64,000 nt of DNA from Micromonospora sp. WMMD980. GTDB lineage: Bacteria > Actinomycetota > Actinomycetes > Mycobacteriales > Micromonosporaceae. Of the stretch, positions 1 through 64,000 are shown in pieces. The position numbers were made by a program, and so were the translations under genes. The stretch covers positions 6,138,001 to 6,202,000 of the forward strand of contig NZ_JARUBE010000003.1 in NCBI RefSeq assembly GCF_029626035.1, in the 5' to 3' direction. The notes beneath the pieces are model-generated. The model worked only from the letters and a program-made list of their open reading frames with translations. It was not told the origin of the DNA and did not search any database. Within the stretch, counting starts at the first letter, position 1. Each line of letters begins with the position of its first letter.

Positions 1-198
1 CGGGTCCTCGCTCATCGCGACCAGCTCCCAGCCCTGGTCGCCGGCCCGGTTCAGGTGGGCCAGGGCGGTGTCGCCGTAGGGCGTCACGTCGACCATGGAG
101 CCGTCCGGGCCGTACCAGATGAAGACGATCTCCCAGCCGGCGTCGGTGGTCGCGGCCTGGCGGCGGCGGACCAGCAGCGCGTACTCCCACTTGGGCAT
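1..198 (-). CDS. Small hypothetical protein, cut by the window edge
   Basis: An ATG at 198 opens 66 codons that run off the left edge with no stop, so the C-terminus is missing. The visible part starts MPKWEYALLV and contains a GWELVAM motif, a pattern seen in small DUF4177-like proteins of unknown role. No signal peptide or membrane segment is visible. It lies 38 bp downstream of the ABC-F gene on the same strand, so the two may share a transcript. No function can be assigned. Confidence 0.55.
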   Translation of the reverse strand, partial: MPKWEYALLVRRRQAATTDAGWEIVFIWYGPDGSMVDVTPYGDTALAHLNRAGDQGWELVAMSEDP

Positions 199-236
199 GG
201 GCTCATTGTGGCCCCGCGCGGGCCGGTCGGCACGGA

Positions 237-1874
237 TCAGTCCTCGGCGATCCGTCCGTCCGTCACCCGCAGCCGCCGGTTCACACTCACCGCGTCGAGC
301 ATCCTCCGGTCGTGGGTCACCAGCAGCAGCGTGCCGGGATAGCTGGCCAACGCCGACTCCAACTGCTCGATCGCGGCCAGGTCGAGATGGTTGGTCGGTT
401 CGTCGAGCACCAGCAGGTTGACGCCACGGCCCTGGAGCAGCGCCAGCGCGGCCCGGGTCCGCTCGCCGGGGGAGAGCGTCGCCGCCGGGCGCAGCACGTG
501 GTCGGCGCGCAGGCCGAACTTGGCCAGCAGCGTCCGCACGTCCGCCGGGGCGAGATCGGGTACGGCGGCGGCGAACGCGTCGAGCAGGGGCTGGTCGCCG
601 AGGAACAGCCCGCGGGCCTGGTCGACCTCGCCCACCACCACGCCCGGGCCGAGCGCGGCGTGCCCCTCGTCCAGCGGCAGCCGGCCCAGCAGCGCGGCCA
701 GCAGGGTGCTCTTGCCGGAGCCGTTCGCCCCGGTGATCGCCACCCGGTCCGCCCAGTCGACCTGAAGGTCCACCGGGCCGAGCGTGAAGCCGCCCCGGCG
801 TACCACCGCACCTCGCAGCGAGGCCACGACGGCGCCGGCGCGGGGCGCGGCGGCGATCTCCATCCGCAGCTCCCACTCCTTGCGCGGCTCCTCGACCACC
901 TCCAGCCGCTCGATCAGCCGGGCGGTCTGCTTGGCCTTCGCCGCCTGCTTCTCGGTCGCCTCGGCCCGGAACTTCCGACCGACCTTGTCGTTGTCGGTGG
1001 CCTTGCGCCGGGCGTTCTTCACGCCCTTCTCCATCCAGGCCCGCTGGGTCCGGGCGCGCGCCTCCAGGTCGGCCTTCGTGTCGGCGTACTCCTCGAACTC
1101 CTCGCGGGCGTGCCGGCGCGCCACGGCGCGCTCCTCCAGGTAGGCCGCGTAGCCGCCGCCGTAGTGGTTGACCTGCCGCTGGTGCAGGTCGAGTTCGACG
1201 ATCCGGTTGACCGTGCGGGTGAGGAACTCCCGGTCGTGGCTGACCAGCACGCTGCCGGCGCGCAGCCCGGTGACGAAGCGTTCCAGCCGGTCCAGCCCGG
1301 CCAGGTCGAGGTCGTTCGTGGGCTCGTCGAGCAGGAAGATGTCATAGCGGCTGAGCAGCAGCGACGCCAGCCCGGCGCGGGCCGCCTGCCCGCCGGAGAG
1401 CCCGACCGTCGGATGGTCCAGGCCCACGTCGAGGCCCAGCTCCGCGGCGACCTGCTCGGCCCGCTCGTCCAGGTCGGCGCCGCCCAGGTCCAACCACCGT
1501 TCCAGGGCCATCGCGTACGCGTCGTCGGCGCCGGCCGCCCCGGCCGTGAGCGCCTCGGTGGCGGCGTCCAGCGCGGCCTGCGCGGCGGTCACCCCGGTGC
1601 GCCGGGACAGGAAGTCGCGGACCGTCTCGCCCGGCCGGCGTTCCGGCTCCTGCGGCAGGTAGCCGACCGTGGCGCCGGGCGGGTTCAACGCCACCGAGCC
1701 CCGCTCCCGGGGCTGGAGGCCGGCGAGCGTGCGCAGCAGCGTGGACTTGCCGGCGCCGTTCACCCCGACCAGGCCGACCACGTCACCGGGCGCGACGACC
1801 AGGCTGAGGTCTTCGAAGAGGAGGCGGTCACCGTGGCCGGCGGTGAGATCCTTGGCGATCAACGTGGCGCTCAT
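237..1874 (-). CDS. ABC-F family ATP-binding protein
   Basis: About 545 residues, the usual length for ABC-F proteins, with two ABC domains and no membrane segments. Domain 1 has Walker A GVNGAGKST (about 37-45), signature LSGGQ (about 159) and Walker B FLLDEPTND. Domain 2 has GANGSGKST, signature LSPGE and LLVLDEPTNHLDL. The linker between them is Lys/Arg-rich (EKGVKNARRKATDNDKVGRK), as in ribosome-associated ABC-F proteins. Family members act on translating ribosomes, some giving resistance to 50S antibiotics; which role applies here cannot be told. The ATG at 1874 (MSATLIAKDL) was chosen because homology starts there; an in-frame start at 1901 adds nine residues. Confidence 0.9.
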   Translation of the reverse strand: MSATLIAKDLTAGHGDRLLFEDLSLVVAPGDVVGLVGVNGAGKSTLLRTLAGLQPRERGSVALNPPGATVGYLPQEPERRPGETVRDFLSRRTGVTAAQAALDAATEALTAGAAGADDAYAMALERWLDLGGADLDERAEQVAAELGLDVGLDHPTVGLSGGQAARAGLASLLLSRYDIFLLDEPTNDLDLAGLDRLERFVTGLRAGSVLVSHDREFLTRTVNRIVELDLHQRQVNHYGGGYAAYLEERAVARRHAREEFEEYADTKADLEARARTQRAWMEKGVKNARRKATDNDKVGRKFRAEATEKQAAKAKQTARLIERLEVVEEPRKEWELRMEIAAAPRAGAVVASLRGAVVRRGGFTLGPVDLQVDWADRVAITGANGSGKSTLLAALLGRLPLDEGHAALGPGVVVGEVDQARGLFLGDQPLLDAFAAAVPDLAPADVRTLLAKFGLRADHVLRPAATLSPGERTRAALALLQGRGVNLLVLDEPTNHLDLAAIEQLESALASYPGTLLLVTHDRRMLDAVSVNRRLRVTDGRIAED

Positions 1875-1959
1875 CAGGTCACCGAGCCTACCGGCGCGCA
1901 CCTACGGATTACCGCGACCCGCGCTCGGGGCGACGCCGGTCTGAGGGAGACTCACAGCC

Positions 1960-2730
1960 GTGGCGACCACACTGGCGATCGACTGCGGGGGCGGCGGGAT
2001 CAAGGCCTCCGTGCTGGACGCCGCCGGCACCATGCGGGCCCGCCCGCTGCGCGTGCCCACCCCGTACCCCCTGCCCCCGAGCTTGTTCGTGGAGACGCTG
2101 CGGGATCTCGGCGCCCGGCTGCCCGCCGCGGACCGGCTCACCGTCGGCATGCCCGGCATGATCCGGCACGGCGTGGTGGTGGCCACCCCGCACTACGTCA
2201 CCCGCGCCGGGCCGCGCAGCCGGGTGGAGCCGGACCTGGTCGCGGAGTGGTCCGGGTACGACGCGCGCGGCGCGCTGGCCGAGGCGTTCGGCATGCCCGC
2301 GCTGGTGCTCAACGACGCCGAGGTGCACGGCGCCGGCGTGGTCGCCGGGACCGGTTGCGAGCTGGTGCTGACGCTCGGCACCGGGCTGGGCAGCGCGCTC
2401 TTCGACGGCGGGACGATCGCCCCGCACCTGGAGCTGTCGCACGCGCCGGTGCGGTGGAACACCACCTACGACACCTACGTCGGGGAGCCGGAACGGCGGC
2501 GCCTCGGCGACGCGTTCTGGTCCCGGCGGATCCGGCAGGTGGTGGACGGCCTGCGGCCGGTGTTCCGCTGGGACCGGCTCTACCTGGGTGGCGGCAACTC
2601 GCGGCTGATCCGGCCGGAACAGGTGGCCAGAATGGGGGACGATGTCGTGGTCGTCCCCAACACGGCGGGAATCGTGGGTGGTGTCCGGGCCTGGGAGCTG
2701 GTGGGCGACAGATACGACCCCACGCCCTGA
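1960..2730 (+). CDS. ROK-family sugar kinase, PpgK-like size
   Basis: A 256-residue cytosolic protein of the ROK/ASKHA fold. The N-terminal phosphate loop reads DCGGGGIKASVLD, a second phosphate motif TLGTGLGSALF lies mid-protein and an adenosine motif YLGGGNSRL near the C-terminus. Length resembles polyphosphate/ATP glucokinases rather than the about 300-residue repressor-type ROK proteins, and there is no N-terminal HTH. The usual ROK zinc-binding cysteine cluster is absent. The GTG at 1960 follows GAGGGAGA (1943-1950). It is divergent from the ABC-F gene, 85 bp apart. Sugar substrate and phosphoryl donor are not predictable from the sequence. Confidence 0.78.
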   Translation: MATTLAIDCGGGGIKASVLDAAGTMRARPLRVPTPYPLPPSLFVETLRDLGARLPAADRLTVGMPGMIRHGVVVATPHYVTRAGPRSRVEPDLVAEWSGYDARGALAEAFGMPALVLNDAEVHGAGVVAGTGCELVLTLGTGLGSALFDGGTIAPHLELSHAPVRWNTTYDTYVGEPERRRLGDAFWSRRIRQVVDGLRPVFRWDRLYLGGGNSRLIRPEQVARMGDDVVVVPNTAGIVGGVRAWELVGDRYDPTP

Positions 2731-2816
2731 TCTTCACCCGGCGGAACACTCGCGGTTCCTCCGGTGTTGTGCCAGCGTCGGACAAAGGGCTGACGCGACA
2801 CGAGGAGGTGGGTCGA

Positions 2817-3179
2817 GTGGACCTTCTGGCGGAGTACCGGCGGGCGACCATGTTCTTCGACTCGGGGGACCCGACCGGGGCGGCCCGGCTGCTCGAGCCG
2901 ATCATCGAGGCGGAGCCCGACAACTCCTCGGTGCGGCAGTTGCTGGCCCGTGCCTACTTCCAGTCGGCCCAGCTCAACCGGGCCGAGGAGCACCTGCGTG
3001 AGCTGGTCGACCGGGACCCGAGCGACCACTACGCGCACCACGTGCTCGGCCGCACGCTGGAGCGGATGAACCGGCCGACCGACGCGCTGCGCCACCTGCG
3101 CATCGCGGCGGCCATGTACTCGACGAACACCGACTACACCACGGCCCTGCGCCGGGTGGAGGGCAAGGTCGGTCGTTGA
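2817..3179 (+). CDS. TPR-repeat protein
   Basis: A 120-residue protein made almost wholly of tetratricopeptide helices: alternating small and hydrophobic residues with pairs such as LLARAYFQSAQLNRAEEHLR and HVLGRTLERMNRPTDALRHL, roughly three repeats. No signal peptide or membrane segment, so probably a cytosolic interaction module. The GTG at 2817 (VDLLAEYRRA) is placed eight bases after a strong GAGGAGG at 2802-2808; a GTG at 2808 is in frame but overlaps that site. A perfect hairpin follows the stop, suggesting a monocistronic unit. Confidence 0.82.
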   Translation: MDLLAEYRRATMFFDSGDPTGAARLLEPIIEAEPDNSSVRQLLARAYFQSAQLNRAEEHLRELVDRDPSDHYAHHVLGRTLERMNRPTDALRHLRIAAAMYSTNTDYTTALRRVEGKVGR

Positions 3180-3186
3180 GCCCCGT

Positions 3187-3216
3187 CGAAGGGCAGCCCG
3201 GGTGGGCTGCCCTTCG
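3187..3216 (+). terminator. Perfect hairpin after the TPR gene
   Basis: A 13-bp perfect inverted repeat, CGAAGGGCAGCCC (3187-3199) and GGGCTGCCCTTCG (3204-3216), with a four-base GGGT loop. It lies seven bases after the TPR stop and 20 bases before the Smr gene start. There is no clear T-tract, which is common for actinobacterial terminators. Confidence 0.75.
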
Positions 3217-3235
3217 GCGTACCTAGGATGGGATC

Positions 3236-3490
3236 GTGAAGCTGAAGCTCGACCTCCACGACATCTACAACAAGGGCCACGACATCGACCGCGCGCTGCG
3301 CGGGATCATGGACGAGGCGGTGGCGAAGAAGGCCACGCTCGTGGAGATCATCCCGGGCAAGGGCTCCGGCGCGCTGAAGAAGAAGGTGCTGCGCTTCCTC
3401 GACCAGAAGGACGTCAAGCAGCTCTACCACCGGGTCGAGAAGGACTCGAAGAACTTCGGCCGGCTGTTCGTGCACTTCCGCTGGAAGTAG
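3236..3490 (+). CDS. Stand-alone Smr-domain protein
   Basis: An 84-residue protein consisting only of a Smr-like domain: LDLHDIYNKGHDIDRAL near the start matches the LDLHG-type motif, and the central TLVEIIPGKGSGALKKKVL matches the GxGxxS/G loop with basic residues. Smr domains are nucleic-acid-binding or nicking modules; in the LDLHG motif the usual Gly is Asp here. GTG start at 3236; the alternatives would remove the LDLH motif. Very lysine-rich (pI should be high), in keeping with nucleic-acid binding. No obvious operon partner. Confidence 0.8.
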   Translation: MKLKLDLHDIYNKGHDIDRALRGIMDEAVAKKATLVEIIPGKGSGALKKKVLRFLDQKDVKQLYHRVEKDSKNFGRLFVHFRWK

Positions 3491-3505
3491 CGGTCCCGCA
3501 TCGGG

Positions 3506-3756
3506 CTAGACGCAGACCCAGCAGTACAACCGCTCGCCGGCGGTTGCCCGCCGGGCCAGACCGGCCAGCTCGATCAGGATCTCGGCCAGGAGTGACGGTT
3601 CGCCCCGACCCCAGAACTCCTCGGTCTCCGTTCGACGACCTCGAAACCGGGCTCGGACGCGGCGCGCGGACCACCCGGAACGTCGGCGGTCGTGGCGGCC
3701 GCCTCGTCGGTGGGGGCCGAGAAGTAGTCACAGAGGATGCCCACGGCGCGGATCAT
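3506..3756 (-). pseudogene. Decayed gene, N- and C-terminal remnants fused
   Basis: The minus strand from ATG 3756 encodes VGILCDYFSAPTDEAAATT, then at about 3629 the coherent reading moves to another frame: TEEFWGRGEPSLLAEILIEL, ending RLYCWVCV and TAG at 3506-3508. I recall actinobacterial hypothetical proteins of about 180-200 residues that start with CDYFAAPSDEAAA and end with LYCWVCV, so this looks like a gene that lost its middle and its frame. Function of the family is unknown. Its neighbours on the same strand are also damaged. Confidence 0.55.
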
Positions 3757-3785
3757 GCCAGCCGGGGCCGACACCGGGGACAGGT

Positions 3786-4157
3786 CTACAGCCCCCGGAC
3801 GGCGACCGTCTGGCCGCCGCTCCGCTCACCCGTCGGCCGGAAGCCCAGCTTCAGGTAGAACCCCTCCGGGCCGCCCGGCCGGGGCTCCCAGGTGACGTAC
3901 GCCCGGTCGCCGCCCCGGGCCCGGATCTCCGCGCACACCGCCTCGACGGCGAACCGGCCGTAGCCGTGGCCCTGCGCGTCGGCGGCGATGTTCAGCCGCC
4001 AGAGGCCGGCCCGCACGTCGTCCGGGTCGTCGCCCCACGGGATGCCGAAGAACGCCATGAGGAAGCCGACCAGCCGGTCCCCGTCGTAGATCAGTCGCGG
4101 CCAGGCGTGCTCCGGGAAGACGTACGCCTCGGCGAGCGACTTGACCACCGGCTCCAC
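3786..4157 (-). CDS. GNAT-family acetyltransferase, start codon doubtful
   Basis: Recognisable GNAT acyl-CoA-dependent N-acetyltransferase: AWPRLIYDGDRLVGFLM (strand 2-3), the acetyl-CoA loop region ADAQGHGYGRFAVEAVCAEI (motif A, Q/RxxGxG/A-like), and the C-terminal GPEGFYLKLGFRPTGE. From GTG 4157 it is 123 residues, but the same frame continues upstream through LEKVTPDNYEAALGLSVRP to a TGA at 4257-4259 with no ATG, GTG or TTG, and this upstream part looks like a genuine GNAT N-terminus. So the gene uses a CTG start (4229 or 4244), makes a truncated protein, or lost its start. Substrate unknown. Confidence 0.65.
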   Translation of the reverse strand: MEPVVKSLAEAYVFPEHAWPRLIYDGDRLVGFLMAFFGIPWGDDPDDVRAGLWRLNIAADAQGHGYGRFAVEAVCAEIRARGGDRAYVTWEPRPGGPEGFYLKLGFRPTGERSGGQTVAVRGL

Positions 4158-4298
4158 CAGGTCGTCCTGATCGGGGCGTACCGACAGGCCGAGTGCCGCC
4201 TCGTAGTTGTCCGGGGTGACCTTCTCCAGCCGCGTGCGGCGCAGCCTAGCGAGCGGTCAGGGGCCGGGCGAACGGGTATCTCCGAACCCCGATCCGGG

Positions 4299-4509
4299 TC
4301 AGGAGGGCGGGACCCAGTGGTAGCCGTAGCGGTGCTGGAGGTCCGGCAGCCGCCAGTCCGCGGCGGTGACGAGTCGGCCCGCCGAGCCGGGACACCGCCG
4401 TCCCGGTCGGGATGGGGGCGCGGGCGAACAGGCCCGCACCCGAGATCCCGGACGGGCGGACCTCGACGTCGGGGTGGAGCCAGCATTCGGCTTCGGGCGT
4501 GTGCCACAC
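4299..4509 (-). pseudogene. SET-domain protein fragment with frameshift
   Basis: From GTG 4509 the frame reads ECWLHPDVEVRPSGISGAGL then FARAPIPTGTAVSRLGG, which matches the start of bacterial SET-domain proteins (S-xxGxGLFA, the SAM-binding N-part). One extra C near 4384 breaks the frame; the continuation GRLVTAADWRLPDLQHRYG is in the neighbouring frame and stops at 4299-4301. The rest of the SET domain, with the NHSC and catalytic Tyr motifs, is absent, so this cannot be an active methyltransferase even if the indel is a sequencing error. Confidence 0.5.
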
Positions 4510-4541
4510 CCGTCCACCATGACCTCGCCGGGCCGCTCGGT

Positions 4542-5273
4542 TCAACCGGTCGCGCCGCGCAGGTCGGTGAGTAGGCGGCGGTACTCGTCCGCCGTGCCGA
4601 TGGCGGCCCGGTGCTGCGGGTGGGTGACGTAGTGGCTGACCACGGCGGCGAGGAACCGGGGGTCGACGCTGTTCACGGGCACGGTGGCGCGCCCGACCAG
4701 GCCACGCCGCCGCGCCAGTGCGGGCGTCGCGATCGTCAGGCGGAGACGCGACGCCCGCTCGACGTCGCTGGGCACCGCGACGCCCGGCCCGGCCTCCCAC
4801 GGCACCCTGCGCGACCCGAGGAGCCCGATCGTGCGCACGCCGGTCGGGCTCAGCAGCACGTCGTGTCCGCGCCACGCCGCCGCGACCAGCAGCGCGATCA
4901 CCCCGAGCCAGAGCGCGCCGACGACGGCGTCGAACGTGGTCCCGATGCCCGCCTCGGTGGAACGTAGGTATGCGCCGACGGTCGCGGAGGCCGACCCGAG
5001 GAGACCCAGGGTGAGAAGGGGCAGCCGCGCCGGGACCGGCGGGGCGAAGGCCGGGTGCTGAGGCAGCACCACCAGGGTGGCGGGCCGGCTGCCCAGGCTG
5101 ATGATCGCCAGGGTGAGGGCGGCCAGGGTGAGGAGGAGAAGCGGGAGGAACAACGCCCGTGCCACGTCCGGCGCGTACCCCATCGCGGCGGCGTTCCCGG
5201 CCGCCACCAGCACACCCGCCAGCAGGACGGGACGTCGATGCCGAACCACGGCGGCCGAGATCGCGTCTATCAC
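4542..5273 (-). CDS. Hypothetical membrane protein
   Basis: A 243-residue protein with four predicted transmembrane segments in two pairs (about 15-35 and 38-60; about 85-105 and 115-135), followed by a soluble domain of about 100 residues starting near HDVLLSPTGVRTIGLLGSR, reminiscent of PH-like domains that follow paired membrane helices in actinobacterial proteins. The GTG start at 5271-5273 is the only good start. No catalytic motif is visible and I cannot assign a function. It is next to the decayed SET fragment on the same strand. Confidence 0.6.
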   Translation of the reverse strand: MIDAISAAVVRHRRPVLLAGVLVAAGNAAAMGYAPDVARALFLPLLLLTLAALTLAIISLGSRPATLVVLPQHPAFAPPVPARLPLLTLGLLGSASATVGAYLRSTEAGIGTTFDAVVGALWLGVIALLVAAAWRGHDVLLSPTGVRTIGLLGSRRVPWEAGPGVAVPSDVERASRLRLTIATPALARRRGLVGRATVPVNSVDPRFLAAVVSHYVTHPQHRAAIGTADEYRRLLTDLRGATG

Positions 5274-5606
5274 GCAGGCGACCGTAGCGAGCGGGGTCCA
5301 CCCTGCTGACCGAGTGAAGTTGGGTCGCGACCTCGCTGACGCACCACATCAGCTGGTGAGCGGATGGGAGCCGGCGCCCACGGGAGCCTCGCCAAGGGTG
5401 ATCATGCATGGGTGGCTGAATTGATCGTGGAGGTCCACGTCCCGTTGGTGCCGGCGACCGGCCTTGCCGCCGACGCCTATCCCTTCCCCTGGATCGACGA
5501 CGTCGAGGCGGACGAGGTCGGGCAAGGGCGCCGGGTGGAACTCGGCGCGTACTGACCGCGCGGCGCGGCGTGCAGGCCCTGCCCGGCAACTCGGGACCTG
5601 GGGACC
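5274..5606. other. Gene-poor stretch of 333 bp with one remnant
   Basis: Apart from the short ORF at 5412-5555, described separately, no coherent coding pattern, hairpin or repeat stands out here. Long open frames crossing it on the minus strand are Arg/Pro-rich shadows typical of high-GC DNA. Confidence 0.5.
5412..5555 (+). pseudogene. Possible N-terminal remnant of a small conserved protein
   Basis: GTG 5412 opens 47 codons: AELIVEVHVPLVPATGLAAD then AYPFPWIDDVEADEVGQG, ending at 5555. The first 35 residues look like a genuine amphipathic domain start; the tail GQGRRVELGAY looks random. I recall longer actinobacterial proteins opening in this way, which would make this a truncated copy, but that is memory rather than a search. 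No ribosome-binding site is evident. Confidence 0.3.
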
Positions 5607-5789
5607 TCAGTCCTCGTCGGTGGGCCGGGGCTGGCGGTGCTCCTTGATCCACGCTTCGACGTCTTCGGCCAGCCACACTTTCATCCCACGAAGCTCCTGG
5701 TACGGCTTCGGGAAGGTGGGGTAGCGGGCAAGCTGCTGGAACCGCTGCCGCGAGACGCCGAGGCGCTGCGCGATCTCGTACGGCCCCAT
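5607..5789 (-). CDS. Small HTH DNA-binding protein, AlpA/excisionase-like
   Basis: A 60-residue protein dominated by one helix-turn-helix: MGPYEIAQRLGVSRQRFQQL then ARYPTFPKPYQELRGMKVWL, with the VWLAEDVEAWIKEH ending typical of MerR/AlpA-type winged helices in excisionases and phage or ICE regulators. The ATG at 5789 is preferred because the motif begins there; an upstream GTG at 5813 adds eight residues. It is transcribed away from the three-gene cluster at 5897-6573. Such proteins often accompany integrative elements, but no integrase is in this window. Confidence 0.65.
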   Translation of the reverse strand: MGPYEIAQRLGVSRQRFQQLARYPTFPKPYQELRGMKVWLAEDVEAWIKEHRQPRPTDED

Positions 5790-5844
5790 CAGGCGGCCTG
5801 GCCCACGGTCCACGCTTCCGAACGTAGGTAGATCGGGCCTATCC

Positions 5845-5868
5845 TTTTGGCTATAGCTAGTTGACTAG
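5845..5868. promoter_or_regulatory. AT-rich divergent promoter region with palindromic operator-like site
   Basis: In the gap between the HTH gene and the operon starting at 5897 the sequence turns AT-rich (CTATAGCTAG) and contains the palindrome CTAGT-TG-ACTAG at 5857-5868. A 5-bp-arm palindrome placed about 30 bp before the operon start is what an operator for a small repressor looks like. Which protein binds is unknown; the divergent HTH gene or a GntR protein such as the one at 25955-26185 are candidates by inference only. Confidence 0.45.
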
Positions 5869-5896
5869 ACCATTGGGTGGGCGGGATCGTGGACGC

Positions 5897-6082
5897 ATGA
5901 CGCGATCCGTCTCGTACGGGGAGTATCTGGCCGCCGTGGCCCTGACTCTCGCTCGTAGGCACCGACCGGTCTGGTCATGGCCGAAGTGGCGCTACGTATG
6001 CCGCTGCGGGGGCGATCTACCGTGCCGATTCAGGCACCGGGTTCCGATCAGTCGGGGTCACTGGCCGAGGGAGGGGGAGTGA
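5897..6082 (+). CDS. Small conserved protein, first gene of a coupled trio
   Basis: ATG 5897 gives 61 residues: SVSYGEYLAAVALTLARR, then a Trp-rich WSWPKWRYVCRCGGDLPCR with a C-x-C-x5-C pattern that might bind metal, ending HRVPISRGHWPREGE. I recall similar short proteins in Micromonospora-type genomes next to GntR or HTH genes, without known function. Its TGA (6080-6082) overlaps the GTG of the next gene (6079-6081), indicating translational coupling. Confidence 0.6.
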   Translation: MTRSVSYGEYLAAVALTLARRHRPVWSWPKWRYVCRCGGDLPCRFRHRVPISRGHWPREGE

Positions 6083-6292
6083 GCACCCACGGTCCGGTCG
6101 TTCCCCTGTGGGTGTGCGCGGCATGTGAACGCCCCTGGCCCTGCCCGCCGCTGGGAACTGCTCGGAGAGTACGCGGACTCACCGGGCGACCTGGCTCTCT
6201 ACATGGCGGCGCACCTCACCGCCGCATCCGACGACCTGAGCTGGGCTACGCCGGGCACCCTGTGTCGCCGGTTCCTCGGATGGCTGAGGTGA
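6079..6292 (+). pseudogene. Second gene of the trio, frameshifted
   Basis: GTG 6079 encodes THGPVVPLWVCAACERPWPC with two CxxC/CxxxxxC-like cysteines. At about 6145 the coherent reading moves one base: RRWELLGEYADSPGDLALYM, then AAHLTAASDDLSWATPGTL and CRRFLGWLR, stopping at 6290-6292. The two parts together make a protein of about 70 residues of the kind I associate with this operon type. Net shift is one extra base (or two missing) in a CCTGCCCGCCG stretch. Either a recent mutation or a sequence error. The stop overlaps the next start as GTGA. Confidence 0.5.
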
Positions 6293-6573
6293 AGGCCGGC
6301 GACATACTGCTCATCGGGCGCGCCGCCAGCGTGCAGTTCGGAACCCCGATCCGGTTCCGGCTCATCCGCCAACTCGACTGGACCACGTACGACGGCTGGG
6401 TGTGGCTCGACGGCTACCAGGTCGACGAGCGCGGCGACGCCGTGGTGCGACGCTCGATCTTCGTCAAACGGGCGGGCCTTCGAGCCGCCCCGGTCCCTGT
6501 GGCGATCAAGGGGCCGGGGCGTCAGCGGAGGGGGATCAGACAGGACGCGGCACCCGGTAGGCCAGGTGGGTGA
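6289..6573 (+). CDS. Small conserved protein, third gene of the trio
   Basis: GTG 6289 overlaps the previous stop (GTGA, 6289-6292), so this start is preferred over ATG 6280. It encodes 94 residues: VKAGDILLIGRAASVQFGTP then FRLIRQLDWTTYDGWVWLDG and a RRSIFVKRAGL segment, a beta-rich pattern. The last 25 residues are Arg/Gly/Pro-rich and overlap the convergent reductase gene by 38 bp, so the true end may be non-conserved run-on. Function unknown. Confidence 0.6.
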   Translation: MKAGDILLIGRAASVQFGTPIRFRLIRQLDWTTYDGWVWLDGYQVDERGDAVVRRSIFVKRAGLRAAPVPVAIKGPGRQRRGIRQDAAPGRPGG

Positions 6574-7138
6574 CGCCGACCCCCTCGACCACCCGGAACG
6601 GCCCTTCCAACCGCACCGGCGCGATGCCCAGCCCGGAGAAGAACGGGATCCCGTCGCCGAGCAGCACCGGCACCAGATCCACGTGCACCTCGTCCAGCAG
6701 CCCGGCCTCCAGCACCTGCCGGGCGATCGTCCCGCCGTTCACCCCGACCTCCTTGCCGCCGGCCAGGGCGTGGGCGCGCTCGACGGCCCGCTCGATGCCG
6801 TCGGTGACGAACACGAACGACTCGCCCTCGGCGTCCCAGCCGTCCGGCACCCGGTGGGTCACCACGACCACCGGCTTGTCCATCGGGTGCCGGCCGCCCC
6901 AGCCGTTGGTGATGTCGAACAGCGTGCGGCCGACCACAAGCGCTCCGGTGCGCTCGACCAGCGCGCGGATGTGCGCGGCGCTGGCCGCCGACGTCCGGAA
7001 CGTCATGTCGGCATGAGCCGTCGGCACCTCCACGTCGCCGTAGCCGTACCACTGGAAGAGGTGCTCGAACCCGCCGTGCTTCGGGTCCGCGACGTAGCCG
7101 TCCAGGGACATGGTCGCGCCGGTGGTCACCTTGCTCAT
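6536..7138 (-). CDS. Dihydrofolate-reductase/RibD-C family reductase
   Basis: A 200-residue protein of the DHFR-like RibD C-terminal fold. It opens KVTTGATMSLDGYVADP, has the NADPH-contact region ALVVGRTLFDITNGWGG, a second GKEVGVNGGTIARQVLEAG and the C-terminal DEVHVDLVPVLLGDGIPFF block, all typical of the YwjB/YyaP group of stand-alone reductases. Substrate is unknown for most members. The ATG at 7138 follows GAGGAGCAGACG; an in-frame start at 7162 adds eight residues lacking similarity. Confidence 0.82.
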   Translation of the reverse strand: MSKVTTGATMSLDGYVADPKHGGFEHLFQWYGYGDVEVPTAHADMTFRTSAASAAHIRALVERTGALVVGRTLFDITNGWGGRHPMDKPVVVVTHRVPDGWDAEGESFVFVTDGIERAVERAHALAGGKEVGVNGGTIARQVLEAGLLDEVHVDLVPVLLGDGIPFFSGLGIAPVRLEGPFRVVEGVGVTHLAYRVPRPV

Positions 7139-7222
7139 CGTCTGCTCCTCGGGTCGCGTCAACCAGCTTTCACCCGGGGGTAGAAACGGTCCGACCGTCC
7201 CTCGACATCCGGCGCAGAAAAA

Positions 7223-9640
7223 CTAGAGCGTGTACGTCTGCGCCACCGCCAGCATCTCCGAGCTGTGCGAGCCGACCACGCCCACCGTCGCCGGCCGCTG
7301 CCGGAAACCGGGCAGCGCGGACAACCCGTCGCTGGCGTCCATCACCCGCAGGCGCACCGAGTCGGCGGACGGCACCAGCGTCAGCGTCACCTCGACGCCC
7401 TCCGGCGGCGGGGCGTGGAACACGATGCCGAAGCCCCACCGGCCCGCGCGCGCCTTCACCGGCACGTCCCGCCCGGCCACCGAGGCGGCCCGCACGGTGG
7501 CGGTGCCGGTGTCGACGTGCAACGTCAGCAGCCGAACCTGCCGCTGCGGCGTCACCCGCAGCCGCAGCACCCGCTGGTCACCGTTGCGGTCGTCGGCGAG
7601 CGTCTCCACCTTCGGCGCGGGCAGGGCCGCCGCCTCGGCCGGGCCGGCGCGCAGCTCGCCGTCGCCGATGCCGGGGAAGTCGTCGGCCACCGAGATGGTC
7701 CGGTCGACGTAGCGGTCGGTCCAGGGCTGCGGCTTCTCCTCGTGGCTGAGCCAGGCCGCCTTCTTCGTGCCGGCGTCCAGCGCGTACATCAGATGGGTGG
7801 GCACGGGGTGGCCGGCGTCGAAGCGGTCGACGGCCAGGCCGACCCCGGCGAACACCGCCGCCGCGACGAACGCCGCGCCGGTCGGCAGCGCGCCGAGGCG
7901 GCGGGCGCGCAGCGCCAGCAGGCCGCGCTGGCCGCCGGCGCGCGGGTGCAGCAGATCCACCACCGGCAGCAGGGCCAACCCGAGCAGCACCGCGACCAGC
8001 GCGGCCACCGCGCCCATGCCCATGCCGAGCGCCGGGAAGAGCAGCACCACCGGGGGCAGCAGGACCACCACGGCCACCGCGCCGGCGAGCGTCACCGCGA
8101 CCACCGGCCACGGCCCGTCCAGCCGGGTGGCCAGCGCCGCGAGGCCGGCGGCGGCGCCGGCCAGCGCCGGCAGGGTGGTGAGGTACGCGCCGCCGGGTAC
8201 CAGCACCGCGAGCAGCACGCCGAACAGGGCCAGCCAGAGCAGACCGCCGAACGCCAGCGCGGCCGGGCCGACCCGGCGGCGGGACAGGGCGTACCAGCCG
8301 AGCAGCACCGTGGCGGCGAGCGCCACCACGGCGAGGCGGTACCAGACCGGACGGTACGGGTCGAGCAGCTCGGCGTACCCGGGACGGATCGTGGTGATCG
8401 CGGCCCAGAGCAGCCACGCGCCCAGCGGGGCCACGACGACCGGGGCCAGGGCCAGGCCAGCGCCGGCGGCGAGCGTGCCGACGGACGCCCGGCCACGGCG
8501 GCGCAGCAGCCAGCCCAGCGCGCCGACGGCGAGCAGCGCGGCGACCGCGAGCGGCAGGGTCAGCCAACCGGGGTAGCGGACCAGCCCGCCGAGCACCGGG
8601 AAATAGGTGTCGTCGTGGCCGGAGCGCAGGTCGCCGAGGTCGGTGCGGCCGAACTCGCGGGCCAGGCCGAGCGCGTTGTCGCCGTGCATCTGGAGGCTGC
8701 CCCGGTCCATCCGGGCCGGCACGTCCAGCGGGGTGTGGTAGATCGCCCCGCCGTCGATGTAGGCCGAGTTCAGGCCGACGAACTTCTGGTCGAGAAACGC
8801 GGTGAAGTCGGTGTCGTTGGGCAGCGCCCGGTAGATCTCCACCGCGAACGAGGTGCCCACCGGGTGCGGCGCGGCCCGGCCGAACACGTCCACCAGCTTC
8901 GCGTTGTTCCGCGACGTCTCGAACATGATCACCGGGCCGGTCGAGCCGCGCGCCTCCAGGTTGAGCACCACCCCGCCGTCGGCGGCCAACGGGTGGTCGG
9001 CGGCGAAGCCGGCCGCGCCGCAGAGGCACGCCTCCTCCGCGTCGGTGAGCACGAACACCACGTCGTTGCGGGGACGCGGGCCGGTGGTCAGCGCCCGGGC
9101 CACCTCCAGGATGGTGGCGGTGCCGGCGGCGTCGTCGTTGCCGCCCGGCCCGGTCTGCACCGAGTCGTAGTGCGCGACCAGGAAGACCTTACCGGTCGGG
9201 TCGGTGCCGGGGAGTCGGGCCACCACGTTGCGCACCCGGGCCAGCGTCGCCCCGCCGGCCGCGCCGCTGAGCTGACCGGCCTCGGGCGCCACCGCGTCCT
9301 GCACCTCGGTCTGCAGGCCCAGCCCGCGCAGCGCGCCGACCAGGTGCTCGCGGACCTGGTCGTTGGCCGCGCTGCCGGCCACGTGCGGCCGGGCCGCGAT
9401 CACCTCGACGTTCCGGTACGCCCGGGCGGCGCTGAACTCGCCGGCCGGCGCGTCCGCCGGGCGTGGCGTCGGGGTGGCCAGGCCGACCAGGACGCCCGCC
9501 CCGACGGCGAGCAGCGCCACCAGCGCGGCGACGGCGGCGAGCAACCGGCGGCGGGGCTTGGCGAACGCCCGGTCGGCGGGGCGGGTGGGGGGTGCGCCCA
9601 CGGGAACTCCTCGGGGTGGATCTACGGGGGTGGGCATCAT
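7223..9640 (-). CDS. Membrane-bound M28 family zinc aminopeptidase
   Basis: About 805 residues. A membrane segment (LLAAVAALVALLAVGAGVLV, about 32-51) precedes an M28 peptidase domain with the co-catalytic zinc ligands in HYDSVQTGPGGNDDAAGT, LTDAEEACLCGAAGF and NLEARG, and RALPNDTDFTAFL later. After about residue 350 come some eight hydrophobic segments, then a C-terminal beta-rich domain of about 180 residues without membrane helices. This order matches the Pff1/ER-membrane-type M28 peptidases, with the protease outside the cell. Adjacent ATGs at 9640 and 9637 are both possible; the longer reading from 9757 is Arg-rich and rejected. Confidence 0.85.
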   Translation of the reverse strand: MMPTPVDPPRGVPVGAPPTRPADRAFAKPRRRLLAAVAALVALLAVGAGVLVGLATPTPRPADAPAGEFSAARAYRNVEVIAARPHVAGSAANDQVREHLVGALRGLGLQTEVQDAVAPEAGQLSGAAGGATLARVRNVVARLPGTDPTGKVFLVAHYDSVQTGPGGNDDAAGTATILEVARALTTGPRPRNDVVFVLTDAEEACLCGAAGFAADHPLAADGGVVLNLEARGSTGPVIMFETSRNNAKLVDVFGRAAPHPVGTSFAVEIYRALPNDTDFTAFLDQKFVGLNSAYIDGGAIYHTPLDVPARMDRGSLQMHGDNALGLAREFGRTDLGDLRSGHDDTYFPVLGGLVRYPGWLTLPLAVAALLAVGALGWLLRRRGRASVGTLAAGAGLALAPVVVAPLGAWLLWAAITTIRPGYAELLDPYRPVWYRLAVVALAATVLLGWYALSRRRVGPAALAFGGLLWLALFGVLLAVLVPGGAYLTTLPALAGAAAGLAALATRLDGPWPVVAVTLAGAVAVVVLLPPVVLLFPALGMGMGAVAALVAVLLGLALLPVVDLLHPRAGGQRGLLALRARRLGALPTGAAFVAAAVFAGVGLAVDRFDAGHPVPTHLMYALDAGTKKAAWLSHEEKPQPWTDRYVDRTISVADDFPGIGDGELRAGPAEAAALPAPKVETLADDRNGDQRVLRLRVTPQRQVRLLTLHVDTGTATVRAASVAGRDVPVKARAGRWGFGIVFHAPPPEGVEVTLTLVPSADSVRLRVMDASDGLSALPGFRQRPATVGVVGSHSSEMLAVAQTYTL

Positions 9641-9837
9641 CCTGCACCCCGCCCGGGCGCGGCGGCACTCCCCGGTCGGTGCGTTGCCGGGCCGGCAGCG
9701 CTCCCGCGTAACATCGTGGGTCGGCCGCGTCGCTGTCCGGGTGGACGGGTCACCCACCCGCCGCCACGGCGGGGCTCGTGTCGTGTGCGACCGTTGTTCC
9801 CGCCAGGATCTGCAAGGGCACTCGGAAGGAGCCCGCC

Positions 9838-11106
9838 ATCACCAGCGAACTCCCGCGTCTCGCGGCGGTGGCCCGGCCGCACCGGGGGACCACCGCGCCG
9901 GGCGCTCCCGTGGTGCCGCGTGCCGGCGCCGGGCTGCACGGCGGCCTCCCGCCGGGCGAACGGCTGCGGGTGCTGCTGGTCGAGGACGACGAGGGCGACG
10001 CCTTCCTGGTCGGTGAGCTGCTCGCCGAGACCAACTCGATGATCGACCTGCTGGTCGCCACCAGTCTCAGCGAGGCCCGGCAGCGGGTGATGGGCGTCGA
10101 CTGCGTCCTGCTCGATCTCGGCCTGCCCGACGCGCAGGGCCTCGACGGGCTGCGCCGGGTGCTGGAGATGGCCAGCGGCGCCGCGGTCTGCGTGCTGACC
10201 GGGCGCTCCGACGAGCACCTCGGCATCGTGGCGGTCGCCGAGGGCGCGCAGGACTACCTGGTCAAGGGGCAGGTCGACGGCGTCCTGCTGACCCGGGCGC
10301 TGCGCTACGCGGTGGAACGCAAGCGGGCCGACGAGAACGCCCGCCGGCTGCGCGAGGTGGAGCTGCGCCAGGCCGAGTCGGCCCGCCTGGAACGTGGCCT
10401 GTTGCCGCAGCCGCTGATGACCACCGACGAGGTGTCGGTGCACACCTTCTACCGGCCCGGCCGGCACGCCGCGCTGATCGGCGGCGACTTCTACGACGTG
10501 GTGCAGACCCGCCCGGACCGGATCGACCTGATCGTCGGCGACGTCTGCGGCCACGGCGTGGACGAGGCCGCGCTCGGGGTCGAGCTGCGGGTCGCCTGGC
10601 GGGCGCTGGTGCTGGCCGGCGTGCCCGACGACGAGGTGCTCCCCGCGCTGGAGCAGGTGCTGATGAGCGAGCGCCGGCTCCAGGAGATCTTCGCGACGGT
10701 GGCCACCGTGCGGCTCGACCTGGCGTCCGCCCGGGCCACCGTGCGACTCGCCGGTCACCCGCCGCCGCTGCTGCTCAGCGGCGGTAGGGTCGCCCCGGTG
10801 CCGGCCAAGGGCGGGCTGCTGCTCGGCGTCCGGCCCCGCCGCCCCGTCGCCTTCGACCTGGAGTTCGACGCCGACGACTGGTCCCTGCTGATGTACACCG
10901 ACGGCCTCATCGAGGGCCGGGTCGACGGCGGCGACGAACGGCTCGACGTGCCCGGGCTGACCGGCCTGCTCGCCGAGCCGGCCAACCACGCGGTGCCGCT
11001 CTCCGAGCTGCCCGCCTGGCTGGTCGGGCGCGCCGAGCAGATCAACGGCGGCCCGCTCGCCGACGACGTGGCGATGTTGCTGGTGACCCGGGGCAGCGGT
11101 CGGTGA
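9838..11106 (+). CDS. Response regulator with SpoIIE-type PP2C phosphatase output
   Basis: Receiver domain: RVLLVEDDEGDAFLV, phospho-acceptor region CVLLDLGLP, then VCVLTGRSD and DYLVKGQ. A short coiled linker (RKRADENARRLREVELRQ) leads to a PP2C/SpoIIE domain with LIGGDFYDVV, VGDVCGHG, MYTDGLIEG and LADDVAML. Such proteins usually control anti-sigma antagonists by dephosphorylation. The start is unusual: GGAAGGAG (9824-9831) is ideally spaced for an ATC codon at 9838, giving 422 residues; the nearest in-frame standard starts are GTG 9778 (no ribosome site) and GTG 9868. It heads a regulatory cluster with the kinase and CheY genes. Confidence 0.82.
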   Translation: MTSELPRLAAVARPHRGTTAPGAPVVPRAGAGLHGGLPPGERLRVLLVEDDEGDAFLVGELLAETNSMIDLLVATSLSEARQRVMGVDCVLLDLGLPDAQGLDGLRRVLEMASGAAVCVLTGRSDEHLGIVAVAEGAQDYLVKGQVDGVLLTRALRYAVERKRADENARRLREVELRQAESARLERGLLPQPLMTTDEVSVHTFYRPGRHAALIGGDFYDVVQTRPDRIDLIVGDVCGHGVDEAALGVELRVAWRALVLAGVPDDEVLPALEQVLMSERRLQEIFATVATVRLDLASARATVRLAGHPPPLLLSGGRVAPVPAKGGLLLGVRPRRPVAFDLEFDADDWSLLMYTDGLIEGRVDGGDERLDVPGLTGLLAEPANHAVPLSELPAWLVGRAEQINGGPLADDVAMLLVTRGSGR

Positions 11107-11128
11107 GGGTTCGAATGGAAGAGGGGCG

Positions 11129-12850
11129 ATGAAGGCGTACCAGCAGGGGTGGACGCTGCGGCGGCGGGTGGTCGCGCTGCTCGGCGTGGTCCTGGCGTTG
11201 CTGCTCGGGTTGGCCGCGGCGGAGGCGGTGGTCGCCGCGAAGAACCGGCAGAACATCGACTCGGTGTTGCTCAAGACCGGCCCACTGCGGGTCCAGGCGC
11301 AGGAGTTGATGAGCGTCCTGCTGGACCAGGAGACCGCGGTGCGCGGCTACGCGGTGAACGGCGACCGCAACGACCTGGTTCCCTACCGGGAGGGCGTCGA
11401 GCGGGAGCAGGAGCTGATCGCCTCCATCCGTAGCCTTTCCGCCGGCTACCCGGACGTGCGCCGGGAGCTGGCCGTGGTCGAGCGGCAGACCACGCAGTGG
11501 CGGACCCAGGTGGCCGAGCCGGTGGTCGCGGCCACCGACCGTGGGGGGCCACAGGCCGGCCGGGCGCTGATCACCGACCAGACCCGCCAGCAGTTCGACG
11601 GAATACGAGGCGCGATCAACTCGCTCCAGGACGAGGTCCTGACCATTCGGAGGGAGACCGCCGAACGGGTCAACTCGACCAGCAACGCGCTGGTCGTGCT
11701 GCTGATCATCGCGGCGCTGGTGGTGGCGGTGGCCGGCGCGGTCATGCTGCTCTCGCTCGACCGGATCCTGATCCGCCCGCTGGCCGGCCTGGTCGGGCAG
11801 GTGCGCGAGGTGGCCGCCGGCGACTACCAGCACCACATCGCCGGCTCCGGCCCGCCGGAGTTCCGCCGGCTCGCCGACGACATCGACCTGATGCGGCAGA
11901 AGATCGCCCAGGAGCTGGACGAGGTACGCCAGGCCCGGGAGCGGATCGAGTGGGTCAACGACCAGCTCCAGAAGCAGGCCGAGGAGTTGACCCGCTCCAA
12001 CCGCGACCTGGAGCAGTTCGCCTACGTGGCCTCGCACGACCTCCAGGAGCCACTGCGCAAGGTGGCCAGCTTCTGCCAACTGCTCCAGCGTCGCTACGCC
12101 GGGCAGCTCGACGAGCGGGCCGACCAGTACATCGCATTCGCGGTGGACGGCGCGCAGCGGATGCAGCGACTCATCAACGACCTGCTGGCGTTCTCCCGCA
12201 TCGGCCGGCTCACCACCGGGTTCACCGAGGTCGACCTGAACCGGGTGATGGGCGACGTGGCCGGGCAGACCGAGGCGGCCCGCCAGTACGCCGACGCGGA
12301 GCTGACCTGGGACGAGATGCCCACCATCCGCGGCGAGGAGCCGCTGCTGACCAACCTGCTGGTCAACCTGGTCAGCAATTCGGTGAAGTTCCGCCGCCCG
12401 GGCGTGCCGTCGAAGGTGCACGTCTCGGCCCGGCTGGTCGACGGCGAGTGGGAGATCAGCTGCCGGGACAACGGCATCGGGATCGAGCCGGAGTTCGCCG
12501 ACAAGATCTTCGTGATCTTCCAGCGGCTGCACTCCAAGGACGCCTACCCGGGCACCGGGATCGGGCTCGCCATCGTCAAGAAGATCGTCGAATACCACGG
12601 CGGTCGGGTCTGGGTGGACACCGATACCGAGGAGGGCACCACGATCCGGTTCACACTGCCGGCGTCGGAGGCCGACATCGAGGCCGCCGCCGCCGCGGAG
12701 CAGGCGGAGGCGGCCGGGTCGGACGAGGCCGCCGCCGAGGACGCGCCGGCAGACGTCGCGGAACAGCCGGACGGCGCGACCCGCGCGGAGTCGCCCGCGG
12801 AGACGGCCCGACAGGATACAAACGGTGGCATGAGGGAGACGGTGGGATGA
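11129..12850 (+). CDS. CHASE3-HAMP sensor histidine kinase
   Basis: A 573-residue membrane kinase: helix 1 (about 17-35), an extracytoplasmic CHASE3-like helical domain (about 38-180, with [16 protein letters not shown]), helix 2 (about 187-209), HAMP (about 211-265), a coiled coil, the HisKA segment [12 protein letters not shown] with His303, then the ATPase with NLVSNSVKF (N box), [10 protein letters not shown] (G1), F box IFVIFQRLH and [12 protein letters not shown] (G2). The HisKA form is that of phytochrome-like kinases that pair with single-domain regulators. The last 65 residues are an acidic Ala/Glu tail. Its TGA overlaps the CheY-type gene as ATGA, so the two are a likely pair. Confidence 0.92.
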
Positions 12851-13299
12851 CCGCGCCGGCGGATGGTAAGAGCCCGATCGAGGTCCTGCTCGTCGAGGAC
12901 GATCCGGGCGACGTGCTGATGACCCAGGAGGCGTTCGAGGAGCACAAGCTCCGCAACCGCCTGACGGTCGTCTCCGACGGGGCTGAGGCGCTGGCCTACC
13001 TGCGCCGCGAGGGCCCGTACACGGACGCGGTCACGCCCGACCTGATCCTGCTCGACCTGAACCTGCCCCGCCGCGACGGTCGGGAGGTGCTGGAGGAGAT
13101 CAAGAAGGACGAGGTCCTCCGCCGGATCCCGGTCGTGGTGCTCACCACCTCGCAGGCCGACGAGGACATCCTGCGCAGCTACCAGTTGCACGCCAACGCC
13201 TACGTGACCAAGCCGGTGGACTTCGAACGCTTCATCTCGGTGGTCCGCCAGATCGACGAGTTCTTCGTCAGCGTGGTCAAGCTGCCGCCGCGTGGCTGA
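12847..13299 (+). CDS. Single-domain CheY-like response regulator, Rcp1 type
   Basis: A 150-residue stand-alone receiver: [18 protein letters not shown] (acidic pocket), [20 protein letters not shown] (phospho-Asp in LLDLNLP), [12 protein letters not shown] (Thr switch) and AYVTKPVDF (Lys). The DPGD and LNLPRRDG forms are typical of Rcp1-like partners of phytochrome-type histidine kinases. There is no output domain, so it may act by protein contact or as a phosphate relay, plausibly toward the SpoIIE-phosphatase regulator upstream. ATG 12847 overlaps the kinase stop; the C-terminus overlaps the next gene by 8 bp. Confidence 0.9.
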
Positions 13300-14101
13300 C
13301 CCCCTGCTGGACGACGTCGCCGCGCTGCTGCGGGAGGCCGCGGCCGACGTCGTCGTGCCGATGTTCCGCCGGCTCGACCCGTCCGACATCTCCGAGAAGG
13401 CGCCCGGCGAGGTGGTCACCGTCGCCGACCGCGAGGCCGAGAAGCTGATCTCCGAGGGCCTGCGGCGGCTACGCCCCGGCTCGGTGGTGGTCGGCGAGGA
13501 AGCCGTCGCCGAGGATCCCGACCTGCTGCGGCACCTGGGCGGCAGCGGTGACGTCTGGCTCGTCGACCCGATCGACGGCACGTCCAACTTCGCCGCCGGC
13601 AAGCGGCCGTTCGCGTTGATGGCGGCGCTGCTCACCGACGGCGTACCGGTGGCGTCCTGGGTCTACGACCCGCTGGACGGCACGATGGCGGCCGGCCGGC
13701 TCGAGGCCGGGGTCACGCTCGACGGCACACCGGTGCGGACCGACCGGCCGGCGCCGGCGGCGGTCGCGCTGCGCGGCACCGCGATGACGAAGTTCCTGCC
13801 CGGTGACGTCCGCGGCGACGTCGAGGCCGGTGGCCGCCGGATCGGCGAGCTGCTGCCCGGCCAGCACTGCGCCGGTCGGGAATACCTGGACGTGCTCACC
13901 GGCGCGCAGCAGTTCGTGCTCTTCTGGCGCACGCTGCCCTGGGACCACACCCCCGGCACGCTGCTGGTCCGGGAGGCCGGCGGGGTGGCCCGCCGCTTCG
14001 ACGGCACCGACTACCACCCCGCCGACGAGGGCCGGGGCCTGCTGGTCGCGGCCAGCCCGGAGATCTGGGACGAGGTGTACGCGGCGCTGCTGGCCCGGTG
14101 A
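13292..14101 (+). CDS. Inositol monophosphatase family phosphatase
   Basis: A 269-residue cytosolic phosphatase with the IMPase metal-site motifs: [10 protein letters not shown] (Glu), [15 protein letters not shown] (Asp-Pro-Ile-Asp-Gly-Thr) and the late [15 protein letters not shown]. Family enzymes hydrolyse inositol, histidinol, fructose-bisphosphate or PAP phosphates; the substrate here is not predictable. GTG 13292 lies eight bases inside the preceding regulator gene, so it is translationally coupled to the two-component genes, although the biochemical link is unclear. Confidence 0.87.
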
Positions 14102-14220
14102 GCAGCGGTACGCGACGCCCGCGCCACGCTGCGTCGACGATCCGGGTCGTCGACGGTCACGGATCTGGCGCGACGCGCCCGGTCCGGTATCGTGACCGCG
14201 GTTGACGGAAGGACCATCAC

Positions 14221-15261
14221 GTGCCCAGGACCAGGCTCACCGGCCGGCGCGTCCGCCGGTCACTGCTGGCGCTGCTCGCCGCGACGGCCGTGCTGCTCGG
14301 CGCCGGCCTCGCCACCGCCGGCCCGGCCGCCGCCGCGCCCAGCCCGAACGCCCCCGACGAGGGCGACAGCAAGCAGCTCCGGGCGGCGCTGGAGGCCGCG
14401 GCGAAGGGGCACATCGACGCCCAGAACAAGCTGGACAACTCGAAGCGCCGCCAGAAGGAGTTGGCCGCCCAGCTCAAGGACATCGAGGCGCGCCTGGTCG
14501 GGTTGACCGCGCAGGCCGGCGAGGTGGCCGTGCAGTCCTACCGGCAGGGCCGGCTGACCCCGGTGTCGATGCTGCTGGCCAGCTCCGGGCCGAACGACTT
14601 CCTGCACCGGGCGGCCGAGCTGGACATGATGGCCCAGCGGGACAGCAAGCGCCTCGGTGACCTGGCCACCGCGAAGGCGCAGGCCGCCGAGTCGAAGCTG
14701 GCCCTCGACGCCGAGGTGCGCGAGCAGACCAAGCAGGTCGCCGTGCTGGCCCGGAAGAAGAAGGACGCCGAGGTGGCGCTCGCGAAGGTCAGCTCCGGCG
14801 CCGGCTCCGGCTTCAGCGGCGGCTCCTCGTCGGCCAAGCCGGCCCCGCGCAACTCGGACGGCTCGTGGCCGTCGGAGTCCTGCTCGGTGAACGACCCGAC
14901 GCCGGCCAGCGGCTGCATCACGCCGCGCACGCTGCACATGCTCCAGCAGGCCAAGGCGGCGAGCTTCACGCGCTACGCCTCCTGCCACCGCAGCGGCGGC
15001 GGCGGCGAGCACCCCAAGGGCCGGGCCTGCGACTTCTCCGCCGCCAGCGGTGGGTTCGAGGACCGCACCGCCACCGGCGGCGACAAGGCGTACGGTGACC
15101 GGCTGGCGAGCTGGGCGAAGAGCAACGCCAACCGGCTCGGCATCATGTACGTGATCTGGTATCGGCAGATCTGGATGCCGAACACCGGCTGGCGGGCGTA
15201 CAGCGGTGGGGGCAGCCCGGCCGCCGACCACACAAACCATGTTCACATCTCGATGTACTGA
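14221..15261 (+). CDS. Secreted coiled-coil protein with C-terminal peptidase-like domain
   Basis: A 346-residue secreted protein: Arg-rich start, signal peptide (LLALLAATAVLLGAGLATAG, cleavage near AAAAP), then a long coiled coil (about 50-190), a Ser/Gly linker and a C-terminal domain with CSVNDPTPASGCITPRTL, HRSGGGGEHPKGRACDF and DHTNHVHISMY. The C-terminal block with paired His residues resembles the D-Ala-D-Ala-carboxypeptidase-like domain often attached to NlpC/RipA-type coiled coils in actinobacteria, so a role in peptidoglycan turnover is plausible. GTG 14221 follows GGAAGGA (14207-14213). Confidence 0.75.
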   Translation: MPRTRLTGRRVRRSLLALLAATAVLLGAGLATAGPAAAAPSPNAPDEGDSKQLRAALEAAAKGHIDAQNKLDNSKRRQKELAAQLKDIEARLVGLTAQAGEVAVQSYRQGRLTPVSMLLASSGPNDFLHRAAELDMMAQRDSKRLGDLATAKAQAAESKLALDAEVREQTKQVAVLARKKKDAEVALAKVSSGAGSGFSGGSSSAKPAPRNSDGSWPSESCSVNDPTPASGCITPRTLHMLQQAKAASFTRYASCHRSGGGGEHPKGRACDFSAASGGFEDRTATGGDKAYGDRLASWAKSNANRLGIMYVIWYRQIWMPNTGWRAYSGGGSPAADHTNHVHISMY

Positions 15262-15297
15262 CCTGAACCGCCAGGAACGCCGCGTACCCTCGCGACG

Positions 15298-16851
15298 GTG
15301 AGCAGCACATCGTCCGACATCGTCATCGGGCCGGCGACCGACGCGCCGGCACCGCCGCGCGCGCTGCCGAACGGGCTCGCCGCCTTCCTGGTCTTCCTCT
15401 CCAGCGGTGCGGTGCTGGTGCTGGAGACCGTCGCGCTGCGCCTGGTCGGCCCCTATGTCGGGGTGACCCTCCAGGTGACCAGCTCGGTCATCGGCATGGC
15501 GCTGGCCGCCATCGCGTACGGGGCGTGGATGGGCGGGTGGCTCGCCGACCGGCGGGACCCGCGCGCCCTGCTCGCCCCGGCCCTGGTGCTGGCCGGCATC
15601 GCCACCGCCGTCACCCTGCCGATCGTCAGGTACGCCGGTGAGGCGCTGCGCGGCGGCGCGGCGAGCGCGGTGCTCCTGCTGACCGCGCTGACCGTGCTGC
15701 TGCCCGCGGCGCTGCTGGCCGGGATCACCCCGCTCGTGGTGAAGCTTCAGTTGGCCGACCTGCGCCGCACCGGCCAGGTGGTCGGCAAACTCTCCAGCAT
15801 CGGCACGCTCGGCGGGATCACCGCCACGCTGGGCACCGGCTTCATCCTGGTGGCCGCGCTGCCCAGCTCGGTGATCGTGTTGTCGCTGGCCGGGGTGCTC
15901 GGCGTGACCGGGCTGGCGCTCGGGTTCTGGCTGCGGCGGCGGGACGGCGCGGTGCTGTCGACGCCGGGGCGGGCCAGGGCGGCGCTCGCGCTGATCGGCC
16001 TCTCCGCCGCCGGGCTCACCGCCGCCGCGCCGAACCCGTGCGACGTGGAGACCGCGTACCACTGTGCCCGGGTGGAGGCGGACCCCGGCTCGCCGGACGG
16101 GCGCACGCTCTTCCTCAACTCGGCGCGGCACTCCTACGTCGACCTGACCGACCCGACCCACCTGGAATACTCGTACACCCGGTGGATCGGCCTGGTCGCG
16201 GACCTGGCTCGGCCGGCGGGGCAGCCGGTGGACGCGCTGCACCTGGGCGGCGGCGGCTTCACCGTGCCGGGCTACCTGGCGGCGACCCGTCCCGGCACCG
16301 ACAACCTCGTCTTCGAGGTCGACGGCGGCCTGGTCGAGCTGGACCGGCGGGAGCTGGGTCTGCGCACCGGGCCCACGCTGCGCGCCGAGGTCGGTGACGC
16401 ACGGGTGCTGCTCGGCGGCGAGCCGACCGACAGTCGGGACTTCATCGTCGGCGACGCGTTCGGCCACCTGGTGGTGCCCTGGCACCTGGCCACGAGGGAG
16501 ATGGCCGTGGACATCCGGCGGGTGCTCCGCCCGGACGGGATCTACGTGCAGAACGTGATCGACTATCCGCCGGACCGGTTCGTCCGGGCCGAGCTGGCCA
16601 CCGTCGCGGCCGTGTTCGACCACGTGGCGTTGATCGCCCCGCCGGGCGCGATCGCCGGGCAGCACGGCGCGAACTTCGTCATCGTCGCCTCGGACGTGCC
16701 GCTGCCGCTGGCCGGAATCCCCGCCGGGCTCAGGGGTCTTCCCGAGCCGGCCGAGCTGCTCGACGAGGCGAAGACGGCCGCCTGGGCCGGCGACGCGAGA
16801 GTGCTCACCGACGACTTCGCCCCGGTGGACCAACTGCTGGCGACCGCCTGA
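15298..16851 (+). CDS. Fused membrane and spermidine-synthase-like protein
   Basis: A 517-residue protein. The first half has about seven hydrophobic segments starting ALPNGLAAFLVFLSSGAVLV and VVGKLSSIGTLGGITATLGT; the second half is a Rossmann-type spermidine-synthase-like domain with LHLGGGGFTVPGYLA (SAM/dcSAM loop), FEVDGGLVELDRRELG and FIVGDAFGHLVVPWH. In family terms these fused proteins are common in actinobacteria; polyamine synthesis is unproven because aminopropyl-acceptor residues vary. GTG 15298 is close behind the preceding gene (36 bp). Confidence 0.85.
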   Translation: MSSTSSDIVIGPATDAPAPPRALPNGLAAFLVFLSSGAVLVLETVALRLVGPYVGVTLQVTSSVIGMALAAIAYGAWMGGWLADRRDPRALLAPALVLAGIATAVTLPIVRYAGEALRGGAASAVLLLTALTVLLPAALLAGITPLVVKLQLADLRRTGQVVGKLSSIGTLGGITATLGTGFILVAALPSSVIVLSLAGVLGVTGLALGFWLRRRDGAVLSTPGRARAALALIGLSAAGLTAAAPNPCDVETAYHCARVEADPGSPDGRTLFLNSARHSYVDLTDPTHLEYSYTRWIGLVADLARPAGQPVDALHLGGGGFTVPGYLAATRPGTDNLVFEVDGGLVELDRRELGLRTGPTLRAEVGDARVLLGGEPTDSRDFIVGDAFGHLVVPWHLATREMAVDIRRVLRPDGIYVQNVIDYPPDRFVRAELATVAAVFDHVALIAPPGAIAGQHGANFVIVASDVPLPLAGIPAGLRGLPEPAELLDEAKTAAWAGDARVLTDDFAPVDQLLATA

Positions 16852-16922
16852 TCGGGTGACTTTGCTGACCGATTACGACCGGACAGGTGTACCGGGGGCC
16901 ACTTCGGGCAACTGCACCGACC

Positions 16923-18551
16923 ATGGGTGCATCGGTCAGGAACGGCGTGCAGCTGCTGGGTGAGCGCTACCGCCTGGTCGAGCAGTTGGGCGCGGGCGGC
17001 ATGTCGGTGGTCTGGCGCGGCTACGACGAGGTGCTCGGCCGGCAGGTGGCGGTCAAGGTGCTCGCCTCCCGGCTCGCCACCGACAAGGCGTTCCGGCACC
17101 GGATCCGCGTCGAGGCGCAGGCCGCCGCGCGGCTCTGCCACCCCAACATCACCAACGTGTACGACTACGGCGAGTCGGTCCAGGTCGGGCTGACCGTGCC
17201 GTACGTGGTCATGGAGCTGGTCGACGGCGGCCCGCTCAGCGGCCGGCTCGGCCGCGACGGGCAACTGCCCTGGCGGGAGGCGCTGACCATCGGCGCGGAG
17301 GTCGCCTCGGCGCTGGCCACCGCGCACGCCCGCGGCGTGGTGCACCGGGACGTGACGCCCGGCAACGTCATGCTCACCCCGACCGGCGTGAAGGTCGTCG
17401 ACTTCGGCATCTCGGCGCTGGTGGGGGAGAGCGACAAGGGCCCGGACGGGGCGCTGCTCGGCACGCCGGCCTACCTCGCCCCGGAGCGGTTGGACAACGG
17501 TCACGTCTCGCCGGCCACCGACGTCTACGCGGTCGGTCTGCTGCTCTACCGGATGCTCACCGGCCGGCTGCCGTGGCAGGCCAGCACCACCACCGAGATG
17601 CTGCGTGCCCACATGTACCGCGACCCGGACCCGATGCCGCCGGTGCCGGGGCTGCCCGGTCAGGTCGCCGACCTGGTCCAGCGGTGCCTGGCGAAGCGCC
17701 CGGAGGACCGCCCGCCCACCCCCGGGGTGGCCCGGACGCTCGCCGAGGCGGTCGGGATCGCGTCGATCGTGCCGGTGTCACCGGCGTTCGGCGTCGTCGA
17801 CCCGGCGCTGACCGAGAACGCCGACACCACGATCCTGCCCTGGTCGGCGGCGACCGACGCGCTGCCGTACTCGGCGATCCGCACCCGGACCCGGCGGTCG
17901 GCGGCGCGCCGGCGCAGGGTGGAGGCCGGGGTGGCCGCCGCCGGGCTGATCGCGGTCACCGCCGCCATGTGGGGGGTGACGTCGCGGAGCCCGGCCAGCG
18001 GTGGGGTGGAGCCGACGGAGGCGCGGATGGGGCTGCCCGAGCCGGCGCCCTGCGCGGTCGACTACTCGTTGCGCCGCGACACCGGCAAGGACTTCTCGGC
18101 CGAGCTGACGCTCACCAACACCGGCACCCGGGAACTGCGCGACTGGACGATGAGCTTCAGCTTCCCCGGTAAGCAGGCGGTCACCACGGCCCGGCCGCCG
18201 GCCCGCCAGGTGGGGCGGACCGTCTCGGTGGCGGCCCCGGCGGCGACCCCCGCGCTCGCGCCGGGCGCGTCGACGAAGCTCACGCTGGCCGGGCGCTACA
18301 CCGGCAGCAACACGCTGCCGGTGGAGTTCGAGGTCGGTGGCCGGGCATGCGGGGTGCAGGTGTCGGGCATCGCCGGGTCGGTGCCGGTCACCACCGCGCC
18401 AAAAACCAAGGCGCCGGCCAAACCGCCCACGAAGACCACGAAGAGCACCGCCAAGAGCGGGCCGGCGAAGGCGAAGCCGGCGCCGAAACCCAAGGCGGAA
18501 CCGCCGAAGCCCGGCAAGAAGGGCAAGGAGGGCGGCAAGGGAAAAGGGTAG
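16923..18551 (+). CDS. Ser/Thr protein kinase with CBM2-like extracellular domain
   Basis: Kinase domain (about 10-270): GAGGMSVVWRGYDEV glycine loop, VAVKVLA lysine, VVHRDVTPGNVML catalytic loop, VVDFGIS and GTPAYLAPERL. The catalytic loop has Thr where most Hanks kinases have Lys (HRDxKxxN). One membrane helix (AGVAAAGLIAVTAAMWGV, about 335) is followed by an ectodomain of about 110 residues, CAVDYSLRRDTGKDFSAEL to ACGVQVSG, with the NTGTRELRDWTMSFSF pattern of cellulose-binding CBM2 modules, and a Pro/Lys tail. ATG 16923 is preferred; GTG 16887 is also in frame. The Lys/Gly tail continues beyond the stop in another frame to 18613, hinting at a one-base indel. Confidence 0.88.
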   Translation: MGASVRNGVQLLGERYRLVEQLGAGGMSVVWRGYDEVLGRQVAVKVLASRLATDKAFRHRIRVEAQAAARLCHPNITNVYDYGESVQVGLTVPYVVMELVDGGPLSGRLGRDGQLPWREALTIGAEVASALATAHARGVVHRDVTPGNVMLTPTGVKVVDFGISALVGESDKGPDGALLGTPAYLAPERLDNGHVSPATDVYAVGLLLYRMLTGRLPWQASTTTEMLRAHMYRDPDPMPPVPGLPGQVADLVQRCLAKRPEDRPPTPGVARTLAEAVGIASIVPVSPAFGVVDPALTENADTTILPWSAATDALPYSAIRTRTRRSAARRRRVEAGVAAAGLIAVTAAMWGVTSRSPASGGVEPTEARMGLPEPAPCAVDYSLRRDTGKDFSAELTLTNTGTRELRDWTMSFSFPGKQAVTTARPPARQVGRTVSVAAPAATPALAPGASTKLTLAGRYTGSNTLPVEFEVGGRACGVQVSGIAGSVPVTTAPKTKAPAKPPTKTTKSTAKSGPAKAKPAPKPKAEPPKPGKKGKEGGKGKG

Positions 18552-18616
18552 GCGAAGCGCCGAAGGGGGGTGGGCCCGGCAAGAAGGGCAAGGGCAAGGG
18601 CCCGAAGGGCTGACGG

Positions 18617-19285
18617 TCAGGTCAGCGCCGCGAAGCGTTGCACCTGGGTGATGCTGCCCTCCACGATGAGCACGCTCTGCGGTGCCAGCACGGTGTCCGG
18701 GCCGGCATAGCGGAACGGCTCGCCCGGCAGCTTCGCGCCGACCACCATCACCCCGTACCTGTCGCGCGGGGCCACCTCGCGCAGCGCGCGCCCGACCAGC
18801 GGCGCCGGCACCCGGACCTTGGCGATCGCGAAGTCGTCGCCGAACTCGATGAAGTCGAGCATCCGGCTGACGATCAGGTGCGCCACCCGCTCGCCGGTCT
18901 CCGCCTTCGGGAACACCACGTGGTGCGCGCCGACCGAGTGCAGGATCTTGGCGTGCTTCTCCGAGGTGGCTCGCGCCCAGATCTGCGGGACGCCCAGCTC
19001 GGTCAGCGCCAGCACGGTGAGCACACTGGCCTCGACCGACGCGCCGATGGCGACCACCACGCGGGCGAAGGCGGCCACGCCGAGCTGGCGTAGCGCCACC
19101 TCCTCGGTGGCGTCGGCCTGCACCACCCGGTCCAGTTCGGCGGACCACCGCTGGACCCGTGCCGGGTTCCGGTCGATGGCGAGCACCTCGTGGTCCAGGC
19201 GCGCCAGCGCGCCGGCCAGGTGGTAGCCGAACCGGCCCAGGCCGATCACGACGACACCGGCGTCGTCCGAGTGTCTAGCCGACAA
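18617..19285 (-). CDS. ktrA: Potassium channel/transporter regulatory subunit KtrA (TrkA family)
   Basis: A 222-residue peripheral protein with an RCK_N Rossmann domain, VVVIGLGRFGYHLAGALARL, AIDRNPARVQ and ADATEEVALRQLGV, and a C-terminal RCK_C domain (about 140-222). It gates KtrB-type potassium transport in response to nucleotides (ATP/ADP in characterised homologues). Its start lies inside the KtrB gene (11-bp overlap, 19275-19285), so the two are translationally coupled as a KtrAB operon. Confidence 0.9.
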   Translation of the reverse strand: MSARHSDDAGVVVIGLGRFGYHLAGALARLDHEVLAIDRNPARVQRWSAELDRVVQADATEEVALRQLGVAAFARVVVAIGASVEASVLTVLALTELGVPQIWARATSEKHAKILHSVGAHHVVFPKAETGERVAHLIVSRMLDFIEFGDDFAIAKVRVPAPLVGRALREVAPRDRYGVMVVGAKLPGEPFRYAGPDTVLAPQSVLIVEGSITQVQRFAALT

Positions 19286-20669
19286 TGGGTTGCTCCTCCG
19301 GATAGCGGTACAGGCGTCGTCGGGTGTTCAACGCGATCGCCGACCCGAGGGTGAGCGGTCCGATCCGGCCGATGTACATGAGCACGACCAGCAGGTACTG
19401 GCCGGACTCCGGCAGTCGCTGGGCGAGGCCGACGGTGAGGCCGGTGGTGCTGAACGCGGAGGTGATCTCGAACAGCGCGGCGTAGAGCGGCACCCCCGTG
19501 GTCAGGCCGATCAGCCCGACCGTGCCGGCGGCCACCAGAGCCAGGCTGAGCAGGGCGACCGTCAGCGCCTGCCGCTGGCTGGCCCGGGACACCCGGCGCC
19601 GACCGACGGTGGTGTCCGGCTCGCCACGCAGTTCCGCCCAGATGGCGAAGCCGAGCAGGAAGAACGTCGAGACCTTGATGCCACCGGCGGTGCTGGCGCT
19701 GCCACCCCCGATGAACATCAGGCCGGTCAACATCGGGTAGCTCTCCTCGGTGAGCCGTCCGACGTGGATCACGTCGAAGCCGCCGGTGCGGCTCAACGCG
19801 ATCTGGGCGAACGCGGCGAGCACCTTGCCCGGCACGTCGAAGGTGCCGAGCGTGAACGGATTCGCCCATTCGGCCAGCAGCAGGTAGCCGGAGCCGGCGG
19901 CGGTGAGCACCACGCTGCCCCAGACGGTGAGCTTGGTGGCGACCGCCCACCGGCGGGGTCGTCGCCACTCGCGTACCGCCTCGAACAGCGCCGGGAAGCC
20001 GAGTCCACCGATGATCGCGCCGACGCTGAGCGGCAACGCCACCCACGGGTCCCGGGAGAACGCGACCAGCCCGTCGGTGTAGAGCGTGAAGCCGCCGTTG
20101 TTGAACGCCTGGACCGAGTGGAACACCGCCGACCAGAGCGCCCGCCCGGGCGGGTAGTCGTAGACCAGCCAGAAGCGACCGCCGACCACGGCGGTCATCA
20201 ACGCCTCGGTGACGAACACGGTGGCCGCGATGCGCAGCAGCAACCGGCGTACGTCGCCGAGGCCGAACTCGGCGGTCTCGGCCTGCACGAGCAGTCGGTT
20301 GCGCAGGCCGAGCTGCCGGGAGACCGCCAGGATCACCAGGGCGGCGCCGCTCAGGATGCCGAGCCCGCCGAGCTGGGTCAGCACGGTGATCATCGCGAGT
20401 CCGAAGTGGTTCCAGTAGTTCGGCGTGTCGGTGACCTCCATGCCGGTCACCGACACCGCCGAGGTGGAGGTGAAGAGCGCGGTCAGGAACGGCGTCCAAC
20501 GCTGGTGGCTGGTGGCCCAGGGCAGCATGAGCAGCCCGGCGCCGACCAGGATCACCGCCAGGAACCCGAGCGGCACCAGCCGTACCGGCTTCCGGAGCAG
20601 ACGGCGCACCACGTCATCTTCCGTCCGGAGATTCACCGGCAGGTCAGGAACCGACCAACTGGACGTCAA
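19275..20669 (-). CDS. ktrB: Potassium uptake transmembrane subunit KtrB (TrkH family)
   Basis: A 464-residue integral membrane protein with four M1-P-M2 repeats. The filter and gate signatures are visible: TSTSAVSVTGM, SVQAFNNGGFTLY, ALSRTGGFD and AFSTTGLTVGL, each with the conserved filter Gly; the GGGSASTAGGIKVSTF stretch is the gating loop of the third repeat. Together with KtrA it would import K+ coupled to Na+. The start used is TTG 20669; a GTG 33 bp downstream (VNLRTEDDVV) is equally possible. Only 46 bp separate it from the divergent GDPD gene, so promoters must be closely packed. Confidence 0.9.
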   Translation of the reverse strand: MTSSWSVPDLPVNLRTEDDVVRRLLRKPVRLVPLGFLAVILVGAGLLMLPWATSHQRWTPFLTALFTSTSAVSVTGMEVTDTPNYWNHFGLAMITVLTQLGGLGILSGAALVILAVSRQLGLRNRLLVQAETAEFGLGDVRRLLLRIAATVFVTEALMTAVVGGRFWLVYDYPPGRALWSAVFHSVQAFNNGGFTLYTDGLVAFSRDPWVALPLSVGAIIGGLGFPALFEAVREWRRPRRWAVATKLTVWGSVVLTAAGSGYLLLAEWANPFTLGTFDVPGKVLAAFAQIALSRTGGFDVIHVGRLTEESYPMLTGLMFIGGGSASTAGGIKVSTFFLLGFAIWAELRGEPDTTVGRRRVSRASQRQALTVALLSLALVAAGTVGLIGLTTGVPLYAALFEITSAFSTTGLTVGLAQRLPESGQYLLVVLMYIGRIGPLTLGSAIALNTRRRLYRYPEEQPIVG

Positions 20670-20715
20670 CCACGCCGGGTCTGCTGGGCGTACCCATCGA
20701 CGACAGGAGACTGCG

Positions 20716-21834
20716 TTGCGACGTACCCTTTCCGCCCTCGGCGTGGCCGGCGCGCTGCTCGCGGCGGCGGCCGTGGTGGTGCCGGCCGTGGCCGCCCAGG
20801 CCGGCCCGGACGCCCGCGCCGACCGTCCCCGTGCCGCCCCGCGACCGCTGGTGATCGGCCACCGGGGCGCGAGCGGCTACCGCCCGGAGCACACCCTGGA
20901 GTCCTACCGGCTCGCCATCCGCCAGGGCGCCGACTTCATCGAGCCGGACCTGGTCTCGACGAAGGACGGCGTCCTGGTGGCCCGGCACGAGAACGAGATC
21001 TCGGGTACGACGGACGTGGCCGCGCACCCCGAGTTCGCCGCCCGCAGGGCCACGAAGACCATCGACGGGGTGACGGTGACCGGCTGGTTCACCGAGGACT
21101 TCACCCTGGCCGAGTTGAAGACGCTGCGGGCCAAGGAGCGGCTGCCCCAGGTGCGGGTCACCAACACCGCCTTCGACGGGCAGTTCGAGATCCCGACGTT
21201 CCAGGAGGTCGTCGACCTGGCCCGGACCGAGTCGAAGGCCCGCGGCCGGACCATCGGCGTCTACCCGGAGACGAAGCACCCGACCTACTTCGCGTCGATC
21301 GGCCGCGCGCTGGAGGAGCCGCTGGTCGCGGTGCTCCGCCGGAACCGGCTGACCCACCGCGACGACCCGGTCTTCGTCCAGAGCTTCGAGACCGCCAACC
21401 TGCGCAAGCTCGACAAGATGATCGACGTGCGGCTGGTCCAACTCATGGACGCGACCGGGGCGCCCTACGACTTCACCGCGGCCGGCGACCGCCGGACCTA
21501 CGCCGACCTGGCCACCGCCGCCGGCCTGGCCTGGGTGTCCCGGTACGCCGACGGCGTCGGCCTGAACAAGAACCTGATCGTGCCCCGTGACGCCACCGGT
21601 CGGCTGCTCGCGCCGACCTCGGTGATCCGCGACTCGCACCGGCTCGGCCTGGTGGTGCACGCCTGGACGTTCCGCGCCGAGAACCAGTTCCTGCCGCTCG
21701 ACTTCCGGCTCGGAGCCGACCCGAACGCGCGCGGCGACATCACGTCCGAGTACGAACTCTTCTTCGGCCTGGGCCTGGACGGCGCGTTCGCCGACCAGCC
21801 CGACACCGCCGTGGCGGCCCGCGCCGGTCGCTGA
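20716..21834 (+). CDS. Secreted glycerophosphodiester phosphodiesterase (GlpQ-like)
   Basis: 372 residues with a signal peptide (LGVAGALLAAAAVVVPAVAA, cleavage near AQA-GP) and a full GDPD TIM barrel: VIGHRGASGYRPEHTLESY (first catalytic His, Arg, Glu), FIEPDLVSTKDGVLVARHE (metal ligands and second His) and VYPETKHPTYF. It hydrolyses glycerophosphodiesters to glycerol-3-phosphate plus alcohol, here outside the membrane. TTG 20716 follows ACAGGAGA (20703-20710) and begins a typical secretion signal; the in-frame extension upstream lacks one. A strong hairpin lies 12 bp after the stop. Confidence 0.92.
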   Translation: MRRTLSALGVAGALLAAAAVVVPAVAAQAGPDARADRPRAAPRPLVIGHRGASGYRPEHTLESYRLAIRQGADFIEPDLVSTKDGVLVARHENEISGTTDVAAHPEFAARRATKTIDGVTVTGWFTEDFTLAELKTLRAKERLPQVRVTNTAFDGQFEIPTFQEVVDLARTESKARGRTIGVYPETKHPTYFASIGRALEEPLVAVLRRNRLTHRDDPVFVQSFETANLRKLDKMIDVRLVQLMDATGAPYDFTAAGDRRTYADLATAAGLAWVSRYADGVGLNKNLIVPRDATGRLLAPTSVIRDSHRLGLVVHAWTFRAENQFLPLDFRLGADPNARGDITSEYELFFGLGLDGAFADQPDTAVAARAGR

Positions 21835-21846
21835 CGTCTGCTCACC

Positions 21847-21882
21847 AGTGGGGGTGCCCGCGCTCGCGTGGGCACCCCCACT
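21847..21882 (+). terminator. Hairpin terminator after the GDPD gene
   Basis: A 13-bp perfect inverted repeat, AGTGGGGGTGCCC (21847-21859) and GGGCACCCCCACT (21870-21882), with a ten-base loop. It follows the GDPD stop by 12 bp and marks the boundary before the less GC-rich island. Confidence 0.8.
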
Positions 21883-22053
21883 GCTCCTTGTCGTCGGCGA
21901 GGTCGTCGGCGAGCACGCCCGACGGCCCGCCACCGGGCCGTTGGGGAATCGTTCAGACAATGAAGGCGAGAGATCGGTCGGAAAGCGGCCTCACCCTTCC
22001 CATGCGTACGGATGTTCGACAAGATGGGCACTTCGCGATCGGGAGGAGGGCGC

Positions 22054-22809
22054 ATGGCAGACAAGAGCGCCATCGAATGGACGGAAGCAACCTGGAATCC
22101 CACCACCGGTTGTGACCGCATCTCCGCCGGCTGCGACAACTGTTATGCGTTGACCCTGGCGAAGCGCCTCAAGGCCATGGGCTCGACGAAATACCAGACC
22201 GACGGCGACCCGCGTACCTCCGGTCCCGGGTTCGGTGTCGCCCTGCACGCCGATGCCCTGGACGTTCCGCGCCGCTGGCGTGACCCGCGCACCGTTTTCG
22301 TCAATTCCATGTCAGACCTATTTCATGCCAGGGTTCCCCTCGACTACGTCCAACAGGTGTTCACCGTGATGCGCGAGACGCCGCGGCACACCTTCCAGGT
22401 GCTCACCAAGCGAGCGGCGCGATTGGCGAAGGTCGCTCACCAGCTCGACTGGCCAGCGAATGTCTGGATGGGCGTGAGCGTCGAGGACGGCACGCACCAA
22501 GAGCGGGTCGACCAGCTGCGGGAGGTGCCGGCCGCGGTGCGCTTCATCTCGGCGGAGCCGTTGCTCGGCCCACTGTCGGACCTGAATCTCGACGACATCG
22601 ACTGGTTGATCGCAGGCGGAGAATCTGGGCAGGGCTGCCGGTCGATGGACCCGGCGTGGGTCCGTGACCTACGGGATCAGTGCAGGTCTGCCGGCACCGC
22701 CTTCTTCTTCAAGCAGTGGGGCGGGCGTACGCCGAAGATCGGGGGTCGGCTGCTGGACGGCCGGACCTGGGACGAGATGCCACTGCCCCGCACGCTCGCG
22801 TCGGCCTAG
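22054..22809 (+). CDS. DUF5131 three-Cys-motif protein (phage Gp37/Gp68 family)
   Basis: A 251-residue protein, full length for the family. It opens KSAIEWTEATWNPTTGC and has the three-cysteine cluster C-x6-C-x2-C in GCDRISAGCDNCYA, reminiscent of radical-SAM iron-sulfur ligands, followed by TVFVNSMSDLFHARVP, FQVLTKRAARL, VWMGVSVED, RFISAEPLLGPL, WLIAGGESGQGCR and FFFKQWGGRTP, all hallmarks of DUF5131. Function is not established; proteins of this family are regularly found with TcmP (three-Cys-motif partner). Here tcmP lies 25 bp away, convergent. The ATG at 22054 follows GGGAGGAGGGC; the in-frame upstream ATG 22012 has no ribosome site. Base composition is clearly less GC-rich than the chromosome around it. 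Confidence 0.88.
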   Translation: MADKSAIEWTEATWNPTTGCDRISAGCDNCYALTLAKRLKAMGSTKYQTDGDPRTSGPGFGVALHADALDVPRRWRDPRTVFVNSMSDLFHARVPLDYVQQVFTVMRETPRHTFQVLTKRAARLAKVAHQLDWPANVWMGVSVEDGTHQERVDQLREVPAAVRFISAEPLLGPLSDLNLDDIDWLIAGGESGQGCRSMDPAWVRDLRDQCRSAGTAFFFKQWGGRTPKIGGRLLDGRTWDEMPLPRTLASA

Positions 22810-23119
22810 GGAGCGCAGAGGTCTAGCGATCCCGTCACGGGCGCCAGACGACCTCTTTCCAGAAGTCGCCCGTGCCGGGTCCGCTGATCTGTCCCTGCCG
22901 GTGCAGCGCCTTGACGGCCTGCCGCACGTGCGGGGCCCAGGCCTGTCCGAGCACCTCACCGTAGACCTCAGGCACGCGATCCACGATCTTGAAAGACGCA
23001 TGCTGTTCCAGCATCTTCACGAGGTTCCGCTCGATCGTCCGCGACCAGCGCGGAGCGTTCTCGGCCTTGTACTGCTCGGCATCGAAGACGGGGCCGTCGC
23101 CGAACAACGTGTCACCTAG

Positions 23120-24568
23120 TACGGCAGCCGCCATTCGTGATCATGGTGGGAATTCGAGGTTGAGGCGGCGGGCGTAGTGGGCTCGTTTGGCTCGTGCTTG
23201 GTGTCGGCGTCGCCATGTTGACCAGCGCAAACGGTAGGCGATGCTGCGGGTCGGCCGGATGAGCAGGATGTTGATCAGGCGGCGGATCTCGTTGACGGTC
23301 AGCTCGATCATGTCGGGTTGACCGTGACGGTCTGCTGTTCGGGCGTCGGCGGCGCAGATCGCGAGGACCGCGAGGGCTGCCAGGGCCAGGGTGGTGAACC
23401 GGTGCCAGGACGTCCAGCGGCGGACTTGGTGCTGGTCAAGACCGACCTGACCCTTTCCGGCCTGGAACGATTCCTCCACGACCCAACGAACTCCCGCTAC
23501 CCGCACGAGCTGGGCGAGGGTGGCCGGGCCGGGTGTCCAGCAACGGTAGAAGGCCAGCTCACCGGTGGTGTTGTTGCGGCGGATCAGCAGACTGTGCCGG
23601 CCGTCGTCGTCCGAGTCGCCGTCGGCGCCGACGTCGGTCAGCCATGCCCAGTCGTAGAACCGTGGCCCTTTCGACCCGTCGCCGGCACTGCGCCGGGTCC
23701 ACGCGGTGGCAGGCAGGTCGGCGGCCAGCCGGTCGGCGCGACAACGGGTCTTCCCGCCGTCGATCGGCACGAGATGATCGCAGGAGACCGCCAGGACGTA
23801 GCCGAGGCGCAGTTTGCGCAGTTCACCCCGCAGCCGAGTGTTGTTGCCGTAGGCCTCGTCCGCAGCGACCCATCGGGCCGGGACCAGGGCTTGAACAGCG
23901 GCGGTGATCATGTCGTCGGCCAGCTCGGATCGGGTGGCGAACGCGACGTCGTCCGGGACGCCGGCCTGCTCACACCGCTGTCGATCGTCGGTCCAGGACT
24001 TCGGTAGGTAGACCCGGCGGTCGATCAGGGTGTGGCCGTGTCTGCTCGCGTAGGCCAGGAACACGCCAACCTGCGCGTTCTCGATCCGCCCGGCGGTGCC
24101 GGTGTATTGGCGCTGGACACCGACGGTGTGCACACCTTTTTTCAGATCGCCGGTCTCGTCAACGACGAGGACCCCGTCGGGGTCGCCAAGCCGGTCGACG
24201 ACGACCTGTCGCACGTCGTCACGCACCGCGTCGGCGTCCCACTTCGCCCGATACAGCAACCTCTGCATCGCGTCCGGCCGGCCATGCCCGGCCTGCTCCG
24301 CCAACTGCCAACACGTCTTGATTTCGATATTCGTGAGCAGCCCTGTCACGAACGCCGCCGCCGCCCGCCGCGGCTCCACCCGCCCGAACCGTCCCGCGAA
24401 CGCATCGCACACCCCGGCCAGGACCTGCCGCCACCGGGCAGGGTCTACGCTGTGGCACGCGGCCACCGCCAGATCTGAAGTTATGTCCACAGCAGACAGA
24501 CGATCACGCGGTGGCCGCACCTCGTCTACCGACCCCCACCAGCAACATCTCAAACGGCGGCTGCCGTA
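23120..24568 (-). mobile_element. IS701-family insertion sequence in tcmP, 1449 bp
   Basis: The ends carry a 13-bp perfect terminal inverted repeat, TACGGCAGCCGCC (23120-23132) and GGCGGCTGCCGTA (24556-24568). Both sides are flanked by CTAG (23116-23119 and 24569-24572), a four-base duplication of the YTAR type expected of IS701 elements. Only one gene, the transposase, lies inside. The intact ends, undamaged transposase and identical duplications suggest a recent insertion. Confidence 0.93.
23141..24553 (-). CDS. IS701-family DDE transposase
   Basis: Up to 470 residues, the usual size for IS701 enzymes. Motifs include DAMQRLLYRAKWDADAVRDD, the first catalytic Asp in VLVVDETGDLKKG, the second in WVAADEAYGNN and the Glu in WVVEESFQAGKGQVGLDQ, followed by the helix WHRFTTLALAALAVL and a basic C-terminus. 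No frameshift or internal stop, so likely active. ATG 24553 is only two bases from the terminal repeat; GTG 24520 (VRPPRDRLSAV) may be the real start. Confidence 0.92.
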   Translation of the reverse strand: MRCCWWGSVDEVRPPRDRLSAVDITSDLAVAACHSVDPARWRQVLAGVCDAFAGRFGRVEPRRAAAAFVTGLLTNIEIKTCWQLAEQAGHGRPDAMQRLLYRAKWDADAVRDDVRQVVVDRLGDPDGVLVVDETGDLKKGVHTVGVQRQYTGTAGRIENAQVGVFLAYASRHGHTLIDRRVYLPKSWTDDRQRCEQAGVPDDVAFATRSELADDMITAAVQALVPARWVAADEAYGNNTRLRGELRKLRLGYVLAVSCDHLVPIDGGKTRCRADRLAADLPATAWTRRSAGDGSKGPRFYDWAWLTDVGADGDSDDDGRHSLLIRRNNTTGELAFYRCWTPGPATLAQLVRVAGVRWVVEESFQAGKGQVGLDQHQVRRWTSWHRFTTLALAALAVLAICAADARTADRHGQPDMIELTVNEIRRLINILLIRPTRSIAYRLRWSTWRRRHQARAKRAHYARRLNLEFPP

Positions 24569-25481
24569 CTAGGTGATCGCCGCGGCGAAGCTGTTCCCTC
24601 ACCCAAGCCTCCTCCCATTCGACACCGGCCTTACCCAGGGTGTCGGCGAAGTGCCAGGCCCCTTCGCCGTGCCTGGTGAACAGAGTGAGGACATACTTCG
24701 GCGCGAGGCCGGGCCGGGGCCGCACGGGCATGCGCACCGCCTGGTAGTCCGATCCCTCGGTGAGGTTCCGGGCGTACCTGTCCGCGACCCGCAGTGCGAC
24801 GTCGGTGGCACGCTCGTCGTCTCGCGCGTCCGACACCTTGGCGAAATAGTCGCGCCACCAGGCCCCACCGAGGAACCGGTCCAGTCGCGCGGCGGCTTTC
24901 TGTTCGCTCCCCGACAGGCCGCTGGGGCGCTGGCCGGCGACATGGACGGCGCGTCCCATTCGGGCCACGGTGGAGACGCTGAAGTGCAGCAACACCTCGG
25001 TGGGCGGCCAACTGGGCCGACTGAGCAACCGGGCGCGGATCAGGTCGAAGTCGAGGGCCGGACCGAAGGGATCGAGGAAGGCGAAGAGCGAGGAGCCCTT
25101 GGCCCGAGCCAACAACTCGGGGAGGTACTGGTCGAGGCTGCCCTGACGCAGTTCACGTTGGACCGGGCCGCCCTTCTCGCGGAGGACCTGTTCCAGGTTC
25201 GCGTAGCTGTCCGGGTCCTGTTCGACGAAGAACGCCAGCACGTCGCGGAAGCCCTGAACGAACTCGGCGCACCGGGACAGGAGCAGCGGTGAACCCGGCT
25301 CCCCGCCGTCGTACTCGCCTCGGCCGGCGTAACCGTCCAGGAAGACGATCGGGTTGCCCTGGCCCGTCTTGGACGCGAACACCACCGGATAGCGCTTGAG
25401 AATGCCGTGCTTGAGCACGGCGGCTGCCTTCTTGGAGCGGAAGAATTCGTCGTTCGCGGACAAGAGCCCTCTCCACATCAC

Positions 25482-25954
25482 TTACTTATGGTGATGCGAA
25501 GATAGCCCTCCGTTATGACTCGCGCTCGCCGTGGGATGGCTGTCGTGAAGTGCTTGGACCGCCCGCGTTGCCTGGTGAGCAGTGGTGATGCCCTCGGTGG
25601 AGGCGCGAAGGGCGGCATCGTAGTCCATGATCTGACACCGTCACGTGTCCTAGCCTCATGTGCCGCGGTTCACGACCCGGGTGAGGTCTCGTGGCTGGGC
25701 GTGGACATCGGCCCGTACACACCCATGGCGTTCCAGTCACAGTCCGTTCAGCCCGTGGGTGGAACGCTATGAGTGTCTCGGAGGGCCGGAGACGCCCATA
25801 GCGTTCCAGTGACGGCCCCTCCGACTGGTGGGTGGAACGCTATGGGTGTCTTGGAGGGCCGCAGGTAACGCGGCTCGGTTGGTGTGCCTCGATGACCTGT
25901 CGGCAGGTCCGGGCGTGAGTCGTCTACGCCATCAAGTTGCTAGGCAGCCGGAGG
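25482..25954. other. Intergenic stretch of about 470 bp upstream of tcmP
   Basis: No convincing gene is present; the one open frame on the plus strand (25515-25772) has no domain-like pattern or ribosome site and runs into repeats. The region holds two tandem copies of a hairpin unit (25719-25864, listed separately) and, at its left end, the tcmP promoter region. Composition stays less GC-rich than the chromosome. Confidence 0.6.
25719..25864. repeat. Two tandem 73-bp units, each a long hairpin
   Basis: Unit 1 starts ACACCCATGGCGTTCCA (25719-25735) and carries TGGAACGCTATGAGTGT (25760-25776); unit 2 starts ACGCCCATAGCGTTCCA (25792-25808) and carries TGGAACGCTATGGGTGT (25833-25849). Within each unit these arms are inverted repeats of 17 bp with one or two mismatches around a 24-base loop. 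The right-arm side continues as a near-identical direct repeat GTGGGTGGAACGCTAT at 25755 and 25828. Spacing between equivalent points is exactly 73 bp. Could be a mobile REP-like hairpin family, protein-binding sites or an RNA element. Confidence 0.85.
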
Positions 25955-26185
25955 CTATCGGGCCGGAGGGTCGGCGACGTAGGTGCCGCGGCCGGGTTGG
26001 CCGGTGATCAGCTCGCGATCGTGCAGCAGAGACAGCGCCCGCGAGGCGGTATTCATGTGGACGTCGTAGCTCTCGGCCAGCTCGCGGGTCGAGGGCAGCT
26101 TGTCGCCGGGCCTGAGCTCGCCGCTTTTGATCTTCGCGGCCAACTCGTTGGCGATCTGACGGTATGGGGCTTCGGCTGTGGGCAT
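25955..26185 (-). CDS. Short GntR-family winged-helix regulator
   Basis: A 76-residue protein that is only the GntR DNA-binding domain: PYRQIANELAAKIKSGELRP, GDKLPSTRELAESYDVHMNT, ASRALSLLHDRELI and GRGTYV. The effector domain usual in GntR regulators is missing, a form common on actinobacterial plasmids and integrative elements. It lies upstream of the hairpin repeat and tcmP on the same strand, so it may regulate the island, but no palindromic operator was located next to it. Confidence 0.85.
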   Translation of the reverse strand: MPTAEAPYRQIANELAAKIKSGELRPGDKLPSTRELAESYDVHMNTASRALSLLHDRELITGQPGRGTYVADPPAR

Positions 26186-26424
26186 GGTGAGACTCCGGTC
26201 GGTTCGGCACCACCGATCATGCCGGGCCTACACCAGCAACTGCAACAAGCAGAAAGCCCGAAGTGGACGCTCAACCTACACAGGTATTTTGGGTAGGCTG
26301 ACCCGCGTCCGGCTCCGGTTGGTTCGGCAAATCACGGGAGTCGGGCCCGAGGTGGGCTCCGGGGTCGTGCCGCCGCTCTGGGCTGCGGTCTCGGGGTCGC
26401 CTCCACGGCTGGTGAGGAGGACTT

Positions 26425-26694
26425 GTGGAGAACATGAGCCGGGCGCGGTTCGTCGTACACCTGCCGGTGCTCGTAGCCGACCTCGACGGCGCCCGTGGTT
26501 TCGCCCGGGCGATCTGCCGTGCGCTCGGGTTCCTGGCCGACGTGGAGCGGGCCGGGACGACCGTGTCGAGGGAGGACGAGCAGTCCGTACGTCACTGGGT
26601 CTGGTGCGACCGGTTGCTCGACGGCGGCCGGCGTTGCCCGCGGGCGGCCGGGCACGACGGTGAGTGCGGTCCGGCGGGCCTGACCCGAGCGTGA
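26425..26694 (+). CDS. Small hypothetical protein
   Basis: 89 residues from GTG 26425, which follows GAGGAGGAC (26415-26423); ATG 26434 is an alternative. It reads RFVVHLPVLVADLDGARGFA, then VSREDEQSVRHWVWCDRLL and CPRAAGHDGEC, a Cys-containing end that might bind metal. I have seen similar short proteins in Micromonosporaceae but know no function. No partner gene; the surface protein follows 100 bp downstream on the same strand. Confidence 0.55.
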   Translation: MENMSRARFVVHLPVLVADLDGARGFARAICRALGFLADVERAGTTVSREDEQSVRHWVWCDRLLDGGRRCPRAAGHDGECGPAGLTRA

Positions 26695-26795
26695 CGAGCA
26701 TTCACCATCGGCAAAGTGCCCCAGCAAACGGACATTTCACCCAATACTGGCCTGGTTGTCCTGCGACAAGGGCAGGCGCTGTACGGGGGTTGTGA

Positions 26796-29700
26796 ATGTC
26801 CATTCCTACGATGACACGTGCGCGGCGCCGGTGGTGCGCGACCGCCGCCCTGACCCTGGTGGGCGGCCTGCTGCCGCTCATCGGCCCGCAGGCGGCGACG
26901 CCGGCCCCGGGCCGCCGACGCCAACAACGCGACGCTCGTCGTCAACAAGGGCGGCGACCGCACCGGCGAACAGACCGTCGGACCGCTGGCCGGCGCCACC
27001 TTCGACTTCTACGCGGGCGTCAGCGGGACGCGGCCCGGCCCGGGCGCCACGCCTGACGCGTCCTGCACCACCGACGCCGGCGGCACGTGTGCGGTCGACG
27101 TGCCCGGGCGGACCGGCACGAACCAGGGCTACTGGATCGTCGAGCGCAGCGCGCCGAGCGGCTGGCGCGTCGTCGACAGCCTGGTCACCGGCAACGGGGG
27201 CAGCGCGCCGTTCCAGTCCACGCCGTACAACGGGGTGTTCACCGGGGCGGTGGCCAACAACCAGACGTACACGTTCCCGGTGGAGACCACCGGGAACACG
27301 AACCGGACGGCGCGTGGCCCGGTCCGGGCCGACGAGCGCGACAACCCGGCGCTGCCCGGCTCGTGCGGCCTGCACGTCGCGTTGCTGATCGACGTGTCCG
27401 GCTCGATCCGGCCGGACCTGCCGGTGGTGAAGAACGCGGCGAACGGCTTCGTCGACGCGTTGACCGGCACACCGTCCGAGATCGCGCTCTACACGTTCGC
27501 GACGAACGCCAGCGCGGTGCTGAACCCGACTCCGGTCTCCGACCAGTCCGGTGCGGACACGGTCAAGACCGCGATCAACGGCCTCACCGCAGGCGGCAAC
27601 ACCAACTGGGACCAGGGGCTGTGGCAGATCGCCGCCGCGCCGTTCGACTACGACGCCGTGATCATCCTGACCGACGGCAACCCCACCGTCTACGGGCCGC
27701 CGCCCGTCCAGGGGCCGGGCAACTTCACCCGCTTCGTGGAGGTGGAGAACGGCATCTTCTCCGCCAACGCGGTGAAGGTCAGAGGCACCCGGGTGGTCGC
27801 GGTCGGGGTCGGCGCCGGGGTCTCCGGCGCACCGGACAACCTGATCGCCATCTCCGGGCCGGTCGCCAACTCGGACTACTACCAGACCGACTACGACCAG
27901 CTCGCCGCCGTCTTCCGGGAACTCGCCCTGGAGAACTGCCGGGGCACGATCAGCGTGGTCAAGAAGGTGATCCCGCCGGGCGGCGGTGACCCGCAACCGG
28001 CCGGAGGCTGGATCATCTCCTCCAGCAGCGCCGGCGTGACCCCGCCGAGCGCGGTCACCGACACCTCCACCGGCGGGGTCAACCTCGCCGTCGACCTCGG
28101 CGGCCAGCCGAGCCGGGCGGTGGCGATAGCGGAAACCCCGCAGTCCGGGTTCTCGCTGGTCCAACAGGACGGCCTCAACGCCACCTGCACGGCCAGCGGC
28201 CAACCGGTGCTGGTCACCAACAACGGCGACGTCGGATTCAACGTCAACGCGCTCGCCAACGACGCGGTGGCCTGCGTGATCCTCAACCAGGCCGAGGTCG
28301 CCCCCACCACGGTGGTGGTGAACAAGACCTGGGTGATCAACGGGCAGACCTATCCGGACCCGGAGCAGAGCGCCGCCTTCCAGGCCGCGTTGCTGCTGCC
28401 CGGCATCGACCAGCCGGCCTGGGGCGTGGAGTACCACGACTACCAGGTGGGGCAGTCGATCGTCATCGACGAGGCCATCACCGCGCTGCCGCCGGGCTGC
28501 TCGAACACGGCGAGCGGCGACCTCGGCGAAAAGACCCTCGCCGCCGGGACCAACACCTTCCAGATCACCAACACGGCGACCTGTGAGACGAAGCTGGCCC
28601 TGGTCAAGTCCGTGCAGAACCCGTACGGGGCGCCCGAGCCGCCGCCGACGGCCTGGGACCTGACCGCGTACGGGCCGAACGGATTCACGGTGAAGAGCGG
28701 CGACCCGGCCCGTCCGGTCGTCGAGGACGCGATCTACGCGCTCGGCGAGAGCAACGTCCCCGGCTTCACCCAGACCGTGGTGCCGGGCGCGGTGATCGTC
28801 CCGCCAGCGACCGGTAGCTGGAGCTGCGCGCTTCGGCTACGGGACGGCTCGATGGGCAACCCGGGCTTCGACGGCTCCGACGGACGGGTGTCCGTACAGA
28901 TCGGCCAGACGGCGGTCTGCACCGCGGTCAACCAGGCTCAGCCGGCGCTGCTGACCCTGGTCAAGGAGGTGCGTAACACCCACGGCGGCACCGCGACGCC
29001 GACCGACTGGGTGCTCGCCGCCACCCCGCCGGCCGGTTCCGCCACGCCGGTCACCGGCCGTAGCGGCGAGCCCAGCGTGACGAAGGCGGCGGTGAACCCG
29101 AACCTGGCCTACACGCTCGCCGAGAGCGACGGGCCGGCCGGGTACGAGCAGGTCGGCGAGCCCACCTGCGTGCTGACCGGCACGTCCACCCCGGTCGAGA
29201 CGCCGGGGAACGTGCTGACGCCGACGTTCGGGCAGGACGTGACCTGCACGTTCGTCAACGCCGATGTGCCGGTGCCACCGACCACCGGCACGGTCACGCT
29301 GGTCAAGGAGGTGGCGAACACCTACGGCGGCACCGCGAAGCCGACCGACTGGGTGCTGAGCGCCACCCCGCCGGAGGGTTCCGGGGCGAACCCGGTCAGC
29401 GGGCGCAGCGGTGAGCCGGCGGTGACCGACGCCGAGGTGACGGCCGGCGTGCCGTACGGGCTCAGCGAGAGCGGCGGCCCGTCCGGGTACGAGCTGACCG
29501 AGCTGCGCTGCGTCTTCAACGACACCGGCGAGCCGGCGCCCACCCCGGGCGACGTGCTCACCCCGGCCGCGGGTCGCGCGTACACCTGCACCTGGCGCAA
29601 CGGGCAGCTCGACCCGAACGGGGCGTACCTGACCCTGGTCAAGAAGGTGTGGGGCAAGGCCGCGCCGACCGACTGGACGCTGACCGCGGCGCCGGACAAC

Positions 29701-30078
29701 GCGGCGACGCCGATCAGCGGCCCGTCCGGCAGCCCCGAGGTGACAGCGGTGCCGGTGCAGGCCGGGGTCGGCTACCGGCTCGGCGAGTCGGGCGGCCCGA
29801 AGGGCTACCAGCAGGTCGGGCCGCCGGAGTGCGTGCTCACCGGCTCCGGAACCCGGGTTCCGGTGGCGGACGGGGTGGTCACCCCGGCGCGGGGGCAGGA
29901 CATCACCTGCACCTTCACCAACCGGATGGCGGAGAAGCCGTTCCCGCCGTTCCATCCCGGGAAGCACCTGCCGGTCACCGGCATGAAGCTGACCGGGCTG
30001 ATCGGTGGCGGCGCGCTGGCGATGACCGGCGGCGTGGTGCTGACCGTCCTGGGCTGGCGACGACGCCGGACGATGTGA
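26796..30078 (+). CDS. Sortase-anchored VWA-domain surface protein with Ig-like repeats, frameshifted
   Basis: ATG 26796 starts a signal peptide (WCATAALTLVGGLLPLIGP). At GGG 26909-26911 one extra G breaks the frame; the rest, about 1060 residues, is open to 30078. The body has a prealbumin-like domain (ATFDFYAGVSG to WIVERSAPSGW), a VWA domain with MIDAS VALLIDVSGS, TNWDQGL and ILTDGNP, then repeats starting LALVKSVQNPYG, LTLVKEVRNTHGG, VTLVKEVANTYGG and LTLVKKVWGKAAPTDW, about 110 residues each. The C-terminus is a sortase signal: LPVTG, a membrane helix and WRRRRTM. It would be anchored to peptidoglycan as an adhesin or pilin-like protein. Without the frameshift repair only GTG 27100 can start, which lacks a signal peptide. 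No sortase gene is nearby. Confidence 0.85.
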
Positions 30079-30115
30079 GTTGAGCAGGGTCGGCCGCTGA
30101 ACGGTTGACCGGGGG

Positions 30116-30153
30116 GCGACGGCCCGGCGGGAGACTTCCCGCCGGGCCGTCGC
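30116..30153 (+). terminator. Strong hairpin after the surface-protein gene
   Basis: A 17-bp perfect inverted repeat, GCGACGGCCCGGCGGGA (30116-30132) and TCCCGCCGGGCCGTCGC (30137-30153), with a GACT loop, 38 bp after the stop. It separates the surface-protein gene from the ABC operon; the 220 bp between it and the next gene should hold the operon promoter, though no clear -35/-10 pair stands out. Confidence 0.85.
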
Positions 30154-30373
30154 GTGTCCGCGTCCGCGATGGGCCGAGCCGACATTGTGGCCCGGCCCCC
30201 CGTGGTGGGCCGGGCCATCCCGGGTCGGTGGGGTTACGAGGTGGTGTCCGACGTTGTAACGTGCGGCCATCCCGCTCCGGAGACTTGTGTGCGCCGACCA
30301 CATAGCCCGTGGGTGACGTCACTTCTAGCGTGAGCCGACAACTGACATTCCCCTGTCCTCACCTGGAGTCGCA

Positions 30374-31576
30374 ATGACGATCCGGCACACGCGACGGGTG
30401 TTCCTTTCCGCCGCCACGATGATGGCGGCCGCGCTGGCCGCCACGGCCTGTGGCAGCCCGCAGGACACCGCCTCCGGCGGCGGCGACGCCGCGCCGGTCA
30501 AGGTCGGCCTGGTCTACTCCCAGTCCGGGCCGCTGGCCAGCTACGGCAAGCAGTACATCGAGGGGTTCAAGGCCGGCCTCGACTTCGCCACCAAGGGCAC
30601 CGGCAAGGTCGGTGACCGCAAGATCGAGGTGACCGAGGCCGACGACGCGGGCGACCCGGCCAAGGCCGTGTCCGCCGCCAAGGACATGATCGGCAAGGGT
30701 ACGAAGATCATCGCCGGTTCCACCTCCTCCGGGGTGGCGCTCCAGGTGGCCCCGATCGCCGCGCAGAACAAGGTCCTGTTCATCTCCGGCCCGGCCGCCA
30801 CCGACGCGGTGACCGGCGCGAACAAGTACACGTTCCGGTCCGGCCGGCAGTCCTGGCAGGACGTGACGACCGCGAAGTCGTTCATCGGCGACGCGGCCGG
30901 CAAGAAGGTCGTCGTCTTCGCCCAGGACGGCGCGTTCGGCGACGCGAACGAGGCCGCCGTCAAGGCCGTGATCGGCGGCGCCGGCGCGACCGTGAGCAGC
31001 GTCCGCGCCCCGGCCAGCGCCACCGAGTTCACCCCGTTCGCCAGCCAGATCAAGGCCGCCAAGCCGGACCTGCTCTTCGTCGCCTGGGCCGGCACCACCG
31101 CCGGCGCCATGTGGCAGACGCTGGACCAGCAGGGCGTCCTCGCCTCCACCACGGTCGTCACCGGCCTGGACATCCGCGCCTCCTGGCCGACGTTCGGCGC
31201 GGCCGGCAGCAAGATCTCGTTCCTGTCGCACTACTTCGACGGGGCCAGCGACACCGAGGCGGCCAAGGCCGCCAAGGCGAAGATCCCGGGCGGCACGCTC
31301 GACCTGTTCCACCCGGACGGGTTCGCCGCCGCGCAGATGATCGTCCGCGCCGTGCAGGAGGGCGGCGACGACGTGGACAAGATGATCAAGGCGCTGGAGG
31401 GCTGGGAGTTCGAGGGCGTCAAGGGCACCATGAAGATCCGCGCCGAGGACCACGCGCTGCTCCAGCCGATGTACCAGGCCAAGCTCTCCGGCAGCGGCAC
31501 CAGCATGACGGCCACCGCGCAGAAGACCCTGACCGGTGCCGAGACCGCGCCGCCGGTCGCGCAGATGAAGGGCTGA
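30374..31576 (+). CDS. livK: HAAT-type ABC transporter substrate-binding lipoprotein
   Basis: 400 residues. A lipoprotein signal ends in the lipobox-like AATAC-GS, so Cys is the membrane anchor. The mature part is a periplasmic-binding-protein fold of the Leu/Ile/Val type: VKVGLVYSQSGPLASYGKQY, EADDAGDPAKAVSAAKDMI, IIAGSTSSGVALQVAPIAAQ and KPDLLFVAWAGTT. It delivers the ligand to the permeases encoded downstream. Ligand could be a branched-chain amino acid, amide or small acid; the binding residues cannot be read with confidence. First gene of a five-gene operon with the ATPase gene 4 bp behind. Confidence 0.9.
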   Translation: MTIRHTRRVFLSAATMMAAALAATACGSPQDTASGGGDAAPVKVGLVYSQSGPLASYGKQYIEGFKAGLDFATKGTGKVGDRKIEVTEADDAGDPAKAVSAAKDMIGKGTKIIAGSTSSGVALQVAPIAAQNKVLFISGPAATDAVTGANKYTFRSGRQSWQDVTTAKSFIGDAAGKKVVVFAQDGAFGDANEAAVKAVIGGAGATVSSVRAPASATEFTPFASQIKAAKPDLLFVAWAGTTAGAMWQTLDQQGVLASTTVVTGLDIRASWPTFGAAGSKISFLSHYFDGASDTEAAKAAKAKIPGGTLDLFHPDGFAAAQMIVRAVQEGGDDVDKMIKALEGWEFEGVKGTMKIRAEDHALLQPMYQAKLSGSGTSMTATAQKTLTGAETAPPVAQMKG

Positions 31577-31580
31577 GGAA

Positions 31581-32324
31581 GTGCTCGCCACCCGCGGTCT
31601 GACCTGGCGGATCGGTGAGGTCGCCATCGTCGACTCCGTCTACCTCGACCTGGCGCCGGGGGAGTTCCTCGGCGTGATCGGGCCCAACGGCGCCGGCAAG
31701 ACCTCCCTGTTCAACCTGATCACCGGCCTGCGCCGGCCCACCGAGGGGAAGGTCCTGCTGGACGGCGCGGACATCACCGCGCTGCCCCCGCACCGGCGGG
31801 CCCGGCTCGGGCTCGGGCGGACCTTCCAGGCGTCCTCGGTCTTCGGCTCGCTGACGGTGCGGGAGAACGTCCGGCTCGCCGTACAGGCGCACCGGGGTGG
31901 CTCGATGAAGCTGTGGCGGCGGGCGGCGGCCGACCGGGAGGTGGCCGCCGCCGCCGACGCGGCGCTCGACCGGGTCGGCCTGCACCATCGGGGTGCGGCG
32001 CTGGCCGGCACGCTCGCCCACGGCGAGAAGCGCAAGCTGGAGATCGCCCTGCTGCTCGCCGGGGAACCCCGGGTGATGCTGCTGGACGAGCCGATGGCCG
32101 GGGTGAGCGCCGAGGACGTGCCCGAACTGGTCCGCGTGATCAGGTCGCTGACCGGGGACAGCGGGCGGGCGGTGCTCATGGTGGAACACCACATGGACGT
32201 GATCCTGGAGTTGGCCGACCGGATCGCCGTGATGCACCACGGCGCGCTGCTGGCCTGCGACACCCCGGACACGGTGATGGCCAACGCCACCGTGCAGGAG
32301 GCGTACCTGGGGGAATCCCTATGA
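31581..32324 (+). CDS. livG: HAAT-type ABC transporter ATPase, LivG-like
   Basis: 247 residues with Walker A GPNGAGKTSLFNLI, the Q-loop region LGLGRTFQASSVF, a degenerate signature LAHGEKRKLEIAL (LSxGxQ replaced by LAHGEKR, as in LivG proteins), Walker B VMLLDEPMAGVS and the switch His in MVEHHMDV. It pairs with the LivF-like ATPase in the cytoplasm. The GTG at 31581 has its own site (TGAGGAA) and the stop overlaps the next gene as ATGA. Confidence 0.93.
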   Translation: MLATRGLTWRIGEVAIVDSVYLDLAPGEFLGVIGPNGAGKTSLFNLITGLRRPTEGKVLLDGADITALPPHRRARLGLGRTFQASSVFGSLTVRENVRLAVQAHRGGSMKLWRRAAADREVAAAADAALDRVGLHHRGAALAGTLAHGEKRKLEIALLLAGEPRVMLLDEPMAGVSAEDVPELVRVIRSLTGDSGRAVLMVEHHMDVILELADRIAVMHHGALLACDTPDTVMANATVQEAYLGESL

Positions 32325-33049
32325 ATGAGCCTGTGCTGTCGGTGGAGGACCTGTCCGTGCGCATCGCCGGGCTGCACATCCTCCAGGGCGTGTCGTTCGA
32401 GGTGGCGCCGACCGGCGTCACCGTGCTGCTCGGGCGCAACGGCGTCGGCAAGACGACCACGTTGCGCGCGATCGTCGGGCTGACCCCCCGGGGCGGCGAG
32501 GTGCGTGGCACGGTGCGGATGGGCGCGCAGAGCCTGCTGGCCCGTCCCACCCACCGGCTGGTCCGCGGCGGCCTCGGCTACGTGCCGGAGGACCGGTGTG
32601 TCTTCGCCGGGCTCACCGTCGCGGAGAACCTGCGGCTGGCCGAACGGCGGGGCACGACCCCGGCGTACGACAAGGTCTTCGCGCTCTTCCCGGAGCTGGA
32701 CCGGCGCGGACGGCAACGGGCCGGCTCGCTCTCCGGCGGGCAGCAGCAGATGCTCGCGATCGGCCGGGTGCTGCTCAACGACAACCGGCTGCTGCTGGTC
32801 GACGAGCCGACCAAGGGGTTGGCGCCGAAGGTGGTGACCGAGGTGGCCGAGGTGCTGGAACGGGTCGCGGAGTCCGTGCCGGTGCTGCTGGTCGAGCAGA
32901 ACCTGGCGGTGGTGCGGCGACTGGCGTCCGACGCGGTGGTGCTCTCCGCCGGCCGGGTCGCCTGGACCGGCGACGCCCGCGAGCTGCTGCTGGAGACCGC
33001 ACTGACCAAGTCGCTGCTGGGCGTCGGCTCCGGGGAGGTGCACGCGTGA
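32321..33049 (+). CDS. livF: HAAT-type ABC transporter ATPase, LivF-like
   Basis: 242 residues: Walker A GRNGVGKTTTLRAIVG, Q-loop GLGYVPEDRCVFAGLTV, signature LSGGQQQMLAIGR, Walker B LLLVDEPTKGLAPKVV and switch LVEQN. All catalytic motifs are intact. ATG 32321 overlaps the LivG-like stop (ATGA), and its own stop overlaps the permease GTG (33046-33049), so the genes are coupled. Confidence 0.93.
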   Translation: MNEPVLSVEDLSVRIAGLHILQGVSFEVAPTGVTVLLGRNGVGKTTTLRAIVGLTPRGGEVRGTVRMGAQSLLARPTHRLVRGGLGYVPEDRCVFAGLTVAENLRLAERRGTTPAYDKVFALFPELDRRGRQRAGSLSGGQQQMLAIGRVLLNDNRLLLVDEPTKGLAPKVVTEVAEVLERVAESVPVLLVEQNLAVVRRLASDAVVLSAGRVAWTGDARELLLETALTKSLLGVGSGEVHA

Positions 33050-33936
33050 ACACGGTGGTGCTGCTGACGCTGACCGGGCTGGGCCTGGCGGCGCTCTACT
33101 TCCTCGTCGCCTCCGGCCTGTCCCTGGTCTTCGGCCTCGCCGACGTGCTCAACTTCGCGCACGGCCTGTTCCTCGGCGTCGGCGCGTACGCGACCTGGTG
33201 GGCGGCGGGCAACCTGCCCGGCGCCGGCCCGGACGGCCTCGGCTTCGTGGTCGCGGTGCTCTTCGGGGTGCTGGCCGGCTCGCTGGTGGCGGTGCTGGTG
33301 GAGTTGGTGCTGATCCGGCCGCTCTACTCCCGCACCATCGAGCAGGTGCTGGTCACCGTCGGCCTGTCGCTGGCCGGGGTGGCGCTGCTCCAGGCCACCT
33401 GGGGCGCGGACCCGCGGACGTTCCCCCGTCCCGACTGGAGCCGCGAGGTGACCGCGGTGCTGGGCGCGCAGGTGCCGAACGCCGGGCTGCTGCTGATCGT
33501 CGCCGCCGTGGTGGTGCTCGGCGCGCTGCTGGCGTTCCTGCGCTGGACCCGCTACGGCCTGATCATCCGGGCCGGCGTGGAGAACCGGGAGATGGTGACC
33601 GCGCTCGGCATCGACGTGCGCAAGGCGTTCACGCTGGTCTTCGCGATCGGCGGGGCCGCAGCCGCGCTGGCCGGCGCGCTCGGCGGCGTCTACTTCGGCA
33701 CCGTCTCACCGGGCCAGGGCGGCTCGCTGCTGATCTTCGCCTTCATCGTGGTGGTGATCGGCGGGATGGGCTCGGTGGTCGGGTCCGCGTACGCGGCGGT
33801 CGCGGTGGGGCTGCTGCAACAGTTCGTCAACTACTACGGCACGTCCGGCCTGGGTGACCTGTGTGTGGTCGGCCTGCTCGCCGTGGTGCTGCTGCTGCGT
33901 CCGCAGGGCCTGGCCGGAAAGGTGGCTCACGCATGA
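33046..33936 (+). CDS. livH: HAAT-type ABC transporter permease, LivH-like
   Basis: 296 residues with eight or so membrane segments. LAALYFLVASGLSLVFGLAD, LNFAHGLFLGVGAYATWW, the long hydrophobic pairs, and FAFIVVVIGGMGSVVGS are the usual LivH landmarks; GMGSVVGS lies in the region contacting the ATPases. It overlaps the next gene by four bases (ATGA, 33933-33936). Confidence 0.93.
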   Translation: MNTVVLLTLTGLGLAALYFLVASGLSLVFGLADVLNFAHGLFLGVGAYATWWAAGNLPGAGPDGLGFVVAVLFGVLAGSLVAVLVELVLIRPLYSRTIEQVLVTVGLSLAGVALLQATWGADPRTFPRPDWSREVTAVLGAQVPNAGLLLIVAAVVVLGALLAFLRWTRYGLIIRAGVENREMVTALGIDVRKAFTLVFAIGGAAAALAGALGGVYFGTVSPGQGGSLLIFAFIVVVIGGMGSVVGSAYAAVAVGLLQQFVNYYGTSGLGDLCVVGLLAVVLLLRPQGLAGKVAHA

Positions 33937-35042
33937 CCAACTCGGTGGTCGACGCGCCCCCGGCGCAGGTGCCCGACGAACTGACCCCCGGGCGTTCCCG
34001 CTGGCACGGCCTGCGGCCGTACCTGCCGTTGGTGGCGCTGGTGGTGGCGGCGGTGCTGCCCTATTCGACGCTGAACCTGCCCGGGATCTTCGAGGGGCCG
34101 CTCAACTCGCCGGGGACGCTGCAACTGCTCGCCATCTGCCTGGTCTTCGGCGGCCTCGCGGCCGGCTACGACCTGCTGTTCGGGCGCACCGGGATGCTCT
34201 CCTTCGGGCACGCGCTCTACTTCGCCGCCGGGGTGTACGGCACCGACATCCTGGTCACCAAGGCCGGGCTGCCGCTGTGGCAGGCCGCGGTGCTGACCGT
34301 GCTCGGCGGCACCACGCTCGCCGCGCTGCTCGGCGCGGTGGCGCTGCGCACCGTGGGCATCGCGTTCGCCATGGTGACGCTCGCGTTCGCGCAGGTCGGG
34401 GCGATCCTGGTGGCCCGGGACTTCGGCGGGCTGACCGGCGGCGAGGAGGGCCTGCCGCTGGACGTGTCCGGGTTGCCGGGGGCACTCGTCGGCGTCACCA
34501 ACACGGTCAACCTCTACTGGCTGGCGCTGGCCTACCTGGCGCTCGTGGTGCTGGTGGCGCACCGGGTCAGCGGCTCGCCGACCGGGCGGGTGCTGGCCGG
34601 GCTGCGCGACGACGAGCGGCGGATCGGGGTGCTCGGGCTCGACCCGTACCGGTTCAAGCTCGTCGCGTTCACCCTGGCCGGCGGTCTGGCGAGCGCCGGC
34701 GGCGTGGTCTACGTGCTGATCGTGGGCGGCGCCAGCCCACACATCACGTCGTCCGAGCTGACGTTGTCGCTGCTGGTCATGGTGGTGCTCGGCGGCCCGG
34801 GCACCCGGTGGGGCCCGGTGCTGGGCGGCGTCCTCTACATGTACCTGGACCACCGCCTGACCGCGTTCGGCAGCAGCGACGCGGTGAACAGCCTGCCCGC
34901 GTTCCTCAGCCACCCGCTGAGCCAGCCCCTGTTCGTCCTGGGCACCGTCTTCATCTTGGCCGTCTACTTCTTCCCGGGCGGCCTGGCCAGCCTCCGTTCC
35001 CGCCTGACCTTCCTCCGCACCGCCCTCCGCCCCCGCCGCTGA
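33933..35042 (+). CDS. livM: HAAT-type ABC transporter permease, LivM-like
   Basis: 369 residues with about ten membrane segments after a 35-residue cytosolic start. Landmarks include AAGYDLLFGRTGMLSFGHAL, GGLTGGEEGLPLDV, RVLAGLRDDERRIGVLGLDP and LLVMVVLGGPGTRWGPVLGG, the last two being the coupling-helix region. Last gene of the operon; an inverted repeat (35065-35121) lies just downstream and could act as terminator. Confidence 0.92.
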   Translation: MTNSVVDAPPAQVPDELTPGRSRWHGLRPYLPLVALVVAAVLPYSTLNLPGIFEGPLNSPGTLQLLAICLVFGGLAAGYDLLFGRTGMLSFGHALYFAAGVYGTDILVTKAGLPLWQAAVLTVLGGTTLAALLGAVALRTVGIAFAMVTLAFAQVGAILVARDFGGLTGGEEGLPLDVSGLPGALVGVTNTVNLYWLALAYLALVVLVAHRVSGSPTGRVLAGLRDDERRIGVLGLDPYRFKLVAFTLAGGLASAGGVVYVLIVGGASPHITSSELTLSLLVMVVLGGPGTRWGPVLGGVLYMYLDHRLTAFGSSDAVNSLPAFLSHPLSQPLFVLGTVFILAVYFFPGGLASLRSRLTFLRTALRPRR

Positions 35043-35064
35043 CCCCACCCCACCCCCCACCCGT

Positions 35065-35121
35065 TGATCAAGGAGTTCGTGTCGGGCTCACCGGCCTAAG
35101 ATGACGCGAACTCCTTGATCG
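35065..35121. repeat. Palindrome of the GATCA-type between livM and the SDR gene
   Basis: Arms GATCAAGGAGTTCG (35066-35079) and CGAACTCCTTGATC (35107-35120), extendable inward by four more pairs with one G-T wobble, around a loop of about 20 bases. It lies 23 bp after livM and may terminate the operon. A related palindrome with a GATCATGAGGTTGGC arm occurs at 41965-42013, so this is probably one of a dispersed extragenic palindrome family. Confidence 0.75.
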
Positions 35122-35152
35122 ACGAGGTCGGGGAGAGACCGGGGGAGGAACG

Positions 35153-35905
35153 GTGGCGGAACAGCGGCGGCTGGCGGTGGTCAGCGGGGGCGGGACCGGG
35201 ATCGGGGCCGCCGTGGCGCGGGGCCTCGTGGCGGACGGGTTCGACGTGCTCGTCGTCGGGCGGCGGGGAGAGGTGCTGGACGCGGCGGCCCGGGACATCA
35301 CCGCCGAGAGTGGACGCGCGGACGCCGTCGTGCCGGTGGTCGCGGACCTGACCGACCCGGGGCAGGTGTCGGCGGTTGTCGACGCGGTCGGGGAGCGGAG
35401 CGTGGACGCGATCGTCAACAACGCCGGCGGCTACCTCGGCGGGCCGACCGGCACCCTCGACGAGGTGGCCGCCTGGTGGCGGGCCAACCTCGACGCCAAC
35501 GTGCTCACCGCGGTCCTGCTCACCGAGGCGCTGCTGCCCGCCCTGCGCCGCCCCGGCGGGCGGGTGGTCCTGCTCAGCTCCATCGCCGCCCAGCGCGGCG
35601 GGGGCGGGCCCTACTCGGCGGCCAAGGCGGCGCTGCACGGCTGGGCGTACGACCTGGCCGCGCAGCTCGGCCCGGACCGGATCACGGTCAACGTGGTCAG
35701 CCCCGGGTACGTGGCCGAGACCGAGTTCTTCGGCGACCGGATGACGCCGGAGGGGCACGCGAAGCGGGTGGCGGCCACCCTGGTCGGCCGGGCCGGGGTG
35801 CCGGACGACATCGCCGCCGCGGTGCGCTACCTGGTCGGCCCGTCCGCCGGCTACGTCACCGGTCAGGTCCTCGGCGTCAACGGCGGCTCCGTCCTCGGTC
35901 GGTGA
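35153..35905 (+). CDS. Short-chain dehydrogenase/reductase (SDR)
   Basis: 250 residues of the classical SDR fold: nucleotide loop SGGGTGIGAAVA, NNAGG at about 86, catalytic Ser in LLSSIAA and the YSAAK pair (Tyr-x3-Lys), then SPGYVAETEFF and the late GQVLGVNGG. The Arg after the first strand region (VVGRRGEVL) favours NADP(H). Substrate unknown. GTG 35153 follows GGGGGAGGAACG. Monocistronic as far as can be seen. Confidence 0.88.
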   Translation: MAEQRRLAVVSGGGTGIGAAVARGLVADGFDVLVVGRRGEVLDAAARDITAESGRADAVVPVVADLTDPGQVSAVVDAVGERSVDAIVNNAGGYLGGPTGTLDEVAAWWRANLDANVLTAVLLTEALLPALRRPGGRVVLLSSIAAQRGGGGPYSAAKAALHGWAYDLAAQLGPDRITVNVVSPGYVAETEFFGDRMTPEGHAKRVAATLVGRAGVPDDIAAAVRYLVGPSAGYVTGQVLGVNGGSVLGR

Positions 35906-36161
35906 CGCGACGGGCGGCGGCCCTCCGTGTGGCCGCCGCCCGTCGAAGCGCGTCGCGGGTCAGCCGTTGAGCATCTCGTACGCCGAGGACGGCGCGTTCT
36001 GCACGTCCTCACCGGCGGGCGCGTGGCCCGTACACCTCGATGGAGGAGCTGGTGGCGCGGTGCATGCTGCCGCCGGCGGTGAACGACCGGCTGCGGGATC
36101 TGCTGCTCTTCCTGCCGCCCGAGCCCTCGGCCGCCCCCACCTCCCCTGGTAGACATGCCTG
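35906..36161. other. Gap before the RecQ-like gene, no clear gene
   Basis: Short frames exist on both strands, for example a minus-strand ending GEDVQNAPSSAYEMLNG at about 35961 and a plus-strand MEELVARCMLPPAVNDRLRD from 36041, each looking like the end or middle of a real protein but lacking proper starts or length. They may be gene remnants. Nothing else was recognised. Confidence 0.35.
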
Positions 36162-38279
36162 ATGAACCAGGATCGGACGGCCGTGCGGGAACGCGCCGAG
36201 GCGGTGCTGCGTCGGCTGGCGGGTGACCACGCCCGGCTGCGCGAGGACCAGTGGCGGGCCATCGAGGCGCTCGTCGTCGACCGGCGGCGGGTGCTCTGCG
36301 TGCAGCGCACCGGCTGGGGCAAGTCGGCCGTCTACTTCGTGGCCACCGCGCTGCTGCGCGAGCACGGTGAGCACGGTCCCACCGTGATCGTCTCGCCGTT
36401 GCTGGCGTTGATGCGCAACCAGGTCGACTCCGCCGCCCGGGCCGGCATCCGGGCCCGCACCATCAACTCGGCCAACCTCGACGAGTGGGACGAGATCACC
36501 GCCGAGATCACCGCCGGGGCCGTCGACGTGCTGCTGATCAGCCCGGAGCGCCTCAACAACCCGGACTTCCGCGACGGCGTGCTGCCGAAGCTCGCCGCCA
36601 CCACCGGGCTGCTGGTGGTGGACGAGGCGCACTGCGTCTCCGACTGGGGGCACGACTTCCGCCCCGACTACCGGCGGCTGCGAACGTTCCTGGCCAACCT
36701 GCCCGAGCGCACGCCGGTGCTGGCCACCACCGCGACCGCCAACGCCCGGGTCACCCGCGACGTGGCGGAGCAGCTGGGCGACGCCCTGGTGCTGCGCGGC
36801 ACGCTGGACCGGGAGTCGCTCCGGCTCGGCGTCCTCGACCTGCCCAGCCCGGCGCACCGCCTGGCCTGGCTGGCCGACCACCTGGACCGGCTGCCCGTCT
36901 CCGGCATCGTCTACACGCTGACCGTGGCCGCGGCCACCGAGACGACCGAGTTCCTCCGGGCCCGCGGCTGGTCGGTGGCGGCCTACACCGGGCAGGCCGA
37001 GGACGCCGACCGCCGCGCCGCCGAGCAGGACCTGCTGGACAACAAGATCAAGGCGCTGGTGGCGACCAGCGCGCTCGGCATGGGCTTCGACAAGCCCGAC
37101 CTCGGCTTCGTGGTGCACCTCGGCGCGCCGCCCTCGCCGATCGCCTACTACCAGCAGGTCGGTCGCGCCGGTCGCGCCGTCGACCAGGCCGAGGTGCTGC
37201 TCCTGCCCGGCGTCGAGGACGCCGCGATCTGGCGCTACTTCGCCTCGCTGGCCTTCCCGCCCGAGGAGCAGGTCCGCGCCGTGCTCGCCGCGCTGGACAC
37301 CTCCCGGCCGATCTCCACCCAGGCGCTCGAACCGGTCGTCGACCTGCGCCGGGCCCGCCTGGAGCTGATGCTCAAGGTGCTGGACGTGGACGGCGCGGTC
37401 CGCCGGGTGCGCGGCGGCTGGCTCGCCACCGGCGAGCCCTGGGTCTACGACGAGGCCCGCCTGCGGCGCGTCGCCGACGCGCGCGCCGCCGAGCAGCGGG
37501 CCATGCGCGAGTACGCGGCCACCTCCGGCTGCCGGATGCGCTATCTGCGGGAAGGGCTCGACGACGCCGGGGCCCAGGACTGCGGCCGGTGCGACAACTG
37601 CGCCGGCCCGCTGTTCGACGCGGCGGTGTCCGCCGAGGCGCTCACCGTCGCGCAGACCTTCCTCGGTCGCCCCGGCGTCCAGATCGCGCCGAAGAAGCTC
37701 TGGCCGACCGGGTTGGACGCGGTGGGCGTACCCCTGAAGGGCCGGATCGCGCCGGCGGAGCAGGCGCTGCCCGGGCGGGCCGTGGGCCGGCTGTCCGACC
37801 TGGGGTGGGGCGGGCGGCTGCGGGGCCTGGTCGGGCCGGAGGCGCCGGACGGTCCGGTGCCCGACGACGTGGCCGCGGCCGTGGTCGAGGTGCTGAAGGC
37901 GTGGGCGCACGGCGACGACCCCTGGCCGCGTCGCCCGGCCGGGGTGGTCGGGGTCGGCTCCCGGACCCGGCCGCAGCTGGTCGGTTCGCTGGCCGAGCGG
38001 ATCGCCGCGGTCGGCCGGCTGCCGTTGCTCGGCGTGGTCGTCCCGACCGGCCCGGCCGGCTCCGGCGGTCCGCGCGGCAACAGCGCCCAGCGGGTACGCG
38101 CGCTGCACGACGCCTTCCGCCTGCCGGACGAGCTGACCGACGCGCTGCCCGGCCTGGACGGGCCGGTGCTGCTCGTCGACGACCTGGTCGACTCGGGCTG
38201 GACGATGGGCATGGTGGCGCGCCTGCTGCGCCGCGCCGGCGCGCCGGACGTGCTGCCGCTCGCGCTCGCCACGGTGTAA
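36162..38279 (+). CDS. RecQ-like DNA helicase with C-terminal phosphoribosyltransferase-like domain
   Basis: 705 residues. Helicase core: QRTGWGKSAVYF (motif I), VIVSPLLALMRNQV (Ia), LLVVDEAHCVSDWGHDFRPD (II plus aromatic loop), LATTATAN (III), ATSALGMGFDKPDLGFVVH (V) and YYQQVGRAGR (VI). A zinc-binding cluster follows (SGCRMRYL to DCGRCDNC). The last 150 residues differ from RecQ: they hold a phosphoribosyltransferase-type PRPP loop, LLVDDLVDSGWTMGMVARLL. HRDC is missing. Such helicase-PRT fusions are found in actinobacteria; the purpose of the PRT domain is unknown. ATG 36162. Confidence 0.88.
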   Translation: MNQDRTAVRERAEAVLRRLAGDHARLREDQWRAIEALVVDRRRVLCVQRTGWGKSAVYFVATALLREHGEHGPTVIVSPLLALMRNQVDSAARAGIRARTINSANLDEWDEITAEITAGAVDVLLISPERLNNPDFRDGVLPKLAATTGLLVVDEAHCVSDWGHDFRPDYRRLRTFLANLPERTPVLATTATANARVTRDVAEQLGDALVLRGTLDRESLRLGVLDLPSPAHRLAWLADHLDRLPVSGIVYTLTVAAATETTEFLRARGWSVAAYTGQAEDADRRAAEQDLLDNKIKALVATSALGMGFDKPDLGFVVHLGAPPSPIAYYQQVGRAGRAVDQAEVLLLPGVEDAAIWRYFASLAFPPEEQVRAVLAALDTSRPISTQALEPVVDLRRARLELMLKVLDVDGAVRRVRGGWLATGEPWVYDEARLRRVADARAAEQRAMREYAATSGCRMRYLREGLDDAGAQDCGRCDNCAGPLFDAAVSAEALTVAQTFLGRPGVQIAPKKLWPTGLDAVGVPLKGRIAPAEQALPGRAVGRLSDLGWGGRLRGLVGPEAPDGPVPDDVAAAVVEVLKAWAHGDDPWPRRPAGVVGVGSRTRPQLVGSLAERIAAVGRLPLLGVVVPTGPAGSGGPRGNSAQRVRALHDAFRLPDELTDALPGLDGPVLLVDDLVDSGWTMGMVARLLRRAGAPDVLPLALATV

Positions 38280-38280
38280 G

Positions 38281-38324
38281 GCGGGGCCCCCTTTTAACGC
38301 TTTCGGTAGAGGAAGGGGCCCCGC
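38281..38324 (+). terminator. GC-rich hairpin element after the helicase gene
   Basis: Arms GCGGGGCCCC (38281-38290) and GGGGCCCCGC (38315-38324) flank TTTTAACGCTTTCGGTAGAG. It starts one base after the helicase stop. The core GGGGCCCCC-TTAACGC-TTC is shared with the element between proB and proA (55257-55304), so it belongs to a repeated hairpin family used as terminator-like sequence. Confidence 0.75.
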
Positions 38325-38406
38325 TTGACACCCGGCGGGTGCGAGCGGCGCCACCGTCCGCGCGGGCGTCGTCGGCCGGCGACCCGGCCGGCGGTACCGT
38401 GGGGCC

Positions 38407-38637
38407 ATGACCGAGCAGCGACCCGTCGTCCAGACGTACACCGTGACCGGGATGACCTGCGAACACTGCGTCCGTGCGGTGACCGAGGAGCTGTCCGCGC
38501 TGCCGGGCGTCGACGAGGTCCGGATCGACCTGGCCGGGGGCACGGCCACGGTCACCAGCGCGGCCCCGCTGCCGGTGGAGTCCGTCCGCGCCGCCGTCGA
38601 CGAGGCGGGCTACGAACTGGCCGGCGGCGTTGCCTGA
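38407..38637 (+). CDS. Heavy-metal-associated (HMA) domain protein, CopZ-like
   Basis: A 76-residue ferredoxin-fold metal chaperone: YTVTGMTCEHCVRAVTEEL carries the MTCxxC copper-binding motif (MTCEHC), then LPGVDEVRIDLAGGTATV and ESVRAAVDEAGYEL. It would carry Cu(I) or a similar soft metal in the cytosol. No P-type ATPase or copper repressor is adjacent; instead the next gene overlaps it by 8 bp and encodes a His-rich membrane protein, hinting at a metal-linked pair. Confidence 0.92.
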   Translation: MTEQRPVVQTYTVTGMTCEHCVRAVTEELSALPGVDEVRIDLAGGTATVTSAAPLPVESVRAAVDEAGYELAGGVA

Positions 38638-39691
38638 GTCCACCGCCTCCGCGGTCGACGGTCCGGCGACCGTCGACCGCGCCCGGCCGGACGGTCCCGT
38701 GCCGGAGGCCGGTGGCGCGGCGGCCGGCTCGACCGGCCGCGCGGTCGGTCCCGCCGCCACGGGCCCGGTCGCGGTGGACCGCGAGACGCTGCGGCTGGCC
38801 CTGGTGGTCGGCGGCCTGGTGCTGGCCGTGCTGCTCGGCTTCGGGCTGGGCCGGCTGAACCCGCCCGCCAACCCGGCCGGGGCCGCGCCGCCCGACGCGA
38901 CCTCCGCCGCCGGTGACCACTCCCACGCGCCGGGGACCGGCGCGCACTCCCACGACGGTGCCACGGTCACCCAGGGCGGTGGCGACGGCGCGACCGGCTT
39001 GTCGATCAGTTCGGCCGGCTACACGCTCGTCCCGTCCGGTCCGGCGCTGACCGCCGGCCGCGCCGGCGAGCTGCGGTTCCAGATCCGCGACGACGCCCGC
39101 CGGGCGGTCACCCGGTTCGCCGTCGTGCACGACAAGCCGATGCACGTGATCGTGGTGCGCCGCGACCTCACCGGCTACCGGCACCTGCACCCCACGATGT
39201 CCGCCGACGGGACCTGGTCGGTGCCGTTGCCGCCGTCCGCCCCGGGCGCCTGGCGGATGTACGCGGACTTCACCGCGGTCGCCGACGACGGCCGCCAGGT
39301 CGCCACCGTGCTCGGCGCCGACCTTTCGGTGCCCGGCGGGTACGCGCCCCGCCCGCTGCCCGCCCCGGCCACGTCGGCCACTGTCGACGGGTTCACCGCC
39401 GCCTACACCGGCACGCCCGAGGTGGGCCGCTCGGCGCCGCTGCGGTTCCGGGTGACCGGCGCCGGTGGCGCCGCCGCGCCGCTGGAGCCCTACCTGGGCG
39501 CGTACGGGCACCTGGTCGCGCTGCGCGAGGGTGACCTCGGCTACCTGCACGTGCACCCGGAGCCGGTGCGCGACGGCGACGCGGTGACGTTCTGGTTGAC
39601 CGCGCCCGGGCCGGGCCGCTACCGGATGTTCCTGGACTTCCAGGTCGGCGGCGTGGTGCGGACCGCCGCGTTCACCCTCACGGTCGCCTGA
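38630..39691 (+). CDS. Single-pass membrane protein with His-rich segment, possibly metal-related
   Basis: 353 residues from TTG 38630, eight bases inside the HMA gene, so the two are coupled. A Pro/Ala-rich cytosolic start is followed by one membrane helix (LALVVGGLVLAVLLGFGLG, about 47-66), a His-rich stretch (GDHSHAPGTGAHSHDG) and two beta-sandwich-like repeats with HDKPMHVIVVRRDL, YRHLHPTMSADGTW and GYLHVHPEPVRDGDAV. The HLHP/HVHP motifs recur in both halves and could bind copper. I recognise it as a family found next to HMA proteins in actinobacteria, without a known activity. Confidence 0.7.
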   Translation: MPESTASAVDGPATVDRARPDGPVPEAGGAAAGSTGRAVGPAATGPVAVDRETLRLALVVGGLVLAVLLGFGLGRLNPPANPAGAAPPDATSAAGDHSHAPGTGAHSHDGATVTQGGGDGATGLSISSAGYTLVPSGPALTAGRAGELRFQIRDDARRAVTRFAVVHDKPMHVIVVRRDLTGYRHLHPTMSADGTWSVPLPPSAPGAWRMYADFTAVADDGRQVATVLGADLSVPGGYAPRPLPAPATSATVDGFTAAYTGTPEVGRSAPLRFRVTGAGGAAAPLEPYLGAYGHLVALREGDLGYLHVHPEPVRDGDAVTFWLTAPGPGRYRMFLDFQVGGVVRTAAFTLTVA

Positions 39692-39710
39692 CCCGGGAAG
39701 GGGAGGCCGA

Positions 39711-40130
39711 TCAGCCGGCCCGGCGGACCGGGCGGCGGGCCAGGTAGCGGAGCAGGTCGCGGATGTGGTGCTTCTCCTCGGCGGGGACGTTCGGGTCGGC
39801 CAGCCGGTCCAGGATCACTCGCACGTCGGCCTCGACCGGGCCGTCCTCGGCGCCTCGGCGACGGGGCACCGAACCGGCGTCGGGCAGGCCCAGCGCGCGG
39901 AACGCGGCGGCCACCGGCAGGTCGAGGGCGGCGCAGAAGCCGCGCACCTTGGCCAGCTCGGGATAGTCCTGCCAGTCGCCGGCGAGCCAGCGGAACACGG
40001 TGGAGCGGCCGACGCCGGTGTGGGTCGCGAGGTCGGTCACCGTCCAGCCGCGCTCCTCACGCGCATCGTCGATCGCCCGTCGCACGAAACGTGCGAAGGC
40101 CATCTGCGGCGAAACCTCGGTGGAGCCCAT
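39711..40130 (-). CDS. XRE-type HTH regulator
   Basis: 139 residues from ATG 40130 (GGAGGG precedes it): an N-terminal helix-turn-helix, FARFVRRAIDDAREERGWTV, TDLATHTGVGRSTVFRWLAG, then FCAALDLPVAAAFRALGLPD and a C-terminal helical part with HHIRDLLRYLARRP. It resembles Xre/Cro repressors of actinobacterial genomes. A longer frame to 40700 is Arg/Ser-rich and not coherent. Target genes unknown; the small membrane protein at 40339 is divergent. Confidence 0.82.
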   Translation of the reverse strand: MGSTEVSPQMAFARFVRRAIDDAREERGWTVTDLATHTGVGRSTVFRWLAGDWQDYPELAKVRGFCAALDLPVAAAFRALGLPDAGSVPRRRGAEDGPVEADVRVILDRLADPNVPAEEKHHIRDLLRYLARRPVRRAG

Positions 40131-40338
40131 CCCTCCGAAATCGTCTCCCTCCGGAATCGGCCCTTTCCGCCGGTGCACCCGGCTCTGCGCCCCGAGCCTA
40201 GTACGACCGCGCGACAAAACAACTGACTGATCGGTCGGAAGGTCCCGTGGGTGGGACCGACGCAGCGTGAACACTTGCGGACTGTCAACTAGGCTGGACG
40301 AAACTCCCCCGGCGACGAGATCAGAGGAGTAGCGCACC

Positions 40339-40770
40339 ATGGCCGAGCCGGACCGTCCCGTCCCGCACCGCCCCGGCGCGGTGAGCCTCTTCTTCGTGGC
40401 CAAGGCCGGCGTCTTCGCGCTCGGCTTCTGGATCTGGCTGCTGGTGCTGGCGGCCCAGGGGGATCCGGCGGAGGGCCTGCATCTGGTCGCCGCGACCGGC
40501 GCGGTCTGCACCACTCTCGTCGGCGTGGTGCTGGGCGCGCGGATGGCGCTCCAGCGCAACGCCGCCGTCCGGCACGCCGAGCTGAAGCGACTGCTCGTCG
40601 ACATCTCCTGGAACGCGTTCGCCGCGGCCGGCAACTCCGACCAGCCGGCGAAGGTGGTGCCGTTCCCGAGCGTGTCGCAGGACATCGAGCGGTCCACCAA
40701 CCGGGGGCCCGGCGAGCGGGTGTCGGCCTTCGACCGGGGCGAGCGTAACCGGGGCGAGCGCCGCCGCTAG
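40339..40770 (+). CDS. Small membrane protein of unknown function
   Basis: 143 residues with two membrane helices (AKAGVFALGFWIWLLVLAAQ and VAATGAVCTTLVGVVLGARM), then a basic cytosolic helix, a KVVPFPSVSQ segment and an Arg/Glu-rich tail GERNRGERRR. ATG 40339 follows AGAGGAG (40322-40328). The gene ends four bases inside the convergent methyltransferase gene. I do not recognise the family. Confidence 0.65.
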   Translation: MAEPDRPVPHRPGAVSLFFVAKAGVFALGFWIWLLVLAAQGDPAEGLHLVAATGAVCTTLVGVVLGARMALQRNAAVRHAELKRLLVDISWNAFAAAGNSDQPAKVVPFPSVSQDIERSTNRGPGERVSAFDRGERNRGERRR

Positions 40771-41921
40771 CCCGCCGCCCGGTCCGCGAGCAGCGACTCC
40801 AGCCGGGGGGTGACACCCCACCGGTCGACCAACTCGCGATATTCGGAGCGGTTGTCGGGGGTCGGCGTGCCGGCGGTCCGCCGGGCGCGGATCAGCAGGT
40901 TGCGCGGGGTGTGCCGGGAGTCGACGAACTCCACCACCTCGGCGCGGTAGCCGTGCAGCCGGAGCAGCCCGGCCCGCAGCGCGTCGGTGAGCACGTCGGC
41001 GAAGCGCTCGCGCAGGATGCCCTGCCGGGTGAGCAGCTCGTCCGGTCCCGGCGTGGGGCGGGCCCGCAGCTGCGCGGCCAGGTCGTGGTGGCAACACGGG
41101 GCGGCGAGCACCCAGCGGGCGCCCCAGCGCACCGCCCGGGCCAGCGCCTCGTCCGTGGCCGTGTCGCAGGCGTGCAGCGCCAGCACCAGGTCCGGGGCCG
41201 GATCCACCGGCGCCTCGGCGATGGTGCCGGCCACGAAGCTGACCCGGTCGGCCCAGCCCAACCGTTCGGCCAGCTCGGTGTTGCGCTGACGCTGGTCCTC
41301 GCGGACGTCCACGCCGACGAGCGTCACATCCAGGCCGCGCCGGGTCAGGTAGCGGTGGGCGGCGAAGGTCAGGTAGGCGTTTCCGCAGCCCAGGTCCACC
41401 ACCCGGAGCGGACCGGTGAGGTCGTCGGGCAGGGTGGCGGCGAGCGCGCGCAGGAACGCGTCGACCTGGCGGCGCTTGGCGGCCGACCCGCCGATCGCGT
41501 CGAAGAGCGGGTCGCCCGGGTCGAGCAGCCAGTCCTTGGCCCGGTCGTGCCCGACCGGCTCGCCGGTCGGCCGGCTGGCCGCGGCGCGGTGCACCTGGGC
41601 CTCGCCGGACTTGGTCACCCGGAGCTGGAGCGTGGCGTCGACGGTCTCCACGTGCCAGTTGCCGAACGGCTCGGCGAGCAGCTCGTCGACGGCGGTGCCG
41701 GCCTCCGCGCCGGGGGCGACGTTGCGGGTGTGCGGCCGGGTGCCGTCCGAGGTGGCGATCTGGAGCCGCGCGCCGGCCTTGAGGGTGACCGGGCGTAGCT
41801 CCGCGCGGACCACCGCCGGCCGCCGCCCCCGCCGCCGACCGGCGGCCACGGCTCGGGTCAGGTCGGGGCCGAGCAGCAGTTGCCGTACCTCCCGCAGCGC
41901 CGCGTCCAACGGTTCCGCCAT
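40767..41921 (-). CDS. Class I SAM-dependent methyltransferase, PF13679-like
   Basis: 384 residues. The N-terminal 125 residues form a separate domain; the methyltransferase core has motif I VVDLGCGNAYLTFAAHRYL, VGVDVRE (motif II Asp), LVLALHACDTATDEAL and the unusual LAAPCCHHDLAAQLRA block. The LHACDTATDE and PCCHHD motifs mark the group of methyltransferases related to METTL25/RRNAD1-type proteins. The substrate is unknown, probably an RNA or protein. ATG at 41921. Confidence 0.82.
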   Translation of the reverse strand: MAEPLDAALREVRQLLLGPDLTRAVAAGRRRGRRPAVVRAELRPVTLKAGARLQIATSDGTRPHTRNVAPGAEAGTAVDELLAEPFGNWHVETVDATLQLRVTKSGEAQVHRAAASRPTGEPVGHDRAKDWLLDPGDPLFDAIGGSAAKRRQVDAFLRALAATLPDDLTGPLRVVDLGCGNAYLTFAAHRYLTRRGLDVTLVGVDVREDQRQRNTELAERLGWADRVSFVAGTIAEAPVDPAPDLVLALHACDTATDEALARAVRWGARWVLAAPCCHHDLAAQLRARPTPGPDELLTRQGILRERFADVLTDALRAGLLRLHGYRAEVVEFVDSRHTPRNLLIRARRTAGTPTPDNRSEYRELVDRWGVTPRLESLLADRAAG

Positions 41922-41963
41922 GGCGTACCCCTTCCTCCTCCGGCCCCCGGCCGGGCTGGTCGG

Positions 41964-42014
41964 TCATGAGGTTGGCGGCTGCGTCCGCGGCGTGTCGCGC
42001 GGCCAACCTCATGA
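41964..42014. repeat. GATCA-type extragenic palindrome
   Basis: Arms CATGAGGTTGGC (41965-41976) and GCCAACCTCATG (42002-42013), extendable by one A-T pair each side, enclose 25 bases. It lies between the methyltransferase start and the RNA helicase end. Related in form to the palindrome at 35065-35121 (GATCA, a purine/G-rich middle, GTT). Confidence 0.75.
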
Positions 42015-42041
42015 TCGACGCCGTCGGCGTCGGGCAGGGAG

Positions 42042-42072
42042 CGGCCCCCGGAGCTGGTGGGTCCGGGGGCCG
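42042..42072 (-). terminator. Hairpin terminator of the DEAD-box helicase gene
   Basis: Perfect 11-bp inverted repeat, CGGCCCCCGGA (42042-42052) and TCCGGGGGCCG (42062-42072), nine-base loop. It lies 16 bp after the helicase stop (minus strand). Confidence 0.75.
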
Positions 42073-42087
42073 TGTGTGCGTGTCCGG

Positions 42088-43773
42088 TCAGTCGGTGGTG
42101 GTGCTGGTGGCCTCGGCGGGCGTGCCGGAGCTGCCGCCACGGCGGCGACGGCGGCGGCGGGGCTTGGCGGCGGGCTCACCGTCGCCGCTGGCCGCCACGG
42201 CCGGCTCCGCGCCGCCCTCCGTGGTGATCACGCTGGTCGGCTGCTCGCCGGCCACCGCCTCACCGGCGCGTCGGCGCCGCCGGCGACGCGGGGTGCGGGT
42301 GCCCTCCTCGGCCCCGGCCTCGGTCGCCTCGTTGTCGGCGACGGGTCCGCCGCCGGTCGTCTCACCTCCGCGACCGCGCCTGCGGTCGCCGCCACGGCCC
42401 CGGCTGTCCCCACCACGGCCCCGGCTGTCCCCACCACGGCCCCGGCTGTCGCCGCGCCTCGACCGGCCACCGCCCAGGTCCTCCTCGACCTCCGCCGACA
42501 GGCCGGCGCGGGTGCGCTCGGCGGTCGGCAGCGTGCCGCTGACGTCGCGGGAGATGTCCAGGTCGGTGTAGAGGTGCGTGGAGGTGTGGTAGGTCTCCGG
42601 AGGTTCGGGCATGTCCAGCCCGAGGGTCTTGTCGATGATCCGCCAACGGGGCACGTCGTCCCAGTCGACGAACGTCACCGCGACGCCTGACGCCCCGGCC
42701 CGGCCGGTGCGGCCGATCCGGTGGGTGTAGGTGTCCTGGTCCTCGGGGCAGTCGTAGTTGATCACGTGGGTCACGCCCGTGACGTCGATGCCCCGGGCCG
42801 CCACGTCGGTGGCGACGAGCGTGTCGATCTTGCCGGCCCGGAACGCCCGCAGGGCCCGCTCCCGGGCGCCCTGGCCCAGGTCGCCGTGCACCGCCGCCAC
42901 CGCGAAGCCGCGGAAGTCGAGATCCTCGGCGACCCGGTCGGCGGCCCGCTTGGTGCGGGTGAAGATCATCGTCAGCCCGCGCCCCTCGGCCTGGAGGATC
43001 CGCGCCACGATCTCGATCTTGTTCATCGAGTGGGTGCGGTAGGCGAGCTGCTGGGTCTGCGGCGACGGGCCCGTCTCGGCGGTGTGACCGGCGTGGATCG
43101 TCACCGGCCGGCGGAGGAAGCGCCGCGACAACGCGACGATCGGGTCCGGCATGGTGGCCGAGAAGAGCATCGTCTGCCGGTCCTCCGGCAGCATCGCGAG
43201 AATCTTCTCGACGTCGTCCAGGAAGCCCAGGTCGAGCATCCGGTCGGCCTCGTCGAGGACGAGCGCGCGCACCCGGTCGAGCCGCAGGTGCTTCTGCTTC
43301 TGCAGGTCGAGCAGGCGGCCGGGCGTGCCGACCAGGATCTCGACGCCCTTGCGCAGCGCCTCGATCTGCGGCTCGTACGCCACGCCGCCGTAGATCGGCA
43401 GCACCCGGACACCCCGGGTGCGACCCGCGGCGTCGAGGTCCTTGGCGACCTGGATGCCCAGCTCGCGGGTGGGAACGACGACAAGCGCCTGGGGGACGCC
43501 GTCGCTGCCCTCGGACGGGGCGAAGACGCGCTCGAGCAGCGGGATGCCGAAGCCGAGCGTCTTGCCGGTGCCGGTCGGGGCCTGGCCGATCAGGTCGACG
43601 CCGCGCAGGCCGATCGGCAGCGCGTATTCCTGGATGGCGAAGGCGCGGGTGATGCCCGCGGCGGCGAGCGCCTCGACGGTCTCCTGACGGGCGCCGAGCG
43701 CGGCGAACGTGGGTGCCTCCGGCGGGACCGGAGCTGTGGGGGCCAGTGGCTGGCCGATGGTCTGCTCACTCAT
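42088..43773 (-). CDS. DEAD-box RNA helicase, RhlE-like, with RG-rich tail
   Basis: 561 residues. Core motifs: FAALGARQETVEAL with the Q-motif region IQEYALPIG, APTGTGKTLGFGIPLL (I), VVVPTRELGIQV (Ia), GTPGRLLDL (Ib), VLDEADRMLDLGF (II, DEAD), FSATMP (III), IFTRTKRAADRVAEDL (IV), TDVAARGIDVTGVTHVIN (V) and YTHRIGRTGRAG (VI). The C-terminal 130 residues are disordered, with GDSRGRG repeats and RRRRRR stretches suited to RNA binding. ATG 43773. It starts the conserved block rhlE-ferritin-DUF3107-TetR, seen from memory also in mycobacteria. Confidence 0.93.
   Translation of the reverse strand: MSEQTIGQPLAPTAPVPPEAPTFAALGARQETVEALAAAGITRAFAIQEYALPIGLRGVDLIGQAPTGTGKTLGFGIPLLERVFAPSEGSDGVPQALVVVPTRELGIQVAKDLDAAGRTRGVRVLPIYGGVAYEPQIEALRKGVEILVGTPGRLLDLQKQKHLRLDRVRALVLDEADRMLDLGFLDDVEKILAMLPEDRQTMLFSATMPDPIVALSRRFLRRPVTIHAGHTAETGPSPQTQQLAYRTHSMNKIEIVARILQAEGRGLTMIFTRTKRAADRVAEDLDFRGFAVAAVHGDLGQGARERALRAFRAGKIDTLVATDVAARGIDVTGVTHVINYDCPEDQDTYTHRIGRTGRAGASGVAVTFVDWDDVPRWRIIDKTLGLDMPEPPETYHTSTHLYTDLDISRDVSGTLPTAERTRAGLSAEVEEDLGGGRSRRGDSRGRGGDSRGRGGDSRGRGGDRRRGRGGETTGGGPVADNEATEAGAEEGTRTPRRRRRRRAGEAVAGEQPTSVITTEGGAEPAVAASGDGEPAAKPRRRRRRRGGSSGTPAEATSTTTD
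42392..42454 (-). repeat. Three tandem 21-bp repeats inside the helicase gene
   Basis: Three near-identical 21-bp copies (starting 42392, 42413 and 42434, CCACGGCCCCGGCTGTC...) encode GDSRGRG three times in the C-terminal tail of the DEAD-box helicase. They are in frame, so copy number can vary without breaking the gene. Confidence 0.85.
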
Positions 43774-44060
43774 GTGGATGTGGGGGTGCCCTCTCGTGGT
43801 GCGCCCCTCATGTCCTCAGGGCGCGAACGGTTTGGCGCGGGCCACGCGGTCGGCGGCGGTTTCGCCGAGCCGGACCGGGCCGCACGCGCTCCGGGGGACC
43901 GGCGCTGATCAGCGAAGCTGAACCTGGTCGGTGCCCACGGCAACTGTCTCATCGTACCTGAACAGCCTCTCAGCCGTCCCGATTCCGGGTGCCGGCCGCG
44001 CAGCCAGGGGTGGCTCATGTGAACTGGGTCACATTGCGGTCGGGCGGTAGCCTGCGGCTC
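43774..44060. promoter_or_regulatory. Divergent intergenic region between helicase and ferritin-like genes
   Basis: 287 bp with no coherent gene. It must contain promoters for the minus-strand helicase and the plus-strand ferritin-like gene. A small stem GCGCCC/GGGCGC (43801-43806 and 43819-43824) lies close to the helicase start. A long leader for the helicase is possible; nothing more can be said. Confidence 0.4.
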
Positions 44061-44702
44061 GTGTCCGCCCCCGACCCCGCCGCCGTCGACCTGTTCGGCC
44101 TCGTCGCGTACGGCGAGCTGCTCGCCTTCGACCGGCTGGCCGCCGATGCCCGGCTCGCTCCCGACCTGCCCCGCCGGGTCGCGCTCAGCGAGATGGCCGC
44201 GGCCGAGATCGCCCACTACCGGTGGCTCGCCGACCGGCTCGGCGCGCTGGGCGTGGCCGTCGAGGAGGCGATGACGCCCTACACCGAGGTGTTGCGGGCG
44301 TACCACGACTCGACCGAGCCACGGGACTGGGCGGAGGCGGTGACCAAGGCGTACGTGGGCGACGCGCTCACCGACGACTTCCTGCGCCGGATCGCCGACG
44401 GCCTGGCCGGGCCGGATCGCGCGCTGCTGCTCGACGTCCTGCACGACTCCCGGTACGCGGAGTTCGCGGCGGCCGAGATCAGGGCCGCGATCGAGGCCGA
44501 ACCGGGCACGGCCGGCCGGCTCTCGATGTGGGCGCGGCGGCTGCTCGGCGAGGCGCTCTCGCAGGCCGGCCGGGTCGCCGCCGCCGACCGGGGCGCGCTC
44601 GTCGCGGTGCTCGGGCGGGCCGGCGTGGACGTGCCGACGCTGCTGCGCGAGCTGACCGAGGCGCACGCCGCGCGGATGTCGGCCGCCGGCCTCAACAACT
44701 GA
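44061..44702 (+). CDS. Ferritin-like fold protein, MiaE-related
   Basis: 213 residues of four-helix character. GTG 44061 (VSAPDPAAVDLFGLVAYGEL) begins the conserved part. Candidate di-iron ligands are Glu in YGELLAFDRL, E-x-x-H in MAAAEIAHYRWL and later E in AEFAAAEIRAAIE. Proteins of this type are annotated as ferritin-like or tRNA-hydroxylase (MiaE)-like in actinobacteria, function unproven. It is divergent from the RNA helicase and convergent with the DUF3107 gene; the helicase/ferritin-like/DUF3107/TetR neighbourhood is, from memory, also seen in M. tuberculosis. Confidence 0.82.
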   Translation: MSAPDPAAVDLFGLVAYGELLAFDRLAADARLAPDLPRRVALSEMAAAEIAHYRWLADRLGALGVAVEEAMTPYTEVLRAYHDSTEPRDWAEAVTKAYVGDALTDDFLRRIADGLAGPDRALLLDVLHDSRYAEFAAAEIRAAIEAEPGTAGRLSMWARRLLGEALSQAGRVAAADRGALVAVLGRAGVDVPTLLRELTEAHAARMSAAGLNN

Positions 44703-44771
44703 GCTGAGCCGGCCGGGACGACTGAGTCGCCGCGGCGGGTGACCCCGCCACGGCGACCGGCGCGACGCGGA

Positions 44772-44999
44772 TCAGCGGACGGTGAACCCGACGGCGCGGG
44801 GCGACGCCTCGGCGATCTCGACGTAGGCGACCTTGCCGACCGGCACGATCACCCGCCGGCCCTTCTCGTCGGTCAGGGAGAGCGTGCCCTCGCTCCTGGC
44901 GAAGGCGTCGGTCACGATCTGCTCGATCTCGGCCGGCGACTGCGCGCTCTCCAGGACCAGCTCCCGCGGCGCGTACTGCACGCCGATCTTGACCTCCAC
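44772..44999 (-). CDS. DUF3107 protein
   Basis: 75 residues: EVKIGVQYAPRELVLESAQS, TDAFARSEGTLSLTDEKGRR and VIVPVGKVAYVEIAE are the signature of DUF3107, a small actinobacterial family of unknown role. No signal peptide. It lies 65 bp after the TetR gene on the same strand, and probably shares its transcript. ATG 44999 follows GAGGAGGCACAGTG-like sequence (TTGAGGAGG). Confidence 0.9.
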   Translation of the reverse strand: MEVKIGVQYAPRELVLESAQSPAEIEQIVTDAFARSEGTLSLTDEKGRRVIVPVGKVAYVEIAEASPRAVGFTVR

Positions 45000-45064
45000 T
45001 GTGCCTCCTCAACTGGGGCGAAAAAGCCGCCGTGGGAAGGCTATCCGATCGGGCGGCGCGATGT

Positions 45065-45703
45065 TCAGGCTGACTCACCCTGGAGCGGGAAGCTGGCGAT
45101 GCCACGCCAGGACAGCGCCGCCACCAGCGCCTCCGCCTCCGGCTTGGCCACCTGCCGGCCGCCGGCCAGCCAGAACTGGGCGGCCGTCTCGGCCGCGCCG
45201 ACCAGCCCGGACGCGAGCAGCTCGGCGTGCGCCCGGCTGGACCCGGTGTCCGAGATGATGGTGTCGGTGATCGCCGCGATGCAGCCCTGCTCCACCCGCT
45301 CCACCCGCTGCCGCACCGCCGGGTCGTTGCGCAGGTCGGATTCGAAGACCAGCCGGAACGCCTCGCTCTCGTGGTCGACGAAGTCGAAGTACGCCCGCAC
45401 CGCCGCGCCGACCCGCTCCTTGTTGTCCTGCGTGCCGCGCATCGCGTCGTGCACCTTCGCGACGATGGCGTCACAGTGCGTGTCCAGCAGCGCGAGGTAG
45501 AGCTCCATCTTCCCGGGGAAGTGCTGGTAGAGAACCGGCTTGGAGACACCGGCCCGCTCGGCGATGTCGTCCATCGCCGCGGCGTGGTAGCCGTGCGCGA
45601 CGAACACCTCCTGGGCGGCGGCGAGCAGCTGCTTACGGCGCGCCGAGCGGGGCAGGCGGGTGGGCCGGCCGGCGGTCTGAGAACCGTTCCCCACTGCGGT
45701 CAT
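45065..45703 (-). CDS. TetR-family transcriptional regulator
   Basis: 212 residues. The N-terminal HTH is clear: RSARRKQLLAAAQEVFVAHG, YHAAAMDDIAERAGVSKPVL and YQHFPGKMELYLALLD, followed by a helical ligand-binding domain. ATG 45703 has a good site (CGGAGGTTCCC); a start at 45736 is in frame but lacks one. Its promoter region is shared with the divergent long protein gene at 45852, so it may control that gene. Ligand unknown. Confidence 0.92.
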   Translation of the reverse strand: MTAVGNGSQTAGRPTRLPRSARRKQLLAAAQEVFVAHGYHAAAMDDIAERAGVSKPVLYQHFPGKMELYLALLDTHCDAIVAKVHDAMRGTQDNKERVGAAVRAYFDFVDHESEAFRLVFESDLRNDPAVRQRVERVEQGCIAAITDTIISDTGSSRAHAELLASGLVGAAETAAQFWLAGGRQVAKPEAEALVAALSWRGIASFPLQGESA

Positions 45704-45851
45704 GGGAACCTCCGAGTGTCTGCGTCGAGCCGGCACGTATCGCCCGAACCGGGTCGGGTTCGTGAACCCGTCGCGGAATTGGCCCGCCGCTGTAACTTAT
45801 CGCCACTGTCACCACACGGTAGCCTCAGCGGGGGCGACCAAGGAGCGCGCG

Positions 45852-48713
45852 GTGAGTGAAGCAGGGCAACCCGGAGCCGCCACCCCGGGAGAGCACGGCG
45901 ACGGGACGGGTCAGCAGGACGACCCGGCCCGCACCGGCGGCGGATGGGCGCCCCCGGCGGACGGCTGGTCCCGAGGCGCCCCGGCGCCCGGTGGCTGGCC
46001 CTACGGTGACCTGGGCGGTGGCTGGGCCGCCTCCTCTCCCCGGCACGGCGACCTGCCGGCCCCGCTGCCCGGTCACGCGGCCGAGGAGCCGCCGCGCGTC
46101 AACGGCCGCCACGTCAACGGCGTGCGTCACGCCGGGGAGGAGTCGCCGGTGACCCGCCAGGCGCCGGTGAGTGCCCCACCCGTGGGTGAGCCGCCGCGGG
46201 AGAACGACGGCGACCGGCTGGCCGTGCCGGCCCCGCGGCCCGCGCCCGCGGTCGAGCAGCAGCCCGACGCCGCCGCTTCGCGGCACGCCTCGGACGACAC
46301 CGCCGCGGGACGGCTTCCGCGCTGGGCCGAGAGCGGCCCGACCTCGGCGCCCCCGGCGCTCCAGGTGCCGCCGGTCGGCGCCGCCGCCTCCGGCTTCGAG
46401 GTGCCGCCGGGCTTCCACGCGCCGACCGTCGACCCGGCCGCCCCGTCGCTCTCGCGCGGTTGGGCCGACCGGGGTCCGGTCGAGCCGGCCGCCGCCGGCG
46501 ACCGCGCCGAGCAGCCCTCGCCCGAGCCGCCGGCGCAGCACCCGGCGGACCGCCGCGCGACCGAGGGCGCCCGCGCCGCCGTCGACCCGCGAGGGGCCGG
46601 TGCGGACGACCCGGGCGAGCCGGACTGGTCCGGCCCGTCCTGGAACCGCCCGAGCTGGGGCGACGGCTGGGCCCCGCCGTGGGCCCGCACGGACGAGCCG
46701 GCCGGGCGCCGGGCCGGCCGCGACGACGAGCCGTCCGCGCGCCGGGCGGTCCCTGACGACGCCTCCGCCCTCCGCCGGGCCGGCCGCGAGGACGAGCCCG
46801 CCGACCGGGCGCCCCAGGACGACGAGCCGACCGGTCGCCGGGCCGGCCGCGAGGACCGGGCCGCCGAGTGGGCCCCCGAGCCGGTGCGGCCCTACGAGCC
46901 GGTCCGGGTCGAACCGCCCACCGGATACGAGCCACCCCGACCGGAGCCGGTGCGGCCCTACGAGCCGGTGCGGGCCGAGTCGGCCGCCGGGCACGAGACG
47001 CCACGCCCCGAGCCGACCCGGCCGTTCCGGCTGCCCCGGGAGGACCCCGAGCCGCGCCCGGCTCACGAGTCGACCGCCCAGCGGCCCTCCTGGGCGGGCC
47101 CGCCGGTGCCGGTGACCCCGTTCGGCGCGCGCCCCGATCCGCCCGCCGCCCCGCCGGCCGCGCGTGAGGCGCCGGCCGGTCCGCCGCCGCCTGCCGCGTA
47201 CGCTCCCGCGCCGGCCGCCCGGGCCGCCGGTGAGCCGGCCGACGAGCCGCACCGCGCGCCGGACCAGGCACCCGCCGAGCCGGCCGGTGTCCCGCCGGTC
47301 TCCGCCGCCCCGGCGCCGTTCGACAGCTACCGCCCCCCCCGGCCGACGAGCGCGCCGCCCTACGCGGCCCGCCGGTCCGCCCCCGAGCCGGCGCCGACCG
47401 CCGCCGCGCCGGTCGCCGAGTCCCCGTCCGCGGAGCCGGCCCCGGCGGTGCTGCCGCAGCGCGTCCCCGCCGAGCCGGACGTGCCCGTGGTGCCGGAGCC
47501 GCCGGCGGTGGAACCGTCCGCCGAGACTCCCGAGCTGGCCCGCATCGCCACCCATCTGCGCCGGGACGACGAGCCCGCGCCGCTGCGCGAACGGCCGGAG
47601 GGCTTCGACGTCAACGCGATCCTGGACGCGGTGCGTGAGGTGGCGGGCGTGCGCGACGCCGCGCTCCGGCGCACCCCGGCCGGCGCGCACAGCCTCCGGC
47701 TCGACCTGGCCGACGGCGCCGACCCGGCCGACGTGAGCCGGCTGGTGGCCCGCCTGCTCCAGGAGCGGATGGGTCTGGCCGCCGCGCCGCAGAACCTGCC
47801 CGGCGCGCCGGCCGTGCCACCGCCGCCGGTCCGCCGCCGGTCCGCCGCGGCTCGCGCCGACCGCCTCGCCGAGCTTCCGCCGCCCGACCCCCGATCCGGT
47901 ACGCCCCGGTCGCGCGCCGACGACGAGCCGGACGCCCAGGTGACCGGCGCGGTGCCGCCCGGCCCGGCCGGTGACGACACGTCCGCCCGGCCCGGCGTCA
48001 TGCGTCCGGCGAACCGGCCGGCCGAGAACCGTTCCGGCGAGGGGCGGTTCGGCGGGGTGGAGTCGCGCACCGGCCGGCCGGCCGACACGCCGGTCGAGAG
48101 CGCCGAGCCGGGTGGCGAGCCGCCGCGCCGGCGCCGGCAGTCCACCCACCGGGGCCGGGCCACGGTGGACGAGACGTCGCTGGCCGCCGCGCCGACGGGC
48201 ATGTCCACCGGCAGCCCGGTCACGCTCGGCACCTCCTACTCCGGTGGGCAGATGACCACGACGGAGACTGCTCCGTCGCGACCGCTGGACCCGGGCGGCG
48301 CGCCCGGCCCGCGGGTGGTCATCGACCACGTCCTGGTGAGCACGTTCGGGCTGGACGCCACCACCGAGGTCCGTCTGCTCGCCGGGGACCGGGCGGCCGA
48401 CGGGCACGCCACCGGCCCGGCGGTCGACGGGTACGTGCTGCGGCTCTGCGCGGTGGCCGCCGCCGCCGCGGTGGACGAACTGCTCGGCGGTGGGGACGTC
48501 CCGGCCGGCGATCGGGGCCGCTGCTTCGTCGAGCACGCCGCGGTGGTGCCGTTCGGCAACTGCGAGGTGGCGACCGTGGTGGTGCTGCTGGTCTGCGAGG
48601 GGTGGGTGGAGCAGCTCGCCGGGTCGGCGCTGGTGGCCGGCGATCCACGGCAGGCGGTGGTCCGGGCCACCCTGGCCGCGGTCAACCGCCGCCTGGAGGC
48701 GCTGCTCGCCTGA
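45852..48713 (+). CDS. Long Pro/Ala/Glu/Arg-rich protein with small C-terminal domains
   Basis: 953 residues from GTG 45852, preceded by AAGGAG (45839-45844). About the first 580 residues are low-complexity, without a signal peptide, containing repeated units such as RRAGRDDEP and RPYEPVRVEPPTGYEPPRPE. Folded parts come late: a conserved helical segment LARIATHLRRDDEPAPLRER to RLVARLLQERMG (about 555-640) and a C-terminal domain, RVVIDHVLVSTFGLDATTEV, FVEHAAVVPFGNCEVATVVV to AAVNRRLEALLA (about 815-953). I do not recognise a function; codon pattern and conserved ends argue it is real. Divergent from the TetR gene. Confidence 0.75.
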   Translation: MSEAGQPGAATPGEHGDGTGQQDDPARTGGGWAPPADGWSRGAPAPGGWPYGDLGGGWAASSPRHGDLPAPLPGHAAEEPPRVNGRHVNGVRHAGEESPVTRQAPVSAPPVGEPPRENDGDRLAVPAPRPAPAVEQQPDAAASRHASDDTAAGRLPRWAESGPTSAPPALQVPPVGAAASGFEVPPGFHAPTVDPAAPSLSRGWADRGPVEPAAAGDRAEQPSPEPPAQHPADRRATEGARAAVDPRGAGADDPGEPDWSGPSWNRPSWGDGWAPPWARTDEPAGRRAGRDDEPSARRAVPDDASALRRAGREDEPADRAPQDDEPTGRRAGREDRAAEWAPEPVRPYEPVRVEPPTGYEPPRPEPVRPYEPVRAESAAGHETPRPEPTRPFRLPREDPEPRPAHESTAQRPSWAGPPVPVTPFGARPDPPAAPPAAREAPAGPPPPAAYAPAPAARAAGEPADEPHRAPDQAPAEPAGVPPVSAAPAPFDSYRPPRPTSAPPYAARRSAPEPAPTAAAPVAESPSAEPAPAVLPQRVPAEPDVPVVPEPPAVEPSAETPELARIATHLRRDDEPAPLRERPEGFDVNAILDAVREVAGVRDAALRRTPAGAHSLRLDLADGADPADVSRLVARLLQERMGLAAAPQNLPGAPAVPPPPVRRRSAAARADRLAELPPPDPRSGTPRSRADDEPDAQVTGAVPPGPAGDDTSARPGVMRPANRPAENRSGEGRFGGVESRTGRPADTPVESAEPGGEPPRRRRQSTHRGRATVDETSLAAAPTGMSTGSPVTLGTSYSGGQMTTTETAPSRPLDPGGAPGPRVVIDHVLVSTFGLDATTEVRLLAGDRAADGHATGPAVDGYVLRLCAVAAAAAVDELLGGGDVPAGDRGRCFVEHAAVVPFGNCEVATVVVLLVCEGWVEQLAGSALVAGDPRQAVVRATLAAVNRRLEALLA

Positions 48714-48754
48714 GGAATTGTGCGGCCGGGGCCGGCGCGGGGAAGACTGGAGGC

Positions 48755-49831
48755 ATGAAGCGTGCCGCACTCTGGCCGGATCATCTCCTCCCCGCGCACC
48801 ACGTCCCGCCGCCCTGGCCTGGCCGGCACGTGCCGCTCGACGGCACGCTCGTCCACGTCCGGGACACCCCGGCCACCACGCCGGGTGCCGAGCCGGCGCT
48901 CTACGTGCACGGCCTCGGCGGCTCCGCGCAGAACTGGACCGACCTGGCCGGGCTGCTCGCGGGCCGGCTCGACGGCCAGGCGATCGACCTGCCCGGGTTC
49001 GGGCGCAGCGAGCCGGGCCGGCGCTACACGATCCCGGCCTTCGCCGACCGGGTGGTCCGCTGGATCGAGCACAGCGACCGGGGGCCGGTGCACCTGTTCG
49101 GCAACTCGCTGGGCGGCGCGGTCGCGGTCCGGGTGGCGGCGCTGCGGCCGGACCTGGTCCGCACGCTCACGCTGATCTCGCCGGCCCTGCCGTTCCTGGA
49201 CTTCCGGCGCTCGTTGCAGGGGCGGATGCTGCCGGTGCTGGTGATCCCCCGGGGCGAGCGGCTGGCCGCCTGGCGGCTGGCCCAGCTCGCCCCGGAGGCG
49301 ATGGCGCAGCAGGTGATGGAGTCGTGCGTGGCGGACCTGACCCGGATCAGCGAGCAGCGCCGGCAGGAGGCGATCGACGAGATCCGGATCCGGTACGAGG
49401 CGGCGCACTACGCCGCCGCCTACGTGCGCACGTTCCGGGGCCTGGTCGGCAGCTTCCTGCGGTCGTACCTGCCGGGGGAGGGTGCGCTGTGGCGGCAGGC
49501 CGCGTCGGTGCGGGTGCCCACGCTGGTGGTGGGCGGGCGGCAGGATCGCCTGGTCGACGTGCGGGTCGCCCCGCAGACCGCCCGGGTGGTCCCGGACAGC
49601 CGGTTGTTGATGCTCGACGACGTCGGGCACGTGGCCCAGCTGGAGGTGCCCCGGATCGTGGCCCGGGCGGTGCTGGCGCTGCTCGACGAGGCGGCGCCGG
49701 CCGGGACGCCGGTGCCGGCCGCCTTGCCGGAGCTGGCCGCCACGCCGGGGACGGCGGAGCGGAAAGCGCAGACCACGGCCCTGGTCACCGGAACGGGGGA
49801 GAGCGAAAGCGGTCGCGACGTGGCAGGCTGA
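48755..49831 (+). CDS. Alpha/beta hydrolase
   Basis: 358 residues. The fold is clear: PALYVHGLGGSAQNWTDLAG (oxyanion region), IDLPGFGRSEPGRRYTI, the nucleophile elbow LFGNSLGGAVA (GNSLGG with Ser), ACID region VVGGRQDRLVDVR and the catalytic His in DDVGHVAQLEVP. The substrate is unknown; the sequence resembles the esterase/lipase members near DUF3152 and moeZ in mycobacteria. ATG 48755 follows GGAGGC. The next gene starts 5 bp after the stop. Confidence 0.9.
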   Translation: MKRAALWPDHLLPAHHVPPPWPGRHVPLDGTLVHVRDTPATTPGAEPALYVHGLGGSAQNWTDLAGLLAGRLDGQAIDLPGFGRSEPGRRYTIPAFADRVVRWIEHSDRGPVHLFGNSLGGAVAVRVAALRPDLVRTLTLISPALPFLDFRRSLQGRMLPVLVIPRGERLAAWRLAQLAPEAMAQQVMESCVADLTRISEQRRQEAIDEIRIRYEAAHYAAAYVRTFRGLVGSFLRSYLPGEGALWRQAASVRVPTLVVGGRQDRLVDVRVAPQTARVVPDSRLLMLDDVGHVAQLEVPRIVARAVLALLDEAAPAGTPVPAALPELAATPGTAERKAQTTALVTGTGESESGRDVAG

Positions 49832-49836
49832 GCCGG

Positions 49837-50697
49837 ATGCCCAGCTCCCGCCGTCCGCGTGCCGCACGGTCCACGCCTCTTGCCCGCCGGTGGCGTACCG
49901 CCGTGGTGGTCTGCGCCTTCCTGGCCGCCGCCGGGATGGGCGTGGGGGTCGCGTTGCGACTGCCGTCGGCCGGCGCGAAGGAGTTGGTGGCCGACGGGTT
50001 CGCCGCGCAGTCGCCGGAGCCGGCCCCGGCCGTGGCGCCGTCGTCGGCCGCGCCGCCGCCCGTGACGCCGCGCTCGCCGGTGGCGCCCGTGCTGGCCCTG
50101 CCCGGTCCGGTGCCGGCGCACGGCCGGGGCGGTTTCTCCTACGACGACCGGGCCGGCGGCGTGCTGGGCCGGGCGGGGGAGCTGCGCCGGTTCCGGGTGG
50201 CGGTGGAGGTCGGCTCCGGTGAGCGGCCAGGTGCCTTCGGTGACGCGGTGCAGCGGGCCCTGGCCGGGCCGGGCAGCTGGGTGGAGAGCGGCCGGTTGCG
50301 GTTGCGGCGGGTGGCGCCGGGCGGGCGTTACGACTTCACGATCTATCTGGCCACCCGGGACACCGCGTTGCGGCTGTGCGGGGCGGGCGGGATCGACATC
50401 CGCAAGGGCGGCGTGCCGTACACGTCTTGTCGGGTGCCCGGCAAGGTCGTGATCAATCTCGACCGGTGGCGCACCTCGGCACCGCATCTGGTGGCCGCGC
50501 GGATGCCGTTGGACACCTACCGGCTCTATGTGGTCAACCACGAGGTGGGGCACCAGCTCGGGCACCACCACGAGGCGTGTCCGGGCCCGGGCCGGCAGGC
50601 GCCCGTGATGCAGCAGCAGACGCTGTTCCTCGACGGCTGCCGCCCGAACCCGTGGCCGTACCTGGGCGGGAAGCGGTACGCGGGGCCGTCGTTGTGA
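49837..50697 (+). CDS. DUF3152 secreted metalloprotease-like protein, copy 1
   Basis: 286 residues: Arg-rich start, membrane/signal segment (AVVVCAFLAAAGMGVGVAL), Pro/Ala linker, then the DUF3152 domain with the zinc-protease motif YVVNHEVGHQLGHHHEAC (HExGH-x3-H), CRVPGKVVINLDRW before it and PVMQQQTLFLDGCRPNPWPY after it. The pattern suggests a secreted zinc peptidase, although activity is unproven for the family. It follows the alpha/beta hydrolase by 5 bp. A paralogue lies 75 bp downstream. Confidence 0.88.
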   Translation: MPSSRRPRAARSTPLARRWRTAVVVCAFLAAAGMGVGVALRLPSAGAKELVADGFAAQSPEPAPAVAPSSAAPPPVTPRSPVAPVLALPGPVPAHGRGGFSYDDRAGGVLGRAGELRRFRVAVEVGSGERPGAFGDAVQRALAGPGSWVESGRLRLRRVAPGGRYDFTIYLATRDTALRLCGAGGIDIRKGGVPYTSCRVPGKVVINLDRWRTSAPHLVAARMPLDTYRLYVVNHEVGHQLGHHHEACPGPGRQAPVMQQQTLFLDGCRPNPWPYLGGKRYAGPSL

Positions 50698-50772
50698 GCC
50701 GGTTGCGAAAGTTATTCGCGGCATAAGCGGTAAAAGCAGCTATATGCCCGAATTGCGTGTCACGCTGGTGTC

Positions 50773-51588
50773 ATGACGTCGTCGTCCCCGTACGACCCGC
50801 CCGAACGTCCCGAACGTCCCGGGCTGCGCCGAATGCGGCGCCGCCGTCGGCGAGCGGTGCTGCTGCTGGCCATGCTCGTCGCGGCCACCGGCGGCGCGGT
50901 GGGGATCACCCGGCTGAGCGAGCCGTCGCGACCCGTGCGGGTTCCGCTCGCCGCCGAGCCCACGCTGATGCCGGACGCCGACACCGCGCCGCCGTCGGCC
51001 GGGCCGACCGGCTATCCGACCGCCGGCCCCGGCACCTTCGCGGTGGCCGGGGGCCGCTCACCGGTACGCGGCCACGCCGGCCCGCTGCGCCGCTACCGGG
51101 TCGAGGTCGAGCGGGGCGCCGGGCCGGACGTCGACGCGTTCGCCGCGACCGTCGACCGGGTGCTCGGGGACCCGCGCAGTTGGATCGCCTCCGGCCTGCT
51201 GCGGGTGCAGCGGGTGCCCGAGGCCGCCGCCGCCGACTTCACCGTCTACCTGGCCACGCCGGTCACGTCGGAGCGGATGTGCGCCGAGGGCGGCCTGCAC
51301 ACCGAGCGGTACACGTCCTGCCGGCTGCCCGGCCGGGTCGTGCTCAACCTGGCGCGCTGGATGACGGCGGTGCCCGACTACGGCGCCCCGCTCGACACCT
51401 ACCGGACCTACGTCATCAACCACGAGGTCGGGCACGAGTTCGGCGAGCTGCACCAGGCCTGCCCCCACCCCGGCGCACCCGCCCCGGTGATGCAGCAGCA
51501 GACGTACGGGCTGGACGGCTGCGTGCCGAACGCCTGGCCGTACGTCGGCGGGGTGCGCTACTCGGGCGAGCCGACCGACGGGGTCTGA
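50773..51588 (+). CDS. DUF3152 secreted metalloprotease-like protein, copy 2
   Basis: 271 residues with the same plan as copy 1: basic start, signal/anchor helix (AVLLLAMLVAATGGAVGI), linker, and DUF3152 with YVINHEVGHEFGELHQAC, CRLPGRVVLNLARW and PVMQQQTYGLDGCVPNAWPY. The zinc-ligand His residues are kept (HEVGH-x4-LH region), but the loop between them differs from copy 1 (EFGELH versus QLGHHH). About half the domain residues match copy 1, so the pair is an old tandem duplication. Confidence 0.88.
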   Translation: MTSSSPYDPPERPERPGLRRMRRRRRRAVLLLAMLVAATGGAVGITRLSEPSRPVRVPLAAEPTLMPDADTAPPSAGPTGYPTAGPGTFAVAGGRSPVRGHAGPLRRYRVEVERGAGPDVDAFAATVDRVLGDPRSWIASGLLRVQRVPEAAAADFTVYLATPVTSERMCAEGGLHTERYTSCRLPGRVVLNLARWMTAVPDYGAPLDTYRTYVINHEVGHEFGELHQACPHPGAPAPVMQQQTYGLDGCVPNAWPYVGGVRYSGEPTDGV

Positions 51589-51695
51589 GTTATTCCCGGT
51601 CCCGCAGTTCGGGCCGGGTGTCCCTCGTCATGGCCGATCCCCACCACGGCGAGCGACAATGGCTCGGTCCCACCGCCGATCCCGGGGAGTTCACC

Positions 51696-52877
51696 GTGTC
51701 GTTGCCCCCGCTCGTCGAGCCCGCCGCCGAGCTGACCGTTGACGAGATCCGCCGCTACTCGCGCCACCTGATCATCCCGGACGTCGGGGTCGAGGGGCAG
51801 AAGCGGCTGAAGAACGCCCGGGTGCTCTGCGTCGGCGCCGGCGGTCTCGGCTCGCCCGCCCTGATGTACCTCGCCGCCGCCGGTGTCGGCACGCTCGGCA
51901 TCATCGACTTCGACACCGTCGACGAGTCGAACCTCCAGCGCCAGATCATCCACGGCGTCTCCGACGTCGGCCGCTCCAAGGCCGAGTCCGCCGCCGCGTC
52001 GATCCGGGAGATCAATCCGCTGGTGCACGTGGAGATCCACAACACCGCGCTGGACCGGGAGAACGTCAAGGACATCTTCTCCCGCTACGACCTGATCGTC
52101 GACGGCACCGACAACTTCGCCACCCGCTACCTGGTCAACGACGCGGCCGTGCTGCTCGGCAAGCCGTACGTCTGGGGTTCGATCTACCGCTTCGACGGCC
52201 AGGCCTCGGTCTTCTGGGCCGAGCACGGCCCCTGCTACCGCTGCCTCTACCCGGAGCCCCCGCCGCCCGGCATGGTCCCGTCCTGCGCCGAGGGCGGCGT
52301 GCTCGGCGTGCTCTGCGCGTCCATCGGGTCGATCCAGGTCAACGAGGCGATCAAGCTGCTCGCCGGCATCGGCGAGCCGCTCGTCGGCCGGCTGATGGTC
52401 TACGACGCCCTGGAGATGAGCTACCGCAAGATCAAGGTCCGCAAGGACCCGAACTGCGCGCTCTGCGGCGAGAACCCCACGGTCACCAACCTGCTGGAAG
52501 ACTACGAGGACTTCTGCGGCGCGGTCTCCGAGGAGGCGCAGGAGGCGGTGGTCGACTCCACCATCACGGCGCTGGAGCTGAAGGAGTGGCAGGACGCCGG
52601 CAAGGACATCTTCCTGGTCGACGTCCGTGAGCCCGCCGAGTACGAGATCGTCCGGATCCCCGGCTCGACGCTGATCCCCAAGGGCGAGATCCTCTCCGGC
52701 GAGGCGCTGGCGAAGTTCCCGCAGGACCGGCAGATCGTGCTGCACTGCAAGTCCGGTGTGCGGTCCGCCGAGGCGCTGGCCGCGCTGAAGGCGGCCGGTT
52801 TCAAGGACTCGGTGCACGTGCAGGGCGGCGTGCTCTCCTGGGTCAAGCAGGTCGACCCGTCGCTGCCCTCGTACTGA
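51696..52877 (+). CDS. moeZ: MoeZ: adenylyltransferase and sulfurtransferase (ThiF + rhodanese)
   Basis: 393 residues. ThiF/E1 domain: ARVLCVGAGGLGSPALMYLA (ATP loop), DFDTVDESNLQRQIIHG, DGTDNFATRYLVND, zinc-type cysteines CYRCLYP and CALCGE. C-terminal rhodanese (about 285-393): LVDVREPAEYEIVRIPGSTL and the active Cys in LHCKSGVRSAEAL. It activates sulfur-carrier proteins (for example for molybdopterin, CysO) by adenylation and thiolation. GTG 51696 follows GGGGAG; frames upstream are shadow. A T-tract hairpin follows the stop. Confidence 0.95.
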   Translation: MSLPPLVEPAAELTVDEIRRYSRHLIIPDVGVEGQKRLKNARVLCVGAGGLGSPALMYLAAAGVGTLGIIDFDTVDESNLQRQIIHGVSDVGRSKAESAAASIREINPLVHVEIHNTALDRENVKDIFSRYDLIVDGTDNFATRYLVNDAAVLLGKPYVWGSIYRFDGQASVFWAEHGPCYRCLYPEPPPPGMVPSCAEGGVLGVLCASIGSIQVNEAIKLLAGIGEPLVGRLMVYDALEMSYRKIKVRKDPNCALCGENPTVTNLLEDYEDFCGAVSEEAQEAVVDSTITALELKEWQDAGKDIFLVDVREPAEYEIVRIPGSTLIPKGEILSGEALAKFPQDRQIVLHCKSGVRSAEALAALKAAGFKDSVHVQGGVLSWVKQVDPSLPSY

Positions 52878-52896
52878 TCCGTCGACCGCCCGAAGG

Positions 52897-52942
52897 CCCC
52901 GTCACTCGCGCAGGCATCCACGCCCGTGAGTGATGGGGTTTT
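52897..52942 (+). terminator. Intrinsic terminator of moeZ
   Basis: CCCCGTCACTCGCG (52897-52910) pairs with CCGTGAGTGATGGGG-type sequence (right arm 52925-52938) with two wobble pairs, then TTTT (52939-52942). Loop about 14 bases. It is 20 bp after the stop and the only hairpin noted here with a proper T run. Confidence 0.8.
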
Positions 52943-53036
52943 CGCGCCTTGTGCCCCCCGACCGCCCGGCGGTCCTCGGTAAACCCTGGCCGAGCTACCG
53001 AGGCGTAACCGCGTCCGCGCAGGTAGCGTCACCGCC

Positions 53037-53981
53037 GTGGTCGATCTGGAAGCGGCGATCGGGTTCGTCGTGGCACACGGGGACGCGGTGGACCGCGCCC
53101 GCCTGTCCCGGTTGCGCTCCGGCGCGCCGGCGTCGCCGGAGCTGCTCGACGCGGCGGAGTCCGGCCAGACCCTCGGCGGCGGCTGGCCCGCCGTCCTCGG
53201 CGGTGAGGTCGCCTCGGTCGACGCGACCTGCTTCCGCCTGTCCGAGTTGGACGACCTCGGCGCGCTGGGCCGCCCCGCCGCCCGGCACGCGCTCGACTGG
53301 CTGGCCAGCGGCCAACTCGCCGACGGCGGCTGGGACGAGCATGTGTCGCTCGCCGGGTTCGCGCCGGAGTGGGCCACCCCCGGCGACCCGGAGGCGCGGT
53401 TCTACCTGACCGCCGGCGCCGGGTTCTGGCTCACCGTGGCCGGGCTGGACGCCCGCGCCGCCGGGCCGCTCGACCACCGGGTCGGCGGGGCGTACGCCGG
53501 TGTGGTCCAGGCGGCGGCGCACACGCTCGCCGCGCAGCTCGCGCCGGACGGCGCCTGGCCGTCGTTCCTGCCGGCCGGGTGGCTGGCCGCGGCCGTGCTG
53601 CACCGGCAGCAGATGTTCCTGGAGTCGGCCCGGATCCAGGCGATCCTCGCCGACCGGCTCCCGGAGATGTCCCCGGCCGACGTGGCCTGGCTCGCCGCCA
53701 CGCTGCGGCGGGTGGAGGTGGGCGAGGAGCAGTGGCTGCTGGTCTCGGCCCGGCGGCGGCTCGCCGAGACGCAGCGCAGCGACGGCGGCTGGGACAGCGA
53801 CGACGGCCACCAGTTCGACGTGCACACCACGCTGCGCGCGATCCGGGCCTGCCGCCCGAACGTTCCGGAGGCCCCGCGCGCCGGCGCGCAGTTCGTGGTG
53901 CCGCCCACCGTCACGCTGCCCGCGCCGCGCTCGGGTGAGCCCCCGGCGACACCGGCCGGCGGCCCCCTCCAGGTGGCCTAG
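53037..53981 (+). CDS. Alpha/alpha-toroid (prenyltransferase/squalene-oxidase repeat) protein
   Basis: 314 residues of helix pairs with QW-like repeats typical of class II cyclase or prenyltransferase beta-type toroids: LASGQLADGGWDEHVSLAG, AAQLAPDGAWPSFLPAG and LAETQRSDGGWDSDDGHQ. The DxDD cyclase motif is not evident, so it is probably not a terpene cyclase. No signal peptide. GTG 53037 (VDLEAAIGFVVAHGDAVDR). Function unknown; the convergent proA gene ends only 9 bp beyond its stop. Confidence 0.78.
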   Translation: MVDLEAAIGFVVAHGDAVDRARLSRLRSGAPASPELLDAAESGQTLGGGWPAVLGGEVASVDATCFRLSELDDLGALGRPAARHALDWLASGQLADGGWDEHVSLAGFAPEWATPGDPEARFYLTAGAGFWLTVAGLDARAAGPLDHRVGGAYAGVVQAAAHTLAAQLAPDGAWPSFLPAGWLAAAVLHRQQMFLESARIQAILADRLPEMSPADVAWLAATLRRVEVGEEQWLLVSARRRLAETQRSDGGWDSDDGHQFDVHTTLRAIRACRPNVPEAPRAGAQFVVPPTVTLPAPRSGEPPATPAGGPLQVA

Positions 53982-53990
53982 ACGGGTCGC

Positions 53991-55232
53991 TCAGCGGAGG
54001 TGGCCGTCGCCGGTCACCACGTACTTCGTGCTGGTCAGCTCCGGCAGACCCATCGGGCCGCGGGCGTGCAGCTTCTGGGTGGAGATGCCGATCTCGGCGC
54101 CGAAGCCGAACTCGCCGCCGTCGGTGAACCGGGTCGACGCGTTGACCATGACCGCGGCGGCGTCCACCCGGGCCACGAACTCCCGGGCCGCCCGCTGCGA
54201 GTCGGTGACGATCGCCTCGGTGTGCCCGGTGCCGTAGCGCCGGATGTGCGCGACCGCCGCGTCGAGCGAGTCGACCACGGCGACCGAGATGTCGGCGGAG
54301 AGGTATTCGGTGGCCAAGTCCTCCTCGGTCGCCGGCACCACGGCGGGGGAGTGCGCGGCGACCTCGGCGGTGCCGTGCACGGTCACCCCGGCGTCGGCGA
54401 ACGCGGTCAGCACCGCCGGCAGGAACGTGTCCGCCACGTCCCGGTGCACCAGCAGCGACTCGGCGGTGTTGCAGGTGGACAGCCGCTGCGTCTTGGCGTT
54501 CAGCGTGATCGCGAGCGCCTTGCCGAGGTCGGCGGCGGCGTCCACGTACACGTGGCAGTTGCCCACCCCGGTCTCGATCACCGGCACCGTCGACTCCTCG
54601 ATCACGGTGCGGATCAGCGACGCGCCGCCACGGGGGATCAGCACGTCGACCAGGCCGCGGGCCCGCATCAGCTCCTTGACCGAGTCGCGCGAGGTGGAGT
54701 CGAGCAGTTGCACCGCGTCGGCCGGCAGGCCGGCTCCGGCGACCGCGTCGCGGAGCACCGCGACCAGCGCCGCGTTCGAGTGCGCCGCCGAGGAGGAGCC
54801 ACGCAGCAGCGCCGCGTTGCCGGATTTCAGGCAGATCCCGGCCGCGTCGACGGTCACGTTCGGTCGGCCCTCGTAGACGATGCCGACCACCCCGAACGGC
54901 ACCCGCACCTGGCGCAGCTCCAGCCCGTTCGGCAGGGTGGAGCCGCGGACCACCTCGCCGACCGGGTCGGGCAGCGCGGCCATCTGGCGCAGCGCGTCGG
55001 CGATGGCGGCGACCCGGCCCTCGTCGAGGGCGAGCCGGTCCAGCACGGCCGCGCTCAGCCCGGCGTCGCGCCCGGCCGCCAGGTCCGTCGCGTTCCCCGA
55101 CAGAACCTCCGGGGTACGCGCCACCAGCGCGTCGGCCATCGCGTGCAGCGCGGCGTCCTTGACGGTACGGGTGGCCGTGGCGAGATCCTCCGCCGCGTCC
55201 CGGGCCCGGCGGGCCTGCTCGACGACGCTCAT
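53991..55232 (-). CDS. proA: Glutamate-5-semialdehyde dehydrogenase (gamma-glutamyl phosphate reductase)
   Basis: 413 residues, typical length. Signatures: [52 protein letters not shown], the catalytic Cys in [15 protein letters not shown] and [10 protein letters not shown] near the end. It reduces gamma-glutamyl phosphate to the semialdehyde with NADPH, second step of proline synthesis. ATG 55232 follows AAGGAG (GCGAAGGAGCGCACG). proB is 71 bp upstream, with a hairpin between them. Confidence 0.95.
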
Positions 55233-55256
55233 CGTGCGCTCCTTCGCAGAGATGTT

Positions 55257-55304
55257 AGGAGAGGCCCCCTGTTATGCAGAATGCGTTAACAGGGGGCCCC
55301 TCCT
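55257..55304 (-). terminator. Hairpin between proB and proA
   Basis: A stem of about 18 bp with one mismatch, arms 55257-55274 and 55287-55304, loop TGCAGAATGCGT. Its outer end touches the proB stop codon (55304-55306). On the minus strand the core reads GGGGCCCCC-TGTTAACGC-ATTC, the same family as the element at 38281-38324. Lying within the operon, it could cause partial termination or stabilise mRNA ends. Confidence 0.75.
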
Positions 55305-56413
55305 TACAACAAAACGAGGTCGTCTCGGTGGACGACCTCTCGTTCGTAGGCCGGGCCCAGGGCCGCGGCGAGTTCCGAGGTGGAGCGGCCGAGCAGGCCG
55401 GGCAGTTCCACCGCGTCGTAGTTGACCAGCCCGCGGGCCACCGGTGCGCCGGCGGTGTCGACCAGGTCCACCGGGTCCCCGGCGGTGAACGCGCCGTCGA
55501 CGGCGGTGATGCCGGCCGGCAGCAGCGACTTGCGCCGGCCCACCACTGCCTGCACCGCGCCCGGGTCGAGGTGCAGCCGGCCGCGCGGCGCGGTGGCGTG
55601 CGCCAGCCAGAACAGCCGGGCGGCCGGGCGGCGGCTGCTGGCGTGGAAGAACGTGCCGACCGGGTCGCCGGCCAGCGCCGGGCCGGCCAGCGGCGCGGCG
55701 GTGAGCACGACCGGGATGCCGAAGCCGGTGGCGATGCGGGCCGCCTCGACCTTGGTCACCATGCCGCCGGTGCCCACCCCGGCCCGGCCGGCCCCGCCGA
55801 CGTCCACGCCGGCCAGGTCGCCCTCGCCGTGCACCTCGGTGATCCGGGTGCTGCCGGGGCGGGCCGGGTCGCCGGTCCAGAGCGCGTCCACGTCGGAGAG
55901 CAGCACCAGCAGGTCGGCGTCGACCAGCGCGGCCACCAGCGCGGCGAGGCGATCGTTGTCGCCGAACCGGATCTCCTCGGTGGCCACCGTGTCGTTCTCG
56001 TTGACGATCGGCACGGCCCGCAGGTCGAGCAGCTTGCGCAGCGTGCGGTAGGCGTTGCGGTAGTGCGCCCGCCGGGTGACGTCGTCGACGGTGAGCAGCA
56101 CCTGCCCGACGGTGCGCCCGTGCCGGGCGAACGCGGTCGCGTAGCGCCCGATGAGCAGGCCCTGGCCCACGCTGGCGGCGGCCTGCTGGGTGGCCAGGTC
56201 ACGCGGGCGCCGGGTCAGCCGGAGCGGGGCGAGGCCGGCGGCGATCGCGCCGGAGGAGACCAGCACCACCTCGCGCCCCTGGGCGGTCAGCGCGCCGAGC
56301 GTGTCGACGAGCGCGTCGACCCGGGCGTCGTCGAGGCCGCCCGCCGCCGTGGTCAGCGAGGACGAACCGATCTTGACCACGATCCGGCGGGCCGAGGTGA
56401 CTGCGTCGCGCAC
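55304..56413 (-). CDS. proB: Glutamate 5-kinase with PUA domain
   Basis: 369 residues from GTG 56413 (VRDAVTSARRIVVKIGSSSL). Amino-acid-kinase motifs: VVKIGSSSLTT, VLVSSGAIAAG, VNENDTVATEEIRFGDNDRL and GTGGMVTKVEAA. The last 80 residues form the PUA domain (GRLHLDPGAVQAVVGRRKSL). It makes gamma-glutamyl phosphate, the committed step of proline synthesis and feedback-inhibited in known enzymes. ORF extends to 56461 but those residues are not conserved. Upstream of proA. Confidence 0.95.
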   Translation of the reverse strand: MRDAVTSARRIVVKIGSSSLTTAAGGLDDARVDALVDTLGALTAQGREVVLVSSGAIAAGLAPLRLTRRPRDLATQQAAASVGQGLLIGRYATAFARHGRTVGQVLLTVDDVTRRAHYRNAYRTLRKLLDLRAVPIVNENDTVATEEIRFGDNDRLAALVAALVDADLLVLLSDVDALWTGDPARPGSTRITEVHGEGDLAGVDVGGAGRAGVGTGGMVTKVEAARIATGFGIPVVLTAAPLAGPALAGDPVGTFFHASSRRPAARLFWLAHATAPRGRLHLDPGAVQAVVGRRKSLLPAGITAVDGAFTAGDPVDLVDTAGAPVARGLVNYDAVELPGLLGRSTSELAAALGPAYEREVVHRDDLVLL

Positions 56414-56474
56414 CCGACCATTCTGCGGGTTGCGATCCGCGACGCCGTGGCGCGTTCCCATATCGTGGCAGCTC

Positions 56475-56795
56475 GTGACACCTGACGAGTATGTCGAGGC
56501 GGTGCTGGCGCTGGTCGAGCGGATCCCGCCGGGCCGGGCGATGTCCTACGGGGCGGTGGCCGACGCGCTGGCCGAACGGTCCGGGCGGGCGTCGGCGCGG
56601 CTGGTCGGCTCGATCATGGCGCGGCACGGTGGCGGGGTGCCGTGGCACCGGGTGGTGAACGCGGCCGGCCGGCTGCCGCCGGGGCACGAGCGGGCGGCCC
56701 GGACCCGGTTGCGCGCCGAGGGGTGCCCGATGCGCGGGGACCGGGTGGACCTGACGGCGGCGGCCTGGTCGCCGGAGGAGGGGATGCGACCGTGA
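56475..56795 (+). CDS. Alkyltransferase-like protein (ATL), MGMT family without the active Cys
   Basis: 106 residues of the MGMT C-terminal domain: IPPGRAMSYGAVADAL, ASARLVGSIMARH, then PWHRVVNAAGRL, where canonical enzymes have PCHRV, so the acceptor Cys is Trp. This is the diagnostic of ATL proteins, which bind O6-alkylguanine and recruit nucleotide excision repair rather than repairing directly. GTG 56475 (VTPDEYVEAVLALV) is preferred. It sits 26 bp before the MFS gene, on the same strand, and divergent from proB. Confidence 0.9.
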   Translation: MTPDEYVEAVLALVERIPPGRAMSYGAVADALAERSGRASARLVGSIMARHGGGVPWHRVVNAAGRLPPGHERAARTRLRAEGCPMRGDRVDLTAAAWSPEEGMRP

Positions 56796-56821
56796 CCATA
56801 ACGTGAGTAGCATTCGGCTCC

Positions 56822-58171
56822 ATGACCGCTTCGGGCCTGCCCCGCCGGGTGCACCTCGGATACGCGTCGGGATCGCTGGTCACCGGCGCGTTCGGGACCG
56901 TGCCCGGGCTGCTCCTGCTGCCCTACCTCACCGACACGCTCGGTGTCGCGGCCGGGCTCGCCGCGCTGCTGGTGCTCCTGCCGAAGGCGTGGGACGTACT
57001 GGTCAACCCGGTCGCCGGGCGGATCTCCGACCGGACCCGCTCCCGGTGGGGCGCCCGCCGGCCCTGGCTGCTCGGCGGCGGGCTGGCGCTGGCCGTGCTG
57101 TTCGCCTCGATCTTCGCCGCGCCGTTCGCGCGCGGCCCGGCCGCCGCCGCGTACGTGGCGCTGGCGTTCCTGGCCACCGCCACCGCGTTCGCATTCTTCC
57201 AGGTGCCCTACGTGGCGATGCCGGCCGAGCTGACCGCCGACCCGGCGGAGCGTACCCGGATGATGACCTGGCGGATCGCGGTGCTCGCGCTGGCCATCCT
57301 GGTCTCCGGCGCGGTCGCCCCGGCGGTGGTGGCCGCCGGCGGTGACGGCGTGCCCGGCCACCGGTGGATGGGCCTGTTCGTCGCGGCGCTGATCGTCCTC
57401 GGCACGCTCGGCGTGTTCCTCGGCACCCGGTCGGCGCCGGCCGGCACGGTGGCGGAGAGCGAGCCGAGCCTGCGCGCCCAGCTCGCGGTCGCCGCAGGCA
57501 ACCGGCCGTTCCGGGCGCTGCTGGCCTGCTTCGTGATCCAGTCCGCCGGGGTCGCCACCGTGCTGGCCGGCGTCAAGTACTTCGCCGACCAGGTGCTGCG
57601 CGCGCCGGACAGCGGCCCCACGCTGCTGTTCGCCTGCTTCGTCGCGCCGGCCCTGCTGGTCATGCCGCTGTGGAGCCGGGCCGGCGCCCGGCTGGGCAAG
57701 CGCACCTCGCTGGTCGCCGCGTCGCTGCTCTTCGCGGCCGGCGCGCTCGCCCTGGTCGCCGCGCCCGCGCTGCCGGCCGCCGCAGTGTACGCGGTGGTCG
57801 CGCTGATCGGCGTCGGGTACGCCGGCCAGCAGGTCTTCGCGCTGTCCATGCTGCCCGACTGCATCGCCCACGACACCGCGCGCACCGGCCGCCGGCAGGC
57901 CGGCGTGTTCACCGGGCTGTGGACCGCCGGCGAGACGTTCGGCCTGGCCCTGGGGCCGGGCATCTACGGCCTGGTGCTTCAGCTCTCCGGCTACGTCTCC
58001 TCGTCGACCGGGTCCGCCGCCGCCCAGCCGGCCACCGCCCGGCTCGGCGTGCTGCTCGGCTTCACCGTGCTGCCGGCCCTGCTCGTGGTCGCCCCGGTGG
58101 TGCTGCTGCGCGGCTACCCGCTCACCCCGGCCCAGTTGTCCACCGGGGTCACGCCGGCGGTGCGGGCGTGA
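56822..58171 (+). CDS. MFS/GPH-type transporter
   Basis: 449 residues with about 12 membrane segments. The first half has LLPYLTDTLGVAAGLAALL, VLVNPVAGRISDRTRSRWGA (the GPH/MFS loop 2-3 motif DxxxxxxGxRR) and RRPWLLGGG; the second half starts near LLACFVIQSAGVATVLAGVK. This is the glycoside-pentoside-hexuronide/lysophospholipid type. Cargo unknown. The gene is followed by a decarboxylase 46 bp downstream, suggesting a shared substrate or product. Confidence 0.85.
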   Translation: MTASGLPRRVHLGYASGSLVTGAFGTVPGLLLLPYLTDTLGVAAGLAALLVLLPKAWDVLVNPVAGRISDRTRSRWGARRPWLLGGGLALAVLFASIFAAPFARGPAAAAYVALAFLATATAFAFFQVPYVAMPAELTADPAERTRMMTWRIAVLALAILVSGAVAPAVVAAGGDGVPGHRWMGLFVAALIVLGTLGVFLGTRSAPAGTVAESEPSLRAQLAVAAGNRPFRALLACFVIQSAGVATVLAGVKYFADQVLRAPDSGPTLLFACFVAPALLVMPLWSRAGARLGKRTSLVAASLLFAAGALALVAAPALPAAAVYAVVALIGVGYAGQQVFALSMLPDCIAHDTARTGRRQAGVFTGLWTAGETFGLALGPGIYGLVLQLSGYVSSSTGSAAAQPATARLGVLLGFTVLPALLVVAPVVLLRGYPLTPAQLSTGVTPAVRA

Positions 58172-58217
58172 TCCGCCTGCCGGCCGCGGACCGACACGAG
58201 AGGAACGTCCGAGACCG

Positions 58218-59696
58218 ATGACCGAGACGGCAGGAACGGGCGCGCTGCCCGCCGAGGGGCTGCCCGCCACGCGGGTGCTCGACGAGATCCGGGCGTTGCG
58301 GGCGGCCGACCGGCCGACGCACGGCGGCCGGCTCTTCGCCTACGTCTACGACCCCGGCGTGGCCGGGCTGGACGAGCTGGCCCAGGCCGCGTACGCGGAG
58401 AGCGCGCACGTGAACGGCCTCGACCCGACCGCCTTCCCGTCGCTGCTGGCGATGGAGAACGCACTGGTCGCCGCCGCGGCCCGGCTGCTCGGCGGCGGTC
58501 CCGGCACGAGCGCGCCGGACGTCGTCGGCAGCGTCACCGGCGGCGGCACCGAATCGCTGCTGCTCGCCGTCAAGGCGGCCCGGGACGCCCGGCCCGACCT
58601 CGCCGAACCGCGGATCGTGGTGCCGGCCAGCGCGCACGCCGCGTTCGCCAAGGCGGCGCACTACCTGCGGGTGGCGCTGGACCGGGTGCCGGTCGACCCG
58701 GTGACGCTGCGTCCGGCGCTGGACGAGGTGGCCGCCGCGATCCGGCCGGAGACAGTCCTGGTGGTCGCGTCCGCCCCGTCGTACGCGCACGGCGTCGTCG
58801 ACCCGGTCGCCGAGATCGCCGCCGTCGCGGCGGCCGCCGGGGTGCGCTGTCACGTGGACGCCTGCTTCGGCGGCTGGGCGCTGCCCTGGCTGCGCCGGCT
58901 CGGCGTGCCGGTGCCCGCATTCGACTTCGCCGTGGACGGGGTCACCTCGATCTCGGTGGACCTGCACAAATACGCGTACGCGCCGAAGGGGGTGTCGGTG
59001 CTGCTGCACCGGGACGCCGCGTGCCGCGCCCCGCAGTTCTTCGCGTACGCGGACTGGCCCGGCTACACGATGGTCAACCCGGTGATCGCCTCGACCCGCT
59101 CCGGCGGACCGATCGCCGCCGCGTACGCCACCCTGCGCCACCTGGGTGAGGACGGCTACCTGCGGCTGGCCGCGTCGACCCGGGATGCGGTCGCCGGACT
59201 GGCCGACGCGGTGCGGACGACCGACGGCCTGCGGCTGATGGCCGAACCGGAGTCCACAGTGGTCTGCTTCACCGCCGACGACCCGAAGCTGGACCTGTTC
59301 GTGCTGGTCGACGAGCTGACCGCGCGTGGCTGGCACACCCAGCCCCAGCTCCGGTACGCCGACCTGCCGGCCAGCGTGCACCTCACGGTGACCGCCGCGG
59401 TCGCGCCCCGGGTGGCCGAGTTCGCCCCGGCGCTGGCCGACGCGGTGGCGGCGACACGGACCGCCGGCCCGGTTCAGCTGCCGCCGGAACTGGTGGCGCT
59501 GGCCGGCGGCCTCGCCCCGGAGGCGCTCACCCCGGCGCTGGTGGCCGGGCTGGCCGAGGGGCTGGGCCTGGGCGGCGGCGCCGGTGTGCCGGACCGGATG
59601 GCGGTGGTCAACACGCTGCTCGACGCCGCCCCGGCGGCGGTGCGCGAGCGGCTGCTCGCCGAGTTCGTCGGGCTGCTCCAACGCCCGGCCTGGTGA
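58218..59696 (+). CDS. PLP-dependent group II decarboxylase / sphingosine-phosphate-lyase-like
   Basis: 492 residues. PLP-binding features: GSVTGGGTESLLLAVKAARD, HVDACFGGWALPWLRRLG (Asp of the pyridine nitrogen) and SVDLHKYAYAPKGVSVLLHR with the PLP lysine in HK. The SVDLHKY-APKG form is closer to sphingosine-1-phosphate lyases than to glutamate decarboxylases. Product could be an aldehyde or amine; substrate not predictable. ATG 58218 follows GAGAGGAACGT. Head-to-tail with the MFS gene. Confidence 0.85.
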   Translation: MTETAGTGALPAEGLPATRVLDEIRALRAADRPTHGGRLFAYVYDPGVAGLDELAQAAYAESAHVNGLDPTAFPSLLAMENALVAAAARLLGGGPGTSAPDVVGSVTGGGTESLLLAVKAARDARPDLAEPRIVVPASAHAAFAKAAHYLRVALDRVPVDPVTLRPALDEVAAAIRPETVLVVASAPSYAHGVVDPVAEIAAVAAAAGVRCHVDACFGGWALPWLRRLGVPVPAFDFAVDGVTSISVDLHKYAYAPKGVSVLLHRDAACRAPQFFAYADWPGYTMVNPVIASTRSGGPIAAAYATLRHLGEDGYLRLAASTRDAVAGLADAVRTTDGLRLMAEPESTVVCFTADDPKLDLFVLVDELTARGWHTQPQLRYADLPASVHLTVTAAVAPRVAEFAPALADAVAATRTAGPVQLPPELVALAGGLAPEALTPALVAGLAEGLGLGGGAGVPDRMAVVNTLLDAAPAAVRERLLAEFVGLLQRPAW

Positions 59697-59710
59697 CCGG
59701 GCGGCGACCC

Positions 59711-60928
59711 TCACTCGAACGTCACCGGGATGTCGGCCCGCGTGGTGGTGCCGGGCACCGCCGCGCCCTCGCCACCCCGTTCCGCCTGGACCGTGAGGTG
59801 GTGGTCCGGCCCGGTCGTCCGGCGGATGAAGTGCAGGCCCACCACGGCCCGCCCGCCCGGCTCCAGCGGGCCGGGATAGCAGTAGAAGAAGGTGCCCCGG
59901 TGGGCCGCGGTGGGACAGCTCTCGACACGCGTGTGCTCGTGGGTGTCCTCGGCGCTGTCCGGCAGGGTCACCCGGACGTCGGTCAGCCGTCCGGAACCGA
60001 TGTTGGTGACGGTGACGGTCGTCATGCCCCGCCGCCACCCGTCGGCGTCCGGCGGGCCGTAGACGACCGGGGTGGTGGTGACCGCGAACAACGGTGACAC
60101 CGGCGTCGGCCCGGTCGCCGAGGTGGACACCGACGGCGGCGGCTCGACCGGGAAGGCCGTCGGTCCGCCGGTCTGGGTGAACTCGGCGTCCGTCCAACGG
60201 TAGGTCCGGGTCTGCCGGTGCGCCGCGTCCGGCTCCCGGCCGTCGGTCGGGAGCCGGTCGGCGACCTCGACCCGGAGCGCCCCGTCCGGCCGCGCGTCGA
60301 GGGCGACGAACCACTCCGGCCGCCGCGGGTCGGACCGGAAGACCCGCCCGAGCGCCACCGGCACGCCGTCCGCGCCCCGGTCGAACGCCACCACCTGCTC
60401 CGGGTACGGGCTGCGCCCGCGCAGGCAGCGCAGCAGCGCCACCGGTTCCGGCACGCCGTCGCCGTCGACGTCGCCGTAGGCGTACGCCGAGGTGGAGAGC
60501 AGCACGTCGCCGCTGCCGCCGGTGCGTTCCGCGAGGCGCACGTTCCGGGCCCGGCAGCCCGCGCCGGCCGGCCAGGCCGGCAGATCGACGGTGGCCGCGA
60601 GTAGTTCCGCCCGTTCGATCCGGCCGGTCGGCGCGCTCGGCGAGGCCGACGGGCCGACGCTCGGCGATTCGCTCGGAGCGGGTGCCGTGCTCGGCGCCGG
60701 CGACGTCACCGGCGCCGGTGTGGGCGCGCGACCCAGCGCGGCCCAGGCGGCCACCGGCGCGGCGACCGCCGCCGCGACCACGACCGCCACGGTGGTCACC
60801 CGGCGTCGCCGCCGGCGCCGCACCGTGCGCCGCACCGCGTCCGGCCCGGCCGGCACGACCGCGTCCAGGGTCAGCGTGCGGTACGCCTCGAATGCGCCGC
60901 TCAGGCGCGAGTCCCGGGGCTCAGGCAT
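59711..60928 (-). CDS. Single-pass membrane protein partner of the ECF sigma factor
   Basis: 405 residues: cytosolic N-terminus of about 40 residues with a basic VRRTVRRRRRRR, one membrane helix (VTTVAVVVAAAVAAPVAAWA), a Ser/Pro-rich linker and an extracellular domain rich in beta strands (VAFDRGADGVPVALGRVF, VTNIGSGRLTDVRVTLPDS, RTTGPDHHLTVQAERGG). It overlaps the sigma gene by 8 bp. Position and topology suggest a regulator or target of the sigma factor, but no anti-sigma zinc motif (HxxxCxxC) is present. Confidence 0.7.
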   Translation of the reverse strand: MPEPRDSRLSGAFEAYRTLTLDAVVPAGPDAVRRTVRRRRRRRVTTVAVVVAAAVAAPVAAWAALGRAPTPAPVTSPAPSTAPAPSESPSVGPSASPSAPTGRIERAELLAATVDLPAWPAGAGCRARNVRLAERTGGSGDVLLSTSAYAYGDVDGDGVPEPVALLRCLRGRSPYPEQVVAFDRGADGVPVALGRVFRSDPRRPEWFVALDARPDGALRVEVADRLPTDGREPDAAHRQTRTYRWTDAEFTQTGGPTAFPVEPPPSVSTSATGPTPVSPLFAVTTTPVVYGPPDADGWRRGMTTVTVTNIGSGRLTDVRVTLPDSAEDTHEHTRVESCPTAAHRGTFFYCYPGPLEPGGRAVVGLHFIRRTTGPDHHLTVQAERGGEGAAVPGTTTRADIPVTFE

Positions 60929-61481
60929 GATCGGTCACCTCGTTCGTGGTGGTGAGCTGGGCCGCCAGCGCGGCCCGCCCCCGGTGCAGCCAGGACTTGA
61001 CCGTGCCCTCCGGCACGCCCTCCTGCTCCGCGATCTGGCCGACGCTGAGGTCGGCCAGGTGGTGCAGCACCACGGCACGGCGCTGCCTGGGCGGCAACTG
61101 GGCGAGCGCCGTGGTCAGCGCCACCCGGTCCGGGCCGGGACCCGGCACGTACTCCTCGCGCTGCTTCCGCAGCCAGGACTCGGCCGTGCGCAGCCGCCGC
61201 CAGCGGCTGGTGGCCAGGTTCCAGGCGACCCGGCGCACCCAGGCCACCGGATCGTCGTAGCGGGAGACCCGCGACCAGCGGGCGAAGGCCCGGCAGAACG
61301 CCTCCTGCACCAGGTCCTGCGACTGGGACAGGTCGCCGCAGTAGGCGGCGAGTTGCACGGTCAGCGACCGGAAGTGCGCATGGTAGAGCCCGTCGAAGTC
61401 GACCGCCTGGTGTCCGTCCGGGCCGTCCGTCGTCTCGTCGGGTGGCGGCTCACCGAGCCGCGCCTCGCTCGTCACGGTCAT
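60921..61481 (-). CDS. ECF sigma factor, SigE-like
   Basis: 186 residues. Region 2: FDGLYHAHFRSLTVQLAAYC, DLVQEAFCRAFARWSRVSRY (QEAF) and RRVAWNLATSRWRR; region 4: LAQLPPRQRRAVVLHHLADL and IAEQEGVPEGTVKSWLHRGR, with helix-turn-helix. Typical ECF of actinobacteria (SigE family). ATG 61481 follows GGGGAGGAACGG; ATG/TTG at 61526 is less likely. Coupled to the downstream membrane gene. Confidence 0.93.
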   Translation of the reverse strand: MTVTSEARLGEPPPDETTDGPDGHQAVDFDGLYHAHFRSLTVQLAAYCGDLSQSQDLVQEAFCRAFARWSRVSRYDDPVAWVRRVAWNLATSRWRRLRTAESWLRKQREEYVPGPGPDRVALTTALAQLPPRQRRAVVLHHLADLSVGQIAEQEGVPEGTVKSWLHRGRAALAAQLTTTNEVTDHA

Positions 61482-61617
61482 CCGTTCCTCCCCGTACGCG
61501 CCGCCGGGCGCAGTCTTATCCGTCACACGTGCTGACGCCGCCGCCGGTTGCGTCGGTTGCGCCGTCGGTGGCTGTGGTTGACTGTCGGTTCAGAGACAGC
61601 GCAGGGGGAGGCCCGAG

Positions 61618-62178
61618 GTGCAGTTGCCGGCCGTGCTCGGCGAGCCGATCCGGTTCGTGCTCAACTGGGGCCGCCGTTACTCGCTCTGGGTGTTCAACTT
61701 CGGGCTGGCCTGCTGCGCCATCGAGTTCATCGCGACCAGCATGGGCCGGCACGACTTCATGCGGCTCGGCGTGATCCCGTTCGCCCACGGCCCCCGGCAG
61801 GCCGACCTGATGGTGGTCAGCGGCACGGTCACCGACAAGATGGCCCCAGCGGTCAAGCGACTCTACGACCAGATGCCCGAGCCGAAGTACGTGATCTCGT
61901 TCGGCGCCTGCTCCAACTGCGGCGGCCCCTACTGGGATTCCTATTCGGTGACCAAGGGCGTCGACCAGCTCATCCCGGTCGACGTCTACGTGCCCGGCTG
62001 CCCGCCGCGCCCGGAGGCGCTGCTGCACGGCATCCTCCGCCTTCAGGCGAAGATCGCCGCCGAGCAGGCCGGCGTGGGCGGCGTGCCCCGCCCGGACGGG
62101 CTCGCCTCCCCGGCGGACGTGGTCCCCCGACCGGTGGAGGCGCTGACCGCGCCCCCGGTGCGCCCACCGGCCGGCTGA
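61618..62178 (+). CDS. nuoB: NADH-quinone oxidoreductase subunit B, stand-alone copy
   Basis: 186 residues. The N2 iron-sulfur cluster ligands are intact: LACCAIEF (adjacent Cys pair), GACSNCGG and VPGCPPRPE. Other family motifs: [40 protein letters not shown] and [20 protein letters not shown]. The C-terminal 30 residues are Pro-rich. No nuoA or nuoD lies adjacent; the next genes are a DUF2252 remnant, a dehydrogenase and, at the window end, a probable nuoC. It may belong to a second, rearranged complex I cluster. GTG 61618. Confidence 0.92.
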
Positions 62179-62206
62179 GCCGTCCGGTGGCGGGGCGGCG
62201 CTAGCC

Positions 62207-62746
62207 ATGCGGGCCATGATCGACTCCCCGGAGAAGCGTTCCGCCTTCATCGCCGACGTGCTGACCGAGGAGTTCGGCGCGTCCCTGGCGATCGACCCGG
62301 CGGCGTTCCGCCGCAAGTTCCGCAAGATGGCCGCCTCACCGTTCGCGTTCTACCGGGGCAGCGCCTCGCTCTGCTACGCCGACCAGCGCGGCGACTTCGC
62401 CGGCGACCGCTACCTCGACGACCGGACCAGCCGGGTGTCGATCCACGGCGACCTGCACGCCGAGAACTTCGGCACCTACCTGAACGCCTCCGGCCGGCTG
62501 GTGTTCGACGTCATCGACGACGAGCGGGTCCGGTCGTACTTCCGGCACCAGGGGCACCGCGCCGCGGAGTCGCAGCGGGCGTTGCAGGCGCACGCCGACC
62601 CGTGGTTGGGCTTCACCGAGCTGGACGGCGTCGGCCAGCTCGTCGCCGAGGTCTCCCCGTACGCGGCGGACCTCGACTGGGCCGACGTGAACGAGCCCGA
62701 GGAGCTGTATGGGGTGCTCACCGACCTGGGCGGGCATCTGAGCGGG
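62207..62746 (+). pseudogene. DUF2252 protein remnant with internal and C-terminal deletion
   Basis: The frame from ATG 62207 carries two genuine DUF2252 parts: MAASPFAFYRGSASLCYADQ, RVSIHGDLHAENFGTYL, RLVFDVIDD, then directly RVRSYFRHQGHRAAESQRAL and GFTELDGVGQLVAEVSPYAA, DLDWADVNEPEELYGVL. In full-length DUF2252 proteins (about 430-450 residues) the two parts are separated by some 180 residues; here they are joined at about 62519. After GGHL (62740) the gene ends against the convergent dehydrogenase. Both deletions should make it inactive. Confidence 0.75.
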
Positions 62747-63802
62747 TCACTGCGCGAAGTTCAGCACCACCTTGATGTCGTCGCCCGTCGACGCGTACGC
62801 CTCGCGGTAGGCGGAGACCGGCACCCGGCGGGTGATCAGCGCGTTCAGCCACGACCGGTCGGCGCGGGCGAGCGCCTCGCCGGCCAGCTCCCAGTGCCGC
62901 CGGCCGGCGTTGACCGAGCCGAACACCACGTTGTTCTCCAGCACCAGCTCCCGGTTGAGCGCGCCGGCATCAAAGTCGATGGTCCGGCCGCCGCTGGACA
63001 CGCCGGTGAGGCAGACGATGCCGTTCGGCGCGGCCTTGCACATCGCGTCCAGCACCACCGGCGGCGCGCCGGTGCACTCGACCACCACGTCCGGTTCGAG
63101 ATCAAGCTCGGCCACGGTCGAGGTGTGGTAGGTGGCACCGAGCGCCCGGACCAGGTCGGGCTTCGGGCCGGTGGTGTTGCGGTCCAGCACGTGCACGGAC
63201 AGCTCGCGCTGGCTGGCCAGCAGCGCGGCCAGCAGGCCGATCGGCCCGGCGCCGGTGATCAGCGCGGTCTTCGGCTTCCACTCGGCCCGGCGGCCGATCC
63301 GCTCGATGTGGTCCCACGCCTTCGCCACCACGCTCGTCGGCTCCAGCAGCATGCCCACCGACGCGAGCGCCGGGTCGAGGCCGACGGCGAACTTGGGTTG
63401 CAGCCGCCACCGCTCGCGGGCGAAGCCGTTCAACCCCTTGATGCCGTGCTCGGTGTACTGCCCGTTGCGGCACATGTCCCACTCGTCCACCGCGCAGTTC
63501 GCGCAGGGCACCGGGTCCGGGCGGCGGACCACGCCGGCCACCAGGTCGCCCGGGTGCAGCGTGCCGGTCGGGTCCTCCAGCACCCGGCCCAGCGACTCGT
63601 GGCCGAGCACCAGCCGCTCCTGGCCCGGCGGCGCCTCGCCGTACTCCCCGGCGATGATCTCCTGGTCGGTGCCGCAGACGCCGACGGCGAGCGCCTCGAC
63701 CAGGATCGCGCCCTCCTCGGGCGCCGGCTCGGGCCAGTCCTCGGTCAGGCGTAGCGAGTCCGGGACACCGGGGGTCACAGTCACAGCGCGCACGAGCCCC
63801 AT
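62747..63802 (-). CDS. Zinc-dependent alcohol/glucose dehydrogenase
   Basis: 351 residues of the MDR superfamily. Catalytic zinc residues: VCGTDQEII (Cys), GHESLGRVL (His-Glu), structural zinc loop PCANCAVDEWDMCRNG with three Cys, Rossmann motif ITGAGPIGLLAALLA. The VPCANCAVDEWDMCRNGQY-type segment and overall plan match archaeal/halophile glucose 1-dehydrogenases. NADP versus NAD cannot be settled. ATG 63802. The gene ends hard against the DUF2252 remnant. Confidence 0.85.
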   Translation of the reverse strand: MGLVRAVTVTPGVPDSLRLTEDWPEPAPEEGAILVEALAVGVCGTDQEIIAGEYGEAPPGQERLVLGHESLGRVLEDPTGTLHPGDLVAGVVRRPDPVPCANCAVDEWDMCRNGQYTEHGIKGLNGFARERWRLQPKFAVGLDPALASVGMLLEPTSVVAKAWDHIERIGRRAEWKPKTALITGAGPIGLLAALLASQRELSVHVLDRNTTGPKPDLVRALGATYHTSTVAELDLEPDVVVECTGAPPVVLDAMCKAAPNGIVCLTGVSSGGRTIDFDAGALNRELVLENNVVFGSVNAGRRHWELAGEALARADRSWLNALITRRVPVSAYREAYASTGDDIKVVLNFAQ

Positions 63803-63896
63803 CTTTCCCCGCCGGCCGCCGAACCGCTCGGCAAAGCGACGATCCGGGCCTGGACGGCCCGACCCGGGCGGAAGCCGTCGGCCATAGGATCAGCGC

Positions 63897-64000
63897 ATGA
63901 CTCCGGAAGAGGTAGGCCGGCGGGTGGTCGAGCTGCTCGCGTCCGTCGAGGCCACCGCGTCGGTCTCCGGCGGTCAGGGACACGCCCGCGCCACCGTCGA
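63897..64000 (+). CDS. nuoC: Probable nuoC, N-terminal part only
   Basis: ATG 63897 opens TPEEVGRRVVELLASVEATA, SVSGGQGHARATV and runs off the right edge after 34 codons. The opening resembles what I recall of NADH-quinone oxidoreductase subunit C of Micromonospora clusters, which would fit the nuoB gene 1.7 kb upstream on the same strand, but too little is visible for a firm call. Confidence 0.4.
   Translation, partial: MTPEEVGRRVVELLASVEATASVSGGQGHARATV

Follow-up and report, generated by a model that had tools for sequence, protein, structure and literature searches.

What the paired DUF5131 and tcmP genes do, and what an insertion has done to one such pair, is the question raised by a locus of the soil bacterium Micromonospora sp. 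WMMD980. Both are named families, and no assigned function was found for either. The window, meaning the whole 64,000-nt stretch that was analysed (NZ_JARUBE010000003.1, positions 6,138,001-6,202,000, forward strand), carries the module at 22,054-25,481. An intact DUF5131 gene (22054-22809, + strand, 251 aa) faces a tcmP gene on the - strand, which is split into a C-terminal piece (22835-23119, 94 aa), covering the C-terminal domain, and an N-terminal piece (24573-25481), covering a predicted RlmJ-like methyltransferase core. Alignment with the intact protein P0010 places the tcmP start near 25463. The intervening element belongs to the IS701 family, is 1449 bp long (23120-24568), ends in perfect 13-bp inverted repeats (TACGGCAGCCGCC; 23120-23132 and 24556-24568) and is bordered by CTAG on the left (23116-23119) and right (24569-24572). 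A previous sequence-only reading had described this arrangement along with a C-x6-C-x2-C cluster in DUF5131, and all of it is borne out, the cluster being C20-x6-C27-x2-C30.

The element fits its family in its transposase (470-aa ORF, 23141-24553, - strand; NF033540, 422.4 bits against a cut-off of 150), its inverted repeats and the 4-bp YTAG targets of its eight copies, with nothing notable differing. IS701 elements duplicate a 4-bp YTAR target. Eight full copies with 0-2 mismatches occur in the genome, flanked by CTAG in seven cases and by TTAG on both sides in one; since two of the eight carry identical flanks, they occupy at least seven sites. Given these near-identical copies at so many sites, the insertion is recent, as had been proposed, and the element probably active. 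Its site partly reflects target choice, because CTAG is rare in the window (19 observed, 63 expected) and, within the DUF5131 gene, occurs only at the stop codon.

The earlier proposal that removing the element restores the tcmP frame was examined with each piece aligned on its own to intact alleles, rather than by building a mended gene. On P0010 the pieces cover residues 1-297 (94.6% identity) and 298-391 (89.4%) and are adjacent, while in genome G248, which has an intact allele at the same locus, they meet at L143:1783/1782. In the window the pieces are separated by precisely one element and one copy of the target. Near the break, the P0010 allele and the window are one residue apart, with no gap. 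Intact alleles were thus found, and they agree with the restored frame at 23119/24569, the pieces being contiguous exactly at the break. The break falls in the linker between the methyltransferase-like core and the C-terminal domain. Despite the insertion, the core is still open within a 325-aa frame that extends into the element (24504-25481, - strand). Loss of TcmP function in the window is no more than likely, given that this open core persists and that TcmPs can be short in nature.

The sequence-only reading had also placed the module in a genomic island. This part was unsupported, since the module sits in a chromosomal slot that is common to genomes of the same genus and is empty in the nearest relative. 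Chromosomal DUF5131/tcmP copies are common in the genus and 12 share one chromosomal slot. In the window the slot is bordered on the left by a glpQ-like ORF conserved in relatives (20425-21834, + strand) and on the right side by a GntR-like regulator segment (25965-26247, - strand), both named from sequence; the latter is kept in several relatives, whether or not they carry the module. Near the right module edge (25695-25855) a short repeat that can form a hairpin occurs twice, and both copies match one stretch in genome G296. A second DUF5131/tcmP pair is located elsewhere in the genome and its tcmP is also split, so that both partner genes of this strain are broken by jumping genes. The second broken module, like the partner exchange described below, was beyond the reach of the first sequence-only reading.

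In silico analysis assigned both proteins to their families and predicted both folds with good confidence, in line with the earlier suggestion of a three-Cys, radical-SAM-like protein with a methyltransferase-like partner. DUF5131 is a member of PF07505 (335.9 bits, cut-off 28.9) and falls outside rSAM_mob_pairA (TIGR04471; 69.3 bits, cut-off 355). Modelled alone, it gave a barrel like that of spore photoproduct lyase (SPL), with radical-SAM enzymes as top structural matches and a direct-reversal DNA repair enzyme as the best, although Foldseek TM-scores against SPL were modest (about 0.48/0.38). Cys20, Cys27 and Cys30 are invariant in 75 aligned rows. DUF5131 thus resembles the radical SAM superfamily in its three-Cys cluster and predicted barrel and departs from it in the variant spacing; it shares the predicted fold of SplB, but only about 10% identity, and its C-x6-C-x2-C cluster differs from the C-x3-C-x2-C of SplB. 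It is predicted to be a radical-SAM-type enzyme.

The 325-aa frame containing the N-terminal piece is a member of TIGR04474 (104.9 bits, cut-off 53), whose family profile matches RlmJ (E 4.5e-5), the 23S rRNA A2030-N6 methyltransferase. TcmP modelled alone has an RlmJ-like methyltransferase fold with an altered motif IV; TM-scores against RlmJ were modest (about 0.36/0.49) and other methyltransferase groups were close behind RlmJ in Z (14.4). While RlmJ has DPPY, motif IV of TcmP is mostly DPFG or DPYG, with variants (DPFG in 43 of 79 rows, DPP in none). Many TcmPs also differ from RlmJ by an extra C-terminal domain, and the family is phage-borne and very variable. Motif I and the RlmJ fold hold at family level, some TcmPs deviating in motif I; that of phage BaxterFox, judged by eye, has no normal motif I. 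Because of this and the consistent absence of DPP, it is doubtful that some members of the family methylate.

The claim that the two families recur side by side was confirmed well above chance. By Fisher tests, DUF5131 accompanies TcmP in 28 of 30 TcmP genomes of a family sample (200 genomes) and in 19 of 20 of a class sample (394 genomes). Among viruses, 61 of the 80 top-scoring DUF5131 loci are paired with TcmP. The distribution is patchy in the genome samples; DUF5131 is present in 161 records of phages and 406 of plasmids, and modules of the window type are found in bacterial viruses as well. Of the broader earlier interpretation, co-occurrence, predicted folds and restored frame therefore stand, and the genomic island lacks support.

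DUF5131 is conserved while TcmP is repeatedly replaced by very different versions. For example, in the Gordonia phages Bosnia and Easley tcmP differs between flanks that are 87-89% identical. Part of this pattern is ordinary phage mosaicism, since in most viral pairs the homologous DNA likewise ends where DUF5131 begins. In addition, the two genes are partly inherited together, because TcmP type changes on the DUF5131 tree number 31, against 51-66 with shuffled labels, and their distances correlate weakly (Spearman 0.22, reached by 0 of 999 permutations). This constancy of DUF5131 with an exchanged TcmP is new here, as are the fold predictions for both proteins.

In seven of eight named Gordonia phages, a count that includes the near-duplicates BaxterFox and PantheRoc, tcmP is the gene that immediately follows the immunity repressor, in the same orientation, Jablanski being the exception. 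This place is shared with repressor-linked lysogenic exclusion genes, such as lambda rexAB and CarolAnn 43/44; the proteins are unrelated (PMC6426606 gives CarolAnn 43 as a predicted membrane protein), and the likeness of tcmP is one of gene position. It does not extend to the window, where no phage repressor adjoins the module; the nearest upstream gene, about 0.5 kb off, is the GntR-like regulator, which relatives lacking the module have as well. Both families stand side by side in PADLOC PDC-M30 and PDC-M41 (A, TcmP-type; B, DUF5131), which PMC10855318 gives as unverified phage-defence candidates picked by guilt-by-embedding. Against the window DUF5131 their B models reach 2.1e-110 and 1.9e-104, while the A models match its TcmP weakly and in part (best 8.4e-08, residues 23-97 only). 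Among the phage-contig TcmPs scanned, the A models were strong on L112 and L083 and weak on L066. The window module differs from these candidates in that its tcmP is split at 23119/24573, so that one of the two genes is not intact.

Given the computed pairing, predicted folds, exchange, phage position behind the repressor and insertion, the best explanation, to which we give slightly less than an even chance, is a prophage-type nucleic-acid-modification or exclusion module with a constant DUF5131 and a variable TcmP, of which the window holds a damaged chromosomal copy. DUF5131 would be a radical-SAM-type enzyme with an SPL-like fold and with nucleic acid or nucleotides as its substrate. TcmP would be methyltransferase-like, with a Rossmann fold related to that of RlmJ and in many cases a C-terminal winged-helix-like domain, and would provide target choice or effector activity. 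In phages, the place of tcmP would let it be expressed together with the immunity repressor; the two proteins would exclude other phages from the lysogen through nucleic-acid modification. Selection by such phages would replace TcmP and keep DUF5131 as the common chemistry; in the window, the recent IS701 insertion has severed the TcmP core from its C-terminal domain. Substrate, chemistry and expression are what we infer for the pair, as is its defence role, which may hold given gene position and the PADLOC candidate listing.

The fold match of DUF5131 to a direct-reversal repair enzyme also fits a pair that modifies and reverses, by the toxin-antitoxin logic of which DarTG is a precedent. TcmP would modify or damage nucleic acid and DUF5131 undo it as one antidote for many TcmPs, so that tcmP loss is tolerated and DUF5131 is not lost first. 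Decay is indeed one-sided: tcmP is IS-interrupted in G000 (twice), G316 and G410, in two frames in G112, without a detected N-terminal part in G026 and absent in G236, each time beside an intact DUF5131, and no broken DUF5131 beside an intact tcmP was found among the loci examined. However, this one-sidedness is weak, the cases having been gathered as they were met (judged by target length, p is about 0.03 for seven of seven and 0.14 for the four IS insertions taken alone). CTAG placement partly accounts for the window insertion, and both genes are broken in G035. Orientation can be read either way, as 75 of 112 pairs are convergent and none divergent, while convergent expression is unusual among toxin-antitoxin pairs; TcmP toxicity is itself putative. 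We regard this explanation as unlikely.

It is rather improbable that the pair serves counter-defence by altering phage DNA or RNA and thereby letting the genome evade host restriction. Phages do carry both folds, and five of the eight phages have TcmP annotated as a methyltransferase; yet in seven its place is the immunity region, just after the repressor, and not among replication genes, and the chromosomal copies, with 12 in one slot, also argue against it. If anything less probable is an accessory RNA modification of a housekeeping type, with no role in conflict and with IS insertions as neutral decay. The RlmJ relationship would suit it, as would a recently active element able to strike any dispensable gene, but patchy presence, the many phage and plasmid records of DUF5131 and strong partner exchange are not what a housekeeping enzyme would show.

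Returning to the exclusion module, a bolder form of it is possible but doubtful, namely a constant-variable conflict system. A universal SPL-like radical-SAM enzyme would be served by a wide range of exchangeable RlmJ-like proteins for specificity or effector activity, carried as single-gene cassettes in prophage immunity loci, and TcmP replacement would be likened to the swapping of specificity subunits in restriction systems. For lysogen exclusion it would rely on a new chemistry, in which nucleic acid is modified, or a modification reversed, in a radical-SAM-dependent way. We believe that the exchange pattern, the repressor-adjacent place in named phages of the laboratory host Gordonia terrae 3612 and the fold likeness to two concrete enzymes, one a DNA repair enzyme of the radical-SAM type and the other a methyltransferase of rRNA, make the pair a testable system.

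Our analysis revealed that, in the 6.83-Mb genome of Micromonospora sp. WMMD980 (G000), the window (G000:C3:6138001-6202000) carries an intact DUF5131 gene of 251 aa (22054-22809, + strand; PF07505, 335.9 bits) and, convergent on the opposite strand, a tcmP gene divided by an element of 1449 bp, whose 13-bp ends are perfect and which has CTAG at both flanks. By protein similarity, the closest named relatives of the genome belong to Micromonospora. The sequence-only reading had proposed a fresh IS701 insertion, and both parts of the proposal were borne out: the transposase belongs to the IS701 family (NF033540, 422 bits), and the genome holds eight near-identical full copies of the element (0-2 mismatches each; CTAG flanks in seven, a TTAG flank in one, the same flanks shared by two), so that the insertion into tcmP is recent. 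CTAG was found to be strongly under-represented in the window (19 against 63 expected from dinucleotide shuffles), yet this tetranucleotide serves as target site for an IS present eight times in full length in the genome. When aligned separately, the two tcmP pieces reach neighbouring residues (297/298) of the intact TcmP protein P0010, with identities of 94.6% and 89.4%, and in G248, which has an intact tcmP at the same locus, they join at adjacent bases (L143:1783/1782). The restored frame, for which an intact allele had been set as the test, therefore holds; one residue near the break differs in P0010. In the predicted model of P0010 (mean pLDDT 92.3), the element falls in a linker (residues 291-310) that joins the methyltransferase-like core to a C-terminal domain and is modelled at lower confidence (block means 73 and 75). 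Inactivation of the window TcmP by the element is likely; the core is still open as a 325-aa frame, and short TcmPs occur in phages, e.g., 273 aa in viral contig L117. On its own, the window presents an ordinary recent IS insertion into an accessory gene.

The assignment of the module to a genomic island was not sustained. The module lies in a chromosomal slot, conserved across the genus, whose bordering genes we read from their sequences as glpQ-like, GntR-like (a regulator) and livK-like (a transporter gene). In 12 genomes of the genus this slot is occupied, either by the module or by its DUF5131 half alone, with both flanks seen in G000, G199, G165, G179, G316, G236 (DUF5131 only), G214, G308, G200 and G248, and one flank in G289 (glpQ side, contig end) and G317 (livK side). 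It is absent between both flanks in G296, the closest by glpQ among the 30 relatives searched (94% DNA identity), as well as in G116, G306, G206, G223, G224, G107 and G259, and no tRNA was found in the window. A hairpin repeat (CCCATAGCGTTCCA / TGGAACGCTATGGG type) occurs twice at 25695-25855, close to the module's right edge, and both copies match a single stretch in G296. The same interval holds a second strain-specific insertion (27100-30078) encoding a 992-aa surface protein with a VWA domain, four SpaA_2 prealbumin-like stretches and, by eye, an LPVTG-like end; G296 is without this stretch at the corresponding place, and no long DNA match to the first 1.5 kb of the gene was found among the 30 relatives searched. 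In G306 (L203:2188-2670) and G003 (L204:1469-1927) the interval contains, downstream of glpQ, a presumably phosphopantetheine-adenylyltransferase-like gene, and in the slot of G236 (L174:5179-5760) a P-loop kinase-like AAA_33 protein adjoins DUF5131.

A second DUF5131/tcmP pair with a divided tcmP was identified in G000 at about G000:C3:1652578-1656146 (L041:5579-9147). Its DUF5131 is intact and 70.5% identical to that of the window, and its tcmP, which belongs to another TcmP cluster, is broken by an element of IS3 type (NF033516, 163.8 bits, cut-off 160). The neighbouring DUF2637 and presumed replication-relaxase-like genes suggest that this pair lies within an integrative element. No further full tcmP was found in G000 among the 12 of 21 candidates scored. 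Across 160 genomes of the genus there are 38 tcmP genes or remnants, a count that leaves out 44 weak matches (E 7e-7 to 8.5e-4) that are confined to the C-terminal portion of a different gene. The one inspected (L171:1019-1963; G000:C3:3395018-3395962) is a 315-aa frame similar to the C-terminal half of TcmP; its MarR-like helix-turn-helix matches fall below cut-off, and visual inspection showed no clear methyltransferase motifs. Weak matches of this kind point to a gene that is widespread and may be a domesticated TcmP.

A single-frame DUF5131 lies at most 1.3 kb away on the same contig for 36 of the 38, the exceptions being G274 (contig end) and G153 (different contig). Breaks affect four of the 38: both copies in G000, that of G316 (IS21-like pair) and that of G153 (two frames, draft assembly). 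Outside this set, tcmP of G410 carries an insertion that we take to be IS30-like; that of G112 is read in two frames, no N-terminal part could be located in G026, and G236 retains DUF5131 in the slot with no tcmP. Both genes are broken in G035, and an intact tcmP next to a broken DUF5131 was seen at none of the loci examined. Decay is thus one-sided, but given so few cases this is no more than suggestive (by target length, p ~0.03 for 7/7 and p 0.14 for the four IS insertions).

The two families do recur together, as had been claimed. In a family sample of 200 genomes TcmP was found in 30, DUF5131 in 37 and both in 28 (Fisher p 4e-24), and in a class sample of 394 genomes the respective numbers were 20, 30 and 19 (p 1e-23); both counts include G000 and do not require adjacency. 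On viral contigs, TcmP was detected near DUF5131 in 61 of the best 80 of 228 confirmed DUF5131 stretches, using a profile that started from Micromonosporaceae loci together with P-series proteins and was afterwards extended with viral matches; some of the remaining 19 loci are truncated by contig ends. TcmP is present in every class-sample genome whose DUF5131 match reaches E 1e-115, and the 11 genomes with DUF5131 and no TcmP show weaker matches only (best 2.5e-103), often to longer forms. Around the long forms of prophiGD43A-5 (L225) and Typha (L226), the two examined, no TcmP is annotated and other phage genes are found; a separate subfamily of longer DUF5131 proteins may therefore work alone. 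Removal of duplicates reduced 145 pairs to 112 distinct ones, of which 75 are convergent and none divergent; in the others the two genes share a strand, with tcmP upstream in 21 and downstream in 16.

No published function for the pair was found in the literature searched. PADLOC carries it as candidates PDC-M30 and PDC-M41. According to one study, such candidates derive from guilt-by-embedding and are unvalidated; in its panel of 100 P. aeruginosa strains, 32 were predicted to carry PDC-M30, and 68.8% of these 32 were resistant (PMC10855318). Another lists a TcmP gene that adjoins hna in S. meliloti (PMC12445080). In seven of eight Gordonia phages (8 of the 10 distinct ones among the best 15 matches listed, BaxterFox and PantheRoc being near-duplicates), TcmP directly follows the annotated immunity repressor on the same strand, the two genes overlapping by 4 bases or being separated by 3; Jablanski is the exception. 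The longest ORFs within 500 bases on each side of 61 viral loci amounted to 117, unvalidated as genes. Repressors and regulators lead the PHROGs of the 59 TcmP-side ORFs (phrog_4 in 7, phrog_8 in 5, phrog_2328 in 4), and the metalloprotease family, present in 6 of the 117, is not among the 25 TcmP-side families listed. A few single neighbours match known defence families, among them restriction enzymes of types IIG and I, PD-Lambda-1 and DISARM DrmMI. The repressor-linked position has a precedent in CarolAnn 43/44, which are reported to protect Gordonia terrae and to be co-expressed with the repressor (PMC6426606), although these proteins are unrelated to TcmP.

With TcmPs clustered by BLAST (single linkage, E 1e-20), 43 of 75 viral locus pairs with DUF5131 at least 80% identical were found to carry TcmPs of different clusters. 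DNA homology ends 2-46 bases before the DUF5131 stop in all 43; of the 32 same-cluster pairs, 15 show homology that continues beyond this stop. On the DUF5131 start side, homology extends more than 100 bases beyond the gene in only 3/43 different-cluster and 2/27 same-cluster pairs, and phage mosaicism therefore accounts for part of this pattern. Exchange of TcmP itself is clean in two cases. Viral contigs L102 and L117 match at 90% identity over 6.7 kb as far as the end of DUF5131, and homology resumes in two stretches further on; their TcmPs lie in opposite orientations and lack a mutual BLAST match, each matching the TcmP profile. Between the Gordonia phages Bosnia and Easley, DNA identity is 87% across metalloprotease and DUF5131; no match is seen from ~20 bases before the DUF5131 stop through tcmP, and identity is 89% again from ~30 bases inside the repressor gene, with repressors 88% and TcmPs 22% identical. 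In all eight Gordonia phages the metalloprotease (90-99%) and DUF5131 (92-100%) are conserved, and TcmPs fall into four groups, with identities of 48-100% inside a group and 20-31% across groups (local alignments spanning 47-350 residues). A quick maximum-likelihood tree of 111 DUF5131 proteins requires at least 31 changes of TcmP type against 51-66 for shuffled labels; TcmP type is therefore often exchanged, yet partly inherited. DUF5131 and TcmP distances are weakly correlated (Spearman 0.22, 44 loci; 0/999 permutations reach this value). Unlike the window on its own, the family is not ordinary: a radical-SAM-like enzyme is conserved while its methyltransferase-like partner is repeatedly replaced, with a placement at the immunity locus in the named phages.
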